From positions 1 through 64,000 of the forward strand of contig NZ_JAGSHT010000003.1 in NCBI RefSeq assembly GCF_019947135.1: a stretch of 64,000 bases of DNA, read 5' to 3'. Positions within the stretch are counted from its first letter, which is position 1. Each line of letters starts with the position of its first letter. Shown here in pieces: positions 1 through 64,000 of the stretch. The notes under the pieces were generated by a model that was not told the origin of the DNA, ran no database searches, and saw nothing but the letters and a program-made list of their open reading frames with translations. Origin of the DNA: Occultella gossypii. Its GTDB lineage: Bacteria; Actinomycetota; Actinomycetes; Actinomycetales; Beutenbergiaceae. A program made the position numbers and the translations under genes.

Positions 1-1
1 C

Positions 2-127
2 AACGGCAAGCTCCGCGCCTACATCGAGGGCTGGAACAAACGCGCCCACCCATTCGTGTGGACCAAGACCGCAGACGAGATCCTCAAGAAGGCCAACCGT
101 CCAACAACTTCAAATCCGCGCCACTAG
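2..127 (+). CDS. C-terminal end of an IS630-family transposase (partial at window edge)
   Basis: The open frame enters from the left edge and ends at a TAG at 125-127. Its 41 residues carry the typical tail of IS630-type DDE transposases: a Trp-Asn element (YIEGWN), then a PFVWTKTADEILKKAN stretch. In this family the segment follows the last catalytic acidic residue and closes the RNase H-like fold. The catalytic DDE residues lie outside the window, so intactness cannot be judged. The last residues overlap, in another frame, the start of the next gene, so the element end lies somewhere around 100-140. No terminal inverted repeat could be fixed with confidence. Confidence 0.7.
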   Translation, partial: NGKLRAYIEGWNKRAHPFVWTKTADEILKKANRPTTSNPRH

Positions 128-1014
128 CAACGGGACTTCTTGCTGCGGGCGCAATTCCGGCGTCGGCGGGATCGCCGTACTTCGACCTCGGGGCTGAGGC
201 ATTGCCGCTCTACACCGGCGCCCCTCTGTCCTCTGAGACCATCCAGCAGTCGTTCGCCTTCGAGCCCGACCATGGCAGGCTCTTCGTCGCCCAACTGCTT
301 GCGGGCTCCGCCGGGAAGGCCGGCGACCTACGGATCACCGAGATGGATCGGCGCGGGCGGATCCGCGGCTGGATGACGATGCTCGGGTACGGGCATGCGG
401 TCTCCTTCGCGGTGCACCGCGGCCGCCGTGGACTCGACCTGTGGATCGAGGGCCGAGTGAACGACAACGGGTATGGCACCGTGCTCAAACAGGTGCGCTG
501 GCAGCACGGCGCGACGATGGACCAGAACGATCCACGCGCGACTGATCACCGGCCGGTGCCGGGCGCACAGGAATACACGTGCGCAATCGATCACCGCTGG
601 GGCCGGATGGCCATCTGCTACTGGAGCGGGGTCGACAAGCGGGTGGCGATCCTGCCGCTGCGGGAAGTTCTGCTCGGTCGGGTGCCGGACCCGGTCGCCG
701 ACTTCGCCCGGCCGGAGGGCCTGGGCACCTTCCAGGGTTACGCGCTCGACGGCGACTCCATGTACACAATCGACGGGAACAGCTATAGCGACACCAACCC
801 TGTGCCCGGGAACACCCACGTGGGACGTATTGACTGGCGCACCGGCGCGCTGGTGGAGCGGGTCCACAACGTCACCGGGGCCGAGTTGGACTTCCGCGAG
901 CCCGAAGGCCTGGCGATCGAATACCGTCAAGGACGGCCCCGCCTCTACCTCGGCTTCGCCTCCGGCGTCGTCGGCGATCGCCGCTCGAACATCTACTACT
1001 TGGAGCGGTCCTGA
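58..1014 (+). CDS. Secreted beta-propeller-like protein (helveticin J / phage baseplate-like), N-terminus disrupted by the IS
   Basis: The frame ends with TGA at 1012-1014. From about 110 onward it reads as the second half of a Tat-type signal: KSAPLATGLLAAGAIPASAG, a hydrophobic stretch ending in an A-x-A cleavage motif. The twin-arginine part expected before it is replaced by sequence that is also the transposase tail, so the only ATG in frame (58) lies inside the IS reading frame and is unlikely to be native. The mature part, with repeated short beta-strand segments such as QSFAFEPDHGRLFVAQ and PEGLAIEY, resembles actinobacterial proteins annotated as teichoic acid biosynthesis protein C, helveticin J or phage baseplate-like propellers; the true function is unknown. 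Probably non-secreted or silent in this strain unless the junction is older than it looks. Confidence 0.55.
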   Translation: MDQDRRRDPQEGQPSNNFKSAPLATGLLAAGAIPASAGSPYFDLGAEALPLYTGAPLSSETIQQSFAFEPDHGRLFVAQLLAGSAGKAGDLRITEMDRRGRIRGWMTMLGYGHAVSFAVHRGRRGLDLWIEGRVNDNGYGTVLKQVRWQHGATMDQNDPRATDHRPVPGAQEYTCAIDHRWGRMAICYWSGVDKRVAILPLREVLLGRVPDPVADFARPEGLGTFQGYALDGDSMYTIDGNSYSDTNPVPGNTHVGRIDWRTGALVERVHNVTGAELDFREPEGLAIEYRQGRPRLYLGFASGVVGDRRSNIYYLERS

Positions 1015-1227
1015 CAGACCAGGTCGTTCAGAATGACCAGCGTGGAGCTCGTTCGTCGGCTGGGCCAACGTGTGAGGGAAAACGCATCGCGACAGCGCTG
1101 GCGGGCCTGAACGGCTCCGCGACCGACGCCCGTGTCAGCCTGCGCTCAGCGCTGTCTCTCCTCGTACGTGCTGACGAGTGACCTTTCCCGCGTACGCCCT
1201 CTGCTCAGGCGATGCTGAGCCAGACGC

Positions 1228-1257
1228 GACTGGCCGGAACGATCGTTCCGGCCAGTC
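1228..1257. terminator. Perfect 30-bp palindrome between convergent genes, probable bidirectional terminator
   Basis: Bases 1228-1257 are a perfect palindrome with no loop (15-base arms centred on GATC, beginning GACTGGCCGG). It sits in the 297-base gap between two convergent genes, where either transcript would form the same hairpin, although no U-tract follows on either side. A smaller hairpin, GCTCAG with CTGAGC, lies just upstream at 1203-1220. The rest of the gap (1015-1202 and 1258-1311) shows no gene. A palindromic protein-binding site is the alternative. Confidence 0.5.
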
Positions 1258-1311
1258 TCGGCGGCTCACCGGTTGGGCCTGACCCTCCGACCCAGGCTTT
1301 CATCGATGCGA

Positions 1312-3758
1312 TCAGTTCCAGGGGTTTCGGGTGGGGAGGATTTCGGTGCCGTCTGGCTTGTAGAAGTGCCATTTTCCGTGGCGTCTGGTCATGGTGATGT
1401 TGTGGGTGTGGACCCAGTGGTGGTGGTGGTAGCAGAGCAGGGCTGCGTCGTGGAGGTCGGTGTTGCCGCCGTTGGCCCAGTGGGTGCTGTGGTGTGATTC
1501 GCAGCGTTCGGGTGGGACGGTGCAGTCGGGGTGGACGCAGTGGCGGTCGCGGGCGACGTGGGCTCGGCGTTGGGCGGCGGTGAAGAGGCGGTGGGCGCGG
1601 CCGTGGTTGAGGATTTCGTTGTCGGGTCCGAAGATGATGCGGTAGATCTCGCCGGCGCAGCCGATGATCCGGTCGAGCAGGTCGCGGGGGACGGGGCCGG
1701 TGTTGTCGATGAAGGTCGCCGGTCCCGCGGCCAGCAGGGCGGCCCAGTCCCGTCCGGTGCTGGGCAGGGCGGTGCCGTCGGCACCGGGCACGGTGGTGCC
1801 GTTGAGACCGGGCCCAGTGGCGCCGTTGAGACCGGGCGCAGCGGTCGCGTTGGCACCGGGCGCAGCGGTCGCGTTGGCACCGGGCGCAGCGGTCCCGTTG
1901 GCACCGGGCAGGGCGGTGCCGTTGACACCGGGCACAGCGGTGCCGTTGACACCGGGCAGGGCGGTGCCGGTGGTGGGTTGGCCCAGCGGTCCGACGGCCG
2001 GCGACTGGCAGTCGGGCACACCGGTCCTGTCCGGCGTGCTTGATGGGGCTTGCGCGGAAGCGTCCGGCTCGCCTGCCAGGTCCACAGGCGCCCCTGGGCG
2101 CGGCAGGGTGGGTGCTTCGGCAGGTGTGCTCGTGTCGCTCGTCGGCCCGGTGGCATCGGCCGTGTTGGGCCCGGTCGGCGTGGCGGGTGCTGGCGTGGGA
2201 GAGCCGGGCTCGTTCGCCGGGGCCGGGGTGGCCGCCTTGCCAGCTGCGGCCGGGCCGCTCGGGCTGCCGTCGCTGCTGTGGGGGCTGGGTTCGGTCGGGT
2301 CGGTGGTGTCCAGGCCGGGCAGGGGGTCGGTGATCGGCCGCGGGGGTGCCGTCGGGCTGGCCACATCCGCTCCGCCGGGTACCTCGTCAGCTACTGCTTC
2401 CTCGGCGGCTTCCGCAGCTGCTTCCGCGGACTCGGCTGCTTCCTCGGCCTCGGCTGCGTTGGCGGCTTCGGCTGCGTTGGCGGCTTCGGCTGCGTTGGCG
2501 GCTTCGGTGGTGTTGATGGCGTCGAGGAATTCGGGGTAGCTGATCAGGACGCCGAGGTGGGGGCGGACGGATCCGGAGGTGCCGACTTTGCCTTGGTCCA
2601 ACATCATGTGGGCGAGGTCGCTGAGGGCTTGGGCGCGGCGTTGACCGGAGGTGCGGGTCTCACCTGCGGCGGGCTTGCCCATGATCGCTTCGAGGGCGGT
2701 GCGGATGTACTGGCCGTGTTCGAGGGTGAGGAACCCGGCCACGTGGTAGCCGTCCATGGTCCGGTCGATGTTCAAGAACTCACGGTCGGCCGCAGCCCGG
2801 TGAGCCTTATTGGTGGCGTCGGGGTCGGCGATCGCGACGAAGTGATCGACCAGCCTGCGCAGGTCCTCCGGAGACCGGGTGGCGGCATTACTCAGGAGGA
2901 ACTCCTCCACCGTCTGCACCCGACCAGCACCCGCGGGGGCGCCGGTGGTGTCGGTGCCACCCACGGCGTCGGAGGACGTGGGGTCGGTCCCGTCGCCGGC
3001 GTCGGAGGACGTGGGGTCGGTCCCGTCGCCGGCGTCGCCGGTGCCGGTCGCACCCTCGCCTGCCGGGTCGGTCCCCTCGGCCGTGTCAGGACCGTCGGTG
3101 GCGTCAGCGCCGTCGGTGGTGTCGGTGACCGTGGTCGGGTCCGTGTCGCCCGAGCTGGCGTCGCCCGAGCCGTCGTCCCCGGCGAGGTCGGTGGGGGTGG
3201 CGGGGTACTGGAGGCCGTCGACCGCGGCTTGGGTGGTGGTGGCCTTGAGCAGGATCTGGGCCTGGTCGAGGCCGATCTGCCCGGTCCGCAACCACGTCCG
3301 GGTCGCGGGCAGGCTGTTACGGAGACCGGTGGCCAGGGTGGACATGCGGCGGGCGTTGGCACCGGAGATGCCGTAGGTCTTGGCCACGTAGTGCGGGTAG
3401 GTACGAACCCCTTGCTGGTGTCCCAGGTCCCGGCCTCGGCCTCGGCGCCCATCCAGTCCAGCTGGGCACCGGTCAACGCCTGCGTGATCAGGTGGGTCCG
3501 TAGTGCTGCGTGGCCCAGGAACCGGGACCCGTACCGGTCGGACTCGGTGATGGGGTCGGCAGTAGCGATGGACTGCGTGATGGCCTCGATCGCGATGAGC
3601 TGGTCATCCAACGACCCGGCCATCAACTCCGCCAGGGACAGGTGCATCCGGGAGGCGAGCGCCACACCCGCACCCGACGGGCCACCGCCGGTGCCCGCGC
3701 CACCGCCACTGCTGCCAGGGGTACCGGGGCCACCGGTGGTGGTTGTGGTGTCGTCCAT
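1312..3758 (-). pseudogene. DUF222 / 13E12-family HNH endonuclease, single-base frameshift
   Basis: Two adjoining minus-strand frames together encode one DUF222-HNH protein. The N-terminal part starts at 3758 (MDDTTTTTGG) and reads a DUF222 start up to TWDTSKG. The frame then breaks at a run of four G on the coding strand (C run at 3408-3411): with a fifth G the reading would continue as VRTYPHYVAKTYGISGANARR into the downstream frame. The C-terminal HNH module is intact: CVHPDC, then ESHHSTHWANGGNT, then LLCYHHH, matching the Cys-plus-HNH pattern of 13E12 proteins. Between the domains lies a long low-complexity region with Asp-Gly-Thr, Ala-Glu-Ala-Asn and Asn-Gly-Thr-Ala-Leu-Pro repeats. The family is usually multicopy in actinomycetes and its biological role is unsettled. 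A sequencing error at the homopolymer would make this an intact gene of about 815 residues. Confidence 0.8.
1772..1963 (-). repeat. 24-bp coding minisatellite, 8 units, inside the HNH gene
   Basis: Eight 24-base units run in phase from 1772 to 1963, with a partial ninth. Two consecutive units (1844-1867 and 1868-1891) are identical. Each unit encodes eight residues of the form GVNGTALP or GANATAAP on the minus strand. The identical neighbours and exact periodicity indicate recent slippage or unequal exchange. An Ala/Glu/Asn-rich repeat (about 2376-2520) and a GDGTDPTSSDA repeat (about 2940-3060) lie elsewhere in the same linker. Confidence 0.85.
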
Positions 3759-3807
3759 GTGTGCTCACCTCCCCATCGAAGTTCCGGGTCCGAAACGCCT
3801 GCCGGTT

Positions 3808-3823
3808 TCGAACGTCTGTTTGA
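3808..3823. promoter_or_regulatory. SOS-like (LexA) box upstream of the DUF222-HNH gene
   Basis: TCGAAC-GTCT-GTTTGA at 3808-3823 differs by one base from the actinobacterial LexA dyad TCGAAC-N4-GTTCGA. It lies 50 bases upstream of the HNH start (3758). In mycobacteria several 13E12-family genes belong to the LexA regulon, which makes the placement meaningful. Confidence 0.5.
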
Positions 3824-3984
3824 CTGCTTGACCTCCACTCTAGGACGCCCCACCGACAGCGCAAGATCCCCGATTTCCGTTGTGGATACAGGGACATCAG
3901 CCCGTCGTGACAGCCCAGAATCGGCCTCCGAGACGCCCCGATGCCAGTCCATCCACAGCGCTGAACGCGAGCCTGCGCGGATGT

Positions 3985-4007
3985 CGTAGCCGTGTCCTTC
4001 GGCTACG
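3985..4007. other. Stem-loop in the 382-base gap 3759-4140
   Basis: CGTAGCCG (3985-3992) pairs perfectly with CGGCTACG (4000-4007) across a 7-base loop. It sits between the divergently transcribed HNH gene and the metallophosphoesterase gene, so it is not an obvious terminator for either. Apart from this hairpin and the SOS-like box, no coding sequence is convincing in the gap; an in-frame extension of the next gene back to 3880 has poor coding character. Confidence 0.35.
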
Positions 4008-4140
4008 TCTCGATGGTCGCCTTGATGACAGGATTCGACGATCGATCGGCATGGGCTTGGATGGGTTCGATGGCTGGGATGCTGGACCGACTGGCGGGCC
4101 GGGTGCGCGGGAAGTCCCGGGTCAGTGTGAAGATCGACGT

Positions 4141-6558
4141 ATGAGCGACAAGCCCAATGAGTCTGACGACGAACGGAACCCGGGCGACGTCAACGAGCCC
4201 AGCGCCGCTGCCGACCCCGACGGCATAGGCGCGCAGGACAGTGACTCGAGCGGACCGGACGCCGCCGGCACGGCGGACAGGGCTGATCGGGTCACGGGTG
4301 AGCTGCCGGAAGGTGACGCCAGCGTGGCGGAGGACTCGGACCAGTCAGTGGCCCGTCAAGGGGACCGTGACGCCGCCGCGGAGGTTGAGCGCGACGTCGC
4401 CGCCGCAGGACCGACTGGCGACGACGCCGGCACGGCGGCGGATGCTGCTGTCGCCGGGGCTGACGGGATCGACGACGACGCCGGCACGGCGGCGGATGCT
4501 GCTGTCGCCGGGGCTGACGCGATCGACGACGAGGCCGGCACGGCAGCTGATGCTGCTGTCGCAGGGACTGACGCGACTGACGACGCAGCCATCGCGACTG
4601 CCGGCGCGGGCGCACCGACGAAGGCCGACGGGGCGAGCGACACGGACGGTGCGGCAGCGCCCCCTCGGCACCGCTTCGAGTGGTGGCACCGTCAGCGCCC
4701 ACGCACGCGCCGCACCATCCGGGCCGTGGTTGCCTTCGTGCTCACCGGATTGCTCTCCCTCCTCGCAGGGGTCATGACGGCCGACTATGAGGGGTCCCTG
4801 GGCCCACACCGGGCCGACTACAGCGTGCGCCTCAACGGGGAGGTCACGGTGGACATGGGCCCGCTGGGGGCGCTGATCGTCGACTCGCCGCTGCCGCTGA
4901 ACCTCGGCGTGGACGTGCTCGTCAAAGAGATCCCGATCGAGCTGAGCACCCCGCAGACCGACCCGGTGGTGGGTCTCACGTCCGACCTCACCAGCTACAG
5001 CCAGTTCCTGGCCAACCCGGAGGCCGCGATCTCCGATGCCGCGTACGGTCTCGTTCTGGACGTCGTGTCCCGATGGATCCTGTACTGGAGTGTGCTGTTG
5101 GTCGGCGCCGCCCTCGGCCGGCTGGCGGCGCACGGTGTGCTCCGCGACGCTGTCAAGAGCGCATGGGCCCGGCAAGGCGTGCCGGCCGTGAGCGTCGCGT
5201 TGGCAGTGGTCCTCGTAGGGCTGCCTCTGGTGGAGGCCACCCAGACCTCGGGTGGGGTGGGGCGAACCTCTCGCATCCTGGCCGACACACCGTTGGCCGA
5301 GGCACGGATCACCGGCAGGCTGGCGACCCTCGTGGACCACTACGGCGGGTACGTGGTGGACGCGATCGATGACAACACCGAGTTCTACGCCCGGGCGCAG
5401 ACGAACCTCGAGGCCGCCTACGCCGCCGAGGCGGACCCGATTGCCCCCGCCGAGGGCGAGACGCCGCAGGAGAGCCCGTCCGGGGAGTCCGGGACCGAGC
5501 CGACCGATCTGGCGAGCGACGCGAGCACGGACGGCGGCGATGCCACGGACCAGGGTGGGAGCACCGGTACCGACGGCGCGACCAGCGGCGACGGTTCGGC
5601 CGAACCCGGCGATTCGCCGTCGGGCGCCGATGCCGAGTCCACCGACGGCCCGGGCGCCGATGCGGACGCGACCGGCGCCGCCGCGGACGCGACCGACGGC
5701 ACTGACGACTCAGCCACTGACGACTCAGCCACCGACGACGCCGATGCCACCGAGAGCGAACCCGAACTCGTCACGATGCTGCTCGTCAGCGACCTGCACT
5801 GCAACGTCGGGATGGCACCGGTGGTCGGGGCCGCGGTGACTGCCTCGGAGTCCTCGCTGGTGCTGAACGCGGGCGACACGGTGATGGGTGGCACGTCGGT
5901 CGAGTCCTACTGTGTGAACGCGTTTGCCCGGGGCGTCCCCGACGGCGTCCCGGTCGTCGTCTCGGACGGTAACCACGACTCGGTCACCACGGCTGACCAG
6001 GAGGCGAACGCCGGCTGGACCGTGTTGCACGGCGAGCCGGTCGACGTGCAGGGCATCAGGATCCTCGGCGACACCGATCCCACCCTCACCTCCCTCGGGG
6101 CGCCGACCCGCCCGGAGCGGGAGGAGACGATCAACCAGATGGGCAACCGGATCAGCCAGCTCGCGTGCCAACTCCAGGAGGACGACGAGCCTGTGGACAT
6201 CGTGCTCATCCACAGCCCGTTCGCCGGCCGGCAGTCCGTGGAGGCCGGCTGTGCGACGCTGAGCATCTCCGGGCACCTGCACCGTCAGGTGGGTCCGCGC
6301 CAGCTCGGGCTCGGGCTGCAGTACACGTCGGCGAGCACCGCCGGCGCGGGCAGCGGCACGCCCACGATCGGGCCGCTGCAGAACCCGTCCGTGATGACCG
6401 TGATCCGCTGGGACCCGGAGGCGGGCCTGCCCGTGGACTACCGGCTCATCACGATCGACCCGGACGCGAGCGTTGACATCTCCGAGTGGTTCGCGTTCCC
6501 GGAGACGCCCGAGACGTTCGTGTCCGGGGACGCCGAGGGCGACCCGGCCGATGGGTGA
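4141..6558 (+). CDS. Membrane-anchored metallophosphoesterase with repetitive acidic N-terminus
   Basis: Predicted hydrolase of phosphate esters at the cell envelope; substrate unknown. The ATG at 4141 begins MSDKPNESDD. Residues 1-185 are Ala/Asp-rich with three tandem repeats. A transmembrane segment follows at about 190-210 (VVAFVLTGLLSLLAGV), then an extracytoplasmic loop and two more membrane segments near 311-333 and 347-368. A second low-complexity Ser/Thr/Asp/Gly/Ala linker spans about 430-540. The C-terminal domain has the full calcineurin-like metal-ligand set: D551-x-H553 (SDLHC), G-D579, G-N611-H612-D613, H691 in IHSPF and G-H712-L-H714. The catalytic domain is therefore probably active. 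The two disordered linkers suggest it is tethered and projects away from the membrane. It is followed 56 bases later by the VKOR gene, possibly a shared transcript. Confidence 0.85.
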   Translation: MSDKPNESDDERNPGDVNEPSAAADPDGIGAQDSDSSGPDAAGTADRADRVTGELPEGDASVAEDSDQSVARQGDRDAAAEVERDVAAAGPTGDDAGTAADAAVAGADGIDDDAGTAADAAVAGADAIDDEAGTAADAAVAGTDATDDAAIATAGAGAPTKADGASDTDGAAAPPRHRFEWWHRQRPRTRRTIRAVVAFVLTGLLSLLAGVMTADYEGSLGPHRADYSVRLNGEVTVDMGPLGALIVDSPLPLNLGVDVLVKEIPIELSTPQTDPVVGLTSDLTSYSQFLANPEAAISDAAYGLVLDVVSRWILYWSVLLVGAALGRLAAHGVLRDAVKSAWARQGVPAVSVALAVVLVGLPLVEATQTSGGVGRTSRILADTPLAEARITGRLATLVDHYGGYVVDAIDDNTEFYARAQTNLEAAYAAEADPIAPAEGETPQESPSGESGTEPTDLASDASTDGGDATDQGGSTGTDGATSGDGSAEPGDSPSGADAESTDGPGADADATGAAADATDGTDDSATDDSATDDADATESEPELVTMLLVSDLHCNVGMAPVVGAAVTASESSLVLNAGDTVMGGTSVESYCVNAFARGVPDGVPVVVSDGNHDSVTTADQEANAGWTVLHGEPVDVQGIRILGDTDPTLTSLGAPTRPEREETINQMGNRISQLACQLQEDDEPVDIVLIHSPFAGRQSVEAGCATLSISGHLHRQVGPRQLGLGLQYTSASTAGAGSGTPTIGPLQNPSVMTVIRWDPEAGLPVDYRLITIDPDASVDISEWFAFPETPETFVSGDAEGDPADG
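4420..4587 (+). repeat. 54-bp tandem repeat, about 3 copies, in the phosphoesterase gene
   Basis: Three near-identical in-frame units encode DDAGTAADAAVAGADGI-type 18-residue blocks. The first two are almost identical in DNA; the third has diverged at several synonymous and a few non-synonymous positions. The block lies in the disordered N-terminal region, so copy number may vary between strains. Confidence 0.8.
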
Positions 6559-6614
6559 GCGGCCAGCATGTCCCATACTGGAGTCAGGATTCCCGACGTG
6601 ACGGAGCCAAGACC

Positions 6615-7367
6615 TTGAGCCTGGATCAACCGACCAGCGCGAGTGCTGACCTGCCGGCCGGCGCAGTTGCGGACGACCCCGACGCGCCCGCCACCACCGA
6701 CCTCGCCGATGACGAGGAGTTCGACGACGAGTTGGAGCCGATCCCGCCCGCGGGTGCGCGGAGCCTGCCGAGCGAGCACGAGCGCCTCGGCGGCTCCCGT
6801 CGCGAGTTCGCGATCCTCACGATCATCGCGGGCTTGGCCGGCCTGTGGGCGTCCATCCGGCTGAACCTGGACTACCTCGCGACCCTCGCCGACCCCAACT
6901 TCACGCCCGCCTGCGATATCAACCCGCTGATCGGGTGCGGCGTGTTCCTGGCCAGCGAGCAGTCCAATGCGTTCGGCTTCCCGAACGTGTGGATCGGTCT
7001 GGCCACGTTCCCGGTGGTCATCATCACGGGTGTGCTACTGCTGGTCGGGGTGCGCCTCCCGCGCTGGTACTGGCGCGGGTTCTTCGCCGGCACCGTGTTC
7101 GCGATCGCCTTCGTGACCTGGTTGCAGGTGCAGGCCCTCACCCAGATCGGGGCGCTGTGCCCGTACTGCCTGGTCGTCTGGGCGGTGATCATCCCGCTGT
7201 TCGTGCACACCACGGCGCGCTCGGTGCAGAACGGCGCGTTGCCCGGCGGGCCCGGCCTGCGCTCGTTCCTGGTCGGGAACCGCTGGATCATCACGGCGCT
7301 CTGGTACCTGCTCGTCGTCGCGGCCGCGGTGCTCGCGTTCGGCGAGAAGTGGCTGCTGGTGTTCTGA
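6615..7367 (+). CDS. Vitamin K epoxide reductase (VKOR) family protein
   Basis: Integral membrane thiol oxidoreductase expected to reoxidise a DsbA-like partner using a quinone, driving disulfide formation in exported proteins. A TTG start at 6615 is chosen because GGAG lies about 8 bases upstream; earlier in-frame codons run back into the previous gene. The 250-residue protein has an acidic N-terminal tail of about 60 residues, then four to five transmembrane helices. The loop cysteines C100 and C108 (CDINPLIGC) and the active-site C182-P-Y-C185 are both present. No fused thioredoxin domain follows, so the partner must be encoded elsewhere. It ends one base before the next gene's possible GTG start. 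Confidence 0.9.
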   Translation: MSLDQPTSASADLPAGAVADDPDAPATTDLADDEEFDDELEPIPPAGARSLPSEHERLGGSRREFAILTIIAGLAGLWASIRLNLDYLATLADPNFTPACDINPLIGCGVFLASEQSNAFGFPNVWIGLATFPVVIITGVLLLVGVRLPRWYWRGFFAGTVFAIAFVTWLQVQALTQIGALCPYCLVVWAVIIPLFVHTTARSVQNGALPGGPGLRSFLVGNRWIITALWYLLVVAAAVLAFGEKWLLVF

Positions 7368-7368
7368 G

Positions 7369-8151
7369 GTGGTCACCATGAACGAGCCGGCGACGGCGCA
7401 GCAACAGTTCTGCGCAGGTCTCACCCTGGCGCCGGGGGTGCGTTGTGAGCATCCGGATGCGGGTGTGGCCGGCGCGCTCGCCCCGTCGGCGGCCGAGGCG
7501 AGCGTCGACGGCGGGTCGCTGCGCGTCGACGACGTCGAGCTGCCCACCTCCAACGTCACGCAGGACTACCTCAAGGCGATCTACAACATCGGCGAGTGGG
7601 GGCCCGACGGCGCCAGCACCTCCGAGCTCGCCGCCCGCCTCGGTGTGGGCGCACCGACGGTCTCGGAGAACGTGCAGCGGCTCGCCGGCGCAGGGCTCGT
7701 CCACTACCGGCCGTACCGCCGCGTCACGCTGACCGTGCAGGGACGCCGGGTGGCCCTGGCGATGGTGCGCCGGCACCGCCTGATGGAGACCTACCTGGCC
7801 CTCCAGCTCGGGTACGGCTGGGACGAGGTCCACGACGACGCCGAGCAGCTCGAGCACTCCGTCTCGGACCGGCTGCTCGGCCGGATGGACGACGTGCTCG
7901 GTCACCCGGTCCGGGATCCGCACGGGGACCCGATCCCGCAACCGGACGGCACCGTGGCGCTGCCGCGGGCGCACCGCCTGGATGACGTCACGCCCGGGCA
8001 GCCGGTGCGGATCGCCAGGATCAGCGACGCCGAACCGGAGCTGCTCCGCGAGATCTCCGACCACGATCTGGACCTCGACACCGAGATCGAGGCCGGCGCG
8101 GTGGACCTGAGCACCGAGGCGACCGCCGCCATCTGGGTCACCCGGGCCTGA
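7369..8151 (+). CDS. DtxR/MntR-family metal-dependent transcriptional regulator
   Basis: Winged-helix repressor of the iron/manganese-responsive DtxR family. After about 60 residues of poorly conserved N-terminus the family core begins at TQDYLKAIYNIGEWG, followed by the helix-turn-helix (STSELAARLGVGAPTVSENVQRL) and the metal-binding/dimerisation helix RRHRLMETYL with HDDAEQLEHSVSDRL. The C-terminal region (VTPGQPVRIARISD) fits a FeoA/SH3-like domain. The start is uncertain: GTG 7369 and ATG 7378 both give an N-terminal extension unusual for the family, and a downstream start may be used. No metal transporter gene adjoins it, so its targets are presumably elsewhere. Confidence 0.85.
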   Translation: MVTMNEPATAQQQFCAGLTLAPGVRCEHPDAGVAGALAPSAAEASVDGGSLRVDDVELPTSNVTQDYLKAIYNIGEWGPDGASTSELAARLGVGAPTVSENVQRLAGAGLVHYRPYRRVTLTVQGRRVALAMVRRHRLMETYLALQLGYGWDEVHDDAEQLEHSVSDRLLGRMDDVLGHPVRDPHGDPIPQPDGTVALPRAHRLDDVTPGQPVRIARISDAEPELLREISDHDLDLDTEIEAGAVDLSTEATAAIWVTRA

Positions 8152-8197
8152 CGCCCGAGGCGACCCGGACCCGGCCGCCGCCCTCGCGACGCGGGCG

Positions 8198-8284
8198 ACC
8201 GGCCGCCGTCGGGCCCGTTCGGACTCAGGGCAACCGGCCGCCGTCGGGCCCGTTCGGACCCAGGGCAACCGGCCGCCGTCGGGG
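8198..8284. repeat. 35-bp tandem repeat, about 2.5 copies, between convergent genes
   Basis: Units beginning ACCGGCCGCCGTCGGGCC start at 8198, 8233 and 8268, an exact 35-base period. The first two units differ by a single base; the third is cut by the end of the next gene at 8287. The array fills most of the 135-base gap between the convergent dtxR-like and CBS genes and ends at the CBS gene's stop codon. Confidence 0.8.
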
Positions 8285-8286
8285 CG

Positions 8287-9333
8287 TCAGCGCGCCGGCA
8301 ACCGCCGGGAGTCGTCCCGGATCACGCCGACCAGCTCCTCGAGCACGTCCTCCAGCGTGACCACGCCGAGCGGGGTGCCGTCGGTGTCCAGGACCTGGGC
8401 CAGGTGCGCCCCGCTGGCCTGCATCGCGGCGAGCACCGACCGCAGCGAGTCGGTGGCCCGCACGTCCGGCAGGGTCCGCACCACGTCGGCCGGCACCGGG
8501 CGCTCCCGGAGCACTGGATCGGTCTCGAGGAGGTCCTTGATGTGCACGTAGCCGCTCAGGGTGCCGTCCGCGCGGCGCAGTGGGAACCGGGAGAAGCCCT
8601 CCGCGGAGACCGACTCGGCCCCCGCCGGGCTGACCCCCTCGGGCAGCGTCCGCAGCGTTGCCATGGACAGCAGCACCGAACGCACGTCCCGGTCCGAGAA
8701 CTGCAGTGCGCCCATGAGCAGGCGTTCGTCGTTGAGCTCGATCAGCCCGCCGGAGCGGGACTCCGACACCAGCGACGCCACCTCGTCCCGCGTGAACGTG
8801 CTCGCCACCTCGTCGCGGGGCTGCACCCGCATCATCCGCAGGACCAGGTTCGCGAGCGTGTTCAGGACCCACAGCAGCGGGTACAGCACGCGCACGATCA
8901 CGGTCAGCGGCGGCGCGAGCGCCATCGCCATCCGCTCCGGGCCGGCCAGGGCGATGTTCTTGGGCACCATCTCTCCAAGCACGACGTGCAGATAGGTGAC
9001 GAGGGAGAGCGCGATCGCGAACGAGATCGGGTGGACCAGAGCATCCGGAACCCCGATCGCGTCGAACGGCACCTCGAGCAGGTGCGCGATCACCGGCTCG
9101 CTGATCGACCCCAGCGCGAGCGAGGCGATGGTGATGCCCAACTGTGCGCCGGCCATCATCATGGACACCCGCTCCATCGCCCCCAGCGTGATCCGGGCGC
9201 GGCGGCTCCCTTCGAGGGCGAGCGGTTCGATCTTGGTACGCCGAGCCGAGATGAGTGCGAACTCCGCGCCCACGAAGAACGCGTTCAGGGCCAGCAGGGC
9301 GAGGGTCAGGGGGATCCCGACGGCGGCGCTCAC
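8287..9333 (-). CDS. CNNM/DUF21 membrane protein with CBS domains (hemolysin family)
   Basis: Member of the CNNM/CorC-like family linked to Mg2+ or Co2+ transport; the label hemolysin is historical. The first ~180 residues form the DUF21 membrane domain (LALLALNAFFVGAEFALISARR, then VLGEMVPKNIALAGPERMA). A CBS pair follows, with SGYVHIKDLL and GVVTLEDVLEELVG at the end. At 348 residues it stops right after the second CBS domain and lacks the C-terminal CorC_HlyC domain found in its upstream partner. Its ATG overlaps that partner's TGA by 4 bases, so the two are translationally coupled and may form a heteromeric membrane complex. Confidence 0.9.
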   Translation of the reverse strand: MSAAVGIPLTLALLALNAFFVGAEFALISARRTKIEPLALEGSRRARITLGAMERVSMMMAGAQLGITIASLALGSISEPVIAHLLEVPFDAIGVPDALVHPISFAIALSLVTYLHVVLGEMVPKNIALAGPERMAMALAPPLTVIVRVLYPLLWVLNTLANLVLRMMRVQPRDEVASTFTRDEVASLVSESRSGGLIELNDERLLMGALQFSDRDVRSVLLSMATLRTLPEGVSPAGAESVSAEGFSRFPLRRADGTLSGYVHIKDLLETDPVLRERPVPADVVRTLPDVRATDSLRSVLAAMQASGAHLAQVLDTDGTPLGVVTLEDVLEELVGVIRDDSRRLPAR

Positions 9334-10751
9334 CGGTGGTCCTCCCGCTCGCTCGCGTGGTCGGTCCGGTGGGCAGTGCTCGCGTGCTCGCCGTCCTCGG
9401 GCTCGACCGGCCCGAGCACGGCGATCCGCACGGACTCCACGCGGTGTCCGTCGAGGTCGAGCACGTCCAGCCGGAGCCGCTGCTGGTCCTCACCGGGCAC
9501 CTGCGCGCTGACCAGCTCGATGCTGTCGCCGACGGCGGCCAGGCGGCCGAGCTCGTCGGCGACCAGCCCACCGAGGGTGTCGTAGGCCTCGTCCTCGGGC
9601 AGTTCGACGCCGAGGCGTTCGCTCGCCTCGTCGACCCGCATCAGGCCGGGCAGGTGCCAGCTCCCGTCCGCACCGGCGGCCGGGACGAACTCGTCGGTGT
9701 CGTGCTCGTCGCGGACCTCTCCGACGATCTCCTCGACCAGGTCCTCGAGGGTGACCAGCCCAGCCAGCGAGCCGAACTCGTCGATGAGCAGCGCCATCTG
9801 CAGGCCGCCGGCGCGCAAGTCGTCGAGCAGTTCGTCCAGCTCCAGGGAGTCGGGCACCAGGGTCGCATCGGTGACCACGGTGGCGACCGGGGTGTGGGCG
9901 CGCTGCTCGAACGGCACCGCCAGGGCGCCGCGCACGTGCGCCAGGCCGAGCACGTCGATCTCGGTGTGCCCGTTCTCCTGGATCACCTCGATCACGGGGA
10001 ACCGGGAGTGCCCGGACTCCTTCGCGGTGGTGATGAGGTCGTCGAGGCTGTCCTGCGGGCGCAGGCTGACCATCTGGGAGAGGGGGGTCATCGCGTCCCG
10101 GGCCCGCCGGTCGCCGAAGGCGAGGGAGCGCTCGACGAGCTCGGCGGTGTCCTCGGCGAGGGTGCCGGAGTTCGCGGAGTGGCGCACCAGCGCGGAGAGC
10201 TCCTCGGCGGACCGGGCCGAGGCCAGTTCCTCCTGCGGCTCGATGCCGAGGCGGCGCAGGATCGCGTTGGCGGTGCCGTTGAAGAACCGGATCGGCCAGG
10301 CGGTCGCCTTCGTGAAGCCGCGCTGGAACCCGGCCACGGCGCGGGCCGTCGCCAACGGGGTCGCGATCGCGAGGTTCTTCGGCACCAGTTCCCCGAAGAT
10401 CATCGTGATCGCGGTGGCCAGCACGAGCGCGATCGTGAGCGCCACTGAGGAAGCGGCGGACGCGCTCAGCCCGGCGTCCTCGAGGCCGGGGCCGACCAGG
10501 TTGGCGATGGCGGGCTCGGCGAGGAAGCCGATGCCCAGGTTCGTGACGGTGATCCCGAGCTGAGCGCCGGACAGTTGTGTGGACAGGGTCCGCAGGGAGG
10601 TCAGGACACCCTGGGACTTGCGGTCACCGGCAGCGGCCTCGCGCTCGACGGTCGACCGGGGCACGGTGACCAGGGCGAACTCCGCGGCGACGAACGCGCC
10701 GCAGGCCGCCACAAGCACCATGGCCAGCAGGAGCAGTGCGACCTCCGTCAT
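9330..10751 (-). CDS. CNNM/DUF21 protein with CBS pair and CorC_HlyC domain
   Basis: Full-length paralog of the downstream gene: DUF21 membrane domain with the MIFGELVPKNLAIATPLATAR signature, a CBS pair (SGHSRFPVIEV to LAGLVTLEDLVEEIVGEV), and a C-terminal CorC_HlyC domain ending in QRLRLDVLDLDGHRVESVRI. Such proteins are implicated in divalent cation efflux or sensing, with CBS domains binding adenine nucleotides. It is the first large gene of a minus-strand pair with a 4-base overlap, and is itself preceded, with another ATGA overlap, by a possible small acidic ORF. A third family member ends the ybeY/era block at 62.6 kb. Confidence 0.9.
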   Translation of the reverse strand: MTEVALLLLAMVLVAACGAFVAAEFALVTVPRSTVEREAAAGDRKSQGVLTSLRTLSTQLSGAQLGITVTNLGIGFLAEPAIANLVGPGLEDAGLSASAASSVALTIALVLATAITMIFGELVPKNLAIATPLATARAVAGFQRGFTKATAWPIRFFNGTANAILRRLGIEPQEELASARSAEELSALVRHSANSGTLAEDTAELVERSLAFGDRRARDAMTPLSQMVSLRPQDSLDDLITTAKESGHSRFPVIEVIQENGHTEIDVLGLAHVRGALAVPFEQRAHTPVATVVTDATLVPDSLELDELLDDLRAGGLQMALLIDEFGSLAGLVTLEDLVEEIVGEVRDEHDTDEFVPAAGADGSWHLPGLMRVDEASERLGVELPEDEAYDTLGGLVADELGRLAAVGDSIELVSAQVPGEDQQRLRLDVLDLDGHRVESVRIAVLGPVEPEDGEHASTAHRTDHASEREDHR

Positions 10752-10918
10752 CGGATGGCCGCCTCGCGGTTGAACGGGCCGCGAGGCCCGGGTTGATGGC
10801 CCTCCGGATCGTCATCGTCCGGTTGGGGCCAGGGTCTGTGACTCTCCGTATCGGAGGCTGGCGTCTCGGCGCCGGACCCGGTGTCGTCGGTACTGTCATA
10901 GTCGCCGGTGGCGCCCAT
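10748..10918 (-). CDS. Possible small acidic protein, 56 residues, ATGA-coupled to the CNNM gene
   Basis: An ATG at 10918 is preceded at proper distance by GGAG, and the frame ends in a TGA that overlaps the ATG of the next gene (10748-10751). A second in-frame ATG lies 9 bases upstream at 10927. The product is strongly acidic and proline/glycine-rich, with DYDSTDDTGSG near the start and PDDDDPEG in the middle, no hydrophobic segment and no recognised family. Third-position GC is about 75 percent, lower than its neighbours, which weakens the case. It may serve mainly for translational coupling. Confidence 0.4.
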   Translation of the reverse strand: MGATGDYDSTDDTGSGAETPASDTESHRPWPQPDDDDPEGHQPGPRGPFNREAAIR

Positions 10919-10978
10919 GTTCTCCATCCTGGGTGTGCGTCAGCCCCCGCGGTTCGCGAGGGCCTCGGATCATGCTAC

Positions 10979-11749
10979 CTATGGTTCGGGCCGGAGCTCA
11001 CGTTCGTCGGCCGCGGTGGCCGCGATCTGGGCGGCAAGGTGACCACCGCCATACCCGTTGTCGATGTTGACCACGCCCACGCCGGGGGCACACGCGTTCA
11101 GCATCGACAGCAGCGGGGCCAGGCCCGAGAAGGCCGCGCCGTAGCCGACAGACGTGGGCACCGCGACCACCGGGGCGCTGACCAGGCCGGCGACGACGGC
11201 CGGCAGCGCGCCGTCCATGCCGGCCACCACCACGATCGCCGCGGCTGAGCGGAGCAGGTCGAGCCGGGCCAGGACGCGGTGCAACCCGGCCACGCCGACG
11301 TCCATCACCAGTTCGGTGCGCCGGCCCAGGTAGCGCGCCGTGAGCTCGGCCTCTCGTGCCACGGGCAGGTCGGACGTGCCGGCTGCGGCCACCACGACCA
11401 GGCCGCCGGTGGGCTCGGGCGGCGTCGGCGGCCAGGCCACGAGCCGCGCTTCGCGGTCGTCGACGGCGTCCGGCAACTCGGCGAGGATCGCTTCGGCGTG
11501 CTCGGCGCTCGCCCGGGTGAACAGCACGGCCGACGGCGGTGAGAGAGCGGAAGTGGCTGCCACTTCAGCACTCTCGACCGGCCGGGCAGGCCGGTGCCGA
11601 GCCGCGTAGGCGGCCGCGATCAGGGCGACCTGCGCGGTGCTCTTGCCCTCGCAGTAGACGGCTTCGGGGTAGCCGCGGCGGGCGCCCCGGTCATGGTCGA
11701 GGTCGACGAGCCGGCTCAGCTCGGGTGGGGGAGTCCAGCCCTCAGGCAC
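10979..11749 (-). CDS. larB: Nickel pincer cofactor biosynthesis protein LarB
   Basis: LarB carboxylates and hydrolyses nicotinic acid adenine dinucleotide to the dicarboxylated mononucleotide used by LarE. The core is a PurE-like domain; recognisable segments are DRGARRGYPEAVYCEGKS, VVVAAAGTSDLPVAREAELTA, VVAGMDGALPAVVAGL and GVGVVNIDNGYGGGHLAA. The GTG at 11749 lies inside the end of larE (8-base overlap), giving 256 residues, normal for the family. The stretch ESAEVAATSALS between ARHRP and SAVLFTRAS is unusual and corresponds exactly to a palindromic repeat (11541-11575). No larC or larA is in the window. Confidence 0.88.
   Translation of the reverse strand: MPEGWTPPPELSRLVDLDHDRGARRGYPEAVYCEGKSTAQVALIAAAYAARHRPARPVESAEVAATSALSPPSAVLFTRASAEHAEAILAELPDAVDDREARLVAWPPTPPEPTGGLVVVAAAGTSDLPVAREAELTARYLGRRTELVMDVGVAGLHRVLARLDLLRSAAAIVVVAGMDGALPAVVAGLVSAPVVAVPTSVGYGAAFSGLAPLLSMLNACAPGVGVVNIDNGYGGGHLAAQIAATAADERELRPEP
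11541..11575. repeat. Palindromic repeat element inserted in frame within larB
   Basis: Two 17-base arms with two mismatches flank a single central base. The right arm carries TTCAGCACTCTCG (11564-11576), which recurs exactly at 53032-53044 and 53086-53098 in a non-coding gap, with similar left flanks (GTGG[CT]TGCC). Here the element is read through as ESAEVAATSALS in LarB without breaking the frame. Confidence 0.7.
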
Positions 11750-12608
11750 CGCGGCCCTCGACAAGTGCCATCGTGAACGCGCCGGACTGGATCCCCTTGA
11801 GGTCCACGGCGGCGAAAGCGAACCCGGCACCGGTGACGAGCTCCTGGATCTGTTCGCGCAGCCCGGGCTGCGCGGCCCGCGGGATGTCCTCGGCGAGCAG
11901 CTCGAGCCGGGCGATCTCGCCGTGGTGGCGCACCCGGGAGTCGGTGAACCCGAGCCGGCGCAGGCCGGCCTCGACGGTCTCGACCTGCCCCAGCTTGGCC
12001 GGGGTGACCTCCTGGTGGTGCGGGATCCGCGACGCCAGGCACGGAGCCGCGGGCTTGTCCGCATTCGGCAGGCCGAGGGACCGGGCGATCGCCCGCACCA
12101 TCGCCTTGTCCACGCCGGCCTCGGCGAGCGGACGCAGCACCCGGTGGTTCGTCGCCGCCTGGGCGCCGGGCCGGTCCGGCCGCTTCGCGTCGTCGGCGTT
12201 CTCGCCGTACGCGACGCTCACCAGGCCCTGCTCGGCGACCACCTCGTCCGAGATCCGGTTGAACAACTCGTCCTTGCAGAAGAAGCAACGGTCCACGTCG
12301 TTGCGCTGGTAGTCGGGGTTCTCACCCTCGTGGGTGTGCACCTCGACCACGCGCGCACCGATGACGTCCGCCACCTCATGGGCCGCCGTCCGCTCGTCGG
12401 CCGCGAGGCTCGGCGAGATGCCGAGGATCGCGACCACGTCGTCGGCCCCGAGGGCCTGCACCGCGAGGGCGAGCAGCACCGTGGAGTCGACGCCGCCGGA
12501 GTAGGCGACCCCGAGCGGCCCGGTGCCCGCCATCAGGGCACGGACCCGCTGCGCGCCGGCCTCGATCTGGCCCGGCGTGAGGATGCTCAGCGTGGGCCCG
12601 TGCCCCAT
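11742..12608 (-). CDS. larE: ATP-dependent sacrificial sulfur transferase LarE
   Basis: LarE adenylates the carboxylates made by LarB and inserts sulfur to give the dithio-pincer ligand of the nickel cofactor. The PP-loop motif SGGVDST is at residues 37-43. Two more cysteine sites are visible: C108-F-F-C111 and C190 in the KPAAPCLASR motif, where the sacrificial or cluster-binding cysteine of the family lies. The three cysteines would be compatible with the [4Fe-4S]-using type of LarE, which recycles sulfur, rather than the single-Cys suicidal type; this is inference. At 288 residues it has family-typical length. It lies 3 bases after gnd and overlaps larB, so all three may be cotranscribed. 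Confidence 0.9.
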   Translation of the reverse strand: MGHGPTLSILTPGQIEAGAQRVRALMAGTGPLGVAYSGGVDSTVLLALAVQALGADDVVAILGISPSLAADERTAAHEVADVIGARVVEVHTHEGENPDYQRNDVDRCFFCKDELFNRISDEVVAEQGLVSVAYGENADDAKRPDRPGAQAATNHRVLRPLAEAGVDKAMVRAIARSLGLPNADKPAAPCLASRIPHHQEVTPAKLGQVETVEAGLRRLGFTDSRVRHHGEIARLELLAEDIPRAAQPGLREQIQELVTGAGFAFAAVDLKGIQSGAFTMALVEGRGA

Positions 12609-12611
12609 GGG

Positions 12612-14057
12612 TCAGGCTTCCTTGGTCTCCGAGCGGTCCGCGGACCACTCGGTGTGGAACGTGCCCTCGACGTCGACGCGCTGGTAGGTGTGCGCACCGA
12701 AGAAGTCCCGCAGTCCCTGGATCAGGGACGCGGGCAGGCGCTCCGCCCGGACCGAGTCGTAGTAGGACACGGCACTCGCGAAGCCCGGCACCGGCACCCC
12801 GGCCAGCGTCGCGTCGGCGACCACCCGGCGCCAGCCGTTCTGGGCGTTCGCCAGGCCCTCGCTGATGCTCGGCGCGGCGAGCAGCGTGGGCAGGTTCCCG
12901 GCGGCGTACTCGGAGCGGATGCGCTCGAGCAGACGGGCCCGGATGATGCAGCCGGCGCGCCAGATCTTGGCGACCTCGGCCACGTCGATGTCCCAGTCGT
13001 ACTGCAGGCTGCCGGTGCGGATGAGGTCAAGGCCCTGCGCGTACGCGATCACCTTGGACGCCCACAGCGCCTGGCGCACGTCCTCGATCAGGGCGGCGAC
13101 GTCGTCGGGCGTGAACTTCTGGTCCGGGCCGGACAGGTGCGCCTGCCCGGCGGCGCGCAGGTCCGCGTGCCCGGAGACGGACCTCGCGAACACGGACTCG
13201 GCGATCGTGTTCACCGGCACCCCGAGCTCGAGGGCGTTCTGCACGGTCCAGCGGCCGGTGCCCTTCTGCCCGGCGGCGTCCTTGATGACGTCGACGAGCG
13301 CCTTGCCGGTGCTCGCATCCACCTGGTCGAGCACCTCGGAAGTGATCTCGATCAGGAACGAGTCGAGGTCACCAGTGTTCCACTCGCGGAACGCGTCCGA
13401 GATCGCCTTCGTGTCCAGGCCGGCCGCGCGGAGCACGTCGTAGGCCTCGGCGATGAACTGCATGTCGGCGTACTCGATGCCGTTGTGCACCATCTTGACG
13501 AAGTGACCGGCGCCGTCCGGGCCGATGTAGGCGCAGCAGGGCTCGCCGTCGTACTTGGCGGAGATGTCCTCCAGGAGCGGCCCGATCTGGGCGTAGCCCT
13601 CCTTGGAGCCACCCGGCATGATCGAGGGGCCGTTCAGGGCGCCCTCCTCGCCGCCGGAGATGCCGACGCCGAAGAAGTGCAGGCCGCGTGCGCGCAGCTT
13701 CTCCTCGCGGACCCGGGTGTCCTCGTAGTTGGCGTTGCCGCCGTCGACGACGATGTCGCCCTCCTCGAGGTGGGGCAGCAGCGAGTCGATGGAGGCGTCG
13801 GTGCCGGCGCCGGCCTGGACCATCAGGATGATCCGGCGCGGGCGCTCCAGGCTGGCCACGAACTCCTCGACGGAGGTGGCGGGGACGAAGTTGCCGTCGC
13901 TGCCATGGGCCGCGATCAGGTCGTCGGTGCGCGCCTGGGTTCGGTTGTACAGGGCCACGGTGTGTCCGTGGTTGGCGAAGTTGCGCGCCAGGTTGCGGCC
14001 CATGACCGCCAGTCCGACGACGCCGACCTGTGCGGTGGCGGTGGGGGACGAGCTCAT
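12612..14057 (-). CDS. gnd: 6-phosphogluconate dehydrogenase, decarboxylating
   Basis: Oxidative decarboxylation of 6-phosphogluconate to ribulose 5-phosphate with reduction of NADP+ (or NAD+), in the pentose phosphate pathway. The N-terminal Rossmann motif GLAVMGRNLA, the NRT loop that binds the cofactor 2'-phosphate in NADP-type enzymes, the GISGGEEGA substrate loop and the active-site HFVKMVHNGIEY are all present. The 481 residues match the long dimeric form. The start is supported by GGAAGGA about 7 bases upstream. Its place beside a gluconokinase-like gene island (14-22 kb) suggests a role in gluconate use as well as central metabolism. Confidence 0.96.
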   Translation of the reverse strand: MSSSPTATAQVGVVGLAVMGRNLARNFANHGHTVALYNRTQARTDDLIAAHGSDGNFVPATSVEEFVASLERPRRIILMVQAGAGTDASIDSLLPHLEEGDIVVDGGNANYEDTRVREEKLRARGLHFFGVGISGGEEGALNGPSIMPGGSKEGYAQIGPLLEDISAKYDGEPCCAYIGPDGAGHFVKMVHNGIEYADMQFIAEAYDVLRAAGLDTKAISDAFREWNTGDLDSFLIEITSEVLDQVDASTGKALVDVIKDAAGQKGTGRWTVQNALELGVPVNTIAESVFARSVSGHADLRAAGQAHLSGPDQKFTPDDVAALIEDVRQALWASKVIAYAQGLDLIRTGSLQYDWDIDVAEVAKIWRAGCIIRARLLERIRSEYAAGNLPTLLAAPSISEGLANAQNGWRRVVADATLAGVPVPGFASAVSYYDSVRAERLPASLIQGLRDFFGAHTYQRVDVEGTFHTEWSADRSETKEA

Positions 14058-14262
14058 CTTGGTGTCCTTCCGGATGGATGTGGTTGAGGTTCGGACCGGC
14101 CCGGCGCGGCGGGCTCGGCAGTTGGTCTAGATCGTGCCACGACGCCGGAACCTGGGCGCGGCCGTCTCAGGTTCGCAGGGCTGCTCTCTGTCGGGCCGGG
14201 CCGACAGCGGGGCCGGCGGCTGGGCGGTCGGCGTCACGTCGGGCGCGGGGTGGCGGTCGGCG

Positions 14263-15291
14263 TCAGCGCGCGCCCACGGGCAGCGCGACGGACTCGGCGG
14301 GCGCGCCGAGGTTCGGGGACTGCGCGTAGATGCTCTTCAGGATCGCCAGGGACTTCGCGGCTTCGGCCGGCGAGATCCAGAACGGCTCCGGGTCGTCGAG
14401 CTTGTCGTAGAAGTCGCCGATGAGCAGCTCGTGGGAGATGCCCCAGTAGGCACGACCGCTCGAGGTGGCGACGCGTTCGGCGACATGCTCGGTGCGACCG
14501 TCGGTGTACTGCACCCGCAGGTCGCCGCGCATCGTCAGGGTCGCACGCTCGGTGAGTACCTCGACGAACACGGGGGCGTTTACCGAGTGCGCGTTCGTGG
14601 CGAACATGACGGACCGGGCGCCACCGGAGTGGTCCAGGATCAGCTCTGCGGTGTCCTCGACCTCGATCGCGTCACCGAGCACATGGGTGGCGGCGTGGCC
14701 GCGCACCTGCTCGACGTCGCCGAGCAGCCACTGGAGCAGGTCCACGGTGTGGATGGCCTGGTTGATCAGCAGGCCGCCGCCGCTGCGCGCCCAGGTGGCC
14801 CGCCACGGCTTGGCCTCGTAGTAGGCGGCATTGCGGTGCCAGTAGACACCCGCGGAGGCACCCTGCACGGCGCCGAGCTCACCGGAGTTGAGCAGTTCCT
14901 TCATGCGGGCGTTCGGGGCGTTGTACCGGTTCTGGAGGCAGACGGCCACCTTGACCGGGGCGCCCTCGGCTGCGGCGACGAGCCGCTCGCCCTCGGCGAT
15001 CGTGTGTGCCAGCGGCTTCTCGGTGATCACGTGCACGCCCGCCTCGATCGCGTCGAGGGCCACGCTCACATGCTGGTCGTGCGGGGTGCACACGTGCACC
15101 ACGTCAGGGCGGACCTCGGCCAGCAGCTGCCGGTGGTCGGTGTAGGCCGGCACGCCGAGGCGGGCGCCGGTGGCCCGGGCCAGCTCGGGATCGGTGTCCG
15201 CGACGGCGACGAGGTCGGCACCGAGGGAGGAGATGGCTTCGAGATGGACGATCGAGATGTCACCACAGCCGATGACTGCCGCCGTTGGCAC
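14263..15291 (-). CDS. Gfo/Idh/MocA-family oxidoreductase
   Basis: NAD(P)-dependent sugar or inositol dehydrogenase of unknown substrate. The N-terminus (AAVIGCGDISIVHLEAI) is a GxGxxx Rossmann fold; the catalytic EKPLAHTIAEGERL motif is present, with the Lys of the EKP triad. The 342-residue length is typical. It follows the TIM-barrel gene by 34 bases on the same strand and is probably in one operon with it. Such pairs commonly oxidise a sugar to a keto derivative and isomerise it. The 205-base gap to gnd contains no gene. Confidence 0.88.
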   Translation of the reverse strand: MPTAAVIGCGDISIVHLEAISSLGADLVAVADTDPELARATGARLGVPAYTDHRQLLAEVRPDVVHVCTPHDQHVSVALDAIEAGVHVITEKPLAHTIAEGERLVAAAEGAPVKVAVCLQNRYNAPNARMKELLNSGELGAVQGASAGVYWHRNAAYYEAKPWRATWARSGGGLLINQAIHTVDLLQWLLGDVEQVRGHAATHVLGDAIEVEDTAELILDHSGGARSVMFATNAHSVNAPVFVEVLTERATLTMRGDLRVQYTDGRTEHVAERVATSSGRAYWGISHELLIGDFYDKLDDPEPFWISPAEAAKSLAILKSIYAQSPNLGAPAESVALPVGAR

Positions 15292-15325
15292 AGGGGTTCT
15301 CCTGACGAGTATTGGTATGCCGGGC

Positions 15326-16159
15326 TCAGGCGAAGGGGATCTCTTCGGCCTTGAGCATGTCCGTGAAAGCCTGCCATGCCTCGGTGAAGAGTTCGGGACC
15401 CGAGAAGCCGCCGAGGCTGTGCGTCACGCTCAGGTGCGGCTCGAGGGAGAAGAACCCGTCGAAGCCGTCGCTCCGCAGCGCGCGGACGGTGTCGAGGAGC
15501 TCACCGTCGCCATGACCGGCCGGCACCACCTGCCCGTCGGCGAGGTGGGCGTCCTTGATCTGGATGTAGGCCAGGTGCGGGCGCAGCATCGCGTAACCCT
15601 CGCTGAACGGGCGCACGCCCACCTGCACGAAGTTCGCGGAGTCCCAGGCGAGGCGAAGGTTCGGCGAGTCCACGGACTCCACGATGTCGAGGCAGCGCTC
15701 CGGGGTGTCCCCGTAGATCTCCTTCTCGTTCTCGTGCAGCAGCACCACGTCGGCCGCGGCAGCCACCTCGGCCAGGGCGCGCATCCGGGTGATGACCTCG
15801 TCGCGCACGGCCGCTGGGTCGGTGTCCGGGCGCAGGAAGAACGAGAAGATCCGGATGTACGGCGCGCCGAAGTGCTTGGCGACGTCGGCCGCGTGGCGCA
15901 TCCGGTCCAGGTGCGGCCCGAAGTCCTCGTCGATGAAGATCTTTCCGATCGGGGAGCCGATGCTGGAGACCTTGAGGCCGTGTGCGTCGAGGATCCGCTT
16001 CGCCTCGGCGAGCTGCTCGGCGTCCAGATCGAGGACGTTGGTGTTCCACGCGCTGCGGAACTCGATGTGCGTCAGGCCCAGGCCGTTCGCGGTCGAGGCC
16101 TGCAGTTCGAGGTCGGGTGAGATCTCATCGGAGAATCCGGACAGGGTCCACATGGTCAT
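15326..16159 (-). CDS. Sugar phosphate isomerase/epimerase, xylose isomerase-like TIM barrel
   Basis: Probable divalent-metal-dependent sugar isomerase or epimerase of the AP endonuclease 2 superfamily. The barrel begins at MWTLSGFSDEISPDLE; candidate metal ligands are the Glu in LLHENEKEIYGD, the Asp in LAWDSANFV, the His in IQIKDAHLADG and the Glu in FFSLEPHLS. Length (277) is typical. It is the first gene of a minus-strand unit diverging from the LacI regulator, and the regulator's operator lies in the shared 138-base intergenic region. The GAG-rich ribosome site CAGGAGCG is 3 bases from the ATG. Substrate unknown. Confidence 0.85.
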   Translation of the reverse strand: MTMWTLSGFSDEISPDLELQASTANGLGLTHIEFRSAWNTNVLDLDAEQLAEAKRILDAHGLKVSSIGSPIGKIFIDEDFGPHLDRMRHAADVAKHFGAPYIRIFSFFLRPDTDPAAVRDEVITRMRALAEVAAAADVVLLHENEKEIYGDTPERCLDIVESVDSPNLRLAWDSANFVQVGVRPFSEGYAMLRPHLAYIQIKDAHLADGQVVPAGHGDGELLDTVRALRSDGFDGFFSLEPHLSVTHSLGGFSGPELFTEAWQAFTDMLKAEEIPFA

Positions 16160-16253
16160 CGCTCCTGGTCGAGGTGGCGGTACGGGCGGGGGACGTCGAC
16201 GTCGGGGCGCGTCTGCATCCGATTGCTCAATTCAGCCAGCGGGACAGCGGGAC

Positions 16254-16291
16254 GGCAAGCGGTTGCCACTTGTTGCAGTTCCTCTTAGACT
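16254..16291. promoter_or_regulatory. LacI-family operator overlapping a promoter for the lacI gene
   Basis: GGCAAGCGGTTGCC (16254-16267) is a near-palindromic LacI-type operator. TTGCCA (16263-16268) and TAGACT (16286-16291) form a -35/-10 pair with a 17-base spacer. The expected transcription start coincides with the GTG at 16298, so the lacI mRNA is probably leaderless and the operator would block the -35 directly. The same site may also affect the divergent isomerase gene. Confidence 0.65.
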
Positions 16292-16297
16292 CGCCGC

Positions 16298-17302
16298 GTG
16301 GCAGCGCCGCCGGGAGGCAGATCCACAACGATCTATGACGTCGCGAAAGCCGCAGGGGTCGCGCCGTCCACCGTCTCACGTGCCTTCTCACGACCCGGCC
16401 GGGTGAACGCCGAGACCGCCGAGCGGATCCGCGCGGTCGCGGTCGAACTCGGGTACCGGGCGAACCCGCAGGCCCGCGCGTTGTCCACCACCCGCACGTC
16501 GATGATCGCCGTGATCCTCGCGGACGTGACCAACCCGGTGTTCTTCGAGGTGGTGCGCGGCGCCGAGCTCGCCGCCTACGAGGCCGGGTACACGATGCTG
16601 CTCGCCGAGACGCAGGAGTCCGCCGAGCGGGAACGGGCCGTGCTGGAGCGGGCTCTGTCCACGGTGGACGGGATCGTGCTGACGAGTTCGCGGATGTCGG
16701 ACTCGGCGATCCGCCAGATCGCGAAGGTCAAGCCGGTGATCGTGCTGAACCGGGTGGTCACCGGGGTGCCCAGCGTGGTCACAGACAACCTGCGCGGGAT
16801 GCGCCGTGCGGCCGAGCACCTCGGCGAGCTCGGCCACGAACAGATCTGCTACCTGGCCGGCCCGGAGGCCTCCTGGGCGGACGGGATGCGGTGGCGCAGC
16901 CTGCGTGAGGCCGCGATGGAGCTTGAGCTGCGGGTCCGGCGCGTCGGCCCGTTCGCGCCGACCGTCAACGGCGGCGTCGCGGCCGCGGCGGAGTGGGGCC
17001 GCCAGCGCACCACCGCGGTCGTCGCCTACAACGACCAGATGGCCATCGGCTTCATGCGTGGCGTGCGGGCCATGGGCGGTCAGGTGCCGCGGGACGTGAG
17101 TGTGGTCGGCTTCGACAACTCCAACATGGCCGAGCTCGTCACCCCCGCGCTGACCACGGTCGCCGCGCCGTTGCACTCGCTCGGCGTGACCGCGGCCCGC
17201 AATGTGCTGGCGATCTCGCGCGGTGCCCAGACCCGAGCAACGGAGGCCGTGGTGCTGCCCACCAAGCTCGTCGTGCGGGAGTCCACGAGCGCCCCTGAGT
17301 GA
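16298..17302 (+). CDS. LacI-family transcriptional regulator of the sugar-acid genes
   Basis: DNA-binding repressor with sugar-responsive core. The N-terminal helix-turn-helix (TIYDVAKAAGVAPSTVSRAFSR) and hinge (GYRANPQARAL) are followed by a periplasmic-binding-protein-like domain (MIAVILADVTNPVFFEVVRG to VSVVGFDNSNMAELVTPALTTV). 334 residues, normal length. The start codon GTG has no clear ribosome site, consistent with leaderless initiation. It lies between the minus-strand isomerase/oxidoreductase pair and uxaC, with operator-like GGCAA/TTGCC sites on both sides, so it probably controls both arms and itself. The inducer is likely a uronate, gluconate or pathway intermediate. Confidence 0.92.
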   Translation: MAAPPGGRSTTIYDVAKAAGVAPSTVSRAFSRPGRVNAETAERIRAVAVELGYRANPQARALSTTRTSMIAVILADVTNPVFFEVVRGAELAAYEAGYTMLLAETQESAERERAVLERALSTVDGIVLTSSRMSDSAIRQIAKVKPVIVLNRVVTGVPSVVTDNLRGMRRAAEHLGELGHEQICYLAGPEASWADGMRWRSLREAAMELELRVRRVGPFAPTVNGGVAAAAEWGRQRTTAVVAYNDQMAIGFMRGVRAMGGQVPRDVSVVGFDNSNMAELVTPALTTVAAPLHSLGVTAARNVLAISRGAQTRATEAVVLPTKLVVRESTSAPE

Positions 17303-17310
17303 GCCCCTGC

Positions 17311-17335
17311 GGCAACACGTGGCAACGGGTTGCCA
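17311..17335. promoter_or_regulatory. LacI operator cluster upstream of uxaC
   Basis: TGGCAACGGGTTGCCA (17320-17335) is a perfect palindrome around a GG centre. A further GGCAAC half-site lies exactly 10 bases upstream (17311-17316 versus 17321-17326). The right half contains a TTGCCA that could serve as a -35, though the -10 is not clear. The core matches the operator in front of lacI. Confidence 0.7.
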
Positions 17336-17367
17336 GTGCGGCCGGTCCGTCCGCGAGGATGGGGGCC

Positions 17368-18786
17368 ATGTCAGCCACCGCCGCCCTTGACGTCCACCCC
17401 GACCGACTGCTCCCCGCGGACCCCTCGCTGCGGTCCGTCGCGCGCCGGCTCTACGAGTCGGTGAAGGACCTGTCGATCATCTCCCCGCACGGTCACGTGC
17501 CGCCGCAGTGGATCGCCGAGGACATCCCGTTCCGGGACCCGACCTCGTTGCTGATCACGCCCGACCACTACGTGAACCGGATGCTGCACGCGAACGGGGC
17601 GTCGCTGGCCGATCTAGGGGTCGGCCGTGGGCCGCTCTCGGACGCGGACGCCCGCGCCGCGTTCCGGATCCTCTGCACGAACTGGTCCGCCTTCCGCGGC
17701 ACTCCGGTGCGGTACTGGTTCGAGGATGAGCTCGGTCCGATCTTCGGCGTCACCGAGCGCCCGAGCGCGGCGACCGCGGACGCGATCTACGACCAGATCG
17801 CCGCGAAGATCGCGACCCCCGAGTTCCGCCCGCGGGCCCTGATGGACACGTTCGACATCGCGGTCATGGCCACCACGGACGACCCGTGCGACGACCTGTC
17901 CGCGCACGAGCAGCTGGCCCAGGACTCGTCGTTCACCCGACGGGTGGTGCCGACGTTCCGCCCGGACAAGTACCTGGACGCCGCGCTGGCCACCTGGAAC
18001 ACGGATGTGGACCGCCTCGGCGAGGTCTCCGGGATCGACACCGGCGACTACGTCGGCTACATCGCCGCACTCGAGGACCGCCGTCGGTACTTCATCGCCC
18101 ACGGTGCGGTCTCGGCCGACCATGGCGTCATCGACGCCCGCACCGACATCCTCAGCACCGAGGAGGCGACGCGGATCTTCGCCGCCGCTCGCTCCGGCTC
18201 GGTCACCGACGACGAGGCCACGGCGCTGCGCCGGCACATGATCTCGGAGATGGCCCGGATGTCCTGTGAGGACGGCCTGGTCATGACGATCCACCCGGGG
18301 GTCCGGCGCAACCACCACACGCCCACGTTCGAGACGTACGGCGCCGACGTCGGCTGCGACATCCCGATCGCGGTCGAGTACACCGACGCGCTGCGGCCGC
18401 TGCTGAACGCCTACGGCACCCACCCGAACCTGCACCTGGTGCTGTTCACCATCGACGAGACCGTCTACTCGCGCGAGATCGCGCCGCTGGCCGGGTTCTA
18501 CCCGTCCGTGTACGTGGGCGTGCCGTGGTGGTTCATCGACGCCCCGGAGGCGATCCAGCGGTTCCGCGCGGCCGTGACCGAGACCGCCGGGTTCGCCCGC
18601 ACGTCCGGCTTCATCGACGACACCCGCGCGTTCTGCTCCATCCCGGCCCGCCACGACATGAGCCGCCGCCTCGACGCCGGGTACATCGCGAAGTTGGTCG
18701 TCGAGCACCGGCTGCCCGAGGATGAGGCGTTCGAGGCCATCACCGACCTGGTGGCGAACAACCCGCGAAAGGTGTTCAAGCTGTGA
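17368..18786 (+). CDS. uxaC: Glucuronate (uronate) isomerase
   Basis: Isomerises D-glucuronate to D-fructuronate, or D-galacturonate to D-tagaturonate, the first step of bacterial hexuronate degradation. Family hallmarks include ISPHGHVPPQW with the metal-binding HGH, TPDHYVNRML, and the C-terminal RHDMSRRLDAGYIAKLV with NNPRKVF at the end. The ATG at 17368 is chosen because GAGGA lies 8 bases upstream and it gives 472 residues, the usual size; an upstream ATG at 17359 is less well placed. It opens a plus-strand operon with overlapping (GTGA) entry into the dehydrogenase gene. Confidence 0.95.
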   Translation: MSATAALDVHPDRLLPADPSLRSVARRLYESVKDLSIISPHGHVPPQWIAEDIPFRDPTSLLITPDHYVNRMLHANGASLADLGVGRGPLSDADARAAFRILCTNWSAFRGTPVRYWFEDELGPIFGVTERPSAATADAIYDQIAAKIATPEFRPRALMDTFDIAVMATTDDPCDDLSAHEQLAQDSSFTRRVVPTFRPDKYLDAALATWNTDVDRLGEVSGIDTGDYVGYIAALEDRRRYFIAHGAVSADHGVIDARTDILSTEEATRIFAAARSGSVTDDEATALRRHMISEMARMSCEDGLVMTIHPGVRRNHHTPTFETYGADVGCDIPIAVEYTDALRPLLNAYGTHPNLHLVLFTIDETVYSREIAPLAGFYPSVYVGVPWWFIDAPEAIQRFRAAVTETAGFARTSGFIDDTRAFCSIPARHDMSRRLDAGYIAKLVVEHRLPEDEAFEAITDLVANNPRKVFKL

Positions 18787-20165
18787 CTGCGACCCCTCGG
18801 CTGTCCCGATCCCTGCCCGATACGCCGGCCGCCGCGCCGGTGCGCATCGTGCACCTGGGAGTGGGCAACTTCCACCGCGCGCACCAGGCCTGGTACACCC
18901 ACCACGCCCCGGACGCCTCCGAGTGGGGGATCGCGGCCTTCACCGGTCGCCGCCCCGATCAGGCGGAGGCGCTCAGCCCGCAGGACGGCCTGTACACGCT
19001 CGTCGTGCGTGGCCCCGAGGGCGACTCCTACGAACTGATCGGGTCGCTGTCCGCCGTGCACGCCGCGTCCGAGCAGGACGCCTACCTCGGCTACCTGGCC
19101 GACCCTGCGCTGGCCATCGTCACGATGACGGTCACCGAGCACGGCTACGTGCGCGGCGAGGGCGACCACCTCGACGCCCGGCGCCCCGAGGTGCTCACCG
19201 ACGTCTCGGCGCTGCGCGAGGACCCGCGCTCGCCCGTGGCCACGATGCCGGCCAAGCTGGTCGCCGGGCTGCTCGCCCGCCGGGCCGCCGGCGCCGGTCC
19301 GCTGACCATCCTGTCCTGCGACAACCTGCCCGAGAACGGTTCGGTCACCCGCACCCTGGTCACCGAGCTCGCCGCGCTGGTCGACGAGTCACTGGTGGAC
19401 TGGACCGAGGCGAACGTCGACTTCGCCACGTCCATGGTGGACCGGATCACCCCGGCCACCACCGCCGACGACCGCGCGCATGTGGCTGCCGAGCGTGGCT
19501 ATGACGACGCGTCCCCGGTCCCGACCGAGCCCTTCAGCGAGTGGGTCATCTCGGGAGCGTTCCCGGCCGGCCGGCCCCGCTGGGAGGACGCCGGCGCGAA
19601 GGTCGTCGACGACGTCGCCCCGCACGAGCGGCGCAAGCTCTGGCTGCTCAACGGCTCGCACTCCCAGCTCGCCTACGTGGGCAGCGTGCGCGGACACACC
19701 ACCATCGACCAGGCCATCGCGGACCCCAGGTGCCTGGCCTGGGTCGAGCAGTTCTGGGACGAGGCGCAGGCCAACCTCGGTCTGCCGGACGAGGACGTGA
19801 GCGCCTACCGCGCCGCCCTGCTGGACCGGTACCGCAACGAGCGGGTACGGCACCTGCTCGCCCAGATCGCCAGCGACGGCTCTCAGAAGCTGCCCGTGCG
19901 CACCCTGCCCACCCTGAACGCCGAGCGGGCCGCCGGGCGGGTCCCGGTCGGTGCGGCCACCACCCTCGCCGGGTGGGTGCTGCACCTGCGCGGCGTCGGT
20001 GCCCCGGTCAAGGACCCCGGCGCCGGCCCGGCACAGGAGGCCGCGAACGCCGGCGACCTGGCCGACGTCGTGCCCGCGGTGCTGAACACCCTCCAGGCGG
20101 ACCTGGGATCGGACGCGGACCTGGTCGCGGCCGTCGTCGCCCAGGCTGCGGCGATCCAGGAGTAG
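18783..20165 (+). CDS. uxuB: Mannitol dehydrogenase family protein, probable D-fructuronate reductase
   Basis: NAD(H)-dependent long-chain polyol dehydrogenase; directly downstream of uxaC the most likely role is reduction of fructuronate to mannonate. The N-terminus VRIVHLGVGNFHRAHQAWYTH is the family nucleotide-binding signature, and ILSCDNLPENG and KLWLLNGSHSQLAYVG mark the catalytic region with the conserved Lys and Asn-Gly-x-His. The GTG start overlaps the uxaC stop by 4 bases. Tagaturonate reduction or a plain mannitol/arabitol activity cannot be excluded from sequence alone. No mannonate or altronate dehydratase lies nearby. Confidence 0.82.
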   Translation: MTATPRLSRSLPDTPAAAPVRIVHLGVGNFHRAHQAWYTHHAPDASEWGIAAFTGRRPDQAEALSPQDGLYTLVVRGPEGDSYELIGSLSAVHAASEQDAYLGYLADPALAIVTMTVTEHGYVRGEGDHLDARRPEVLTDVSALREDPRSPVATMPAKLVAGLLARRAAGAGPLTILSCDNLPENGSVTRTLVTELAALVDESLVDWTEANVDFATSMVDRITPATTADDRAHVAAERGYDDASPVPTEPFSEWVISGAFPAGRPRWEDAGAKVVDDVAPHERRKLWLLNGSHSQLAYVGSVRGHTTIDQAIADPRCLAWVEQFWDEAQANLGLPDEDVSAYRAALLDRYRNERVRHLLAQIASDGSQKLPVRTLPTLNAERAAGRVPVGAATTLAGWVLHLRGVGAPVKDPGAGPAQEAANAGDLADVVPAVLNTLQADLGSDADLVAAVVAQAAAIQE

Positions 20166-20170
20166 ACACG

Positions 20171-21733
20171 ATGGTGGGCGCTCTCCCGGTGCTGATCGGC
20201 CTCGACGTCGGTACCACGGCCGCGAAGGTGGCCGCCTTCGAGGTGGCCGACGCGGCCGGGGAGGGCCGCTCCACCACCGCCGTCGGGGCCTCGGTCGCGG
20301 AGGCGCAGCGCGAATACCCGCTCGAGCAGCCCCACCCGGGCTGGCAGGTGCAGGACCCGGCCGCGATCCTCACCGGGATCGACGCGGCGCTCGCCGACGT
20401 CGTCGCCCAGCTGGGCGAGCGCCGGATCCTCGGCCTGTCGGTGTCCACCGCGATGCACGGACTCATCGGCCTCGGCGCCGACGGAGTGCCGCTCACCCCG
20501 CTGATCACGTGGGCGGACGCGCGCTCGGCCGCGCAGGCCCGCGAACTGCGTGCGGCCGGCCGCGGCGCGGAACTGCTCCGGCTGACCGGCACACCGGTCC
20601 ACCCGATGAGCCCGCTGGTCAAGCTCATCTGGTTCGGCCGGCACGAGCCGGATCTGGCCGCGCGGGTGCGCCGGTGGATCGGCCTGAAGGACCTGGTCCT
20701 CGCCCACCTGACCGGACGCCTGGTCACCGAGCTGTCCAGCGCCTCGGCCACCGGGCTGCTCGACGTCCACACCCGCACCTGGTCCCCGCAGGCCCTCGAC
20801 CTGGCCGGGATCAGCACCGACCAGCTCCCCGAGGTGCTGCCCACCACCGCCACCCTGCCCCTGACCGCCGACGTCGCGGACGCGACGGGCCTGACCGCCG
20901 GGCTGCCCGTGGCCGTCGGCGCGGCGGACGGCCCGCTCGGCAACCTGGGCACCGGCGCGATCACGCCCGGGATCGCCGGCCTGTCGCTGGGCACCAGCGG
21001 CGCGGTGCGGATGGCCGTGACCGGTCCGGTCACCGACGACGCCGGCCGGCTGTTCTGCTACGCCCTCACCGAGGAGCTGTGGGTCCTCGGCGGCGCCGTC
21101 AGCAACGGCGGCATCACACTGCGCTGGGCGGGGGAGACGTTCACGCCGGACCTGCTCACGCACGGCCACGCCGACACCGAGCTCCTCGCCCTCGCGACCC
21201 AGGTCCCGCCCGGTGCGGACGGACTCGTGATGCTCCCATACGTGCTCTCCGAGCGGGCGCCGCTGTGGGACCCGGACCTGACCGGCGCGTTCCTCGGGGT
21301 GCGCCACCACCACGGCCGGGCCCACTTCCTGCGGGCCGCGGTCGAGGGCGTCTGCCTGCAGGTCGCCACCATCGTGGACCTGCTGGACGCAGTGGCTCCC
21401 GTGCAGGCGGTACGTGCCACCGGGGGACCGTTCCGGGCCCAGCTGTGGCGCGAGGTCATGGCCGCCACGATCGGTCGCCCGTTCGCGATCGCCTCGGACG
21501 CCGGCGGCACCGCCCTCGGCGCCGCAGCACTCGGCTGGTACGCCCTCGACGGCGCCGCCGACCTGGCCACCGCGCTGCGGGCGGTCGGTGGTCCCGGGCC
21601 GGACGACGGCGGCACGCAGGTCCCCGTGTCCGCCGAGGTGGTCGCGGGCTACGACGCGCGCCGCGAGCGCCTGCCGGCGCTGATCCGATCGCTGGCCGAG
21701 GTGGCCGACGTCTTCGAGGCCGCCCGCCACTGA
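20171..21733 (+). CDS. FGGY-family carbohydrate kinase, gluconokinase-like
   Basis: ATP-dependent sugar or sugar-acid kinase. The N-terminal phosphate-binding GLDVGTTAAKVAAF, the STAMHGLIGLGADG and ITWADARSAAQ segments, and the C-terminal SLGTSGAVRM, LPYVLSERAPLWDPDL and RATGGPFRAQLWREV fit the Bacillus GntK-type gluconokinases better than xylulokinases. 520 residues from the ATG at 20171, which is 5 bases after the previous stop. If it is a gluconokinase, its product is the substrate of the Gnd encoded at 12.6 kb. Phosphorylation of 2-keto-3-deoxygluconate is an alternative, although that step normally uses a PfkB-family enzyme. It ends the operon. Confidence 0.8.
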   Translation: MVGALPVLIGLDVGTTAAKVAAFEVADAAGEGRSTTAVGASVAEAQREYPLEQPHPGWQVQDPAAILTGIDAALADVVAQLGERRILGLSVSTAMHGLIGLGADGVPLTPLITWADARSAAQARELRAAGRGAELLRLTGTPVHPMSPLVKLIWFGRHEPDLAARVRRWIGLKDLVLAHLTGRLVTELSSASATGLLDVHTRTWSPQALDLAGISTDQLPEVLPTTATLPLTADVADATGLTAGLPVAVGAADGPLGNLGTGAITPGIAGLSLGTSGAVRMAVTGPVTDDAGRLFCYALTEELWVLGGAVSNGGITLRWAGETFTPDLLTHGHADTELLALATQVPPGADGLVMLPYVLSERAPLWDPDLTGAFLGVRHHHGRAHFLRAAVEGVCLQVATIVDLLDAVAPVQAVRATGGPFRAQLWREVMAATIGRPFAIASDAGGTALGAAALGWYALDGAADLATALRAVGGPGPDDGGTQVPVSAEVVAGYDARRERLPALIRSLAEVADVFEAARH

Positions 21734-21786
21734 CCGACCGACCGGCGGGCCGACCGACCGACCGACGGGCCGACCGCCCGACGTCG

Positions 21787-21850
21787 CGCTCGAACGCGAG
21801 GTCGTTGTCCTCTCTCGGCGGGTCGGAGCCAACAACCTCGCGTTCGAGCG
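21787..21850. repeat. Long inverted repeat with 21-base arms after the uronate operon
   Basis: Arms 21787-21807 and 21830-21850 are reverse complements with one mismatch, separated by 22 bases. Each arm itself contains a small CTCG/CGAG palindrome, so a branched structure is possible. A low-complexity tract of GACC-type repeats (about 21732-21782) precedes it. The element could be the operon terminator or a REP/MITE-like sequence; no U-tract or coding region accompanies it. The rest of the 272-base gap holds the promoter of the next operon. Confidence 0.65.
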
Positions 21851-21954
21851 GCGAGCCGACCGACGGAGCCGGCCCTGCGCCGTCGACGGCAGTTCGTGAC
21901 GCACGCCACGACCGGGGCGAGCGATCCGCCGGGAATACCTGACGCCGTCGGGCG

Positions 21955-21984
21955 TTGACACCCTTAGGATCATGCAAACGCATG
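21955..21984 (+). promoter_or_regulatory. Promoter region with MarR-type palindrome before the flavin oxidoreductase operon
   Basis: TTGACA (21955-21960) and TAGGAT (21965-21970) are promoter-like hexamers but not correctly spaced with each other; either may belong to a promoter with a weak partner. The palindrome CATGC-AAAC-GCATG (21971-21984) overlaps the predicted transcription start and is the natural candidate for binding by the MarR protein encoded second in the operon. A strong ribosome site GAGGAGGAG (21992-22000) precedes the ATG at 22006. Confidence 0.5.
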
Positions 21985-22005
21985 AAGATTTGAGGAGGAG
22001 TTCAG

Positions 22006-23142
22006 ATGCAGTTCGGGATCTTCACCGTCGGGGACGTCACCACGGATCCGACCACGGGCCGCACGCCCACCGAGGGCGAGCGGATCAAGGCGATCCTGAC
22101 GATCGCCAAGCACGCCGAGGATGTCGGCCTGGACGTGTTCGCGACGGGTGAGCACCACAACCCGCCGTTCATCCCCTCCTCCCCGACCACGATGCTCGGC
22201 TACATCGCCGCGCAGACGTCGAAGATCATCCTGTCCACCTCGACGACGCTGATCACCACGAGCGACCCGGTGAAGATCGCCGAGGACTTCGCGATGCTGC
22301 AGCACGTCTCCGACGGTCGCACCGACGTGATGCTCGGCCGCGGCAACACCGGCCCGGTGTACCCCTGGTTCGGCAAGGACATCCGCCAGGCGATCCCGCT
22401 GACCGTGGAGAACTACCAGCTCCTGCGCCAGCTGTGGGACTCCGAGGTCGTGGACTGGGAGGGCCGGTTCCGCACCCCGCTGCAGGGCTTCACGTCCACC
22501 CCGCGTCCGCTCGACGGCGTAGCGCCGTTCGTGTGGCACGGCTCGATCCGCTCCCCGCAGGTGGCCGAGCTCGCCGCGTTCTACGGCGACGGCTTCTTCG
22601 CGAACAACATCTTCTGGCCCAAGGAGCACTTCAAGCAGCTGATCGGCCTGTACCGCCAGCGCTTCGAGCACTACGGGCACGGCACCGCCGACCAGGCGAT
22701 CGTCGGCCTCGGCGGGCAGGTGTTCATGCGCAAGAACTCCCAGGACGCGGTCCGTGAGTTCCGGCCGTACTTCGACAACGCGCCCGTCTACGGCGGTGGC
22801 CCCTCGCTCGAGGAGTTCACCGACGCGACCCCGCTGACCGTCGGCAGCCCGCAGGAGGTCATCGACTCCACCCTTGCCTTCCGGGACTCCTTCGGCGACT
22901 ACCAGCGCCAGCTGTTCCTGATGGACCACGCCGGTCTACCGCTGAAGACCGTGCTCGAGCAGCTCGACCTGCTCGGCGGCGAGGTGGTGCCGGTGCTGCG
23001 TGCCGAGTTCGCGAAGAACCGGCCGGCGCACGTACCGGACGGTCCCACGCACGCCGCGCTCGTCGCCGCCAAGGGCGCCGAGGTCGACCTCACCCCGCGC
23101 GAGGTCGTCAAGGACACCGTCACCGGACGCACCGCATCATGA
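22006..23142 (+). CDS. LLM-class flavin-dependent oxidoreductase
   Basis: Luciferase-like monooxygenase of unknown substrate, expected to use reduced FMN supplied by a partner reductase. The TIM-barrel signature is clear: MQFGIFTVGD at the start, DVFATGEHHNPPFIPSSPTTML, then EDFAMLQHVSDGRTDVMLGRG, the usual flavin-site region. 378 residues, typical for the CE1758-like group that co-occurs with a CE1759-type FMN reductase, which is present two genes downstream. The stop overlaps the next start (ATGA). Confidence 0.9.
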   Translation: MQFGIFTVGDVTTDPTTGRTPTEGERIKAILTIAKHAEDVGLDVFATGEHHNPPFIPSSPTTMLGYIAAQTSKIILSTSTTLITTSDPVKIAEDFAMLQHVSDGRTDVMLGRGNTGPVYPWFGKDIRQAIPLTVENYQLLRQLWDSEVVDWEGRFRTPLQGFTSTPRPLDGVAPFVWHGSIRSPQVAELAAFYGDGFFANNIFWPKEHFKQLIGLYRQRFEHYGHGTADQAIVGLGGQVFMRKNSQDAVREFRPYFDNAPVYGGGPSLEEFTDATPLTVGSPQEVIDSTLAFRDSFGDYQRQLFLMDHAGLPLKTVLEQLDLLGGEVVPVLRAEFAKNRPAHVPDGPTHAALVAAKGAEVDLTPREVVKDTVTGRTAS

Positions 23143-23627
23143 CCACCAGGACGGCCGCGCTGGCCTGGGAGGCGCTGTTCCGGACGCAGGTCACGCTGAT
23201 GCGGCGCTTCGAGGCCGCCCGTGACTTCGAACCGCTCAGCTCGCGTGAGTACGACGTGCTGTTCAACCTCTCCCGGATGCCCGACGGCGCGGCTCGGCTT
23301 CGCGACCTGAACGCCCAGTTGCTCATCTCGCAGCCGAGTCTGTCCCGCATGGTCGATCGCCTCGCCGGCGCCGGGCTGGTCGCCCGGCGCGAGGCCGACG
23401 ACGACGGCCGCGGCGTGGTCGTCGCGCTCACGCCGGCCGGCGCCGAGCTGCAGAAGCAGATCGGTCGGCGGCACGTGCGGCACATCGGCGCACTCGTCGA
23501 CAACGGTCTGGACGAGGCCGACCAGGCCGCCCTGGCCCGGATCTGCGAGAAGCTGCAGGCCGCCGTCACCGACGCTCCCACCCCCACGAACCGGATCCGC
23601 ACCAGAACGGAGACCCCGAGCTCATGA
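23139..23627 (+). CDS. MarR-family transcriptional regulator
   Basis: Winged-helix regulator of 162 residues. The core LSSREYDVLFNLSRMPDGAARLRDLNAQLLISQPSLSRMVDRL covers the recognition helix region, followed by the wing RREADDDGRGVVVALT. It is coupled by ATGA overlaps on both sides to the LLM oxidoreductase and FMN reductase genes, so it most likely autoregulates this operon through the palindrome at 21971-21984. The ligand may be a phenolic or oxidant, as in many MarR systems, but nothing in the sequence specifies it. Confidence 0.92.
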   Translation: MTTRTAALAWEALFRTQVTLMRRFEAARDFEPLSSREYDVLFNLSRMPDGAARLRDLNAQLLISQPSLSRMVDRLAGAGLVARREADDDGRGVVVALTPAGAELQKQIGRRHVRHIGALVDNGLDEADQAALARICEKLQAAVTDAPTPTNRIRTRTETPSS

Positions 23628-24199
23628 CCGAGCCCCTGAAGATCGTCGCCCTCAGCGGCGGCGTCGGCTTTCCCTCGACCACCCGCACCCTCACCGACGA
23701 CCTGCTCTCCGCCGTCGCCGAGTCCGCGACCGCAGCCGGCGCGGAGGTGAGCCTGCGCACCGTCGAGGCGCGCGAGCATGCTGCGGACGTCGCGAACGCG
23801 ACCGTGCTCGGGCTTCCGAGCCCCGCGCTCGACGCGGCCCTGCACGCGGTCGAGGGCGCGGACCTGCTGATCGCGGCGAGCCCGGTGTTCCGTGGCTCCT
23901 ACGCGGGCATCTTCAAGGCCTTCATGGACCTCGTGGACCCGGTGGCGATGCGCGGCAAGACCGTGCTCCTTGGCGCCACCGGCGGCTCGTCACGGCACCA
24001 GCTCGCCATCGACCAGGCGATGCGGCCGCTGTTCGCCTACTTCGGCGCACTGATCGCACCGACGGCGGTCTACGCCTCCGCGGACGACTTCGGCGTCGCG
24101 GGGCGGGCCACGCCGATCCTGGCCGAACGGCTCAGCCGGGCCGGGGACGAGGCGCTCCGGCTCACCGTCGCCACCGCACGGGCCCGCGCGGGGGCCTGA
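23624..24199 (+). CDS. NAD(P)H-dependent FMN reductase (CE1759-like)
   Basis: Flavodoxin-fold reductase supplying FMNH2, most likely to the LLM oxidoreductase at the head of the same operon. Recognisable parts are IVALSGGVGFPSTTRTLTDDLL (phosphate loop for FMN), ADLLIAASPVFRGSYAGIFKAFMDLVD and KTVLLGATGGSSRHQLAIDQAMRPLFAYF. 191 residues. The start ATG overlaps the MarR stop. The gene ends 148 bases before the leuS leader peptide, with no clear terminator seen between. Confidence 0.88.
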   Translation: MTEPLKIVALSGGVGFPSTTRTLTDDLLSAVAESATAAGAEVSLRTVEAREHAADVANATVLGLPSPALDAALHAVEGADLLIAASPVFRGSYAGIFKAFMDLVDPVAMRGKTVLLGATGGSSRHQLAIDQAMRPLFAYFGALIAPTAVYASADDFGVAGRATPILAERLSRAGDEALRLTVATARARAGA

Positions 24200-24347
24200 C
24201 CCCGACTGGTCCGGAGAGCACTGCCGGGATTCGCCCGTGCTGACCACGAAGCGGAGCAGGGCCGCGCAAGCGGAGCTCGCCAGGACATGGTCCCGGCCCG
24301 CGAAAAGCGGCAGGGGCGACGAGGTCGGCCTGCGGTAGGCTGATGGG

Positions 24348-24386
24348 ATGTTCTCCACGGAGTTGTTGCTTACCCAGCCGCGCTGA
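24348..24386 (+). CDS. leuS leader peptide with three consecutive Leu codons
   Basis: A 12-residue [15 protein letters not shown], starts at ATG 24348 and stops at TGA 24384-24386. The three adjacent leucine codons are TTG, TTG and CTT, which are uncommon in this GC-rich genome where CTG/CTC prevail. A TAGGCT at 24336-24341 is positioned as a -10 whose start point would fall at or near the ATG. The peptide precedes leuS by 127 bases and is followed by pairing segments that fit ribosome-mediated attenuation: leucine or charged tRNA-Leu shortage would stall the ribosome here. Confidence 0.72.
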
Positions 24387-24456
24387 TCTGCAGCGGACGC
24401 CCACGCGGCGTCGCGTCAGCGCGGCCGACCTCCCACGTTCTGCGGGGGGTCGTTCT
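24378..24456 (+). terminator. Leucine attenuator hairpins of leuS
   Basis: CCGCGCTGA (24378-24386, overlapping the leader stop) pairs perfectly with TCAGCGCGG (24416-24424), enclosing a small GACGCC/GGCGTC hairpin. A second stem follows: CGACCTCCC near 24426-24434 with GGGGGGTCG at 24444-24452 (one G-U), trailed by GTTCT, a short U-rich run that fits an intrinsic terminator for a GC-rich organism. A ribosome stalled on the Leu codons would cover the 5' arm of the first stem. The antiterminator partner was not identified by eye. Confidence 0.55.
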
Positions 24457-24513
24457 CATGTCAGCCTCCGTGACGCCGCCGCCTTGCCGGTGGCCCTGCC
24501 CAAGGAATCGCAC

Positions 24514-27468
24514 ATGTCTGAGCCCCACGCCGCCGTCACCGATACGGCCGCCACCGACGTCGCCATCCCGGCCCACCGCTACACCGCGGACCTGGCGGCG
24601 CACATCGAACTGTCCTGGCAGGAGCGGTGGGCCGCCGAGGGCACGTTCCACGCGCCGAACCCGACCGGTGACCTCGCCGGCGACGGCGAGGTCCCGGCCG
24701 AGAAGTTCTACGTGCTGGACATGTTCCCCTACCCCTCGGGCAAGGGCCTGCACGTGGGGCATCCGCTGGGCTACATCGCCACGGACGTGGTCGGCCGGTT
24801 CAAGCGGATGACCGGCGCGAACGTGCTGCACGCGCTGTCCTACGACGCGTTCGGGCTGCCGGCCGAGCAGTTCGCCGTGCAGACCGGGCAGCACCCGCGC
24901 ATCACCACCGACGAGAACATCGACACGATGCGCCGCCAACTGCTGCGAATGGGCCTGGCGCACGACGAGCGTCGCTCGTTCGCGACCACCGACGCCGGCT
25001 ACGTGCGCTGGACCCAGTGGATCTTCCTGCAGATCTTCAACTCCTGGTACGACCACGACGCGCCACGGCCCGGCGGCGGCGTCGGTGCCGCGCGCCCGAT
25101 CGCCGAGCTGGAGGCCGCCTTCGCGTCGGGGGAGCGGGCCGCCCCGGACGGGCGCGCCTGGGCGGATCTGAGCGCGGCCGAGCGCGAGGACGTGCTGGGC
25201 ACCTACCGCCTGGCCTACGTGGCCGACGTGCCGGTGAACTGGTGCCCCGGCCTGGGCACGGTGCTGGCCAACGAAGAGGTCACCGCCGAGGGTCGCTCCG
25301 AGCGCGGCAACTTCCCGGTCTTCAAGCGCAACCTGCGCCAGTGGATGATGCGGATCACCGCCTACGGCGACCGCCTGGTCGACGACCTGGACCGGCTGGA
25401 CTGGCCGGAGAAGGTCAAGACCATGCAGCGCAACTGGATCGGGCGCTCCGAGGGCGCGCGGGTGACGTTCGCGGTCGCGGGGGGCGACGGCGACGCTTCC
25501 GCTGGCGAGTCCAGCGCTGCCGGCGGATCCGCAGCTATCGAGGTGTTCACCACCCGCCCGGACACCCTGTTCGGTGCGACGTTCATGGTGCTGGCCCCCG
25601 AGCACCCGCTGCTGGACGCGGGCGTGCCCGCCGAGTGGCCCGAGGGGACCCACTCGGCGTGGACCGGCGGGCACACGGCCCCCGTGGACGCCGTCGCCGC
25701 CTATCGCGCCGCGGCCGCGGCGAAGACGGACATCGAGCGCCAGGCCGAGGGCCGCGAGAAGTCCGGTGTGTTCACCGGCCTGTTCGCGGTCAACCCAGTC
25801 AACGCCGCCCCGCTGCCGGTGTTCATCGCGGACTACGTGCTGATCGGCTACGGCACCGGCGCGATCATGGCCGTGCCCGGCGGGGACGCCCGCGACCACG
25901 ACTTCGCCACCGCCTACCAGTTACCGATCGTGCACACGGTAGCGCCGCCGTCGGGTTTCGACGGCGGTGCGTACGGGGGCGACGGCGTCATCATCAACTC
26001 CGCGAACGACGAGGTCAGCCTGAACGGGCTGGACGTGGCCGAGGCCAAGCGCACGATCACCGCCTGGCTGGAGGGCAAGGGACTGGGCACCACCACGGTC
26101 ACCTACCGGCTGCGGGACTGGCTGTTCTCCCGGCAGCGGTACTGGGGCGAGCCGTTCCCGGTGGTCTACGACTCCGACGGCCGCGTGATCGCGCTGCCGG
26201 ACGAGATGCTGCCGGTCGAGCTGCCGGAGGTCCCGGACTTCTCGCCGCGCACGTACGCCGACGACGATGCAGAGTCCTCCCCGGAGCCCCCGCTGGCCCG
26301 GGGCGAGGCCTGGGTGAACGTCGAGCTGGACCTGGGCGACGGGCCGAAGATCTACCGCCGCGACACGAACACGATGCCCAACTGGGCCGGCTCATGCTGG
26401 TACGAGCTGCGCTACCTGGACCCGACGAACACGTCCGCGGCCGTGGACCCGGAGATCGAGAAGTACTGGATGGGTCCGCGCACCGGCCCGGACGGCAAGC
26501 CGACCACCGGTGGCGCCGACCTGTACGTCGGCGGCGTGGAGCATGCCGTGCTGCACCTGCTGTATGCGCGGTTCTGGCACAAGGTGCTGTTCGACCTGGG
26601 CCACATCTCGAGCGTCGAGCCGTTCCACAAGCTGTTCAACCAGGGCTACATCCAGGCCTACGCCTACACCGACGCCCGAGGCGTGCACGTGCCCGCCGAG
26701 GAGGTCACCGAGGAGGTCGGCTCCGACGGCGACCCGATCTGGACCTGGAACGGCCAGGTGGTGAACCGTGAGTACGGCAAGATGGGCAAGTCCCTGAAGA
26801 ACATGGTCACCCCGGACGAGATGTACGCCGCCTACGGCGCGGACACGTTCCGGGTGTACGAGATGAGCATGGGACCGCTGGACCTGTCCCGGCCGTGGGA
26901 CACCCGCGCGGTCGTCGGGGCGCAACGGTTCCTGCAGCGGCTGTGGCGCAACGCGGTCGACGAGGAGACCGGCGAGCTGACCGTCACGGACGCCCCGGCC
27001 GACGCCGAGACCCGCCGCGTGGTGGCCCGGACGATCGCGGACGTGCGCACCGAGATGTCTGCGATGCGCCCGAACACCGCCATCGCGAAGCTGATCGTGC
27101 TGAACAACCACCTGACCTCCCAGGCCAATGTGTCCCGCGAGGCCATCGAGCCGCTGGTGCTGATGACCGCACCCGTGGCACCGCACATCGCCGAGGAGCT
27201 GTGGGAGCGGCTGGGCCACACCGAGTCGCTGACCTACCACGCCTTCCCGAAGGCGGACGAGGCACTGCTGGTCGCCGACACCGTCACGTGCGTGGTGCAG
27301 GTGCAGGGCAAGGTGCGGGACCGGCTCGAGGTGCCGCCGACGATCGGCGAGGACGAGCTGCAGGAACTGGCGCTGGCCGCCCCCGCCGTGCAGCGCGCCC
27401 TGGACGGCCGCGGCATCCGCAAGGTGATCGTGCGGGCGCCGAAGCTGGTCAACATCGTTCCTGCCTGA
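24514..27468 (+). CDS. leuS: Leucyl-tRNA synthetase
   Basis: Class I synthetase charging tRNA-Leu. The HIGH-type motif is HVGH at residues 80-83 ([16 protein letters not shown]), the KMSKS-type motif reads KMGKS at 756-760, and the CP1 editing domain holds [20 protein letters not shown] and the [19 protein letters not shown] loop. The zinc/leucine-specific insertions common to bacterial LeuRS are recognisable between. The ATG at 24514 has AAGGA 7 bases upstream; an open frame continues farther 5' but overlaps the leader and its hairpins and is not expected to be translated. 984 residues. Regulated most probably by the leader peptide described above. Confidence 0.97.
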
Positions 27469-27517
27469 CGGCGCGACCGCCCGGCGGCCCGGGCGTGCGG
27501 CCCGCGCAGCCGGGGCG

Positions 27518-27540
27518 CCGGCACCTGCACGAGGCGCCGG
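27518..27540 (+). terminator. Possible leuS terminator hairpin
   Basis: CCGGCACCT (27518-27526) and AGGCGCCGG (27532-27540) form a 9-base stem with one A-C mismatch and a 5-base loop, 50 bases after the leuS stop. No U-tract follows. The surrounding gap 27469-27907 (439 bases) has no gene; its second half is the operator array of the MFS gene. Confidence 0.35.
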
Positions 27541-27754
27541 GCCGGCGGCTCTACTGTTCCACCTGCAGCGCCGGCCGGGCGAAGCGGGCCGAGTCCGCGG
27601 ACGCCGGAGCAGTTGCGACCGGCTGACCGACGATCGGCCCCGCCGTGACCGGATCGCGTCGATAGCGGGCCGGACTGCGACCACGCGAACGAGATCCTCG
27701 AGTCCGGTGACGTAGCAACGTGCGCCACCCGGTGCTACGCAGCCGAGGGCCGAA

Positions 27755-27832
27755 GGCAACGGACGGCAACCACCGAACAACTCCTGGCAACCGCCCGGCA
27801 ACGGCTGGCAACAGCTGCCGGGTGGTTGCCGT
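27755..27832. promoter_or_regulatory. Array of helically phased GGCAAC half-sites before the MFS transporter
   Basis: GGCAAC occurs in the same orientation at 27755, 27765, 27786, 27797 and 27807, with spacings 10, 21, 11 and 10 bases, that is whole helical turns. The inverse GTTGCC closes the array at 27825-27830. The outer limits form a perfect 12-base inverted repeat, ACGGCAACCACC (27763-27774) with GGTGGTTGCCGT (27821-27832), and CCCGGCA/TGCCGGG nests inside. The half-site is the same as in the uxaC and lacI operators. Confidence 0.7.
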
Positions 27833-27907
27833 GCTCTGTCTCAATGGGATCCATACCACCAACACCCATGGCCGTCGGTCCGTCCGGCGGCTGCAGAGAG
27901 GCAGATC

Positions 27908-29281
27908 ATGAGTGTGCTCGACGAAGTGAAGGTCGCCGCCGCGGCGTCGACCGCGGCCGCCCCCGGCGAGGTCGCCGCGGCATCCGTGGCCGGTTCCGCC
28001 ACCAGCGAGGCCCCGGAGACGAAGGGCCGCGGCAAGGCCGTCGGCGCCCTGTCGATCGCCGGCGCGATCGACAACTCCGAGAACTCGCTCATCAACACGT
28101 TCTTCCCGCTGATCCGGGACGCGTTCGGGCTCTCGCTCGGCGCGCTCGGCATCCTGGCCAGCCTGGCCCGGTTCGCTCGGATGATCTTCGGCCCGGCTTG
28201 GGCGCTCGCCGCCGACCGGTTCGGTCGCAAGAAGGTCCTGTTCATCGTCACCGGCGTCTGGGGCCTATGGACCGCCGCCGGCGGCCTCGCGCCGAACTTC
28301 ACGTGGCTCGTGATCCTGTACGGCATCGGTGTCATCGGCACGGTGGCCTCCGAGCCCATCGTGAACGGCCTGCTCGGCGACATGTTCGACGACAAGACCC
28401 GGGGCCGCGCGTTCGGCACCGTCCGCGGCATCGGGTCCGTCCTGGGCATGGCCCTCGGCCCGGCCATCGCCCTGTTCGCGAACGACCCGAACGGCTGGCG
28501 CTACGGCATGTTCACCATGGGTGGCCTGAGTGTGCTGTCCGGCGTCCTGATCCTGCTGTTCGTCAAGGAACCGGAGCGCAAGAGCTCGATCTCGGACGAC
28601 CCCGACGTGGGCCGGTTCAAGATCACCGACGCGGCCAAGCTGTTCAAGATCCCGACGATCGGCCTGCTCGCCGGCATGCTCCCCCTGGTCACCTCGCTCG
28701 TCCTGTTCTCCTTCTTCGTGACCTACATGGTGGACGTGCGCGGCTGGGACATCCCCGGCGCGGCGATCCTGTGGTCGGTGTTCGCAGCCGGCATGGCGGT
28801 CTCGGCGTTCGTCGGCGGACTCCTCGGTGACCTCTTCGTCCGCAAGTTCGGGGCCAAGGGCCGGATCATCCTCATGCAGATCTACCTGGTCGCGATGGCC
28901 GGCATGTCCTACGTGGCGCTCCAGATGGACTGGGGCAAGGGGGTCGCCGTGTATGCGGTGATCTTCACGTTCGGCCTGATCGCCTCGGTCGGCTTCTCCG
29001 CCTGCGTGCTCCCGATGGTCTCCACGGTGGCCCCGAAGCAGCTTTCGGCGACGGCGTTCGCCGTGCTGTTCTCACTGATCCAGGGCGCCATCAGCGCGCT
29101 GATGACCCTCGCCATGGGCTTCCTGTCCGACGTCCTCGGGCTGCAGCAGGTGATGCTCTACCTGGTCACCGTCCCGTACCTGATCAACGCCGGCTACTGG
29201 TTCCTGTTCTACCGCGTGTATCCCAAGGACGCGGCCAAGCAGGCCGAGCGCACCGCCGCGATCGAGGCGGGCACGTTCTGA
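27908..29281 (+). CDS. MFS transporter, candidate sugar-acid importer
   Basis: Twelve-helix major facilitator. The first loop carries the MFS motif as DRFGRKKVLFIVTG, and a second copy of the motif appears as GDLFVRKFGAKGR after helix 8. The N-terminus has an unusual Ala/Glu-rich cytosolic tail of about 45 residues before SIAGAIDNSENSLINTFFPL. Substrate is not evident from sequence. Because its promoter shares phased GGCAAC sites with the uronate operon, uptake of hexuronate, gluconate or a related sugar acid is a reasonable proposal. The ATG has AGAGAGGCAG upstream. 457 residues. Confidence 0.88.
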   Translation: MSVLDEVKVAAAASTAAAPGEVAAASVAGSATSEAPETKGRGKAVGALSIAGAIDNSENSLINTFFPLIRDAFGLSLGALGILASLARFARMIFGPAWALAADRFGRKKVLFIVTGVWGLWTAAGGLAPNFTWLVILYGIGVIGTVASEPIVNGLLGDMFDDKTRGRAFGTVRGIGSVLGMALGPAIALFANDPNGWRYGMFTMGGLSVLSGVLILLFVKEPERKSSISDDPDVGRFKITDAAKLFKIPTIGLLAGMLPLVTSLVLFSFFVTYMVDVRGWDIPGAAILWSVFAAGMAVSAFVGGLLGDLFVRKFGAKGRIILMQIYLVAMAGMSYVALQMDWGKGVAVYAVIFTFGLIASVGFSACVLPMVSTVAPKQLSATAFAVLFSLIQGAISALMTLAMGFLSDVLGLQQVMLYLVTVPYLINAGYWFLFYRVYPKDAAKQAERTAAIEAGTF

Positions 29282-29344
29282 TCGGACGCTGACCTGCCAC
29301 ACGATCCCTCGCCGAACCGCTGACCGCGGACCGGCGGGGGATCG

Positions 29345-31306
29345 TCAGCGTCTGCGGGTGCCGAAGATCGACCGGGTGATCTCCCGGCCCAGCACCGAGC
29401 CCGCGCTGCGCAGGAACGAGTCGAGTCCGGCGCGGCTGGTGCGGGCGGCCGCGGTCTGCTGCTTCTCGGCCTCCCGCTGCGCCCGCTCGGCCTCCTTCGC
29501 CGCGTCCCGGCGCAGCTTCTCCTGCATCTTCTCCAGGTCCGCCTGCTCCTTGGCCCGGTCCTTCTCCGCCTGCTTCTCGCTCTCCGACCGGGCCTTCGCC
29601 TCCGCCTCAGCCTTCGTCGCGGCCTCGGCGGCGGCGCGGTCGGAGTCGATCCGCCGGGTCAGCATCTCGTAGGCGGACTCATTGTCGACGGCGGTGCCGT
29701 ACTTCGCGTTCGACGGCGACGCGGTCACGATCGCGGTGAGCGTCGCCTCGGGCGCGGGGTCCATCGAGGCCTGCGGTGCCCGCAGCCGGGTCCACGCCAC
29801 GGGCGTCGGTGCCCCCTTCTCGGTGAGGACCGTGACGACGGCCTCGCCGGTGCCGAGGGCGGTGAGCAGTTCCTCGAGGTCGTAGCCGGACTTAGGGAAC
29901 GTGCGCACGGTGGCCCGCAGTGCCGTCTGGTCGTCCGGGGTGAACGCACGCAGCGCGTGCTGCACGCGGTTGCCGAGCTGCGCGAGCACGTCGGCCGGCA
30001 CGTCCTTCGGCGTCTGGGTGACGAAGAAGATCCCGACCCCCTTCGAGCGGATCAGCCGCACGGTCTGGACCACCTGGGTCAGGAAGTCCTTGGACGCGCC
30101 GTTGAACAGCAGGTGCGCTTCGTCGAAGAAGAACACCAGCTTCGGCTTGTCCGCGTCACCGACCTCCGGCAGGTCGGTGAACAGGTCCGCGAGCAGCCAC
30201 ATCAGGAAGGTGGAGAACAGGGCGGGCCGGTCCTGCACGGACGGCAGTTCCAGGGCGGAGATCACGCCGCGTCCGTCCGAGGCGAGCCGGATCAGGTCGG
30301 AGGTGACGAACGCGGGCTCGCCGAAGAACACGTCCGCGCCCTGGGCCTGGAGCGCGACGATCTCCCGCAGGATCACGCCGGCGGTGGCCGTGGAGATCCC
30401 GCCGATGCCCTTCAGTTCGCCCTTGCCGTCGTCCGAGGTGAGGTAGGCGATGGTGGACTTCAGGTCCTTGAGGTCGAGCAGCGCCAGGCCCTGGGAGTCG
30501 GCCCAGTGGAAGATCAGCCCGAGCGAGGACTCCTGGGTGTCGTTCAGTCCGAGGACCTTGGCCAGCAGCAGCGGACCGAAATCGGTCACGGTGGTGCGGA
30601 TCGGCACGCCATGGCCCATCCCGCCGAGGGAGTAGAACTCCACCGGGTAGGAGGCGCTGTGCCAGTCCTGGCCGAGGCTCGTGGTGCGCGCGAGGAGCTT
30701 CTCGTTGCCCTCCCCGGGCACGGCGAGGCCGGACAGGTCGCCCTTGATGTCGGCGAGGAACACCGGCACCCCGGCCTCCGAGAGACCCTCCGCCATGCCC
30801 TGCAGCGTCCGCGTCTTGCCGGTACCGGTGGCGCCGGCGACGAGCCCGTGCCGGTTCATCATCGACAGTGGGAGGCCGATCTGGGCTCCGGCGATCGCTG
30901 CGTCGTCCTCGACGAGCGCGCCCAGCTGCAGCATGCCGCCCTCGAACCGGTAGCCGGCCACGATGGCGGCTGCGGCCTCGGACAGGTCGCTGCCCGACGG
31001 CGGTGCCGTGGGTTCGGCGGGCTCGGTCGCCGCTGCCGGCGCTGCTTCGGGTTCCGGCGCAGGTTCCGGCGCGGGTTCTGCCTCGGGTTCTGGCGCGCCC
31101 TCGGCCTGGGGCGCCGGCACGGGTTCCGGCGCGCGCTCTGCCTCGGGCACCGGCTCCGCCGCGTCACCTCCCGCCCGGGACGATGCGGCCTCGGCCGCCT
31201 CGAGGGCGGCGCGTGCAGCTGCCGCGCGGGCCTCGGCAGCCTCCGCCTCTGCCTGGGCGGCCGCGGCCCGGAGGGCGGCCAGGTCCGGTGTCGCGTTGTC
31301 GCTCAT
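29345..31306 (-). CDS. HerA-like ATPase, DUF853 (helicase HerA-like C-terminal domain)
   Basis: P-loop ATPase related to HerA/FtsK translocases; cellular role unclear in bacteria. The ATG at 31306 (MSDNATPDL) gives 653 residues. Residues 1-125 are Ala/Glu/Pro-rich and likely coiled coil then disordered. The ATPase core has Walker A GATGTGKTRT near residue 160 and Walker B LVFFFDEAHLLF near 392, with a downstream sensor-like FFVTQTPKDVP. The C-terminus is a long charged coiled coil (AKARSESEKQAEKDRAKEQ and on). It is a stand-alone convergent neighbour of the MFS gene; no NurA nuclease partner is nearby. Confidence 0.9.
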   Translation of the reverse strand: MSDNATPDLAALRAAAAQAEAEAAEARAAAARAALEAAEAASSRAGGDAAEPVPEAERAPEPVPAPQAEGAPEPEAEPAPEPAPEPEAAPAAATEPAEPTAPPSGSDLSEAAAAIVAGYRFEGGMLQLGALVEDDAAIAGAQIGLPLSMMNRHGLVAGATGTGKTRTLQGMAEGLSEAGVPVFLADIKGDLSGLAVPGEGNEKLLARTTSLGQDWHSASYPVEFYSLGGMGHGVPIRTTVTDFGPLLLAKVLGLNDTQESSLGLIFHWADSQGLALLDLKDLKSTIAYLTSDDGKGELKGIGGISTATAGVILREIVALQAQGADVFFGEPAFVTSDLIRLASDGRGVISALELPSVQDRPALFSTFLMWLLADLFTDLPEVGDADKPKLVFFFDEAHLLFNGASKDFLTQVVQTVRLIRSKGVGIFFVTQTPKDVPADVLAQLGNRVQHALRAFTPDDQTALRATVRTFPKSGYDLEELLTALGTGEAVVTVLTEKGAPTPVAWTRLRAPQASMDPAPEATLTAIVTASPSNAKYGTAVDNESAYEMLTRRIDSDRAAAEAATKAEAEAKARSESEKQAEKDRAKEQADLEKMQEKLRRDAAKEAERAQREAEKQQTAAARTSRAGLDSFLRSAGSVLGREITRSIFGTRRR

Positions 31307-31460
31307 GGGAACACAGACTAGGGCGCCCCCCGCGGCGCCGACACCGCTCCCACCGTCGGGCCCGACGCCGCGGTCCACAGCTGCGCCGCGATGCCGGAAT
31401 CTCCCCAGGTCGCCGCGCAGCTGTAGTGCCCCGGTCGAGCCGCATCTAGCGTCGGGAGGT

Positions 31461-32519
31461 GTGGAGCGTCGAGGAACCGAGCCGCGGGACCGGCTACGGC
31501 GCGTGCTCAGGGTGGCCTACGCCGTGCCGGACGCCGTGCCCGCCGATCGGCCGGACCACGCCGGCGCGCCGGGGGAGGGCTGGCCGGAGGGCCTGGCGGA
31601 CCCCTGGGCCGAGGATCCTGCCGGGACCAGCGGTGGTGCGACGGCGCCATGGCGGTCGGACGAGGCCGGTACGCCACGGTGGCCCGACGAGGCGGGCGCG
31701 CGGCTGCGTTCCGACGACGCCGGCACACCGCGGCGGGCCGACGAGGCGGGCGCGCGGCTGCGGTCCGACGACGCCGACGCGCCACGGCGGCCCGGCCAGG
31801 CCCGCGCGCCACGGCGGCACGCCAACGGGTCCCGACGCCGGTGGGGCATGCCCGCGTCGATGGCGGCCCGGGTCGGGATCGCGGTGGTCGTTCTGGCCGG
31901 GATCGCGCTCGCCATCGTCTGGCCCAGGGGTGAACCGGTGCAGGCGCCCCAGCCACCGCTGGCCACTCCCGGTGCGCCCGTCGTGACCGCTCCGGCCGGC
32001 CAGGCCGGTCCGCCCGAACCGGGCCGGTCCACATCGCCGACGCCATTCGAGCCGCCGCCCGAGGAGAACTCCGCGGTCGTCGTCCACGTGGCCGGTTCCG
32101 TCGTGATCCCCGGCGTGTACGAACTACCTGCGGGCTCCAGGGTCGACGACGCGGTCCTGGCCGCAGGCGGCCCCGCCGCCGACGCCGACCTCGATGCCGT
32201 GAACCTGGCCGGCTCGCTGCAGGACGGGCAGCAGGTCTATCTGCCGGCGGTCGGCGAGGCCGGGCCGCCCGCGGCGGTCCCCGGTGCACCGTCCGGGACC
32301 GGCACGGGAGCGGGCGGGGACGGCGGCGAGTTGGTCGACCTGAACGCGGCAACCGCAGCCGACCTCGAGGAACTCCCAGGGATCGGGCCCGCGCTCGCCG
32401 AGCGGATCCTCGACTGGCGCACCGAGAACGGCGGCTTCACCAGCGTCGATCAGCTCGATGACGTCTCCGGGATCGGGCCGGCGACCATGGATCGACTGCG
32501 CGACCTGGTGACGGTGTGA
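31461..32519 (+). CDS. comEA: ComEA-family helix-hairpin-helix DNA-binding protein
   Basis: Membrane-anchored DNA receptor of the competence/uptake machinery. A GTG at 31461 is taken as start because it opens the VERRGTEPRDRLRRVL segment typical of actinobacterial ComEA; its Shine-Dalgarno GGGAGG is very close, so a later GTG is possible. The order is a cytosolic Arg/Asp-rich tail with tandem repeats (54-base period near 31686-31790), one membrane helix (GIAVVVLAGIALAIVWP), a SLBB domain (VVVHVAGSVVIPGVYELPAG) and a C-terminal double HhH (LVDLNAATAADLEELPGIGP to VSGIGPATMDRLRDLV). The stop overlaps the comEC start (GTGA). Confidence 0.88.
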   Translation: MERRGTEPRDRLRRVLRVAYAVPDAVPADRPDHAGAPGEGWPEGLADPWAEDPAGTSGGATAPWRSDEAGTPRWPDEAGARLRSDDAGTPRRADEAGARLRSDDADAPRRPGQARAPRRHANGSRRRWGMPASMAARVGIAVVVLAGIALAIVWPRGEPVQAPQPPLATPGAPVVTAPAGQAGPPEPGRSTSPTPFEPPPEENSAVVVHVAGSVVIPGVYELPAGSRVDDAVLAAGGPAADADLDAVNLAGSLQDGQQVYLPAVGEAGPPAAVPGAPSGTGTGAGGDGGELVDLNAATAADLEELPGIGPALAERILDWRTENGGFTSVDQLDDVSGIGPATMDRLRDLVTV

Positions 32520-34018
32520 GGACGCCGCTCGACCTGCGCCTGCTGCCGGCCGCCGCCCTCGCCTGGGCCGGGAGCTGGCTGGTGCTGGTGGTGCCACCCG
32601 TGGTCGCGACCGCCGTCGTGCTCGGCCTGCTCGTGCTCACCGCGGTGTGTCTGCACCTGCTCGGGCGCCGGCACCGGGCACGGCACCGGTTCGCGCCCCG
32701 GGAACGGGTCCTGGCCGCCTTGGCTCTCGGCGCCCTGGTCGGTGCGGCGGTCATCGCGCTCGCGGCACCCAGGGTCGCGGAACGAGCCGCCGCGGTGGCG
32801 CCGCTGGCGGGCGAGCGGGCCGTCGCCACGCTCGTGGTCGGCGGGGAGGCGCAGTCGCTCCCGGGCTGGTCGGGGGCGACGCTGCGGATCCCGGCCACCC
32901 TCGTCGCCGCCGACGTCTCCGGGACCACGCACCGGCTCGCGGTTCCGGTGATGGTCATCGCGGGGGAGGGCTGGGACGACCTGCCCGTCGGCGGCCGGAT
33001 CCGCGCCGAGGCCCGGCTCGCTGCTACCGACCCAGGGGACAGCGCGGCGCTGCTCGTGATCGCCGACGGCGCAGTGGAGACCGAACGCGGACCGCCCTGG
33101 TGGCAGGCCCGGGTGGGCGACCTGCGCGCGGGGCTCGTCACGGCCAGTGCCGGCCTCGCCCCACAGGCCCGCGGACTCGTGCCGGGCATCACCGTGGGCG
33201 ACGTCCGAGCCCTCCCGGCGACCCTCGAGGAGGACCTGCGCACCGTCGCGCTCACCCACGTCACCGCGGTCTCCGGCGCCCACGTGGCGATCATCCTCGG
33301 TGCGGTGATGCTCGCCGTCTGGTGGGCACCGCCGTGGCTCCGGGTGGGCGTCGGAGCGGCGACGCTGCTCGCGTTCGTTGCCCTCGTGTACCCGAGCGGC
33401 AGCGTGCTGCGTGCCGCCACGATGGGCTCGGTGATGCTGCTCGGGCTCGCGTTGCGGCGCCCCCGGGCCGCGCTGCCGGCGCTCTGGGTGGCGATCCTCG
33501 CGCTGCTGGTCGCCGACCCGTGGATCTCGCGCTCCTACGGGTTCGTGCTGTCCGCCGTGGCCACCGCCGGGCTGTTGCTCGGAGCCGGCCCGATCGCGGG
33601 CGTGCTCGGCCGGTACCTGCCCCGGCCGCTCGCCCTCGGCGTCGCCGTCCCCCTTGCGGCCCAGGCGGCCTGCGCACCGATCATCGTGCTCCTGCAGCCA
33701 GGGGTGGCCATGTATGCGGTCCCGGCGAACCTGCTGGCGGCGCCGGCGGTCCCGCCGGCCACCGTGCTCGGCGTGCTGGCCACCCTGATCGCGCCGGTGA
33801 GTCCGGACCTCGCCGCCGTGCTCGCGTCCTGGGCGGGCTGGTGCACCGCCTGGATCGCTGCCGTCGCAACCTCGACGGCGGCCCTTCCGCTGGCCACGGT
33901 GCCCTGGCCGGGCGGGGTGGGCGGAGCACTCCTGCTCGCGGTGCTCACGGTCCTGGTGCTCACCGTGCTCGGCATGCTCGTCCACCGACTTCGCGGGCGA
34001 GCCACCCGCCCTCAGTGA
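32516..34018 (+). CDS. comEC: ComEC/Rec2-family competence membrane protein, lacking the metallo-beta-lactamase domain
   Basis: Predicted channel for single-stranded DNA entry. The N-terminal region (DUF4131-like, with OB-fold-like ATLRIPATLVAAD) leads into the competence domain: LTHVTAVSGAHVAIILGAVM is its hallmark, followed by many membrane helices. The 500 residues end at HRLRGRATRPQ; the C-terminal metallo-beta-lactamase-like nuclease domain of longer ComEC proteins is absent, as in a subset of actinobacterial homologs. There is no frameshift visible at the end, and the next gene starts 86 bases on, so the short form looks native. Confidence 0.88.
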   Translation: MRTPLDLRLLPAAALAWAGSWLVLVVPPVVATAVVLGLLVLTAVCLHLLGRRHRARHRFAPRERVLAALALGALVGAAVIALAAPRVAERAAAVAPLAGERAVATLVVGGEAQSLPGWSGATLRIPATLVAADVSGTTHRLAVPVMVIAGEGWDDLPVGGRIRAEARLAATDPGDSAALLVIADGAVETERGPPWWQARVGDLRAGLVTASAGLAPQARGLVPGITVGDVRALPATLEEDLRTVALTHVTAVSGAHVAIILGAVMLAVWWAPPWLRVGVGAATLLAFVALVYPSGSVLRAATMGSVMLLGLALRRPRAALPALWVAILALLVADPWISRSYGFVLSAVATAGLLLGAGPIAGVLGRYLPRPLALGVAVPLAAQAACAPIIVLLQPGVAMYAVPANLLAAPAVPPATVLGVLATLIAPVSPDLAAVLASWAGWCTAWIAAVATSTAALPLATVPWPGGVGGALLLAVLTVLVLTVLGMLVHRLRGRATRPQ

Positions 34019-34104
34019 GCCCGGACCCCATGAACCCGGACGGGACGGTGCTGGTCCCTCGTCGGCGTTCGGTGGGTGTCCGGCCCTCGTGGCAGGCTGG
34101 ACCC

Positions 34105-35118
34105 GTGCCTCCCGCTCGTCGTCGCCCCAGTGCTCCCGCCGGCCCCACCTGGCAGGACGTCCCCCTCGCTCCCGTGGTGCTGGTGCGCGGCCAGGAGACA
34201 GTTCTGGCCGACCGTGCCGTCGCCCGCGTCGCGTCGCTCGTGCGCGAGTACGGAGGCGACTACGAGCAGACCGTCCTCGAGGCCGCCACCTACGAGCGTG
34301 GCCAGCTCGAGACCATCGCCAGCCCGTCACTGTTCGGAGAGCACCGGCACATCGTCGTGAACGGCCTCGAGGCGATGTCGGATGCGTTCCTCGACGACGC
34401 CCTCACCTTCGTGGGCACGGCCGGCGGCGAGGTCACCGACGTCACGCTGGTGCTGCGTCACGAGAAGGGCGTCCGCGGCAAGAAGCTGCTCGACGCGATC
34501 ACCAAGGCCGGCTACCCGGTGGTCACCTGCGAGGTGATCAAGCGGGACGCGGACAAGGTCGCGTTCGCTGCCGCGGAGTTCCGCGCCGCCGGTCGCAAGG
34601 CGACGAACACCGCCGTCCAGGCTCTCGTCGAGGCACTCGGCTCCGACCTGCGCGAGCTGGCGTCCGCCTGCCAGCAGCTCATCGCGGACACCACCACGAC
34701 GATCACCCCGGACGTCGTGCAGCAGTACTACGGCGGCCGCGTCGAGGCCACCGGGTTCCGGGTGGCCGACACGGCGATCGCCGGGCACAGCGCCGAGGCC
34801 GTCACCCTGCTGCGGCACGCCCTGGAGACCGGGGTGGACCCGGTCCCACTGGTCGCGGCCCTGGCGGTCAAGCTCCGCACGCTCGCGAAGGTCGCCGCGA
34901 TGCGTGGCCGTGGCGGGGCCAGTGCCGCCGACCTCGGCCTCGCCCCGTGGCAGGTGGACCGGGCCCGTCGGGAATTGAGCGGCTGGACCCCCGAAGGGCT
35001 CGCCACGGCGATCACCGCCGTGGCCGACGCCGACGCCGAGGTCAAGGGAGAGGGCCGGGACGCGGAGTTCTCCGTCGAGCGGGCCGTCCTGCGCGTCGCG
35101 GCGGCACGCGGGCACTAG
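34105..35118 (+). CDS. holA: DNA polymerase III subunit delta
   Basis: Clamp-loader delta subunit that opens the beta sliding clamp. Family pattern: APVVLVRGQETVLADRAVARV at the start of the AAA-like domain, YEQTVLEAATYERGQLETIASPSLFGEHRHIVV, a helical lid, and a C-terminal collar with TGVDPVPLVAALAVKLRTLAKV and LGLAPWQVDRARREL. The GTG at 34105 is chosen; a degenerate -10 (CAGGCT) sits just upstream, so the message may be leaderless. 337 residues. The comEA-comEC-holA order is widely conserved in bacteria. Confidence 0.92.
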   Translation: MPPARRRPSAPAGPTWQDVPLAPVVLVRGQETVLADRAVARVASLVREYGGDYEQTVLEAATYERGQLETIASPSLFGEHRHIVVNGLEAMSDAFLDDALTFVGTAGGEVTDVTLVLRHEKGVRGKKLLDAITKAGYPVVTCEVIKRDADKVAFAAAEFRAAGRKATNTAVQALVEALGSDLRELASACQQLIADTTTTITPDVVQQYYGGRVEATGFRVADTAIAGHSAEAVTLLRHALETGVDPVPLVAALAVKLRTLAKVAAMRGRGGASAADLGLAPWQVDRARRELSGWTPEGLATAITAVADADAEVKGEGRDAEFSVERAVLRVAAARGH

Positions 35119-35283
35119 TTTCATCGTCGCGATGGTCGGACCCGTCGCGATAGGTCGGACCCGTCCCGATGCGCGGCACTCGCGCTGGTCGCGCTCGTGG
35201 TGCTCGCCGCGAGGAACGGCCGATCGCGCCGTGGGCGGCGCGGTGGGTCGGCGCTCGGGCGGCGACCTGCCTACGATGCGGCA

Positions 35284-36255
35284 ATGTTTCCGTCCGGACT
35301 GTCCATGTTGTGGGAACGCGACCATGCGCCCGACGCGCTGCACGCCCGCTTCGGCTTCACCGACGTCGACGAGGCGACCGGCTGGCTGACGGGCACCCTC
35401 CGCCGTGAGTGGGGCCTGTCCGTCGTGGACTGCGAACGCGTCCTGATCAGCGACCACAATGCGATCGCGTGGGTCCGCACCGACGCGAGCAGGCTGGTGG
35501 TGAAGGTCGGCTCGAACGCGTCCGCCTTCGAGCGTCTCGCCGCGATCGCGGACGTCCTCGGTGATCTCGACGCGGCCGGCCTACCCGTGGCCGCGCCGCT
35601 TCCCTCGATCGGTGGCGCGCGGCGCGTGGTGGACCACACCGACCGGCCGCTGTCCGTGGTGGTGCAACCGTTCGTCGAGGGCGACCTGCTGGACACCACC
35701 GACGCCGCAGCCGTGCGGGCCGCCGGGACCGCGCTCGCGCACCTGCACGAAGCCACCGCCGGCCTGCCCACGGCAGGGGTCACGGTCAACCGGAGCGTAC
35801 CGGAGCCGGACCTGCGCCGTCGGCTCCTGACCGGGATCGACACAGCCCGGTCCGAAAGGGCGCCGCGCGCCGGCGCACGGCTGGCTCAGCTGCTCGTGGA
35901 GCTCCCCGACATCGACACTGCGCCACAACTCATCCACAGCGACTACCGGGGCACGAACATCGTGATGTCCGGGGCGCGCGTGGCCGCGATCCTGGACTTC
36001 GACGAGATGACCGTCGACCACCGCGTCTACGACGTGGCTCGCGCCGCCGTCAACCTGGCCACCCGGTTCCGGAGCTGGCGACCCACGACTCCCGACGTGC
36101 GGGCGCAGTTCCTGGCCGGCTACCGTTCCGGCGGCGTGCTCACCGATCGCGAGGAGGGCTGGCTCGAGGCGTTCATCCTCTGGATGGGCGTGGGTTCCGT
36201 GCCACCCGGAGACGACCCGGATGGGTGGGCGGACGCCGTGGAGCACGGCCTCTGA
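35284..36255 (+). CDS. Aminoglycoside phosphotransferase-like kinase (APH family)
   Basis: Protein-kinase-like phosphotransferase of unknown small-molecule substrate; resistance should not be assumed. The catalytic loop reads HSDYRGTNIV, giving Asp220 and Asn225, with HSDY in place of the common HGDL, and the metal-binding DFD starts at D238 (AAILDFDEMTVD). The N-terminal ATP-binding region includes SRLVVKVGSNASAFERL with the conserved Lys. The ATG at 35284 lies 7 bases after TACGAT (35272-35277), so the transcript is probably leaderless; 323 residues. An upstream in-frame extension has no ribosome site. The gap 35119-35283 shows no gene. Confidence 0.85.
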   Translation: MFPSGLSMLWERDHAPDALHARFGFTDVDEATGWLTGTLRREWGLSVVDCERVLISDHNAIAWVRTDASRLVVKVGSNASAFERLAAIADVLGDLDAAGLPVAAPLPSIGGARRVVDHTDRPLSVVVQPFVEGDLLDTTDAAAVRAAGTALAHLHEATAGLPTAGVTVNRSVPEPDLRRRLLTGIDTARSERAPRAGARLAQLLVELPDIDTAPQLIHSDYRGTNIVMSGARVAAILDFDEMTVDHRVYDVARAAVNLATRFRSWRPTTPDVRAQFLAGYRSGGVLTDREEGWLEAFILWMGVGSVPPGDDPDGWADAVEHGL

Positions 36256-36433
36256 GCCCTTTCGCCGCGTCGTACCCGACCGGCAGCCCACGGTCCGCGG
36301 CGGCGCACTGTCAACCACGGCTGACACGGCGTTCCTGGCGGCTCGGTAGGGACGCCGATCCGCCACCTGTTCGTCACCTTCCGGCCGTGGCGTCTTGGGA
36401 CGATCGTCACCCGTGCCGTGGACCGTGGAAGTC

Positions 36434-37558
36434 GTGAGAGTCGCAGTTGTCACGGAGTCCTTCCTGCCGAGCGTCAACGGCGTCACGACCAGCGTCCTAC
36501 GGGTGCTGGATCATCTGGCCGCTCGCGGCCACCAGGCGGTGGTCGTCTGTCCCGGCCCCGCACCGTCCACCTATGCCGGGTTCCAGGTCCGCGAGTGCGC
36601 GGGCGTGGACTTCCAGGGGTTCCGAGCGGCGGTGCCGAGCCGACGCTTGGTCAAGGCCGTCATCGACCTGGCGCCGGACGTGCTGCACGCCGCGGCCCCG
36701 TTCGGGATCGGTGCCCAGGCACTGACCCTGGCCAAGCGCCAGGGGATCCCGAGCGTCGCCGTGTTCCAGACCGACGTGGCCGGGTACACCCGCCGGTACG
36801 GCCTGTCGCTGACGGCCCCAGCCGCGTGGCGGTGGCTTCGCCGCGTGCACAACACGGCCGATCTCACCCTGGCGCCGTCCAGCGACACTCTCGCCGACCT
36901 GGCTGCGGCCGGGTTCGAGCGCACCCGGTGGTGGGGCCGTGGCGTGGACGCCCAGACCTACCACCCGAACCGGCGCAACCTCGCCGAGGTCAGGGCGCTG
37001 CGCGCCCGGCTCGCGCCCGACGGCCAGGTGCTCGTCGGCTACGTGGGCCGGCTTGCCCCCGAGAAGCAGGTGGAACGACTCGCCGCCGCGGCCCGGACGC
37101 CCGGGGTCCGGCTCGTCCTGGTCGGAGACGGACCGAGCCGTCCGCTGGTCGAGCGGGCCCTGGCCGGCACGGACGCGGTTCTGCTCGGCCGCCTCGACGG
37201 CGCGGCGCTCGCGAACGCCTACGCCGCCATGGACGTGTTCGTGCACGCCGGCACCCAGGAGACGTTCGGGCAGACCCTGCAGGAGGCGGCGGCCGCGGGC
37301 CTGCCCGTCGTGGCGCCCGCGAGCGGGGGGCCGAAGGACATCGTCAAGCACGGCCACACCGGTTTCCTCGTGCGGCCGGACGACGATCGCGCGATCGCCG
37401 ACGCCGTCGCCCGGCTCGCCGCTGATCCCGGCCTGCGAGCCCGGATGGGCGAGGCCGGCCGACGCGACGTGCTACCGCGGTCCTGGACGGCGCTGGGCGA
37501 CGCCCTGCTCGGACACTACGAGGACGTCATCCACGCCCGCCAGCTGCAGCCTGCCTGA
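36434..37558 (+). CDS. GT4-family glycosyltransferase
   Basis: GT-B-fold retaining glycosyltransferase, similar to actinobacterial mannosyl- or glucosyltransferases for glycolipids. Start GTG at 36434 gives the typical VRVAVVTESFLPSVNGVTTSV N-terminus; a GTG 9 bases upstream is possible. The donor site is recognisable: GYVGRLAPEKQVERL, LVLVGDGPSRPLVE and the E-x7-E-type motif HAGTQETFGQTLQEAAAAGLPVVAPASGGPKDIV. 374 residues, no membrane helix. Donor and acceptor are not defined; MgtA-like alpha-mannosylation of a glycolipid is one plausible role. The gap 36256-36433 holds no gene. Confidence 0.87.
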   Translation: MRVAVVTESFLPSVNGVTTSVLRVLDHLAARGHQAVVVCPGPAPSTYAGFQVRECAGVDFQGFRAAVPSRRLVKAVIDLAPDVLHAAAPFGIGAQALTLAKRQGIPSVAVFQTDVAGYTRRYGLSLTAPAAWRWLRRVHNTADLTLAPSSDTLADLAAAGFERTRWWGRGVDAQTYHPNRRNLAEVRALRARLAPDGQVLVGYVGRLAPEKQVERLAAAARTPGVRLVLVGDGPSRPLVERALAGTDAVLLGRLDGAALANAYAAMDVFVHAGTQETFGQTLQEAAAAGLPVVAPASGGPKDIVKHGHTGFLVRPDDDRAIADAVARLAADPGLRARMGEAGRRDVLPRSWTALGDALLGHYEDVIHARQLQPA

Positions 37559-37646
37559 CGCACTCGGGTGCTCTCGTCGAGCACCGGGCACGATGTCGAG
37601 CACCGGGCACGATCGGCGCGTCGTCGCGGCACCGGCCCCATGACGA

Positions 37647-37680
37647 ACGGCGCCACACCCCGGGAGGGGAGTGGCGCCGT
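37647..37680. terminator. Strong hairpin between GT4 gene and rpsT
   Basis: A 15-base stem, ACGGCGCCAC with GTGGCGCCGT plus an ACCCC/GGGGA extension that contains one A-A mismatch, encloses a GGGA loop. It lies between two convergent genes and should stop transcription from both sides. No U-tract is present. Confidence 0.75.
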
Positions 37681-37713
37681 CGGCGTCCGTGCCCGCGGTG
37701 CGGGCGGTGCGAC

Positions 37714-37974
37714 TCAGAGAGCCGCGACCTGCTTCGCCAGGGACGACTTGCGGTTCGCGGCCTGGTTCTGGTGGATGACACCCTTGCTGACGGCCTTGTC
37801 GAGCTTGCGGGAGGCGTTCTTCAGCGCGTCGCCGGCCGCCTCCTTGTCGCCTGCGTCGACGGCCTCGCGAACCCGACGCACGTGCGTCTTGAGCTCGGAC
37901 TTCACGGCCTTGTTGCGAAGGCGTGCCTTCTCGTTGGTGCCGATCCGCTTGATCTGGGACTTGATGTTTGCCAC
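37714..37974 (-). CDS. rpsT: 30S ribosomal protein S20
   Basis: Small-subunit protein that binds 16S rRNA during assembly. The 86 residues begin [21 protein letters not shown] and contain the conserved [20 protein letters not shown] tail. Highly basic, no cysteine. Transcribed alone on the minus strand; the 158-base upstream gap contains an AT-rich TAAACT (minus strand, 38112-38117) that could be a -10, and no other gene. In bacteria S20 often represses its own translation, but no defined site was recognised here. Confidence 0.97.
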
Positions 37975-38132
37975 GTGGACTCTCTTGTGTATTCGCTCGC
38001 GCGATCTGACGTCGGTGAGGGCTCTGGCCTGACCGGGACTGAGGCGTGGGGATACCTGCGACGGTCAGAGGTAAGCCGCATGCCGTGGGGTGGCCGCAGA
38101 CTCAACGTCCGAGTTTACACGGAATCGGCGGA

Positions 38133-38774
38133 TCAGCGGCCATGGAGAGCGTGGAGCGCGTCACTCACCTGGTCGTACGTGCGCCGGTCGACCGCGGCAC
38201 CCTCGCGCCGCACGGCATCCGCGGGCAGGAACAGCACCCGGTCCAGGCGCACCTCGGACGGGCGGCCCTTGGAGTCCCAGTCGCCCGAACCGATGTCCAA
38301 CCAGCGCCGGCCCCAGCGGGCCTCGTCCTCGGCGTCCCGGTCGTGGTCCTTCGACGTCAGCTGGAGACCGAGGAAACCCCTGTTGTGGCGCGCCATGATC
38401 AGGACCGGTCGGTCCTTGCCCCGGCCGTCGTTCTCGTCGTAGGGAACCCAGGCCCAGACGACCTCGCCGGGATCGGCGTCGCCGTCGTCGCTGGGGGAGT
38501 AGGTCAGCGGCGGTAGGCCCCGGCCGATCTCGAACTCACGGGTCGTCTGCGGGTGCTCGGTCCGCTGGTCGCCTCCGCCGGCCGGGGGCCGGCCGGTGTC
38601 GGAACCCGACGTGGGCCGCCCCGCATCGGAGCCCGACGGTCCCCGGCCGCCCGAGCCCGGCTTGGGCTTCGACCGCCCACCCGAGGGGCGGGAACCGGAG
38701 TTCCGGTCGGTGGAGCGGAGCAGGTCACGGGCGACGGTCCCGGCCACCCTGAGGGCGCGATCGAGCAGGCTCAT
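38133..38774 (-). CDS. PemK/MazF-like protein with long disordered N-terminus
   Basis: The C-terminal ~110 residues match the PemK-like toxin fold used by MazF-type endoribonucleases: PGEVVWAWVPYDENDGRGKDRPVLIMARHN at the start and SEVRLDRVLFLPADAVRREGAAVD near the end. The N-terminal ~95 residues begin MSLLDRALRVAG, an amphipathic helix, then Gly/Ser/Pro/Arg-rich low complexity. No antitoxin-sized gene lies next to it; the flanks are rpsT and thiolase, arguing for a stand-alone, possibly non-toxic member seen widely in actinomycetes. A TAGGCT lies shortly upstream of the ATG and may be its -10. Confidence 0.8.
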   Translation of the reverse strand: MSLLDRALRVAGTVARDLLRSTDRNSGSRPSGGRSKPKPGSGGRGPSGSDAGRPTSGSDTGRPPAGGGDQRTEHPQTTREFEIGRGLPPLTYSPSDDGDADPGEVVWAWVPYDENDGRGKDRPVLIMARHNRGFLGLQLTSKDHDRDAEDEARWGRRWLDIGSGDWDSKGRPSEVRLDRVLFLPADAVRREGAAVDRRTYDQVSDALHALHGR

Positions 38775-38826
38775 GGTCGGTGAGCCTAACGTCCGGGCCC
38801 GGGATGGCGGCCCGGGGCGGGGCTGG

Positions 38827-40014
38827 TCAGGCGCGCAGCAGCAGGGCCTCGCCCTGGCCGCCTCCGCCACAGAGCCCGACGGCGGCCCGTCCGCCGCCGC
38901 GACGGGCCAGTTCGTGGGCGGCGTGCACCACCAGTCGGGCGCCGGAGGAGCCGATCGGGTGCCCCATCGCGATCGCCCCGCCGTGGATGTTGACCCGTTC
39001 GGGGTCGACGCCGAGCTCGGCCTGCGAGCGGCACACCACGGCCGCGAACGCCTCGTTGATCTCCACCAGATCGAGGTCGCCGACTGTCCACCCGGCCCGG
39101 GTCAGCGCCGCACCGATCGCGCGGGCGGGCTGGGAGTGCAGCGAGTTGTCCGGGCCGGCCACCTGACCGGCCGCGTCGACGACGGCGAGCACCGGTGCAC
39201 CGCGCCGCTCCGCCTCGGCGCGGGAGGTCAGCACCACGGCAGCGGCTCCGTCGGAGAGCTGGGAGGAGTTGCCGGCAGTGATGGTGCCGTCGGCCGCGAA
39301 CGCCGGCCGGAGCCCGGCCAGGGTCTCCTCCGTGGTGTCCGGACGCACGCCCTCGTCCGCGTCGACGATCGTGTCCCCCTTGCGACCGTGCACCGTGACC
39401 GGGGCGATCTCGGCGGCGAGCACGCCGTCGGCCCGGGCTGCCGCGGCGAGCCGGTGCGAGCGGGCCGCCACGGCGTCCTGCTCGGCCCTGGTCAGCGCGA
39501 ACGCGGCGTTCCCGCGCTCGGTGAGCGCGCCCATGGCGTCCCCGTCGACGGCGTCCGTGAGGCCGTCGTAGGCAAGGTGGTCCAGGGCGGTCCGATCGCC
39601 GTACGCCCAGCCGGCGCGGGTTCCGGCGAGCAGGTGCGGCGCCTGCGACATCGACTCCATCCCGCCGGCCACGGCGACGACTGCCTCGCCGGTACGGATC
39701 AGCCGCGCCGCGTCGATCACGGCGGTGAGGCCGGACAGGCAGACCTTGTTCAGGGCGATGGCGTGCGCACTCGGTGCGATGCCGGCCGCGAGAGCAGCCT
39801 GGCGGGCCGGGTTCTGGCCGGCGCCGGCCTGCAGCACCTGGCCGAGCACCACCACCTCGACGTCCGCGCCGGGGACGCCGGCCGCGGCCAGGGCCGCCGT
39901 GATGGCGTGCGCGCCGAGCGCGGTGCCGGGCAGGCTTGCCAGGCCGCCGTTGATCCGGCCGTACGGGGTGCGTGCCGCACCCACGATGACGACGTCGTCG
40001 GGGGAGGTGGACAT
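38827..40014 (-). CDS. Acetyl-CoA acetyltransferase (thiolase)
   Basis: Condensation of two acetyl-CoA to acetoacetyl-CoA or the reverse thiolysis, in ketone body or 3-oxoacid metabolism. Active-site C92 (NKVCLSG), H352 (GGAIAMGHPIGSSGA) and C382 (GLCGGGGQG) are all present; 395 residues with no gaps in the core. The ATG at 40014 is preceded by GGAG at proper spacing. It diverges from the scoAB genes, and together they could convert acetoacetate to acetoacetyl-CoA and then acetyl-CoA. Specificity for longer 3-oxoacyl-CoA such as 3-oxoadipyl-CoA is possible. Confidence 0.92.
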   Translation of the reverse strand: MSTSPDDVVIVGAARTPYGRINGGLASLPGTALGAHAITAALAAAGVPGADVEVVVLGQVLQAGAGQNPARQAALAAGIAPSAHAIALNKVCLSGLTAVIDAARLIRTGEAVVAVAGGMESMSQAPHLLAGTRAGWAYGDRTALDHLAYDGLTDAVDGDAMGALTERGNAAFALTRAEQDAVAARSHRLAAAARADGVLAAEIAPVTVHGRKGDTIVDADEGVRPDTTEETLAGLRPAFAADGTITAGNSSQLSDGAAAVVLTSRAEAERRGAPVLAVVDAAGQVAGPDNSLHSQPARAIGAALTRAGWTVGDLDLVEINEAFAAVVCRSQAELGVDPERVNIHGGAIAMGHPIGSSGARLVVHAAHELARRGGGRAAVGLCGGGGQGEALLLRA

Positions 40015-40162
40015 CTGTAGCTCCTTCGCCTGATTCCTGGCTTCCATTGTCACCCCATGCACCGGCCGGGTCCGATCGCGGGCTGTTGGCGGCGCCCGGG
40101 CCGGCGATGCGACGGCTCGCCATGACGTTCCCGACCCCGGGGCCTACGGTGAGTCCTGGCGG

Positions 40163-40288
40163 GTGCACCCGGCATTCGCGTTGTGCAACGACGTCATCGA
40201 GGACAACGTGGACCACGACATCTTCGGCTTCGACCAGCCCTCTAGCCGAGCGCGCCCGGCCCCGACCGCTGCGGAGGCGACGGCATGA
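40163..40288 (+). CDS. Uncharacterised short ORF coupled to scoA
   Basis: An open frame ends in TGA at 40286-40288, overlapping the scoA ATG (ATGA). From a GTG at 40163 it encodes 41 residues including HPAFALCNDVIEDNVDHDIF and GFDQPSSRARP, with codon choice as GC3-rich as real genes here. In-frame sequence upstream (GAYGESWRV) also looks protein-like, back to a stop at 40031-40033, but has no start codon, so this may be the remnant of a longer gene. No family recognised. A perfect CGTTGTGCAACG palindrome (40179-40190) lies inside it and could instead be an operator for scoA. Remaining gap 40015-40162 shows nothing else. Confidence 0.4.
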   Translation: MHPAFALCNDVIEDNVDHDIFGFDQPSSRARPAPTAAEATA

Positions 40289-41049
40289 ACGGACTGGACA
40301 AGGTGGTACCCGACGCGGCCGAAGCGGTGGCGGACATCGGCGACCGGGCCTCGCTCGCCGTCGGGGGCTTCGGCCTGAGCGGCAACCCGATGGTGCTGAT
40401 CGAGGCATTGCTGGCCCAGGGCGCGAGCGGCCTGTCGGTCGTCTCGAACAACTGTGGCGTCGACGACTGGGGCCTCGGCCTCCTCCTCGGCGCCGGGCGG
40501 CTGGCGAAGATGACCTCCTCCTACGTGGGGGAGAACAAGGAGTTCGAACGGCAGTTCCTCTCCGGTGAGCTCGAGGTCGAACTGACCCCGCAGGGCACGC
40601 TCGCCGAGAAGCTGCGCGCCGGGGGCTCCGGGATCGCCGCGTTCTTCACCCAGACCGGGGTCGGCACCCAGGTGGCCGAGGGCGGCCTGCCCCGCAGGTA
40701 CCACCCCGACGGCACCGTGGCGGTCGCGTCGCCGGTCAAGGAGACCCGCACCTTCGACGGCGAGGAGTACGTCCTCGAGGACGCGATCCGCACCGATTTC
40801 GCGCTCGTGCACGCCCTGCGCGGGGACCGCACCGGCAACCTCGTGTTCAACAAGAGCGCCCGCAACTTCAACCCGCTCGCGGCCATGGCCGGCCGGGTCT
40901 GCATCGCGCAGGTCGAGGAGCTGGTGGAGCCCGGCGAGCTGGACCCGGACCAGATCCATCTGCCCGGGGTGTTCGTGCACCGGGTGGTGGCCGTGGGCAC
41001 GGATATCGAGAAGCGCATCGAGCGTCGGACGACCCGGACGGAGGGCTGA
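40285..41049 (+). CDS. scoA: 3-oxoacid CoA-transferase subunit A
   Basis: Alpha subunit of a family I CoA-transferase that moves CoA from succinyl-CoA to acetoacetate or 3-oxoadipate. Family features: DRASLAVGGFGLSGNPMVLIEAL, VSNNCGVDDWGLGLLL, FFTQTGVGTQVAEGGLPRRY and NLVFNKSARNFNPLAAMAG. 254 residues. GGAGGCGACGGC provides a ribosome site. Subunit B follows after 3 bases. With the divergent thiolase this is a compact ketone body or 3-oxoadipate module; pcaI-like function is the main alternative. Confidence 0.92.
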   Translation: MNGLDKVVPDAAEAVADIGDRASLAVGGFGLSGNPMVLIEALLAQGASGLSVVSNNCGVDDWGLGLLLGAGRLAKMTSSYVGENKEFERQFLSGELEVELTPQGTLAEKLRAGGSGIAAFFTQTGVGTQVAEGGLPRRYHPDGTVAVASPVKETRTFDGEEYVLEDAIRTDFALVHALRGDRTGNLVFNKSARNFNPLAAMAGRVCIAQVEELVEPGELDPDQIHLPGVFVHRVVAVGTDIEKRIERRTTRTEG

Positions 41050-41052
41050 GGC

Positions 41053-41697
41053 ATGGCACTGACCCGGCAGGAGATGGCCGCGCGCGCCGCGCAGGAACTG
41101 CCCGACGGCGCGTATGTGAACCTGGGCATCGGGTTGCCGACCCTGGTTCCGAACTATGTCCCGGCGGGCCGCACCGTGGTGCTGCAGTCCGAGAACGGGA
41201 TCCTCGGCGTCGGTCCCTACCCACTCGAGCAGGACGTGGACCCGGACCTGATCAACGCAGGCAAGGAGACCGTCACGCTGCTGCCGGGCGCGTCGTTCTT
41301 CGACTCCGCGACGAGTTTCGCGATGATCCGCGGCGGCAAGATCGACGCCGCCATCCTCGGCGCCATGCAGGTCTCCGCGGGCGGGGACCTCGCGAACTGG
41401 ATGATCCCGGGAAAGATGGTCAAGGGCCCCGGCGGCGCGATGGACCTCGTGCACGGGGCGAAGCGCCTGATCATCCTGATGGAGCACACCGCCAAGGACG
41501 GCAGCCCGAAGATCGTGACCGAGTGCAGCCTGCCGCTGACCGGGCGGGGCGTCGTGGACCGGATCATCACCGACCTCGCAGTTCTCGACGTCACGCCCGA
41601 GGGACTGGTGCTCGTGGAGCTCTCGCCCGGGGTCACGGTGGACGAGGTGGTCGCCGCGACCGAGCCGCCGGTGCGGGTGGCCCTGGCGGCGGGCTGA
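41053..41697 (+). CDS. scoB: 3-oxoacid CoA-transferase subunit B
   Basis: Beta subunit carrying the catalytic glutamate: the motif [12 protein letters not shown] contains the conserved Glu that forms the CoA thioester intermediate. [17 protein letters not shown] at the N-terminus and [29 protein letters not shown] are typical. 214 residues. It begins 3 bases after subunit A and ends 4 bases before the convergent LysR gene. Confidence 0.93.
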
Positions 41698-41701
41698 GCC
41701 G

Positions 41702-42628
41702 TCAGTGCCCGACGGCGGGGGTTCGGTCCGGTGGTCGCGGCCAGGACCGCTCCAGCTCGCTCAGGACGAGCAGGGTGGCCGGGCTCCGGTACCGGCGCGG
41801 GTGCGAGGCCACGTGGACCTCGCAGTCCGGCAGGTCGGGGCCGGCCAGGACCGCGAGCTCGCCGGTGCCGACCTCGGCCTCGACCGAGAGCCGCGGCAGG
41901 GCCGTCCAGCCCAGGCCGACCCCGACGCACCGCTTGATCGTCTCCACGCTGCCGAACCGTGCGCGGCGCCCACGTCGGCGGCCGGTCGCCGCGAGCCGGT
42001 CGGCCACGAGGTCGCCGTACCCGCAGCCCTCCTCGAGCAGCAGTGCGTCCCGGTCCGCCAGGTCCGGCCACGTCGCGGGCCCGGGCACGAGGCTCGGTGC
42101 GCTCGCGGCGTCCGGGTGTGGCCGGTCGACGAACACCAGCGGCTGACTCCCGAGGCGGGTCAGGGCGAGATCGGTGACCGGGGCACGCGGCTCCAGCGTG
42201 ACGGCCAGGTCCACCGCCCCGCTGCCCACCGCCTCCAGGCCGTCGTGGCTTCCGCCCGCACTGACCCAGATCTGCACCTCGGGTGCGGTGCGGCGCAGCG
42301 CGCCGATGACGTCCGGGAGCCAGTAGGTGCACAGCGTCTCTGGGGCCATCAGACGGACGGTCCCGGCCGCACTTCGCTCGCCGCCGGCGGCCTGGATCCG
42401 CTCCTGCGCGGCGAGTAGGTCCTCGGCGGGACCGATCACCTCGGCGCCGACCGCGGTCACCGTGACGCGGCCGGGCAACCGGTCCAGGACCGGGCTGCCG
42501 AGCAGCCGTTCGAGACGCTGCACGTGCGCCGTCACGGTCGACTGGGTGAAGTTCAGTTCGTCGGCGGCGGCGGTGAAACTGCCGGTCCGCGCCACGGTCA
42601 GGAACGTTCGCAGCAGGCGGGTGTCCAT
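41702..42628 (-). CDS. LysR-family transcriptional regulator
   Basis: N-terminal winged helix MDTRLLRTFLTVARTGSFTAAADELNFTQSTVTAHVQRLERLLG, then a type 2 periplasmic-binding fold for an effector. 308 residues. It diverges from the MFS gene across a 116-base region containing a dyad with a T-N11-A core (42701-42721), so the transporter is its probable target. The recognition helix TQSTVTAHVQRLE is standard. Effector unknown. Confidence 0.92.
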   Translation of the reverse strand: MDTRLLRTFLTVARTGSFTAAADELNFTQSTVTAHVQRLERLLGSPVLDRLPGRVTVTAVGAEVIGPAEDLLAAQERIQAAGGERSAAGTVRLMAPETLCTYWLPDVIGALRRTAPEVQIWVSAGGSHDGLEAVGSGAVDLAVTLEPRAPVTDLALTRLGSQPLVFVDRPHPDAASAPSLVPGPATWPDLADRDALLLEEGCGYGDLVADRLAATGRRRGRRARFGSVETIKRCVGVGLGWTALPRLSVEAEVGTGELAVLAGPDLPDCEVHVASHPRRYRSPATLLVLSELERSWPRPPDRTPAVGH

Positions 42629-42700
42629 TCGTCGTCCCGGTCTCGTCGGGGGATGGGGCTACCGCAACGCTATCGCGATGCGTGATGGACGGCATCGACA

Positions 42701-42721
42701 CTCATCGTTTGACGCGATGAG
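42701..42721. promoter_or_regulatory. LysR-type operator dyad
   Basis: CTCATCG (42701-42707) and CGATGAG (42715-42721) are perfect inverted arms around TTTGACG. The T at 42705 and A at 42717 give the T-N11-A core of LysR boxes. It lies between the lysR and MFS genes, near the MFS start, as expected for an autoregulated divergent promoter. A GGCTAT at about 42736-42741 could be the MFS -10. Confidence 0.6.
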
Positions 42722-42744
42722 GCGGACGGCGTGACGCTGGCTAT

Positions 42745-43959
42745 ATGGACGAGCGAACCGGGGCGAGGAGCGGGGCGGCGGCGATCCCGGCATCCCAGCG
42801 CGGGCACGGCACCCGCGACCTATGGGTCCTGCTGGCTGTGACGTTCCTCGCGTTCGTGAACTACGCGGCCCTGCTGGCCGTGGTGCCGCTCTGGGCGTCC
42901 GAGATCGGGGGGCACGGTGGTGCGGGCAGCGTCGCCGTCGGGGCCACGACCGGCGTGATGATGGCTGCCACCGTGCTCACCCAGCTCAGCATGCCCCGGC
43001 TGTTCCGGATCCTGCCGCTGCGCGCGATGATCATGCTCGGCGCCGCGATGCTCGGGCTGCCCGCGCCGCTCTACGCGGTCACGGACGCGATCGCACCGAT
43101 CCTCGTGATCACCGCGATCCGCGGCATCGGCTTCGCGCTCGTCGTCGTCGCAGGTTCCACCCTGCTCGCCGACGTCGCCGGCGCCGGCCGGCTCGCGTCC
43201 GCCTCCTCCTACTACGGCGCGGCCGCGGCGCTGCCGAACCTCGCGGCCCTCGCGGGCGGGGTCTGGGTGGCCCGCACCTGGAGCTTCGACGTCGTCTTCG
43301 TGACCGCCGGCGCGGCCGGCGTGCTCGCGGCGATCGTCGCCGCGCCGCTCCCGAAACGGATCCGCGGCACGTTCCACCTCGCCTCGACGGCCCAGTTGCG
43401 CACGATCGCGAGCCCGGTCGGCCTGTTCCTACTGACCTCGGGTGCGTTCGGCGCGGTGACGACGTTCCTGCCGGTCGCCGGTCCCGCCGCGGGGACGACG
43501 GCGGTGGCGTTGTTCGGAGCGTCCGCCGCCCTGATCGTCGCTCGGCTCGGCGCCGGGGCGGTCGGGGACCGGCTGGGGACCGGGCGCGTGCTCGCCCCCG
43601 CGGCCGGTCTCGTGGCGCTCGGCGCCGTGACCCTGGCCGTGGCCCTGTCCCTGGACGGCCCGCCGAGCAGCATGCTGCTCGTGCTCGGCGCCACGCTGCT
43701 CGGCGGGGGCTTCGGCGCGGCCCAGAACGACTCCTTCGTGATCACCGTGGAGCGGCTCGGGGCCGGGCGCGGCGGGACAGGTGCCACGATCTGGAACATC
43801 GCCTACGACGGCGGACTGGGCCTTGGCGCCATGGGTCTCGGCCTGGTGGTCGGTCACCTGGGCTACGCGCACGCGTTCATCGTGCTGGGGGCCGTGATCG
43901 CGCTCTGCGCCCTACCCGCGCTCGTCTCGCGCTCGAGGAGCCCGCTCACGCCCGGTTGA
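42745..43959 (+). CDS. MFS transporter, probable drug or metabolite exporter
   Basis: Twelve-helix MFS protein of 404 residues. N-terminal helix LWVLLAVTFLAFVNYAALLAVVPLWA, then short loops; the central cytosolic loop is PLPKRIRGTFHLASTAQLR. The first-loop motif is degenerate (STAQ/MPRLFRILPLRAM) rather than the canonical Gly-x-x-x-Asp-Arg form; GAVGDRLGTGRVL later in the protein is the clearer copy. Diverges from, and is likely controlled by, the LysR regulator. Its 3' end overlaps the convergent DUF1801 gene by 14 bases. If the -10 noted above is right, the start codon may be slightly downstream. Confidence 0.85.
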   Translation: MDERTGARSGAAAIPASQRGHGTRDLWVLLAVTFLAFVNYAALLAVVPLWASEIGGHGGAGSVAVGATTGVMMAATVLTQLSMPRLFRILPLRAMIMLGAAMLGLPAPLYAVTDAIAPILVITAIRGIGFALVVVAGSTLLADVAGAGRLASASSYYGAAAALPNLAALAGGVWVARTWSFDVVFVTAGAAGVLAAIVAAPLPKRIRGTFHLASTAQLRTIASPVGLFLLTSGAFGAVTTFLPVAGPAAGTTAVALFGASAALIVARLGAGAVGDRLGTGRVLAPAAGLVALGAVTLAVALSLDGPPSSMLLVLGATLLGGGFGAAQNDSFVITVERLGAGRGGTGATIWNIAYDGGLGLGAMGLGLVVGHLGYAHAFIVLGAVIALCALPALVSRSRSPLTPG

Positions 43960-44287
43960 GATCGACCGCCTCGCGGACCAGGTCGACGAACGCGCTCGGA
44001 TCGATCCGATCGCCCTCGCGGAGGTCGATCGCCCGACGCGTGCCGGCGTCGAGGCTCGCGTTGAAGAGGGAGCCGGGATCGGCGAGCGCGGCGCCCTTGG
44101 CGAAGGTGAGCTTCACCTTGTCCCGGTACGTCTCGACGGTGCAGATGAGCCCCGAGCAGGAGAAGGTCGGCACGCCGGCCGGGTTCGAGGGCTTCACCCA
44201 CTTCGCTTCCTCCTCGACGTCCGGCGCGGCCCCGAGGATGAGCGCCCGGACCTCCTTGACGGTGTCCGAACGCCAGTCAGTAGCCAT
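43946..44287 (-). CDS. DUF1801 domain protein
   Basis: A 113-residue YdhG-like protein of unknown function. The core EVRALILGAAPDVEEEAKWVKPS and DKVKLTFAKGAALADPGSLFN follows the family pattern; DUF1801 adopts an iron-chaperone-like fold with frataxin resemblance in some structures, but the role is not established. The ATG at 44287 is chosen over an upstream in-frame start that would overlap the divergent ATP-grasp gene. It overlaps the MFS stop by 14 bases, tail to tail. Confidence 0.8.
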   Translation of the reverse strand: MATDWRSDTVKEVRALILGAAPDVEEEAKWVKPSNPAGVPTFSCSGLICTVETYRDKVKLTFAKGAALADPGSLFNASLDAGTRRAIDLREGDRIDPSAFVDLVREAVDLNRA

Positions 44288-44426
44288 GCGACGGACTGTA
44301 CTCGGGTGCGTTCGCACCCGGCCGCCCCTGGTCGGCTGCTGCGCGCCTGCCGCCGGTGGTACTCGGCCCGCGCATCCCGACCGCCGTCGACACGCGCCAG
44401 ACACATCCAGCGGGTAGTTTCCGGAC

Positions 44427-46046
44427 ATGGCCGACCTGTTCGAGGGATACCCCGCCGGCGTCGCGTGGGACGAGATGATCGAGAGCGGCGCCGTCCGCGC
44501 GCCCTACCGGCACGTGCACCGGACGGTGGGCACCCTCAATGCCGACGAGCTGCGGCTGCGCGCCGACGCCCTGGCCCGCTCCTACCTGGCGCAGGGCGTC
44601 ACGTTCGACGTCGGTGGGGAGGAGCGACCGTTCCCGCTGGACTCGGTGCCGCGGGTCATCGACGCCGCGGAGTGGGACCTGCTGGCCCCGGGCGTCGCGC
44701 AGCGGGTGCGGGCCCTGGAGGCGCTGCTGGAGGACGTCTACGGCGGCCAGCGGGCGATCACCGACGGGGTGCTGCCCCGCTCCCTGATCGTCTCCTCGGC
44801 GAACTTCGTGCGTGCGGCTCGCGGGATCAACCCGCCGAACGGGGTGCGGGTGCACGTGGCCGGCATCGACGTGATCCGGGACAGCGCCGGCGGCTGGCGG
44901 GTCCTCGAGGACAACGTGCGGGTGCCCAGCGGCGTGAGCTACGTGCTCTCGAACCGGCGCGCGATGGCCCAGTCGTTCCCGGAACTGTTCTCCACGATGC
45001 GGATCCGCCCGGTCGCGGACTACCCGCGCCGGCTGCTCGCCGCCCTCAGCGCGGCCGCGCCGTCCGGCGTCGACGAACCCGTCGTGGTGGTGCTGACCCC
45101 GGGCGTCTACAACAGCGCCTACTTCGAGCACTCGCTGCTCGCCCGTCTGATGGGAGTGGAGCTGGTCGAGGGCCGGGACCTGATCTGTTCCGGCGGCAAG
45201 GTCTACATGCGCACCACCGAGGGCAGGCGCCGGGTGGACGTGATCTACCGGCGCGTCGACGACGACTTCGTGGACCCGGTGGTGTTCCGCCCCGACTCAC
45301 TGCTCGGCTGCCCGGGACTGATCGGCGCGGCCCGCGCCGGCGCGGTGACGATCGCGAACGCCGTCGGCAACGGCGTCGCCGACGACAAGCTCGTCTACAC
45401 CTACGTGCCGGACCTGATCCGCTACTACCTCGGCGAGGAGCCGGTCCTGAAGAACGTGGACACCTGGCGGCTGGAGGAGCCGGACGCGCTCACGGAGGTG
45501 CTGGACCGGCTCGACGAGCTCGTGGTCAAGCCCGTTGACGGCTCCGGTGGCAAGGGCATCATCATCGGCCCCGCGGCCGGCCGGAACGAGCTCGACGAGG
45601 CCCGGGTCCGCCTGCGCGCGGACCCTCGTGGCTGGATCGCGCAGCCGGTGGTGCAGCTGTCCACGGTGCCGACCCTCGCGGGTGACTCGTTGCGGCCCCG
45701 GCACGTGGACCTGCGACCGTTCGCGGTCAATGACGGCGAGCAGGTCTGGGTGCTGCCCGGCGGTCTGACCCGGGTGGCGCTCGCGGAGGGTCAGCTGGTC
45801 GTGAACTCCTCCCAGGGTGGCGGGTCCAAGGACACCTGGGTGCTCGGCGCGGAGCGCAGGTCACCCGAGCTGCATCCGCACCACGGGGCGACGGCGGCAC
45901 CCGGCTCGGGCGCTCAGCCGCACCCGGTCCAGGGGGTCCGTCTGGACTCGAACCCCAGCGACGACCGCACCCTGAGCGAACAGACCCAGCAACAGCAGCA
46001 GGCACGGCCCGGTGCCTCCGACGCGGACGGAGCGCTCGCATGCTGA
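44427..46046 (+). CDS. Circularly permuted ATP-grasp protein (type 2)
   Basis: First gene of a widely conserved three-gene unit (ATP-grasp, Alpha-E, transglutaminase-like) thought to synthesise or modify a peptide; the product is unknown. Characteristic segments: DLLAPGVAQRVRALEALLEDVYGGQRA, GWRVLEDNVRVPSGVSYVL, GVYNSAYFEHSLLARLMG, YVPDLIRYYLGEEPVLKNVDTW and ELVVKPVDGSGGKGIIIGP. The last supplies the ATP-binding Lys and Gly-rich loop. The C-terminal ~60 residues are Gln/Ser/Pro-rich (TQQQQQARPGA) and variable. 539 residues. Its stop overlaps the Alpha-E start by 7 bases. Confidence 0.92.
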   Translation: MADLFEGYPAGVAWDEMIESGAVRAPYRHVHRTVGTLNADELRLRADALARSYLAQGVTFDVGGEERPFPLDSVPRVIDAAEWDLLAPGVAQRVRALEALLEDVYGGQRAITDGVLPRSLIVSSANFVRAARGINPPNGVRVHVAGIDVIRDSAGGWRVLEDNVRVPSGVSYVLSNRRAMAQSFPELFSTMRIRPVADYPRRLLAALSAAAPSGVDEPVVVVLTPGVYNSAYFEHSLLARLMGVELVEGRDLICSGGKVYMRTTEGRRRVDVIYRRVDDDFVDPVVFRPDSLLGCPGLIGAARAGAVTIANAVGNGVADDKLVYTYVPDLIRYYLGEEPVLKNVDTWRLEEPDALTEVLDRLDELVVKPVDGSGGKGIIIGPAAGRNELDEARVRLRADPRGWIAQPVVQLSTVPTLAGDSLRPRHVDLRPFAVNDGEQVWVLPGGLTRVALAEGQLVVNSSQGGGSKDTWVLGAERRSPELHPHHGATAAPGSGAQPHPVQGVRLDSNPSDDRTLSEQTQQQQQARPGASDADGALAC

Positions 46047-46972
46047 GCCGGATCGCCGAGTCCCTGTTCTGGATCGGCCGGTACGTGGAGCGGGCCGATG
46101 ACACCGCCCGGATCCTCGACGCACACCTGCAGCACCAGCTGGAGGACCCGTGGATGGAGGAGGACCAGGCCTGCCGCTCGCTGCTCGGCGTGATGGGCGC
46201 CGCAGCGCCGCCGCCAGGGGTCGAGGTGACCCGGCAGACGGTGCTGCAGACGCTCGCCTACGACCGGACCTCGCCCGGCGCGATCGCCGGTGCGCTCGCG
46301 GCCGCCCGGGAGAATGCCCGCCGGGCCCGGGAGACGCTGTCCTCGGAGATGTGGGAGTGCCTGAACACCACCTGGAACTCGCTGCCGGGCCAGATCAGCG
46401 CCTCCACCCCGCACGACTTCTTCGCCTGGGTGCGGGAGCGGGCCGCGATCGTGGCCGGCCTGGTGCAGTCCTCGACCCGACGCGACGGCACGCAGCACTT
46501 CCTGCTCCTCGGGCGGGCACTGGAACGAGCGGACATGACCGCCCGGCTGATCGCGTCCCGGGCCGTGTCCGGGGCGAACGGCCCGGGGTGGACCACGATG
46601 CTGCGCTCGTGTGGTGCCCACGAGGCGTTCCTGCGCACCTACCGGGGCCGGGACTCGGACACCCTCGCCGCGGAGTTCCTGCTCATGGACCGGCTGTTCC
46701 CGCGGTCGGTGCTGTTCTGTCTGGAGGAGGCGGAGACGTGCCTGACCCGCCTGGAGCCGGCCGACCCGCGCGGACACTATCCGGGCGACGCGCGCATGAT
46801 CATCGGCCGGATCCGGTCCGGTATCGAGTACCAGCCCCTGCTCACCCTGCTGGGCAACCTGGCCCCGGAGATGACCCGGCTCCAGCAGGGCTGCTCGGAG
46901 GCCAGCGACGCGATCCGGCTGCGGTACTTCCCCTCGGGCGCCACCGACGACTGGATCGGAGGTCGGATGTGA
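46040..46972 (+). CDS. Alpha-E domain protein
   Basis: All-alpha protein of the Alpha-E family (also called DUF403), always near ATP-grasp and transglutaminase-like genes; molecular role not known. It starts MLSRIAESLFWIGRYVERADDTARILD, the family signature, and contains RALERADMTARLI and LLMDRLFPRSVLFCLEEAE. 310 residues, no membrane helix. Start and stop overlap both neighbours (7 and 4 bases), which implies tight co-expression and perhaps a complex. Confidence 0.92.
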   Translation: MLSRIAESLFWIGRYVERADDTARILDAHLQHQLEDPWMEEDQACRSLLGVMGAAAPPPGVEVTRQTVLQTLAYDRTSPGAIAGALAAARENARRARETLSSEMWECLNTTWNSLPGQISASTPHDFFAWVRERAAIVAGLVQSSTRRDGTQHFLLLGRALERADMTARLIASRAVSGANGPGWTTMLRSCGAHEAFLRTYRGRDSDTLAAEFLLMDRLFPRSVLFCLEEAETCLTRLEPADPRGHYPGDARMIIGRIRSGIEYQPLLTLLGNLAPEMTRLQQGCSEASDAIRLRYFPSGATDDWIGGRM

Positions 46973-47811
46973 GCCGGCTGCACATCGTCCACACGACCCA
47001 CTACACCTACGCCCGGACCGTCTCGGCGTCCTACAACGAAGCCCGGATGCGCCCGGCGAACCTGCCCGGCCAGACCGTCCTCGAGTCCCGCCTGACCGCC
47101 ACCCCGAGCACGTTCAGCACGGAGTACCGGGACTACTGGGGGGCGACCGTGACGGCGTTCGAGACGCTGACCTCGCACGAGGAACTGCTGGTCGTCTCCG
47201 AGTCCCGGGTGGACGTGTCGCCGGTGCAGCTCGGCGGGGCGACGGCGGGCTGGGACACGCTGCACGCCCCAGACCTGGTCGACCGGATGTCGGAGTTCCT
47301 CGCTGTCACCAAGGCCACGGAACCGGACGAGGAGCTACGCGAGCTGGCCCGGTCCCACGCAGACGGCGCGACACCGCAGGACGCGGCCCTCGCCGTCTGC
47401 GGGGCGTTGCGGGAGGCGGTGGAGTACGTCCCCGGCGTGACCGGGGTGCACACCCGCGCCGTCGAGGCCTGGCAGGCGCGCAAGGGGGTGTGTCAGGACC
47501 TCGCCCACCTCGCGGCCGGCACCCTGCGCAGCGTCGGCATCCCGACCCGGTACGTGTCCGGCTACCTGCACCCGCGGACCACCTCCGCCGAGATCGGGGT
47601 CGCCGTGACGGGGGAGTCGCACGCCTGGATCGAGTACTGGTGCGGCGACTGGTTCGGCTACGACCCGACGAACCTGATCACACCGGAGGGACACCACGTG
47701 GTGGTGGGCCGCGGCCGCGAGTACGCCGACGTCACCCCGATCCGGGGCGTCTACGCCGGTGGCGGGGCCTCGACCCAGCAGGTCGAGGTGCGGATCACCC
47801 AGGAGACCTGA
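46969..47811 (+). CDS. Transglutaminase-like cysteine protease family protein
   Basis: N-terminal bacterial transglutaminase-associated domain (RLHIVHTTHYTYARTVSASYNEARM) followed by the papain-like transglutaminase core. Catalytic triad residues are C175 in KGVCQDLAH, H218 in ESHAWIEYW and D232 in YDPTN. The GTG at 46969 overlaps the Alpha-E stop and gives 280 residues. The whole triad lacks signal peptides and probably works in the cytosol on a small peptide made by the ATP-grasp enzyme; this is inference from gene order. After it, 47812-47892 has no gene. Confidence 0.92.
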   Translation: MSRLHIVHTTHYTYARTVSASYNEARMRPANLPGQTVLESRLTATPSTFSTEYRDYWGATVTAFETLTSHEELLVVSESRVDVSPVQLGGATAGWDTLHAPDLVDRMSEFLAVTKATEPDEELRELARSHADGATPQDAALAVCGALREAVEYVPGVTGVHTRAVEAWQARKGVCQDLAHLAAGTLRSVGIPTRYVSGYLHPRTTSAEIGVAVTGESHAWIEYWCGDWFGYDPTNLITPEGHHVVVGRGREYADVTPIRGVYAGGGASTQQVEVRITQET

Positions 47812-47892
47812 AGCCCGCCGCCGAGCGAGCACGACTCGGCCGACCGGGACCCGTGCCAGCGCCTGTGTCGCGCCGGCTCGCTCGACCCGGCG

Positions 47893-48558
47893 TCAGCGGG
47901 CGAGCAGCACCAGCGCGAGGATGATCGCCATCAGCGACCCGATCGGGATGGCCACGAACACCCCGAGAGCGGCGGCGAGCGTGACCCGCAGGTCGTCCTT
48001 GAGGTAGGGCGCAGCGACCGGCCCGCCGGCCGCGGCGAGCAGAGCGCGCTGGGCCTGGTCCACCCGGGCCAGGGCGCGGCCGATGACGCCGAGCCTGCCG
48101 ACGCCGAGGATCCGGGTCAGTCGGGCACCGGCGCCCTTCGCCGAGCCGGTCACGGCGGCCTCGGTGAACGCGTCGAACACGGCGTTGACGTCGTCCTCGC
48201 CGGCGCGCCCGTGCATGTCCTCCTCGACCTGCTCCACCAGCGCGTCACCGGTGCTCAGACGTGTCCCGGGCTCGATCGAGACGACCCGATGCTCACCGAG
48301 CGACGCGACGGCACGCAACCACCGCCGTCGCCGGACCGCCAGGACGACCACCGGCACGGCGAGCAAGGCGGGCAGCGCGAGCAGCGCCACCGATCCGGCG
48401 ACGCCGGGGCCACCCGGCGAGGTGAGGAGCACCACGTCGAGGATCAGCGCGAGGGTGAGCACCGCCGTCGCCGCGATGATCAGGAACCTGCTCGGGCCGC
48501 CGAGCAGCCGAGCCGTGAAGGCGGCCAGGTTCCCCATCGAGTCGCCGAGTGAGCCCAT
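47893..48558 (-). CDS. Uncharacterised membrane protein
   Basis: 221 residues with two adjacent N-terminal membrane helices ([21 protein letters not shown] and [19 protein letters not shown]), a cytosolic helical segment about 100 residues long rich in charged and Ala residues ([27 protein letters not shown]), and a C-terminal helix ([25 protein letters not shown]). No family recognised. The start ATG at 48558 is the second-best supported by context; it diverges from lepA. Confidence 0.7.
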
Positions 48559-48672
48559 ACCCACGATTGTGCCGCACGCCCGCCGATTCCCGGCTCGGAG
48601 CTCCGGCGTGGGACGATGGGAGGCGTCCCGTCCAGCAGTTCCCCCAACCATCAGACGTCGAGGTTCCCTGCC

Positions 48673-50529
48673 GTGCCACCCATCGCCACCCCGGCCGCAA
48701 ACGCCCGCATCCAGCCGGCGTCCACGCCACCGGAGTTGCTGCGCAACTTCTGCATCATCGCGCACATCGACCACGGCAAGTCGACGCTGGCGGACCGGAT
48801 GCTGCAGCTGACCGGCGTCGTGGACGCGCGGTCCATGCGGGCCCAGTACCTGGACCGGATGGACATCGAGCGTGAACGCGGCATCACGATCAAGTCGCAG
48901 GCCGTGCGGATGCCGTGGCAGGTCGGTGAGACCGCATTCGCGCTGAACATGATCGACACCCCCGGGCACGTCGACTTCACCTACGAGGTGTCCCGGTCCC
49001 TGGCCGCGTGCGAGGGCGCCGTGCTGCTCGTCGACGCCGCGCAGGGCATCGAGGCGCAGACCCTGGCGAACCTCTACCTCGCCATGGAGAACGACCTCGC
49101 GATCATCCCGGTCCTGAACAAGATCGACCTGCCCGCCGCCCAGCCGGAGAAGTTCGCGGAGGAGCTCGCGACGCTGATCGGCGGGGAGCCCGAGGACTGC
49201 CTGCAGGTCTCCGGGAAGACCGGCGTGGGCGTCGAGACGCTCCTGGACGCGATCGTCGCGCAGGTCCCGCCGCCCGTCGGGGACCCGGACGCGCCGGCCC
49301 GGGCCATGATCTTCGACTCCGTCTACGACACCTATCGCGGCGTGGTCACCTATGTCCGGGTGGTCGACGGCCAGCTGTCCCCGCGCGAGAAGATCCGGAT
49401 GCTGTCCACGAACGCCACCCACGAGCTCCTCGAGATCGGCGTGAGCTCGCCCGAGCCGCACCCCACCCAGGGCATCGGCGTCGGCGAGGTGGGCTACCTG
49501 ATCACCGGCGTGAAGGACGTGCGCCAGTCCCGCGTCGGTGACACGGTCACGAACGCGGCCAAGCCGGCGACCGAGTCCCTCGGTGGCTACCGGGACCCGC
49601 AGCCGATGGTGTACTCGGGCCTGTACCCGATCGACGGCTCCGACTACCCGGTGCTGCGCGACGCCCTCGACAAGCTCAAGCTCAACGATGCCGCCCTGGC
49701 GTACGAGCCGGAGACGTCCGTGGCGCTCGGGTTCGGGTTCCGGATCGGGTTCCTCGGGTTGCTCCACCTGGAGATCGTGCGCGAGCGGCTCGAGCGCGAG
49801 TTCAACCTCGACCTGATCTCCACCGCCCCGAACGTGATCTACCAGGTCACCATGGAGGACGGCACCGAGGTGACCGTACGCAACCCGAGCGAGTTCCCGA
49901 CCGGCAAGGTCAAGACCGTCACCGAGCCGATCGTGAAGGCCACGCTGCTCGCCCCGAGTGAGTTCGTCGGCACGATCATGGAGCTCGCCCAGGGCCGGCG
50001 CGGCACCCTCCAGGGCATGGACTACCTCTCCGAGGAGCGCGTGGAGCTGCGCTACATCCTGCCGCTCGGGGAGATTATCTTCGACTTCTTCGACCAGCTG
50101 AAGTCCCGCACCCGCGGGTACGCCTCCCTGAACTACGAGATCAGCGGCGAGCAGGACGCGGACCTCGTCAAGGTGGACATCCTGCTGCAGGGCGAGCAGG
50201 TGGACGCGTTCTCCGCGGTCGTGCACCGGGAGAAGGCCTACGCCTACGGCGTGATGATGACCGGCAAGCTCAAGGAGCTGATCCCCCGGCAGCAGTTCGA
50301 GGTGCCGATCCAGGCGGCCATCGGCGCCCGGATCATCGCCCGCGAGACCATCCGCGCGATGCGCAAGGACGTCCTCGCCAAGTGCTACGGCGGTGACATC
50401 TCCCGTAAGCGCAAGCTCCTGGAGAAGCAGAAGGAGGGCAAGAAGCGGATGAAGAACATCGGCCGGGTGGAGGTCCCGCAGGAGGCGTTCGTGGCCGCGC
50501 TGTCCTCGGAGCCACCGTCGGGCAAGTGA
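48673..50529 (+). CDS. lepA: Elongation factor 4 (LepA)
   Basis: Ribosome-associated GTPase that can back-translocate or aid initiation. G-domain motifs: [35 protein letters not shown] and NKIDLP. The LepA-specific C-terminal domain begins around [27 protein letters not shown] and ends in [18 protein letters not shown]. The GTG at 48673 gives 618 residues, close to family length; an ATG at 48616 would add 19 weakly conserved residues. Its stop overlaps the hemW start, a widespread arrangement. Confidence 0.96.
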
Positions 50530-51710
50530 GCACGGGGGCCCTGCCCGGCTCCGTCGTCGCCGGCTCGGGAGAGCGTGACTTCGGTGTGTATCTGCACGTC
50601 CCGTTCTGCTCGGTGCGGTGCGGGTACTGCGACTTCAACACCTACACCGCCACCGAGCTCGGCGGCGGCGCGTCGCAGGCGAACTACGCCACGACGGCGA
50701 TCGGCGAGATCGAGCTGGCCGCGTCGGCCATGCGGGACGTCGGTCTGCCGCAGCGGAACGTCTCGACCGTGTTCCTCGGCGGCGGGACGCCCACCCTGCT
50801 GCCCGCAGCCGACCTGACCAGGCTGCTGGACGCCGTCGGGCAGGCCTGGGGACTGTCCGACGACGCCGAGGTGACCACCGAGGCCAACCCGGACTCGGTC
50901 ACGGCCGCGGACCTGGCGGAACTCGCCGGGGCGGGGTTCACGCGGGTGTCCTTCGGGATGCAGTCCGCGGTGCCGTCCGTGCTGCACACGCTCGAACGCA
51001 CCCACGATCCGCGGCGGATCCCGGACGTGGTCACCTGGGCGCGGGACGCCGGCCTGCGCGTCTCGCTCGACCTGATCTACGGCACGCCGGGGGAGACCCT
51101 GGACCACTGGCGGACCAGCCTGGACGCGGTCCTGGCCCTCGAACCGGACCACGTCTCCGCGTACGCCCTGACCGTGGAGCCGGGCACGAAGATGGGCGCC
51201 CAGGTGCGCCGCGGACTGTTGCCGATGCCCGATCCGGACGACGAGGCGACCAAGTACGAGATCGCCGCCGCGGCTCTCGCCGGCGCCGGCTACGACTGGT
51301 ACGAGATCTCGAACTTCGCCCGCACCCCAGCAGACCGGTGCCGCCACAACATCGCCTACTGGCGCTCGCACGACTGGTGGGGTGTCGGACCCGGGGCGCA
51401 CTCGCACGTCGGCGGGCACCGGTGGTGGAATGTCAAGCATCCCCGCCCGTACGCGGAGCGCGTCGACGCCGGGCAGCTGCCGGTCGCCGAGAGCGAGACG
51501 CTCACGCAGCGCCAGCGTGAGGACGAGCGGGTCCTGCTCGGCGTGCGCCTGGCCGACGGGCTCGACGTCGGCCCGGACCTGCGCGGGAGGCTGCCGACCC
51601 TCGTGGCCGACGGGCTGCTCGAGGGCGATCCCGCGAGTGCGGGGCGAGCCGTGCTCACCCTGCGCGGGCGCCTGCTCGCGGATACCGTGGTGCGTGCGCT
51701 GACCGACTGA
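50526..51710 (+). CDS. hemW: Radical SAM heme chaperone / coproporphyrinogen III oxidase-like HemW
   Basis: Radical SAM protein of the HemN-like group; characterised HemW proteins bind and deliver heme rather than oxidise coproporphyrinogen. The cluster motif C28-x3-C32-x2-C35 ([13 protein letters not shown]) has the HemW-type CX3CX2C without the extra Cys of Hem[16 protein letters not shown] and [14 protein letters not shown] follow. 394 residues. GTG start inside the lepA stop. Confidence 0.93.
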
Positions 51711-51826
51711 GGCCGGCCCAGGTGTGACGATTTTCGGGAGAAACCGGGCAAGCCTTGTGCACGAGCGGGCCAGAAGTCGCTACGGTTACGCCGTCACACG
51801 TTTTCCAATCCCAGGCAGGGAGAACC

Positions 51827-52888
51827 ATGAGTCAGCTTCCCCCCGACCCGAACAACCCGAACGGGCAGGGCGGCGTGCCCCCCGTCCCGTCCCAGCCGGG
51901 TCAGGGTCAGCCCGGCCCGGGCTACGGCCAGGGCCAGCCTGGACCGAACCAGGGACAGCCCGGCCAGCAGCCGCCGAACTACGGCCAGGGCCAGCCCGGA
52001 CAGAACCCGGCTCAGCCCCCCGGCCAGCAGCCGCCAAACTACGGCCAGGCACCGCAGCCCCCGGGCGCGTACCCGAGCCCTCAGCAGGGTGGCTTCCCGC
52101 AGGCACCGCCCCCCGGCCCGGACCAGTACGGCCAGTACGGCGCCCCCGGCGCCGGCTACGGCGGCCCGCCGCAGGGCCAGGCATGGGGCGGCGACCCGTA
52201 CGCCCAGCAGATGCAGCAGCGTCCGTTCGCCGTTGGTGACGCGATCGGCTACGCGTGGAAGTCCGTGACGGGCAACCTCGGTGGCTGGCTGCTGCTGATG
52301 CTGATCCTCATCGTGGCATCGGTCCTGCTCAGCTTCCTGAACCCGAACACCCGCTTCGTCTCCGAGGGTGGTTTCAACTACTCCACGATGACGGGCGGCG
52401 TGACCGTCCTCGGCATCATCGGCGCGATCCTGAGCGCCCTCGTCGCCGCGTTCATCAGCGGAATGATGTACACCGGCGCGCTCCACGAGACCGCGGGCCG
52501 CAAGCCGTCCGTGAGCGATTTCTTCTCGGTGAACAACTTCCAGAACATCGCGATCTTCGCGCTCGTCTGGGGCGTGGTGGCCGGTGTGATCCAGGGGCTG
52601 CTCCCCGCACTGAGCATCCTGGTGATCATCGCGGGCTTCCTGCTCTGGTTCACCTACGTGTTCATCATCGACCGGAATCTCGCCTGGCTCGACGGCATCA
52701 AGTCCTCCGCGCAGCTGGTCACCCAGAACCTCGGCGGCAACCTGCTGCTCGGGCTCGCGATCATCGGTATCAACATCCTCGGTGCGATCCCGTGTGGTCT
52801 GGGCCTGTTCATCACGGTCCCGATGACGTACGTCGCCGTCACGTACGCCTACAAGACGCAGACGAACCAGCCGGTCGCCCCGAAGTGA
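51827..52888 (+). CDS. Pro/Gly/Gln-rich multi-pass membrane protein
   Basis: Residues 1-130 are a disordered repeat of PGQGQPGP and QQPPNYGQ blocks ending near QQRPFAVGDAIGYAWKSV. About 220 residues with five to six membrane helices follow (WLLLMLILIVASVLLSFL, GIIGAILSALVAAFISGMM, IFALVWGVVAGVIQGLL, LVIIAGFLLWFTYVFII and NLLLGLAIIGINILGAIPCG). FISGMMYTGALHETAGRKPSVSDFF resembles the membrane domains of small integral proteins seen with Gly/Pro tails in actinomycetes. Function unknown. ATG at 51827 with GGGAGA upstream; TACGGT at 51781-51786 may be the -10. Confidence 0.75.
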   Translation: MSQLPPDPNNPNGQGGVPPVPSQPGQGQPGPGYGQGQPGPNQGQPGQQPPNYGQGQPGQNPAQPPGQQPPNYGQAPQPPGAYPSPQQGGFPQAPPPGPDQYGQYGAPGAGYGGPPQGQAWGGDPYAQQMQQRPFAVGDAIGYAWKSVTGNLGGWLLLMLILIVASVLLSFLNPNTRFVSEGGFNYSTMTGGVTVLGIIGAILSALVAAFISGMMYTGALHETAGRKPSVSDFFSVNNFQNIAIFALVWGVVAGVIQGLLPALSILVIIAGFLLWFTYVFIIDRNLAWLDGIKSSAQLVTQNLGGNLLLGLAIIGINILGAIPCGLGLFITVPMTYVAVTYAYKTQTNQPVAPK

Positions 52889-52939
52889 CCCTGTCCTGAC
52901 GAGCATCGCGGCCGCTGAGCCGGAACGCTCGCAGGACAC

Positions 52940-52979
52940 CGAGGGCCCGCGCACCACCCAGGTGGTGCGCGGGCCCTCG
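52940..52979. terminator. Perfect 19-base-stem hairpin terminator
   Basis: Arms 52940-52958 and 52961-52979 are exact reverse complements with a CA loop, rich in GC and without a U-tract. It lies 51 bases after the membrane-protein stop and 134 bases from the convergent DUF3097 stop, so it should terminate both. Confidence 0.85.
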
Positions 52980-53013
52980 CGTCTGCCTCGGCTCGCCTAC
53001 TCCCAGCCGACAG

Positions 53014-53099
53014 CGCCGAAGTGGTTGCCATTTCAGCACTCTCGCCACGTGGGTTCACCGCCGAAAGTGCTGTGGTGGCTGCCCCTTCAGCACTCTCGC
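53014..53099. repeat. Two copies of the TTCAGCACTCTCG palindromic repeat
   Basis: Copy one (53014-53045) and copy two (53061-53099) share TTCAGCACTCTCG at 53032-53044 and 53086-53098 and similar left arms (GTGGTTGCC and GTGGCTGCC). The second also carries an opposite half, AAAGTGCTG, so alternative hairpins are possible. The same element sits in frame within larB at 11541-11575. The CAGCACTC half also resembles half of CIRCE, but spacing differs. Confidence 0.7.
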
Positions 53100-53112
53100 C
53101 CGCCCACCAGCC

Positions 53113-53967
53113 TCAGGGGGCGGTGACGAAGTCCACGAGCTCCTCCACCCGGCCGAGCAGGCTCGGCTCGAGGTCGCGGTAGTCGCGCACGGTGCCGAGG
53201 ATCCGCTTCCAGCCGCGGGCGACGTCCGCCTGGTCCTGCGCCGGCCAGCCGAGCACGGCGAGGGTGCCGTACTTGATGTCGGTACCCCTGGGGATGTGCG
53301 GCCACTGCTCCAGACCCACGCGGGCCGGGCGGACCGCCTGCCACACGTCCACGTACGGGTGGCCCACCACGAGCACGTGCTCGGCGCCGTGGGGGCGCAC
53401 CGCCTCCGCCGCGATCCGGGACTCCTTGCTGCCGCGGACCAGATGGTCCACGAGCACCCCGACCCGGCGCCCCGGCCCGGGCCCGAACTCGGCGAGCATC
53501 TCGACCAGGTGATCGACGCCGTCGAGCAGTTCCACGACCACGCCTTCCAGACGCAGGTCCTCGCCCCACACCTTCTCGACGAGCTCGGCGTCGTGTCGGC
53601 CCTCCACCCAGATCCGGGACGCCCGGGCCACGCGGGCCCGAGCACCGGGAACGGCGAGGGAACCACTCGCGGTGCGCTGCGCCGTCGGCGGCCCCTGCGG
53701 CTTGCGGTAGGGGACCAGGCGGACCGGCTTGCCGTCCACCCAGAACCCGGCCCCGAGCGGGAAGGTGCGGGTGCGGCCCCGGTTGTCCTCCAGCACCACC
53801 ACGTGGGTGCCGCCGCTCTTCTCGACCCGCGCCACGGCCCCGACCCAGCCGGTCTCGACGTCCTCGACGACGAGGCCGGGCTCGGCGGGGGTGTCCACGG
53901 TGCGGGGGGTGCGGCCGGCGTGCGGGTCGCTGGACAGGACGTCGGTGCCATAACGATCGGAACTCAC
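53113..53967 (-). CDS. DUF3097 domain protein
   Basis: Conserved actinobacterial protein of unknown function found near hrcA and hemW. The start GTG at 53967 reads VSSDRYGTDVLSSDPHAG, the usual beginning. Features: EDVETGWVGAVARVEKSGG, VVVLEDNRGRTRTFPLG, RASRIWVEGRHDAELVEKVWG (a toprim-like arrangement with Glu and later DHLVRGSKES), and WKRILGTVRDYRDLEPSLLGRVEELVDFV. 284 residues. The Toprim-like acidic residues suggest a nucleic-acid role, but this is speculative. It diverges from hrcA across the CIRCE element. Confidence 0.88.
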   Translation of the reverse strand: MSSDRYGTDVLSSDPHAGRTPRTVDTPAEPGLVVEDVETGWVGAVARVEKSGGTHVVVLEDNRGRTRTFPLGAGFWVDGKPVRLVPYRKPQGPPTAQRTASGSLAVPGARARVARASRIWVEGRHDAELVEKVWGEDLRLEGVVVELLDGVDHLVEMLAEFGPGPGRRVGVLVDHLVRGSKESRIAAEAVRPHGAEHVLVVGHPYVDVWQAVRPARVGLEQWPHIPRGTDIKYGTLAVLGWPAQDQADVARGWKRILGTVRDYRDLEPSLLGRVEELVDFVTAP

Positions 53968-54019
53968 CCGAGTGAGGTTACGCACGCGCCGCCGGGAGTT
54001 GTCGGACCGACGCGTAGAA

Positions 54020-54046
54020 TTAGCACTCATGGCACAGGAGTGCTGA
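54020..54046 (+). promoter_or_regulatory. CIRCE operator of hrcA
   Basis: TTAGCACTC (54020-54028), nine bases, then GAGTGCTGA (54038-54046): the classical inverted repeat bound by HrcA, with one change from GAGTGCTAA. TAGAAT (54015-54020) abuts its left arm as a likely -10. The site lies 72 bases upstream of the hrcA ATG and would autoregulate hrcA-dnaJ. Confidence 0.9.
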
Positions 54047-54117
54047 CGTCGGGGCCCAACGGGCCGCGCTGACGTAGGGTCGCGGACAATCGCGTGGAGA
54101 TCGGGAGGAGGACCCGG

Positions 54118-55146
54118 ATGAGCTCGGAGCGGCAGCTGGATGTGCTGCGTGCGATCGTGCAGGACTTCGTGCGTAGCCGGGAGCCGGTCGGATCGCGCAA
54201 CCTCGTGGAGCGCCACAACCTCGGTGTGTCCCCTGCCACGATCCGCAACGACATGGCCGCGCTGGAGGACAGCGGGTACATCGCGCAGCCGCACACGTCG
54301 GCCGGGCGGATCCCCACGGACAAGGGCTACCGCCTGTTCGTCGACCAGATCTCGGTGATGAAGCCGCTCTCGGCCGCCGAGCGGCGAGCGATCACCGAGC
54401 TCCTCGAGGGTGCGGTGGACCTCGACGACGCCCTCGAGCGCACCGTGCGCCTGCTCGCCCAGCTCACCCAGCAGGTGGCCGTGGTGCAGTACCCGTCGCT
54501 GCGGCGGTCCACGCTGCGTCACGTCGAACTCGTGCCCACCGGGCAGCGGCGCCTGATGGTCGTGATCATCACGGACAACGGCCGGGTCGAGCAGCGCACG
54601 GTCGAGTCGCTCACCGACCTGGACCCGACGTTCATCGCGGAACTTCGGGCCCGCCTCAACGCCGTGGGCGCCGGCCGGCCGGCCGCCCGGCTGCCGAAGG
54701 TGCTCGGCGACCTGACCGAGGTGTTCGGCCCCGAGGACCGGCCGCTCGTGGACGCCGTCACGAACGCCGTGGTCGAGGAGGTCTCCCAGGGGACCGAGGA
54801 GCGCATCGTGATGGCCGGAACCGCGAACCTGGCTCGCGCCGACCTCGACTTCACCCGCACGATCGGCCCCGTCCTGGAGGCCCTCGAGGAGCAGGTGGTG
54901 CTGCTCCGGCTGCTGTCCGAGATGGCCGAGGAGGACGGCGAGCGCCCGCTCTCGGTCCGGATCGGACATGAGACACATCACGCCAACCTGGCCGAGACCT
55001 CCGTCATCGCCAGCGGTTACGGTGGGGAGGGTCCCGACGCGATCGCGCAGATCGGGATCGTCGGCCCCACCCGGATGGACTACCCAACCACGATGGCCTC
55101 GGTGCGAGCCGTGGCCCGTTACCTCACCCGGCTGCTGTCCGGCTGA
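54118..55146 (+). CDS. hrcA: Heat-inducible transcription repressor HrcA
   Basis: Repressor that binds CIRCE and is stabilised by GroEL. Winged helix [49 protein letters not shown] at the N-terminus, GAF-like domain and C-terminal dimerisation segment ending [28 protein letters not shown] at 54118 with GGGAGGAGG directly upstream, 342 residues. dnaJ follows after 63 bases. Confidence 0.97.
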
Positions 55147-55209
55147 CCTTCCGGCGGCCCCGTGCCGCCCCCAGCACGTCTCCGATTCCCCAAGCGACGA
55201 AAGTGACCT

Positions 55210-56334
55210 GTGAGCGACTACTACGAGATCCTCGGCGTGTCCCGCGACGCGAGCACGGAGGAGATCAAGCGCGCGTACCGCAAGCTCGCCCGCCAGCATC
55301 ACCCCGATGTGGCCGGCGTGGCGAGCGAGGAGAAGTTCAAGAACATCACCGCGGCGCATGACACGCTCTCCAACCCGGAGAAGCGCCGCGCGTATGACAT
55401 GGGTGGCGGCATGCCCGGCATGGGCGGTGCCGGCGCCGCCGGATTCGGTGGCTTCTCCGACATCTTCGAGACGTTCTTCCAGGCGGCGGCCGGCGGCACC
55501 GGCCAGCGCGGCCCGGCGCCCCGCTCGCGCCGCGGTCAGGACGCCCTGCTCCGGGTGAGCATCGACCTGTCCGAGGCGGCGTTCGGCGTGGCCCGGGACC
55601 TCGAGGTGGAGACCGCCGTCGTCTGCACCACCTGCCAGGGCACCTGCTGCCAGCCGGGCACGCACCCGAAGACCTGTGACACCTGCCAGGGCCGTGGCTC
55701 GGTGCAGCGGGTGGCGCGCTCCTTCCTCGGCCAGGTGATGACCACGGCTGCCTGCGCGGTCTGCGGGGGCTACGGCACGATCATCACCGACCCGTGCACC
55801 GAATGCTCCGGTGAGGGCCGCGTCCGGACCCGCCGCACCGTACGCGTGAACATCCCCGCGGGCGTGGACGAGGGCACCCGGATCAAGCTGAGCGGGCAGA
55901 GCGAGGTCGGGCCGGCCGGCGGTCCCCCCGGGGACCTGTACGTGGAGATCCGGGAGAAGCCGCACCCCGTCTTCACCCGCCGCGGCGACGACATCCACTG
56001 CTCCACCGCGCTGCCCATGACAGCGGCCGCGCTGGGCACCATGCTGAACCTGGACACGCTCGACGGCCCTCAGGAGGTGGACATCCGCCCGGGCACCCAG
56101 CCGGAGGAGGTCGTCACCCTGCGCGGCCTCGGCGTCGGGCACCTGAACGGCACTGGCCGCGGCGATCTGCACGTGCACGTGGACGTGGAGGTCCCCACGA
56201 AGCTCGACGAGGCGCAGGAGGAGCTGCTGCGTCAGCTCGCGACGGCCCGCGGCGAGGAACGCCCCGAGGCCCGACTCTCGGCCGCGAACCCGGGCATGCT
56301 CCACCGGCTGCGGGAGAAGTTCGGCGGCCGCTGA
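55210..56334 (+). CDS. dnaJ: Chaperone protein DnaJ
   Basis: Hsp40 co-chaperone stimulating DnaK ATPase, the second-copy type linked to hrcA in actinomycetes. J-domain with HPD at residues 31-33 (RQHHPDV), a Gly/Phe-rich linker (GFGGFSDIFETFF), four zinc-finger repeats CxxCxG[xC]x (CTTCQGTC, CDTCQGRG, CAVCGGYG, CTECSGEG) and the C-terminal substrate domains. 374 residues. First zinc repeat has Cys in place of the second Gly-x-Gly (CQGTCC). Start GTG at 55210. Probable HrcA-regulated operon. Confidence 0.96.
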   Translation: MSDYYEILGVSRDASTEEIKRAYRKLARQHHPDVAGVASEEKFKNITAAHDTLSNPEKRRAYDMGGGMPGMGGAGAAGFGGFSDIFETFFQAAAGGTGQRGPAPRSRRGQDALLRVSIDLSEAAFGVARDLEVETAVVCTTCQGTCCQPGTHPKTCDTCQGRGSVQRVARSFLGQVMTTAACAVCGGYGTIITDPCTECSGEGRVRTRRTVRVNIPAGVDEGTRIKLSGQSEVGPAGGPPGDLYVEIREKPHPVFTRRGDDIHCSTALPMTAAALGTMLNLDTLDGPQEVDIRPGTQPEEVVTLRGLGVGHLNGTGRGDLHVHVDVEVPTKLDEAQEELLRQLATARGEERPEARLSAANPGMLHRLREKFGGR

Positions 56335-56509
56335 GGCGTCCGCGGCGGTGCTCCTTGGCCCCGCTTGGTGAACTCCACACGCTCACCCTGGGCGGCTGGT
56401 ACGCGCTGGTAGCGTCCGAGGCCCGCCACGCCGCCTCGCCCTCTCCCGTGAAGCGCGTGCGGACTTGCGGCGGATGGGCCCGATGCGCCGCCGAACCGCA
56501 CCCTCGGCC

Positions 56510-56923
56510 TCAGCTCGGAACGGCGACCCGTCGCAGGCCGGCGAGCAGCAGCAGTCCGGTGAATCCGCCGGCGACGGCCAACACGATCAGGTCCACCGGA
56601 TCGAAGTTCGCGCCGAGGAACAGCCGGGCCGCCGGGACCGCCTCGGAAATCGCGCCGGGCAGCGGCGTCAGCTGCGCCACCTCGACGGCGCACACCGCGC
56701 CGGTGCCCACGGCCGCCACGGCCCATACCGACCAGCCGGGCCGGACGAGGGCGACGGCGAGGACGGCGGCGACGGCATAGGCGGCCGTGCCCGCGATGTC
56801 CGAGCCGGGCAGGTGCCGCACCAACTGCAGTGCGAGCCCTGCGGCGATCACGACGACGAGCGCCACGGCCACGGCCGCCCGCCGTCGCGGCGCCCTCGCA
56901 CGGGCCTCGGGTGGATGTTCCAT
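56510..56923 (-). CDS. DUF2809-family small membrane protein
   Basis: A 137-residue protein with four predicted membrane helices (AAVAVALVVVIAAGLALQLV, GTAAYAVAAVLAVALV, SVWAVAAVGTGAVCAVEVAQL and VDLIVLAVAGGFTGLLLLAGL). The segment FLGANFDPVDLIVLAVAGG is typical of DUF2809. Function unknown. ATG at 56923 is chosen; another ATG 9 bases upstream (56932) is in frame. It is convergent with dnaJ across a 175-base gap without genes. Confidence 0.72.
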   Translation of the reverse strand: MEHPPEARARAPRRRAAVAVALVVVIAAGLALQLVRHLPGSDIAGTAAYAVAAVLAVALVRPGWSVWAVAAVGTGAVCAVEVAQLTPLPGAISEAVPAARLFLGANFDPVDLIVLAVAGGFTGLLLLAGLRRVAVPS

Positions 56924-57224
56924 GAGCACCATCGAACCCCGGGTGCCCCGGCCCCTGAGTACACGCCGGGCGAACTTCACCAGATCCGCCCAGCACCGGA
57001 CCATCGCGCGCGCCGGGTGCGCACGCCCCGGCCTGCCGCTCGAGGTTGTCCCCAGGATGTCGAGCCCGCCGCTTCTGGTGGTCGGTTCGAGGCTGCCTTG
57101 ACTACCTCGGTGGCGTGACGGACGTGGGCGGGCGCGGCGTCGCGAGTGCGCCGGCCGCTGGCGTGGGCAGAACTCACCTGCCGAGTTCCGACCGAGTCGG
57201 CCCGGTTGCGGCATCATCGCTTCG
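56924..57224. other. Intergenic region between divergent genes
   Basis: This 301-base stretch separates the DUF2809 gene (minus) from the next plus-strand gene. No coding frame is convincing. A CATCAT near 57212-57217, about 8 bases before the next GTG, could be a -10 for a leaderless transcript. No clear hairpin or repeat was seen. Confidence 0.4.
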
Positions 57225-58505
57225 GTGAGCAACCCACCTGTCGGCCTGATCATTGTCCTCGTCGTCCTTGTCCTCGGCATCGGTATCGGCGTGTTCTTCT
57301 GGCGCCGCCGGGTGGGCTACATCAAGTCGCTCACCGACCGCGGCTGGGCGTTCGAGTCCAGCCCGGCGCTCGCGATCGCCGGCGGGCTGACGCTGCCCCC
57401 GTTCGGGCTCGGGTTCGACCGCAGCACCGACGAGCACATCTCCGGCGCCCGCCAAGGCGTCCCGTTCCAGGTGTTCGAGTACAAGAGTCAGGTCGGCAGG
57501 TTCCGCGTCGCCGCGATGCGCCTGCAACTGCCGCTGCCGGAACTGTTCCTGACCACCACTGGTGCCCGCCCCGGTGCCCAGGCCGCCCAGCAGCAGTCGA
57601 CCGGACAGTGGCACGTGCTCAGCGACGACGCCGAGTTCGCCCGTGCGGTCCAGGCCGGCGCCGGCGCGGCGGTGACCGCGTTCGCGCAGGCCAACGGTGG
57701 CGTCGACCTCTCCATCGACGGTGACCAGCTCGTGGTGCTCGGTGCGCCGAAGGAGGCCGCGGAGCTCGACCGGTTCCTCGACGCCATGGTGGCCATCGCA
57801 CGCTCCCTCGACCCCCGCGCGCTCGAGGAGTTCCGCCGCCCGGCACCGGAACGGTGGGTCGGCTTCTACCGGCGGCCGCACTGGCAGTTCCGCGACCGGG
57901 ACGACCGCTTGATGAGCGTCGTCGACGTGACCCGCGGCGGCCAGAACCACAGGATCGTCAACGTGGTGAGCTGCGAGGTCGGCCCGCTGCCGTTCGTCGC
58001 GTTCAAGCACCACTGGCAGACCACCCGGACCGTGACCAGCACCGACTCCAACGGCAACACCACCACGCGCACGGAGACCGACAACCACGAGGAGTCCATC
58101 TTCGAAATGAGCCTCGGGATCCCCACCCCGTACCTGGAGGTGACCGGGAACCGTGCCCTGGGCAAGTGGTTCGGGCGCGGGGACCGGGTGGAGTCCGAGC
58201 TGGCCGCGTTCAACGACCGTTTCGACGTGCGCTCGGATGTGCCGAAGTTCGCCTCCGACGTGATCCACCCCCGTCAGATCGAGTACCTCATGCAGGTCCA
58301 ACCGATCCCGTTCTCGATGGGTGGCGGGCGGATCCGCGTGGCGGTCCCGCAGCACGACCTGGCCGTGATCGACCACACCGTCGCATTCATGCACGGGTTC
58401 CTCGTGCGGATCCCCGAGTTCGTCTGGCAGGACCTCGGCGCGGGCGTGCCGGACTTCGACGGCGACGGCCGCCCCGGCCCGACGCTCTACTCCAGCGCCT
58501 CCTGA
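57225..58505 (+). CDS. Uncharacterised single-pass membrane protein
   Basis: 426 residues with one N-terminal membrane helix (VGLIIVLVVLVLGIGIGVFFW) and a large soluble domain, probably cytosolic. Internal features: a duplicated-looking half beginning DRGWAFESSPALAIAGGL, repeated QFRDRDDRLMSVVDV, and a Thr/Asn-rich loop TVTSTDSNGNTTTRTETDNH. No recognised family. GTG at 57225. Its stop is 1 base from the convergent FAD-enzyme gene, so their 3' ends nearly abut. Confidence 0.75.
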   Translation: MSNPPVGLIIVLVVLVLGIGIGVFFWRRRVGYIKSLTDRGWAFESSPALAIAGGLTLPPFGLGFDRSTDEHISGARQGVPFQVFEYKSQVGRFRVAAMRLQLPLPELFLTTTGARPGAQAAQQQSTGQWHVLSDDAEFARAVQAGAGAAVTAFAQANGGVDLSIDGDQLVVLGAPKEAAELDRFLDAMVAIARSLDPRALEEFRRPAPERWVGFYRRPHWQFRDRDDRLMSVVDVTRGGQNHRIVNVVSCEVGPLPFVAFKHHWQTTRTVTSTDSNGNTTTRTETDNHEESIFEMSLGIPTPYLEVTGNRALGKWFGRGDRVESELAAFNDRFDVRSDVPKFASDVIHPRQIEYLMQVQPIPFSMGGGRIRVAVPQHDLAVIDHTVAFMHGFLVRIPEFVWQDLGAGVPDFDGDGRPGPTLYSSAS

Positions 58506-58506
58506 G

Positions 58507-60060
58507 TCAGAGCATCTCGAGCAGTGCGTGCGCGGCGTTGTGCCCGCCGATCCCGCTGACTGCGCCGCCACGCACCGCGCCGCTGCCCGCGATCAGCACC
58601 CTCGGGTGGTCCGTCGCCACGCCCCACCGGTGCGCCGGTGAGCCCGGCTCGCCCGCCCGGCCCGGTTCGAGCCAGGGCCAGCTCAGATCGCCGTGGAAGA
58701 TGTTCCCGCCGGGCATGCCCAACTCCTCCTCGATCTGCCCGGGGCCACGGATCTCCACGCACTCACGGCCCGCGGAGTCGCGCAGCAGCAGCGGCTCCAA
58801 GGGTTCGGCCAGGTGCGGGGTGATGCTGCCCAGGAACCGGCGCCAGGCCCGCTCGCGCAACTCCTCGTCTGCGAGCCCCTCCTCGAGCTGATGCAGCCCG
58901 AAGTAGGTGAGGGTGTGCGCGCCGGTTGCGGCGAGCTCGGCACCAAGGATCGAGGGGTCGGTCAGGGTGTGGCAGTAGATCTCGCCCGGGCACGGGGTGC
59001 CGTCATCGCCGACGGCGGCGCGGGCGTCCGCGGCCATCGCCGCGTGGGCGGACTCCAGCTCGGTCATCGACTCGGCCAGGTGCAGCGTGCCGGCGAACGC
59101 GACGTCCGGGTCGATCCCCGACCGCAACCGCGGCAGCCGGGAGAGCACGAGGTTGATCTTCACCTGGGCGCCCTGCGGGCGTGGTCCGGGATGGTCGCCG
59201 AGCAGGCCGGCGAGCGTGTACGGGGCGACCCCGCCGAGCACCCAGTCCACGTCGAGAACTCCCGCGTCGGAGACCACCCGGGCTCCGCCGTCGCCGGCCT
59301 CGACGGACCCGACCGACGCACCGGTGACGATCCTGGCCCCGGCGGCCCGCGCGACCCGCTCCAGCTCGCCGGTGACGGCGCCCATGCCACCCACGGGCAC
59401 CCGCCATTCACCGCCGATCACGTGGTAGAGCCAGCATCGGTTCTGCCGCAGGGACGGCGAGTGCAGCGAGGCGAACGTCCCGATCAACGCGTCGGTCGCG
59501 ACCACGCCGCGGACCAGGTCGTCGGTGAACCGTCGCTCCAACGTCGCCCCGATGGGCGCCTGGGTCAGGTCAGCCCACCACTGGGGGCCGATCAGCGCCC
59601 GGGCGCGGTCCGCCGTCGGCAGCGGCTGCAGGAGCGTCGGCGCGAGCGCCGCGGCCAGGTCGTCCGCGCCGGCGTAGAACGCCCGCCACGCGTCGTACTC
59701 GGCGTCGGACCCGGTCCGGGCCCGGAACGAGGCGGCGGTGGCGGCACCGGCATGCGTCTCGACGAGTAGTCCACCGGGGCCGTCGGCGGTCGAGTACGGG
59801 GTGTACGACGCCGTCGGGCGCGACCGCAGGTCGAGGTCCAGTCCGAGGTCACTCGCCAGGGCCGGCGGCAGCAGGCTGACCAGGTAGGCGAACCGGGACA
59901 GCCGGGCGTCCACGCCCGGGAACGGGCGGCCGCTGACGGCGGCGCCGCCGACGTGGTCGCTGCGCTCGAGGATGGTGACCTCGACGCCCTCGCGGGCCAG
60001 GTAGGCGGCCGCCACCAGGGCGTTGTGGCCGCCGCCGACGATCGCCACCCGGGTTGCCAT
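58507..60060 (-). CDS. FAD-dependent oxidoreductase, phytoene desaturase/PYROXD2-like
   Basis: FAD enzyme of the amine oxidase/phytoene-desaturase superfamily. The N-terminal dinucleotide motif VAIVGGGHNALVAAAYLAREGVEVTILERSDHVGG is intact, LYHVIGGEWRVPVGGMGAVTGELERVA is the family PGGM-like motif, and the C-terminus carries LIAGSGAVRGGAVSGIGGHNAAHALL for FAD. 517 residues. No carotenoid genes lie nearby; the similarity to PYROXD2-type proteins of unknown substrate is stronger than to CrtI. Monocistronic by position. Confidence 0.88.
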   Translation of the reverse strand: MATRVAIVGGGHNALVAAAYLAREGVEVTILERSDHVGGAAVSGRPFPGVDARLSRFAYLVSLLPPALASDLGLDLDLRSRPTASYTPYSTADGPGGLLVETHAGAATAASFRARTGSDAEYDAWRAFYAGADDLAAALAPTLLQPLPTADRARALIGPQWWADLTQAPIGATLERRFTDDLVRGVVATDALIGTFASLHSPSLRQNRCWLYHVIGGEWRVPVGGMGAVTGELERVARAAGARIVTGASVGSVEAGDGGARVVSDAGVLDVDWVLGGVAPYTLAGLLGDHPGPRPQGAQVKINLVLSRLPRLRSGIDPDVAFAGTLHLAESMTELESAHAAMAADARAAVGDDGTPCPGEIYCHTLTDPSILGAELAATGAHTLTYFGLHQLEEGLADEELRERAWRRFLGSITPHLAEPLEPLLLRDSAGRECVEIRGPGQIEEELGMPGGNIFHGDLSWPWLEPGRAGEPGSPAHRWGVATDHPRVLIAGSGAVRGGAVSGIGGHNAAHALLEML

Positions 60061-60111
60061 ATCGGCAGCCTAATGCGGCGCCGGACGAGACAGACCGGTG
60101 ACCCTGATCGG

Positions 60112-60912
60112 CTACTCGGACCGACCACTCCTGCGCCACTCGTACGGAGTCGTCGTGGACACCTTCACGAGGCCGGCCCGTTCCAGGATCGGCCGCGAGA
60201 ACTCGGTGGAGTCGCTGTGGGCGAGCCGCTTGCCGCGGTCCAGGGCCGAGCGCGCGCGTGCGGCCGTGAGGGCTCGGTAGATGCCGCGGCCCCGCCACTG
60301 GGGCCGGGTCGCCCCGCCCCAGATGCCGGCGAAGTCGGTGGTTGCCACGGGCTCGAGCCGCCCGGCGCAGACGATCACGTCGTCGACCTCGGCCACCCAC
60401 AGCTCCATGCCGTCGTCGAGTGCGAGGCGGCGGAGAATGGCCAGGGCGTTGCGCTCGGACGGTGGGTCGCCGAAGACCTCGTTCTGCATGGCGCACATGG
60501 CGCGCACGTCCGCCTCGCCGGTCACCCGGCGCAGCGTGACCCCGGCCGGGAGCGGCACGTCGGCGACGAGGTCGCGGAGTTCACCGAGCATGATCGACTC
60601 CGGGTCGGCGGGGACGAACCCGTGTCCGACCAGGGCCTCGTGGAGTCCGGGCGCGTGGTCGTGGCCGCGGGTCTTCCACTCGACCCGGGTGATCTCGGGG
60701 TCCGCGCGATAGTGGTCGAGGACCTCGCCGACGACGTCAGCGGTCGCGTCGGGGTCGATGCCCCCGAGGTCGCGGTAGGAGACGAAGCCCCGCCCGCCGA
60801 CGAACGTCGCAAGTCGCAGCGGGCCGCGCCGCTCGACCGTGACCGCACTGGGCGTCTCGGCTTCGGTGCGCAACTGGTCGTCGTAGGCGCTGAGGAGTTC
60901 GGTAGGTGTCAC
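60112..60912 (-). CDS. GNAT-family N-acetyltransferase
   Basis: Acyl-CoA-dependent acetyltransferase, 266 residues, with a non-catalytic N-terminal half (VERRGPLRLATFVGGRGFVSYRD) and a C-terminal GNAT domain. Motif A is RPQWRGRGIYRALTAARARSA, motif B ILERAGLVKVSTTTPYEW. Start GTG at 60912 is chosen; alternatives exist. Substrate unknown. It is convergent with nothing on its 3' side and its 5' side faces phoH, 198 bases away. Confidence 0.85.
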   Translation of the reverse strand: MTPTELLSAYDDQLRTEAETPSAVTVERRGPLRLATFVGGRGFVSYRDLGGIDPDATADVVGEVLDHYRADPEITRVEWKTRGHDHAPGLHEALVGHGFVPADPESIMLGELRDLVADVPLPAGVTLRRVTGEADVRAMCAMQNEVFGDPPSERNALAILRRLALDDGMELWVAEVDDVIVCAGRLEPVATTDFAGIWGGATRPQWRGRGIYRALTAARARSALDRGKRLAHSDSTEFSRPILERAGLVKVSTTTPYEWRRSGRSE

Positions 60913-61110
60913 CCAGGCATCCTGCCTGGACACATGGTCGGCTGGCGACGGGTGCGGGATCGGCGAAGCGGCCGCATCCCGCCACGGAACCGACGTCGCC
61001 CAGGTCCCATTCTCCAGGTCCGCGTCCGACCCGGCCCGGCTAGGATCGGGATCACTGTGTGCGCGCCGCGCACCGCGACCGGAAGGAAGCACGGGCTCCG
61101 AGCCCCGCTC

Positions 61111-62172
61111 ATGGATCAGACCAGCGCAGCAGAACCCTCCGAAGCCGCCGGTGGCCCGGGCGCGGCCGGAGCGCAGGGAGCAGGGGCCCAGGTCCAGCAC
61201 CAGATCACCATCCCCGACTCGATCCCCATGGTGGCGCTGCTCGGTCAACGCGACGAGGTGCTGCGCGCGATCGAGTCCGGCTTCCCGACCGTGGACGTGC
61301 ACGTGCGCGGCAACCTGGTGACCCTCACCGGGCGGCCGGGTGAGGTGGCCCTCGCCGAGCGCCTCGTGGACGAGCTCAGCGAGATCGCCGCGTCCGCGCA
61401 GCCGCTGTCCGCGGACGCCGTCGAACGCGCCATCGCGATCCTGACCGCGTCCACCAACGAACGCCCCGCCCAGGTGCTCACGATGAACATCCTGTCCAAC
61501 CGGGGCAAGACCATCCGGCCCAAGACGGTGGGGCAGAAGGAGTACGTCGAGGCGATCGACCGGAACACCGTGGTGTTCGGGATCGGCCCGGCCGGCACCG
61601 GGAAGACCTACCTGGCGATGGCCAAGGCGGTGCAGGCGCTGCAGTCCAAGCAGGTGAACCGGATCGTGCTGACCCGGCCGGCCGTGGAGGCCGGTGAGCG
61701 GCTCGGGTTCCTGCCGGGCACCCTGAACGACAAGATCGACCCGTACGTGCGCCCGCTCTACGACGCGTTGCACGACATGGTCGATCCGGAGTCGATCCCG
61801 CGGCTGCTGGCCGCCGGCACGATCGAGGTGGCCCCGCTTGCGTACATGCGCGGGCGCACCCTGAACGACGCGTTCATCATCCTCGATGAGGCCCAGAACA
61901 CCTCCGCCGAGCAGATGAAGATGTTCCTGACCCGCCTCGGTTTCGGCTCCAAGGTCGTGGTCACTGGTGACGTCACCCAGATCGATCTGCCCGGGGGCAC
62001 CCGGTCCGGCCTGAAGGTGGTGCAGGAGATCCTCGACGAGATCGACGACGTGGTCTTCTGCGAGCTCACCAGTGCCGACGTGGTGCGCCACCGCCTGGTC
62101 GCCGAGATCGTCGACGCGTACTCGCGGTTCGAGACCCGCTCTCCCGCACCGCGGGAGGGGTGGAGCCGATGA
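61111..62172 (+). CDS. phoH: PhoH-family ATPase
   Basis: P-loop ATPase/helicase-like protein linked to RNA metabolism. Residues 1-55 are variable, then [21 protein letters not shown] (KH-like) and the PhoH domain: Walker [12 protein letters not shown] with K165, Walker B IILDEAQN with D259, and sensor [12 protein letters not shown] at 61111; a GTG at 61055 next to a TAGGAT at 61041-61046 is an alternative, as the usual Shine-Dalgarno is distant. 353 residues. Its stop overlaps the ybeY start (ATGA). Confidence 0.93.
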
Positions 62173-62621
62173 GCACCGAGGTCACCAACGAGTCCGGGTA
62201 CGACCTGGACGAGGCGGAGTTCGCGGCGCTGTCCCGGTTCGTCATCGACGAGATGCATGTGCACCCGCAGGCGGAGCTGGAGATCCGGTTCGTGCCCACC
62301 GACGTCATGGCCGAGCTGCACGTGCGCTGGATGGAGGAGGAGGGCCCCACCGACGTGCTCTCCTTCCCGATGGACGAATTGCGTCCCGGGTCCGACGGCG
62401 AGCTCAGCGAGGAGGGCATGCTCGGTTCGATCGTGGTGTGCCCGGACGTCGCTGTCGAGCAGGCCCGCGTGGCCGGGCACTCGGCCGAGGAGGAGATGCT
62501 CCTGCTCACCACCCACGGCATCCTCCACCTGCTCGGGTACGACCACGCCGAGCCCGAGGAGGAGAAGGAGATGTTCGACCTGCAGCGCCGGCTGCTGCTG
62601 ACGTTCCTGGCCCGGAGGTGA
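62169..62621 (+). CDS. ybeY: Endoribonuclease YbeY
   Basis: Single-strand RNase for 16S rRNA 3' maturation and ribosome quality control. The zinc motif [11 protein letters not shown] is complete, with H116, H120 and H126. [15 protein letters not shown] and ADEVVCPDV-like context are as in the family. 150 residues from ATG 62169, overlapping phoH; its TGA overlaps the next GTG. Confidence 0.95.
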
Positions 62622-63955
62622 GCGACTCGGGGCCGTTGCCGCTCCTGATCCTGCTCACGCTGGCCGGCATCGGTCTTGCGGCGCTGCTGTCCGCCGGGGA
62701 GGCCGCCGCCGGGCGGATCACCCGCGCGGCCGCGCACGAGGCCGAGCAGTCCGGCGCCCGCGGCGCGGCCCGGGTGGTCCGGATCGCCGAGAACCACGGT
62801 GGCGTGGTCCGGGCGGCGACATTCACCCGCGTGCTCGCCGAGATGACGGCGGCCGTGTGCCTGACCCTGATCCTCGCCGGAGCGCTGCGCCAGTGGTGGC
62901 TGGTGCTGCTGTGCTCGGTGGTGGCCTCGGCGGTGCTCATGGTGATCGTGGTCGGGATCAGCCCGCGGACCATCGGCCGCCGCGAGCCCGTGCGGGTCCT
63001 GGCCTGGGTGGGTCCGCTGCTCCTCGGCCTCGAGACCCTCTACGCCCCGGTGGTGCGGCTCACCGACTCGCTCGGCGCGCGGGCCGGGCGCACCACCCTG
63101 GAGGAACGCGAGGCCGACGAGGACGACCTTCGTGACATGGTCGACCGGGTCAGCGAGAGCCACCAGATCGACGACGACGAGCGCGAGATGCTGCACTCGG
63201 TGTTCGAGCTCGGCCGCACCATGGTCCGGGAGGTCATGGTGCCCCGCACGGACATGGTCACCGTGGCCTCGGGCACCCCGCTGCAGAAGGCCATGACGCT
63301 GTTCGTGCGGTCCGGGTACTCCCGGGTGCCGGTGGTGGGGGAGTCCGTCGACGACCTGCTCGGCGTGCTCTACCTCAAGGACGCGCTGCGGTACCTCACG
63401 AAGAAGCCCGAACGGGCCACGGCGCCCGTCGACCGGATCATGCGCGAGGCCGTCTTCGTGCCCGAGACGAAGCCCGTGGACGACCTCCTCGACGAGATGC
63501 GGGACGCCGTCGTCCATATTGCGATGGTGTTCGACGAGTACGGCGGCATCGCGGGCCTGATCACGATCGAGGACATCCTCGAGGAGCTCGTCGGGGAGCT
63601 CGTGGACGAGCACGACGCCAGCGAGATGGAGGTCGTGGACGAGGGGAACGGGGTGTTCGTGGTGCCCGCGCGGCTGCCGCTGGACGAGCTCGGTGACCTG
63701 TTCGACCTCGATGTGACCGATGATGAGGTGGACACCGTCGGCGGTCTGCTCGCCAAGGCACTCGGCAAGGTCCCGATCGCCGGTGCCCGCGCCGTGACCC
63801 ACGGCGTCCAGATCCGGGCGTTGGATGCCACCGGCCGGCGCAAGCAGATCACCACCCTCCGGGTCCGCGCCGCGGCACCCGAACCGCCCGAGACCGACGA
63901 ACCCGGCCGCAACGGCCGGAGCCACCAGCTTCCAGACGAAGGACACCGACCATGA
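62618..63955 (+). CDS. CNNM/CorC-like CBS-domain membrane protein
   Basis: The third DUF21/CBS/CorC_HlyC protein in the window, in the conserved ybeY-era position. DUF21 helices span [20 protein letters not shown] through [21 protein letters not shown]; the CBS pair covers [20 protein letters not shown] to [25 protein letters not shown], and the CorC_HlyC domain follows ([19 protein letters not shown]). 445 residues, GTG start inside the ybeY stop. The DUF21 part is shorter than in the two paralogs at 8-10 kb. Implicated in Mg2+/Co2+ homeostasis in relatives. Confidence 0.92.
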
Positions 63956-64000
63956 CCGCCACTCCCGAGTTCCGAGCGGGCTTCGTCTGCATCGTCGGCC
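63952..64000 (+). CDS. era: GTPase Era, N-terminal fragment at window end
   Basis: ATG at 63952 overlaps the CBS gene stop (ATGA). Only [16 protein letters not shown] is visible, the residues leading into the G1 loop of Era. Its place after phoH-ybeY-CBS protein fits the conserved order. The rest lies beyond the window. Confidence 0.8.
   Translation, partial: MTATPEFRAGFVCIVG

Follow-up and report, generated by a model that had tools for sequence, protein, structure and literature searches.

Why does a 12-codon open reading frame (ORF) with three consecutive leucine codons lie directly upstream of leuS, the gene for leucyl-tRNA synthetase (LeuS), in the 64,000-nucleotide stretch of Occultella gossypii DNA analyzed here (hereinafter, the window)? 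The answer that we favor, with a probability of roughly 80%, is that this leader subjects leuS to ribosome-mediated transcription attenuation and is a homolog of the leuL2-leuS leader of Streptomyces. The locus consists of the following elements:

24336-24341, + strand: -10 box TAGGCT, 6 nt 5' of the leader ATG; predicted leaderless start at 24348
24348-24386, + strand: leuL-like leader peptide ORF, 12 aa, ATG TTC TCC ACG GAG TTG TTG CTT ACC CAG CCG CGC TGA
24363-24371, + strand: putative regulatory Leu codons TTG TTG CTT, rare codons, the last being CTT as in 63 of 68 leaders
24377-24387, + strand: 5' arm of stem S1, including the leader stop codon (folding, covariation)
24396-24412, + strand: inner hairpin P2 (GACGCC..GGCGTC), within the S1 loop (folding)
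24415-24425, + strand: 3' arm of S1 (folding, covariation)
24426-24452, + strand: terminator-like hairpin T, abutting S1 with zero spacer (folding, covariation)
24453-24458, + strand: weak U-tract TTCTCA, 3' of T
24502-24506, + strand: Shine-Dalgarno-like AAGGA of leuS
24514-27468, + strand: leuS, leucyl-tRNA synthetase, 984 aa plus stop (NCBIfam TIGR00396, 861.8 bits, cut-off 548.4)

The ORF with its TTG TTG CTT run, ending 127 nt before the leuS ATG (24514), and the TAGGCT box, exactly 6 nt from the leader ATG, are all located where the preliminary description had placed them. The same description called the leucine codons unusual and, indeed, across the seven coding sequences of the window, TTG accounts for 1 of 313 leucine codons and CTT for 5 of 313. 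A short ORF with a Leu-Leu-Leu run appeared in 0.4% of 4000 Markov sequences (314 nt each), and in no case did a TANNNT box stand 5-7 nt 5' of it; on both strands of the 64-kb window, the leader is the sole short ORF with such a run and a box in register. The combination of the leader ORF and the box is not due to chance. Judging from the spacing of the box, transcription probably starts at 24348, and the leader is probably translated without a Shine-Dalgarno sequence.

The leuS frame itself is open from an in-frame ATG at 24343, and LeuS might start there, in which case the whole region would be an N-terminal extension of the enzyme. We give this reading almost no credence and rejected it because, in three leuS regions from the same genus (L002-L004), the extension frame contains a stop codon; furthermore, the MSE start and the Shine-Dalgarno-like AAGGA are kept in all three. 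Separately, a perfect 10-nt inverted repeat connects the promoter region (24321-24330) with the junction of S1 and T (24423-24432). We considered this repeat as a means of sequestering T and dismissed it, given that it extends 5' of the predicted transcript start and, by eye, is missing in L002-L004.

The perfect 9-base stem holding the leader stop codon (24378-24386 with 24416-24424) that was originally described is part of S1, whose full length is 11 bp (24377-24387 paired with 24415-24425). The terminator-like stem described at 24426-24452 also stands; a weakness is the U-rich run said to follow it, which is poor in the window, as it is in some of the relatives. Consistent with the structured leader proposed at the outset, the RNA 24348-24464 is more stable than its dinucleotide shuffles (z -2.43; 4 of 200 shuffles equally good). 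Aminoacyl-tRNA synthetase genes of other phyla often carry T-boxes. Here, a T-box or another known riboswitch has next to no chance of being the explanation: when positions 20000-30000 were searched against Rfam 15 (E<=1), the only match, at 23116-23168, was below the gathering score, and neither the T-box covariance model nor any other matched the leader.

To place the leader among its relatives, we collected 163 leuS upstream regions, 17 from the window's family (24 genomes), 81 from its order (149 genomes, 89 of them with a LeuS match) and 65 from its class (158 genomes, 76 with a match). The order set omits six genomes sampled before as well as G078 and G153, whose matches do not include the N terminus; the class set omits seven genomes sampled before, G277 and G287, and also G190 and G279, again for matches without the N terminus. 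L073, L111 and L138, with little or no upstream DNA, are counted within the 163. Short ORFs containing Leu-Leu were selected as leaders if a TANNNT box stood 5-8 nt 5' of the start, a filter that biases the resulting set of 68 (34 of 98 regions in the family and order, 34 of 65 in the class). A covariance model trained on these 68, and thus matching them by construction, detected 70 of the 163 (36 of 98 and 34 of 65), the two additions, L011 and L088, being leaders with a single Leu codon; by this model, whose E-values are rough because of a short calibration, 93 of the 163 regions have no leader.

The presence of the leader follows families. It is found in 14 of 17 regions of f1 (the window's family), 1 of 1 in f2, 2 of 11 in f3, 2 of 2 in f5, 9 of 9 in f12, 8 of 10 in f16, 1 of 2 in f26, 15 of 15 in f33, 14 of 14 in f34, 3 of 5 in f40 and 1 of 1 in f45; in f4, f7, f8, f9, f19, f21, f29, f32 and f38 taken together, it is found in 0 of 76. 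The genomes of relatives are not independent samples. The LeuS of L002, from the window's genus, is 97% identical to that of the window. Within the 5-8 nt set by the selection rule, the start codon lies 6 nt (52 leaders) or 7 nt (16 leaders) from the box. Altogether, the close relatives and some of the distant ones keep the features whose conservation the preliminary description had put at stake, namely the Leu run and the two stems, and they also keep the leaderless spacing. In f33, 13 of the 15 leaders encode exactly the S. lividans LeuL2 peptide, as given in the available part of PMC8079986, and the other two differ from it by one residue; f33 is therefore taken as Streptomyces. One alignment and one covariance model span f33 and the leader of the window, as expected of homologs of the Streptomyces leader.

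As their last Leu codon, 63 of the 68 leaders use CTT, three CTC and two CTG; in the coding sequences of 34 leuS genes, CTT represents 6 of 1864 Leu codons. Counted from the first base of the final Leu codon, S1 begins 8 nt further on; in each of the 68 leaders, 8-10 of 10 positions are paired, a figure that is biased because the 3' arm was picked as the best match. In a plain MAFFT alignment, 97.2% of the S1 cells pair, and the compensatory changes that the earlier description called for are there, with 19 double-change cells compared to 3.3 in shuffles (0 of 500 as high); when the partner is slid by 1-3 columns, pairing falls to 25-54%. For T, 85.8% of the cells pair, and there are 53 double-change cells compared to 16.0 in shuffles (0 of 500 as high); neither the number of T pairs with changes in both partners (equaled in 167 of 500 shuffles) nor the number of pair types (485 of 500) exceeds the shuffles, and T is poorly aligned, pairing in a slide of -1 being 77.3%, near the unshifted value. 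The gap between S1 and T is 0-2 nt in 66 of the 68 leaders. By eye, three stop layouts can be discerned: TGA ending the S1 5' arm, as in the window; TAG just 5' of the arm; and an extended ORF terminating inside the loop (L095, L104 and L107). By eye, the loop of T resembles CUGYG, a possible pause site, in a number of distant families (f12, f16, f33, f34 and f45).

Under the favored reading, the transcript would begin at or beside the leader ATG, and the leader would be translated without a Shine-Dalgarno sequence. With ample Leu-tRNA, the ribosome would reach the TGA within S1 and mask the S1 5' arm; T would form and transcription would end. When Leu-tRNA is scarce, the ribosome would stall in the Leu run, with the rare codons conferring sensitivity, and would free the S1 5' arm, fully at the first Leu codon and partly at the last; S1 would then close right against T, and RNA polymerase would continue into leuS. 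The ORF, codon choice, box, S1, T and spacing in this scheme come from sequence comparison; from these we infer that the leader is translated, that ribosomes stall in it and that T terminates transcription, as well as the sign of the response and the role of S1 as antiterminator. We assign S1 to the starved state because the Leu run lies outside S1, at a distance that frees it when the ribosome stalls, and because, in most leaders, the stop codon is placed where a finishing ribosome must cover S1. From this geometry and by analogy with mycobacterial ilvB1, S1 probably forms upon a stall at the Leu codons, allowing read-through. For mycobacterial ilvB1, the available part of PMC13236596 proposes the same sign and reports that replacement of the regulatory codons abolished induction; counting against the scheme, changes of the S. 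coelicolor ilvB leader codons had no effect in work cited in the portion of PMC1262725 at hand.

We folded the 68 leaders under an assumed ribosome footprint, masking the RNA as far as 12 nt 3' of the A-site codon's first base, in four states: ribosome at the first Leu codon, at the last Leu codon, at the stop codon and no ribosome. S1 is predicted (at least 0.5) in all 68 leaders with the ribosome stalled at the first Leu codon, in 20 with the ribosome at the last, and, by construction, in none with the ribosome at the stop; T is predicted (at least 0.8) in 68, 65 and 62 of the 68, respectively, and in 66 with no ribosome. In L001, T is predicted at 0.97 in all four states. It falls below 0.8 in at least one state in L014, L096, L101, L106, L108, L122 and L154, being lost in three of the four states in L101; in L106 and L108 (both f12), masking of S1 abolishes the predicted T, which suggests an opposite role of S1 in their lineage. 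The position of the ribosome, at the stall site or at the stop, thus alters the predicted fold at S1, subject to the assumed footprint; judging from these counts, at equilibrium, S1 shifts with the ribosome and T barely does.

Classical attenuation of the trp type, with mutually exclusive hairpins, is not supported, since S1 and T share no base and T stays predicted in 62-68 of the 68 leaders in each state. Folding of the 68 leaders in several ribosome positions detected no trp-type antiterminator sharing a strand with T. The ribosome-mediated attenuation before leuS that the preliminary description put forward is supported by the sequence tests, but the textbook pair of competing hairpins is not, given the lack of overlap and of a 2:3 antiterminator. 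The S1 loop can form a duplex with the T 3' arm above the level of shuffled loops in only 7 of the 68 leaders (six f34, one f45), and with the T 5' arm in 0 of 68. The duplex with the 3' arm outscores the T hairpin in 35 of the 68, in a comparison that disregards loop closure and the loop's own P2, and for this reason, an antiterminator of the ilvB-II kind stays a candidate.

The prediction of T in nearly every ribosome state would also fit a different reading, in which T is a constitutive terminator that lowers leuS expression and S1 is a pause hairpin, so that the leader couples the ribosome and the polymerase with little amino acid sensing. By eye, the end of S1 is located about 10-12 nt 5' of the CUGYG frequent in the T loop, a putative pause motif. 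This possibility appears very unlikely, as it leaves the conserved Leu runs and the CTT bias unexplained.

Another alternative is translational attenuation, in which the Leu codons would sequester the leuS initiation region by pairing until a stalled ribosome releases it, similarly to the LEU element of leuA. By eye, the Leu codons often resemble an anti-Shine-Dalgarno sequence (CTCCTT). Pairing is possible between CUUAUCGG and CCGAUGAG, around the start of leuS, in several f34 leaders and between UUCUGC and GCAGAG, 5' of leuS, in many f33 leaders; for leuA, the part of PMC1262725 available to us describes Leu codons paired with the Shine-Dalgarno sequence. However, among 67 leaders (one of the 68 was dropped for its short target), complementarity between the Leu codons and the region past the terminator beats shuffles (p<0.05) in only 7, compared to 3.4 expected, with a mean z of -0.47, and the leader of the window pairs less well than its shuffles (z 1.50). 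Together with the retention of T in most leaders, this makes translational control quite unlikely, and we retain transcription attenuation as the preferred reading.

Matches to the model are also found in front of other genes. At E<=1, the model has two matches in the window's genome, one before leuS (E 6.9e-20) and one before a citramalate synthase gene (E 4.3e-5). The latter leader (L181; G000:C28:39187-39298, - strand) encodes MMPTSVLIID followed by a stop codon, its S1 directly abuts T, and it has a good U-run; the gene 3' of it was identified as citramalate synthase by TIGR00977 (439.9 bits over a 400-aa fragment, cut-off 450). Across the order, the model matches 74 of 149 genomes at E<=0.001. 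All 20 matches outside the model with E<=3.8e-7 and no prior locus precede a gene with a LeuS motif, and, among the order-set matches, no window-type LeuS (E<=1e-200) was found in those 20 genomes; in the one pair compared, the LeuS of this other lineage (L021) is 39% identical to that of the window. A further 20, weaker matches precede, by eye, leuA (9), citramalate synthase (5), ilvB (2), leuC (1) and unnamed (3) genes. A phylum-wide search at E<=0.01 matched 33 of 296 genomes, three of which, from f78, have leuS leaders and do not belong to the class. Among 35 leuS leaders that had not entered the model, the final Leu codon is CTT in 25 cases, CTC in seven, CTA in two and CTG in one, and S1 and T are 0-2 nt apart in 26, with no T found in four and other gaps in five.

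Minimum-energy folds of L181 and of the ilvB-type leader L205 (named by eye) show S1 and T abutting without a spacer; those of the ilvB-type leaders L269 and L280 do not. We suggest tentatively, and with more doubt than confidence, that S1 is an antiterminator by abutment, that is, a long duplex 0-2 nt before T that could not be pulled into the RNA exit channel as T closes, as a plan common to leuS, citramalate synthase and ilvB across Actinomycetota and distinct from the strand competition of the trp type; S1 would hinder T, we infer, by steric conflict in the RNA exit channel. Several leaders depart from the common plan. In f13, leuS leaders with a single Leu (L264, L266 and L267) encode MLTRRLPGRR (one in the tail), MSSRRLAGRR and MSSRRLASRR, each followed by a stop codon, and the box and an S1-like stem persist. 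LLLLSCRDES-like leaders (L201, L202, L206, L204 and L282) precede leuA and leuC (named by eye) and contain an S1-like stem after the Leu codons, but a distinct T followed by a U-run cannot be made out in them; of these, L201 was folded.

The two LeuS lineages occur in several combinations. In G011:C45 (L009/L026), one leader is followed by a window-type leuS and, after about 33 nt, by an other-type leuS without a leader of its own, the arrangement expected if one enzyme replaced the other while the leader was kept. In G012 and G013, from the same genus as G011, the leader is found with the second LeuS lineage only. In G021 and G015 (L005, L006, L027 and L028), the two lineages occupy separate loci; no leader match precedes the window-type copy, and the other copy has a leader, the last Leu codon of which is CTA. 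The occurrence of the leader before leuS of a different enzyme lineage suggests that regulation can outlive the gene it controls.

With a single covarying RNA model, leuS attenuation can be extended beyond Streptomyces, and an evolutionarily kept codon (CTT) and spacing can be identified. New here are the breadth of the leader, its presence before a LeuS lineage with 39% identity and the finding of no trp-type antiterminator in the folded leaders. These observations pose a testable question, namely, how a terminator is controlled by a stem that does not overlap it.

In the trp and leu leaders of E. coli, the 2:3 and 3:4 hairpins overlap, the leader peptide is led by a Shine-Dalgarno sequence, and the target is biosynthetic. 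The leuS leader resembles these attenuators in the regulatory codons of a leader peptide and in the terminator before the gene; unlike them, it has non-overlapping hairpins and is predicted to lack a Shine-Dalgarno sequence, and its target is a synthetase. Further leuS cases may reportedly be listed by Lopatovskaya (2010). The mycobacterial polycysteine uORFs (from a title in PMC13236596) are also short, leaderless ORFs with a codon run, but the codons are for cysteine, and, according to the accessible part of PMC1262725, a search for a conserved terminator hairpin there found none. Mycobacterial ilvB1, in the part of PMC13236596 available, likewise has a leader with regulatory codons, in which a ribosome at the stop masks the antiterminator and the terminator is Rho-independent; unlike the window leader, it controls a biosynthetic operon with mixed branched-chain codons. 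The Corynebacterium ilvB-II motif, as far as PMC10272879 was available, has a similar layout, with a uORF over P1 and P2 as the terminator, and goes along with low expression in rich medium; the antiterminator proposed there, between the P1 loop and the P2 3' arm, has an equivalent above shuffles only in the seven leuS leaders noted above. Attenuation of leuS is already known in kind from Streptomyces: classical attenuators were predicted in 2005 before leuS of S. avermitilis and S. coelicolor (PMC1262725), and S. lividans LeuL2, MRAVRLLLSEPR followed by a stop codon, was reported in 2021 to be leaderless and followed by a hairpin and uridines (PMC8079986), both papers being cited from the portions available. 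As described there, LeuL2 differs from the leader of the window, which belongs to Micrococcales, encodes another peptide with the Leu codons TTG TTG CTT and has a weaker U-tract; the two share a 12-aa peptide with Leu-Leu-Leu and a C-terminal Pro-Arg before the stop codon, a leaderless start and a hairpin plus terminator before leuS, the start and the terminator being predicted in the case of the window.
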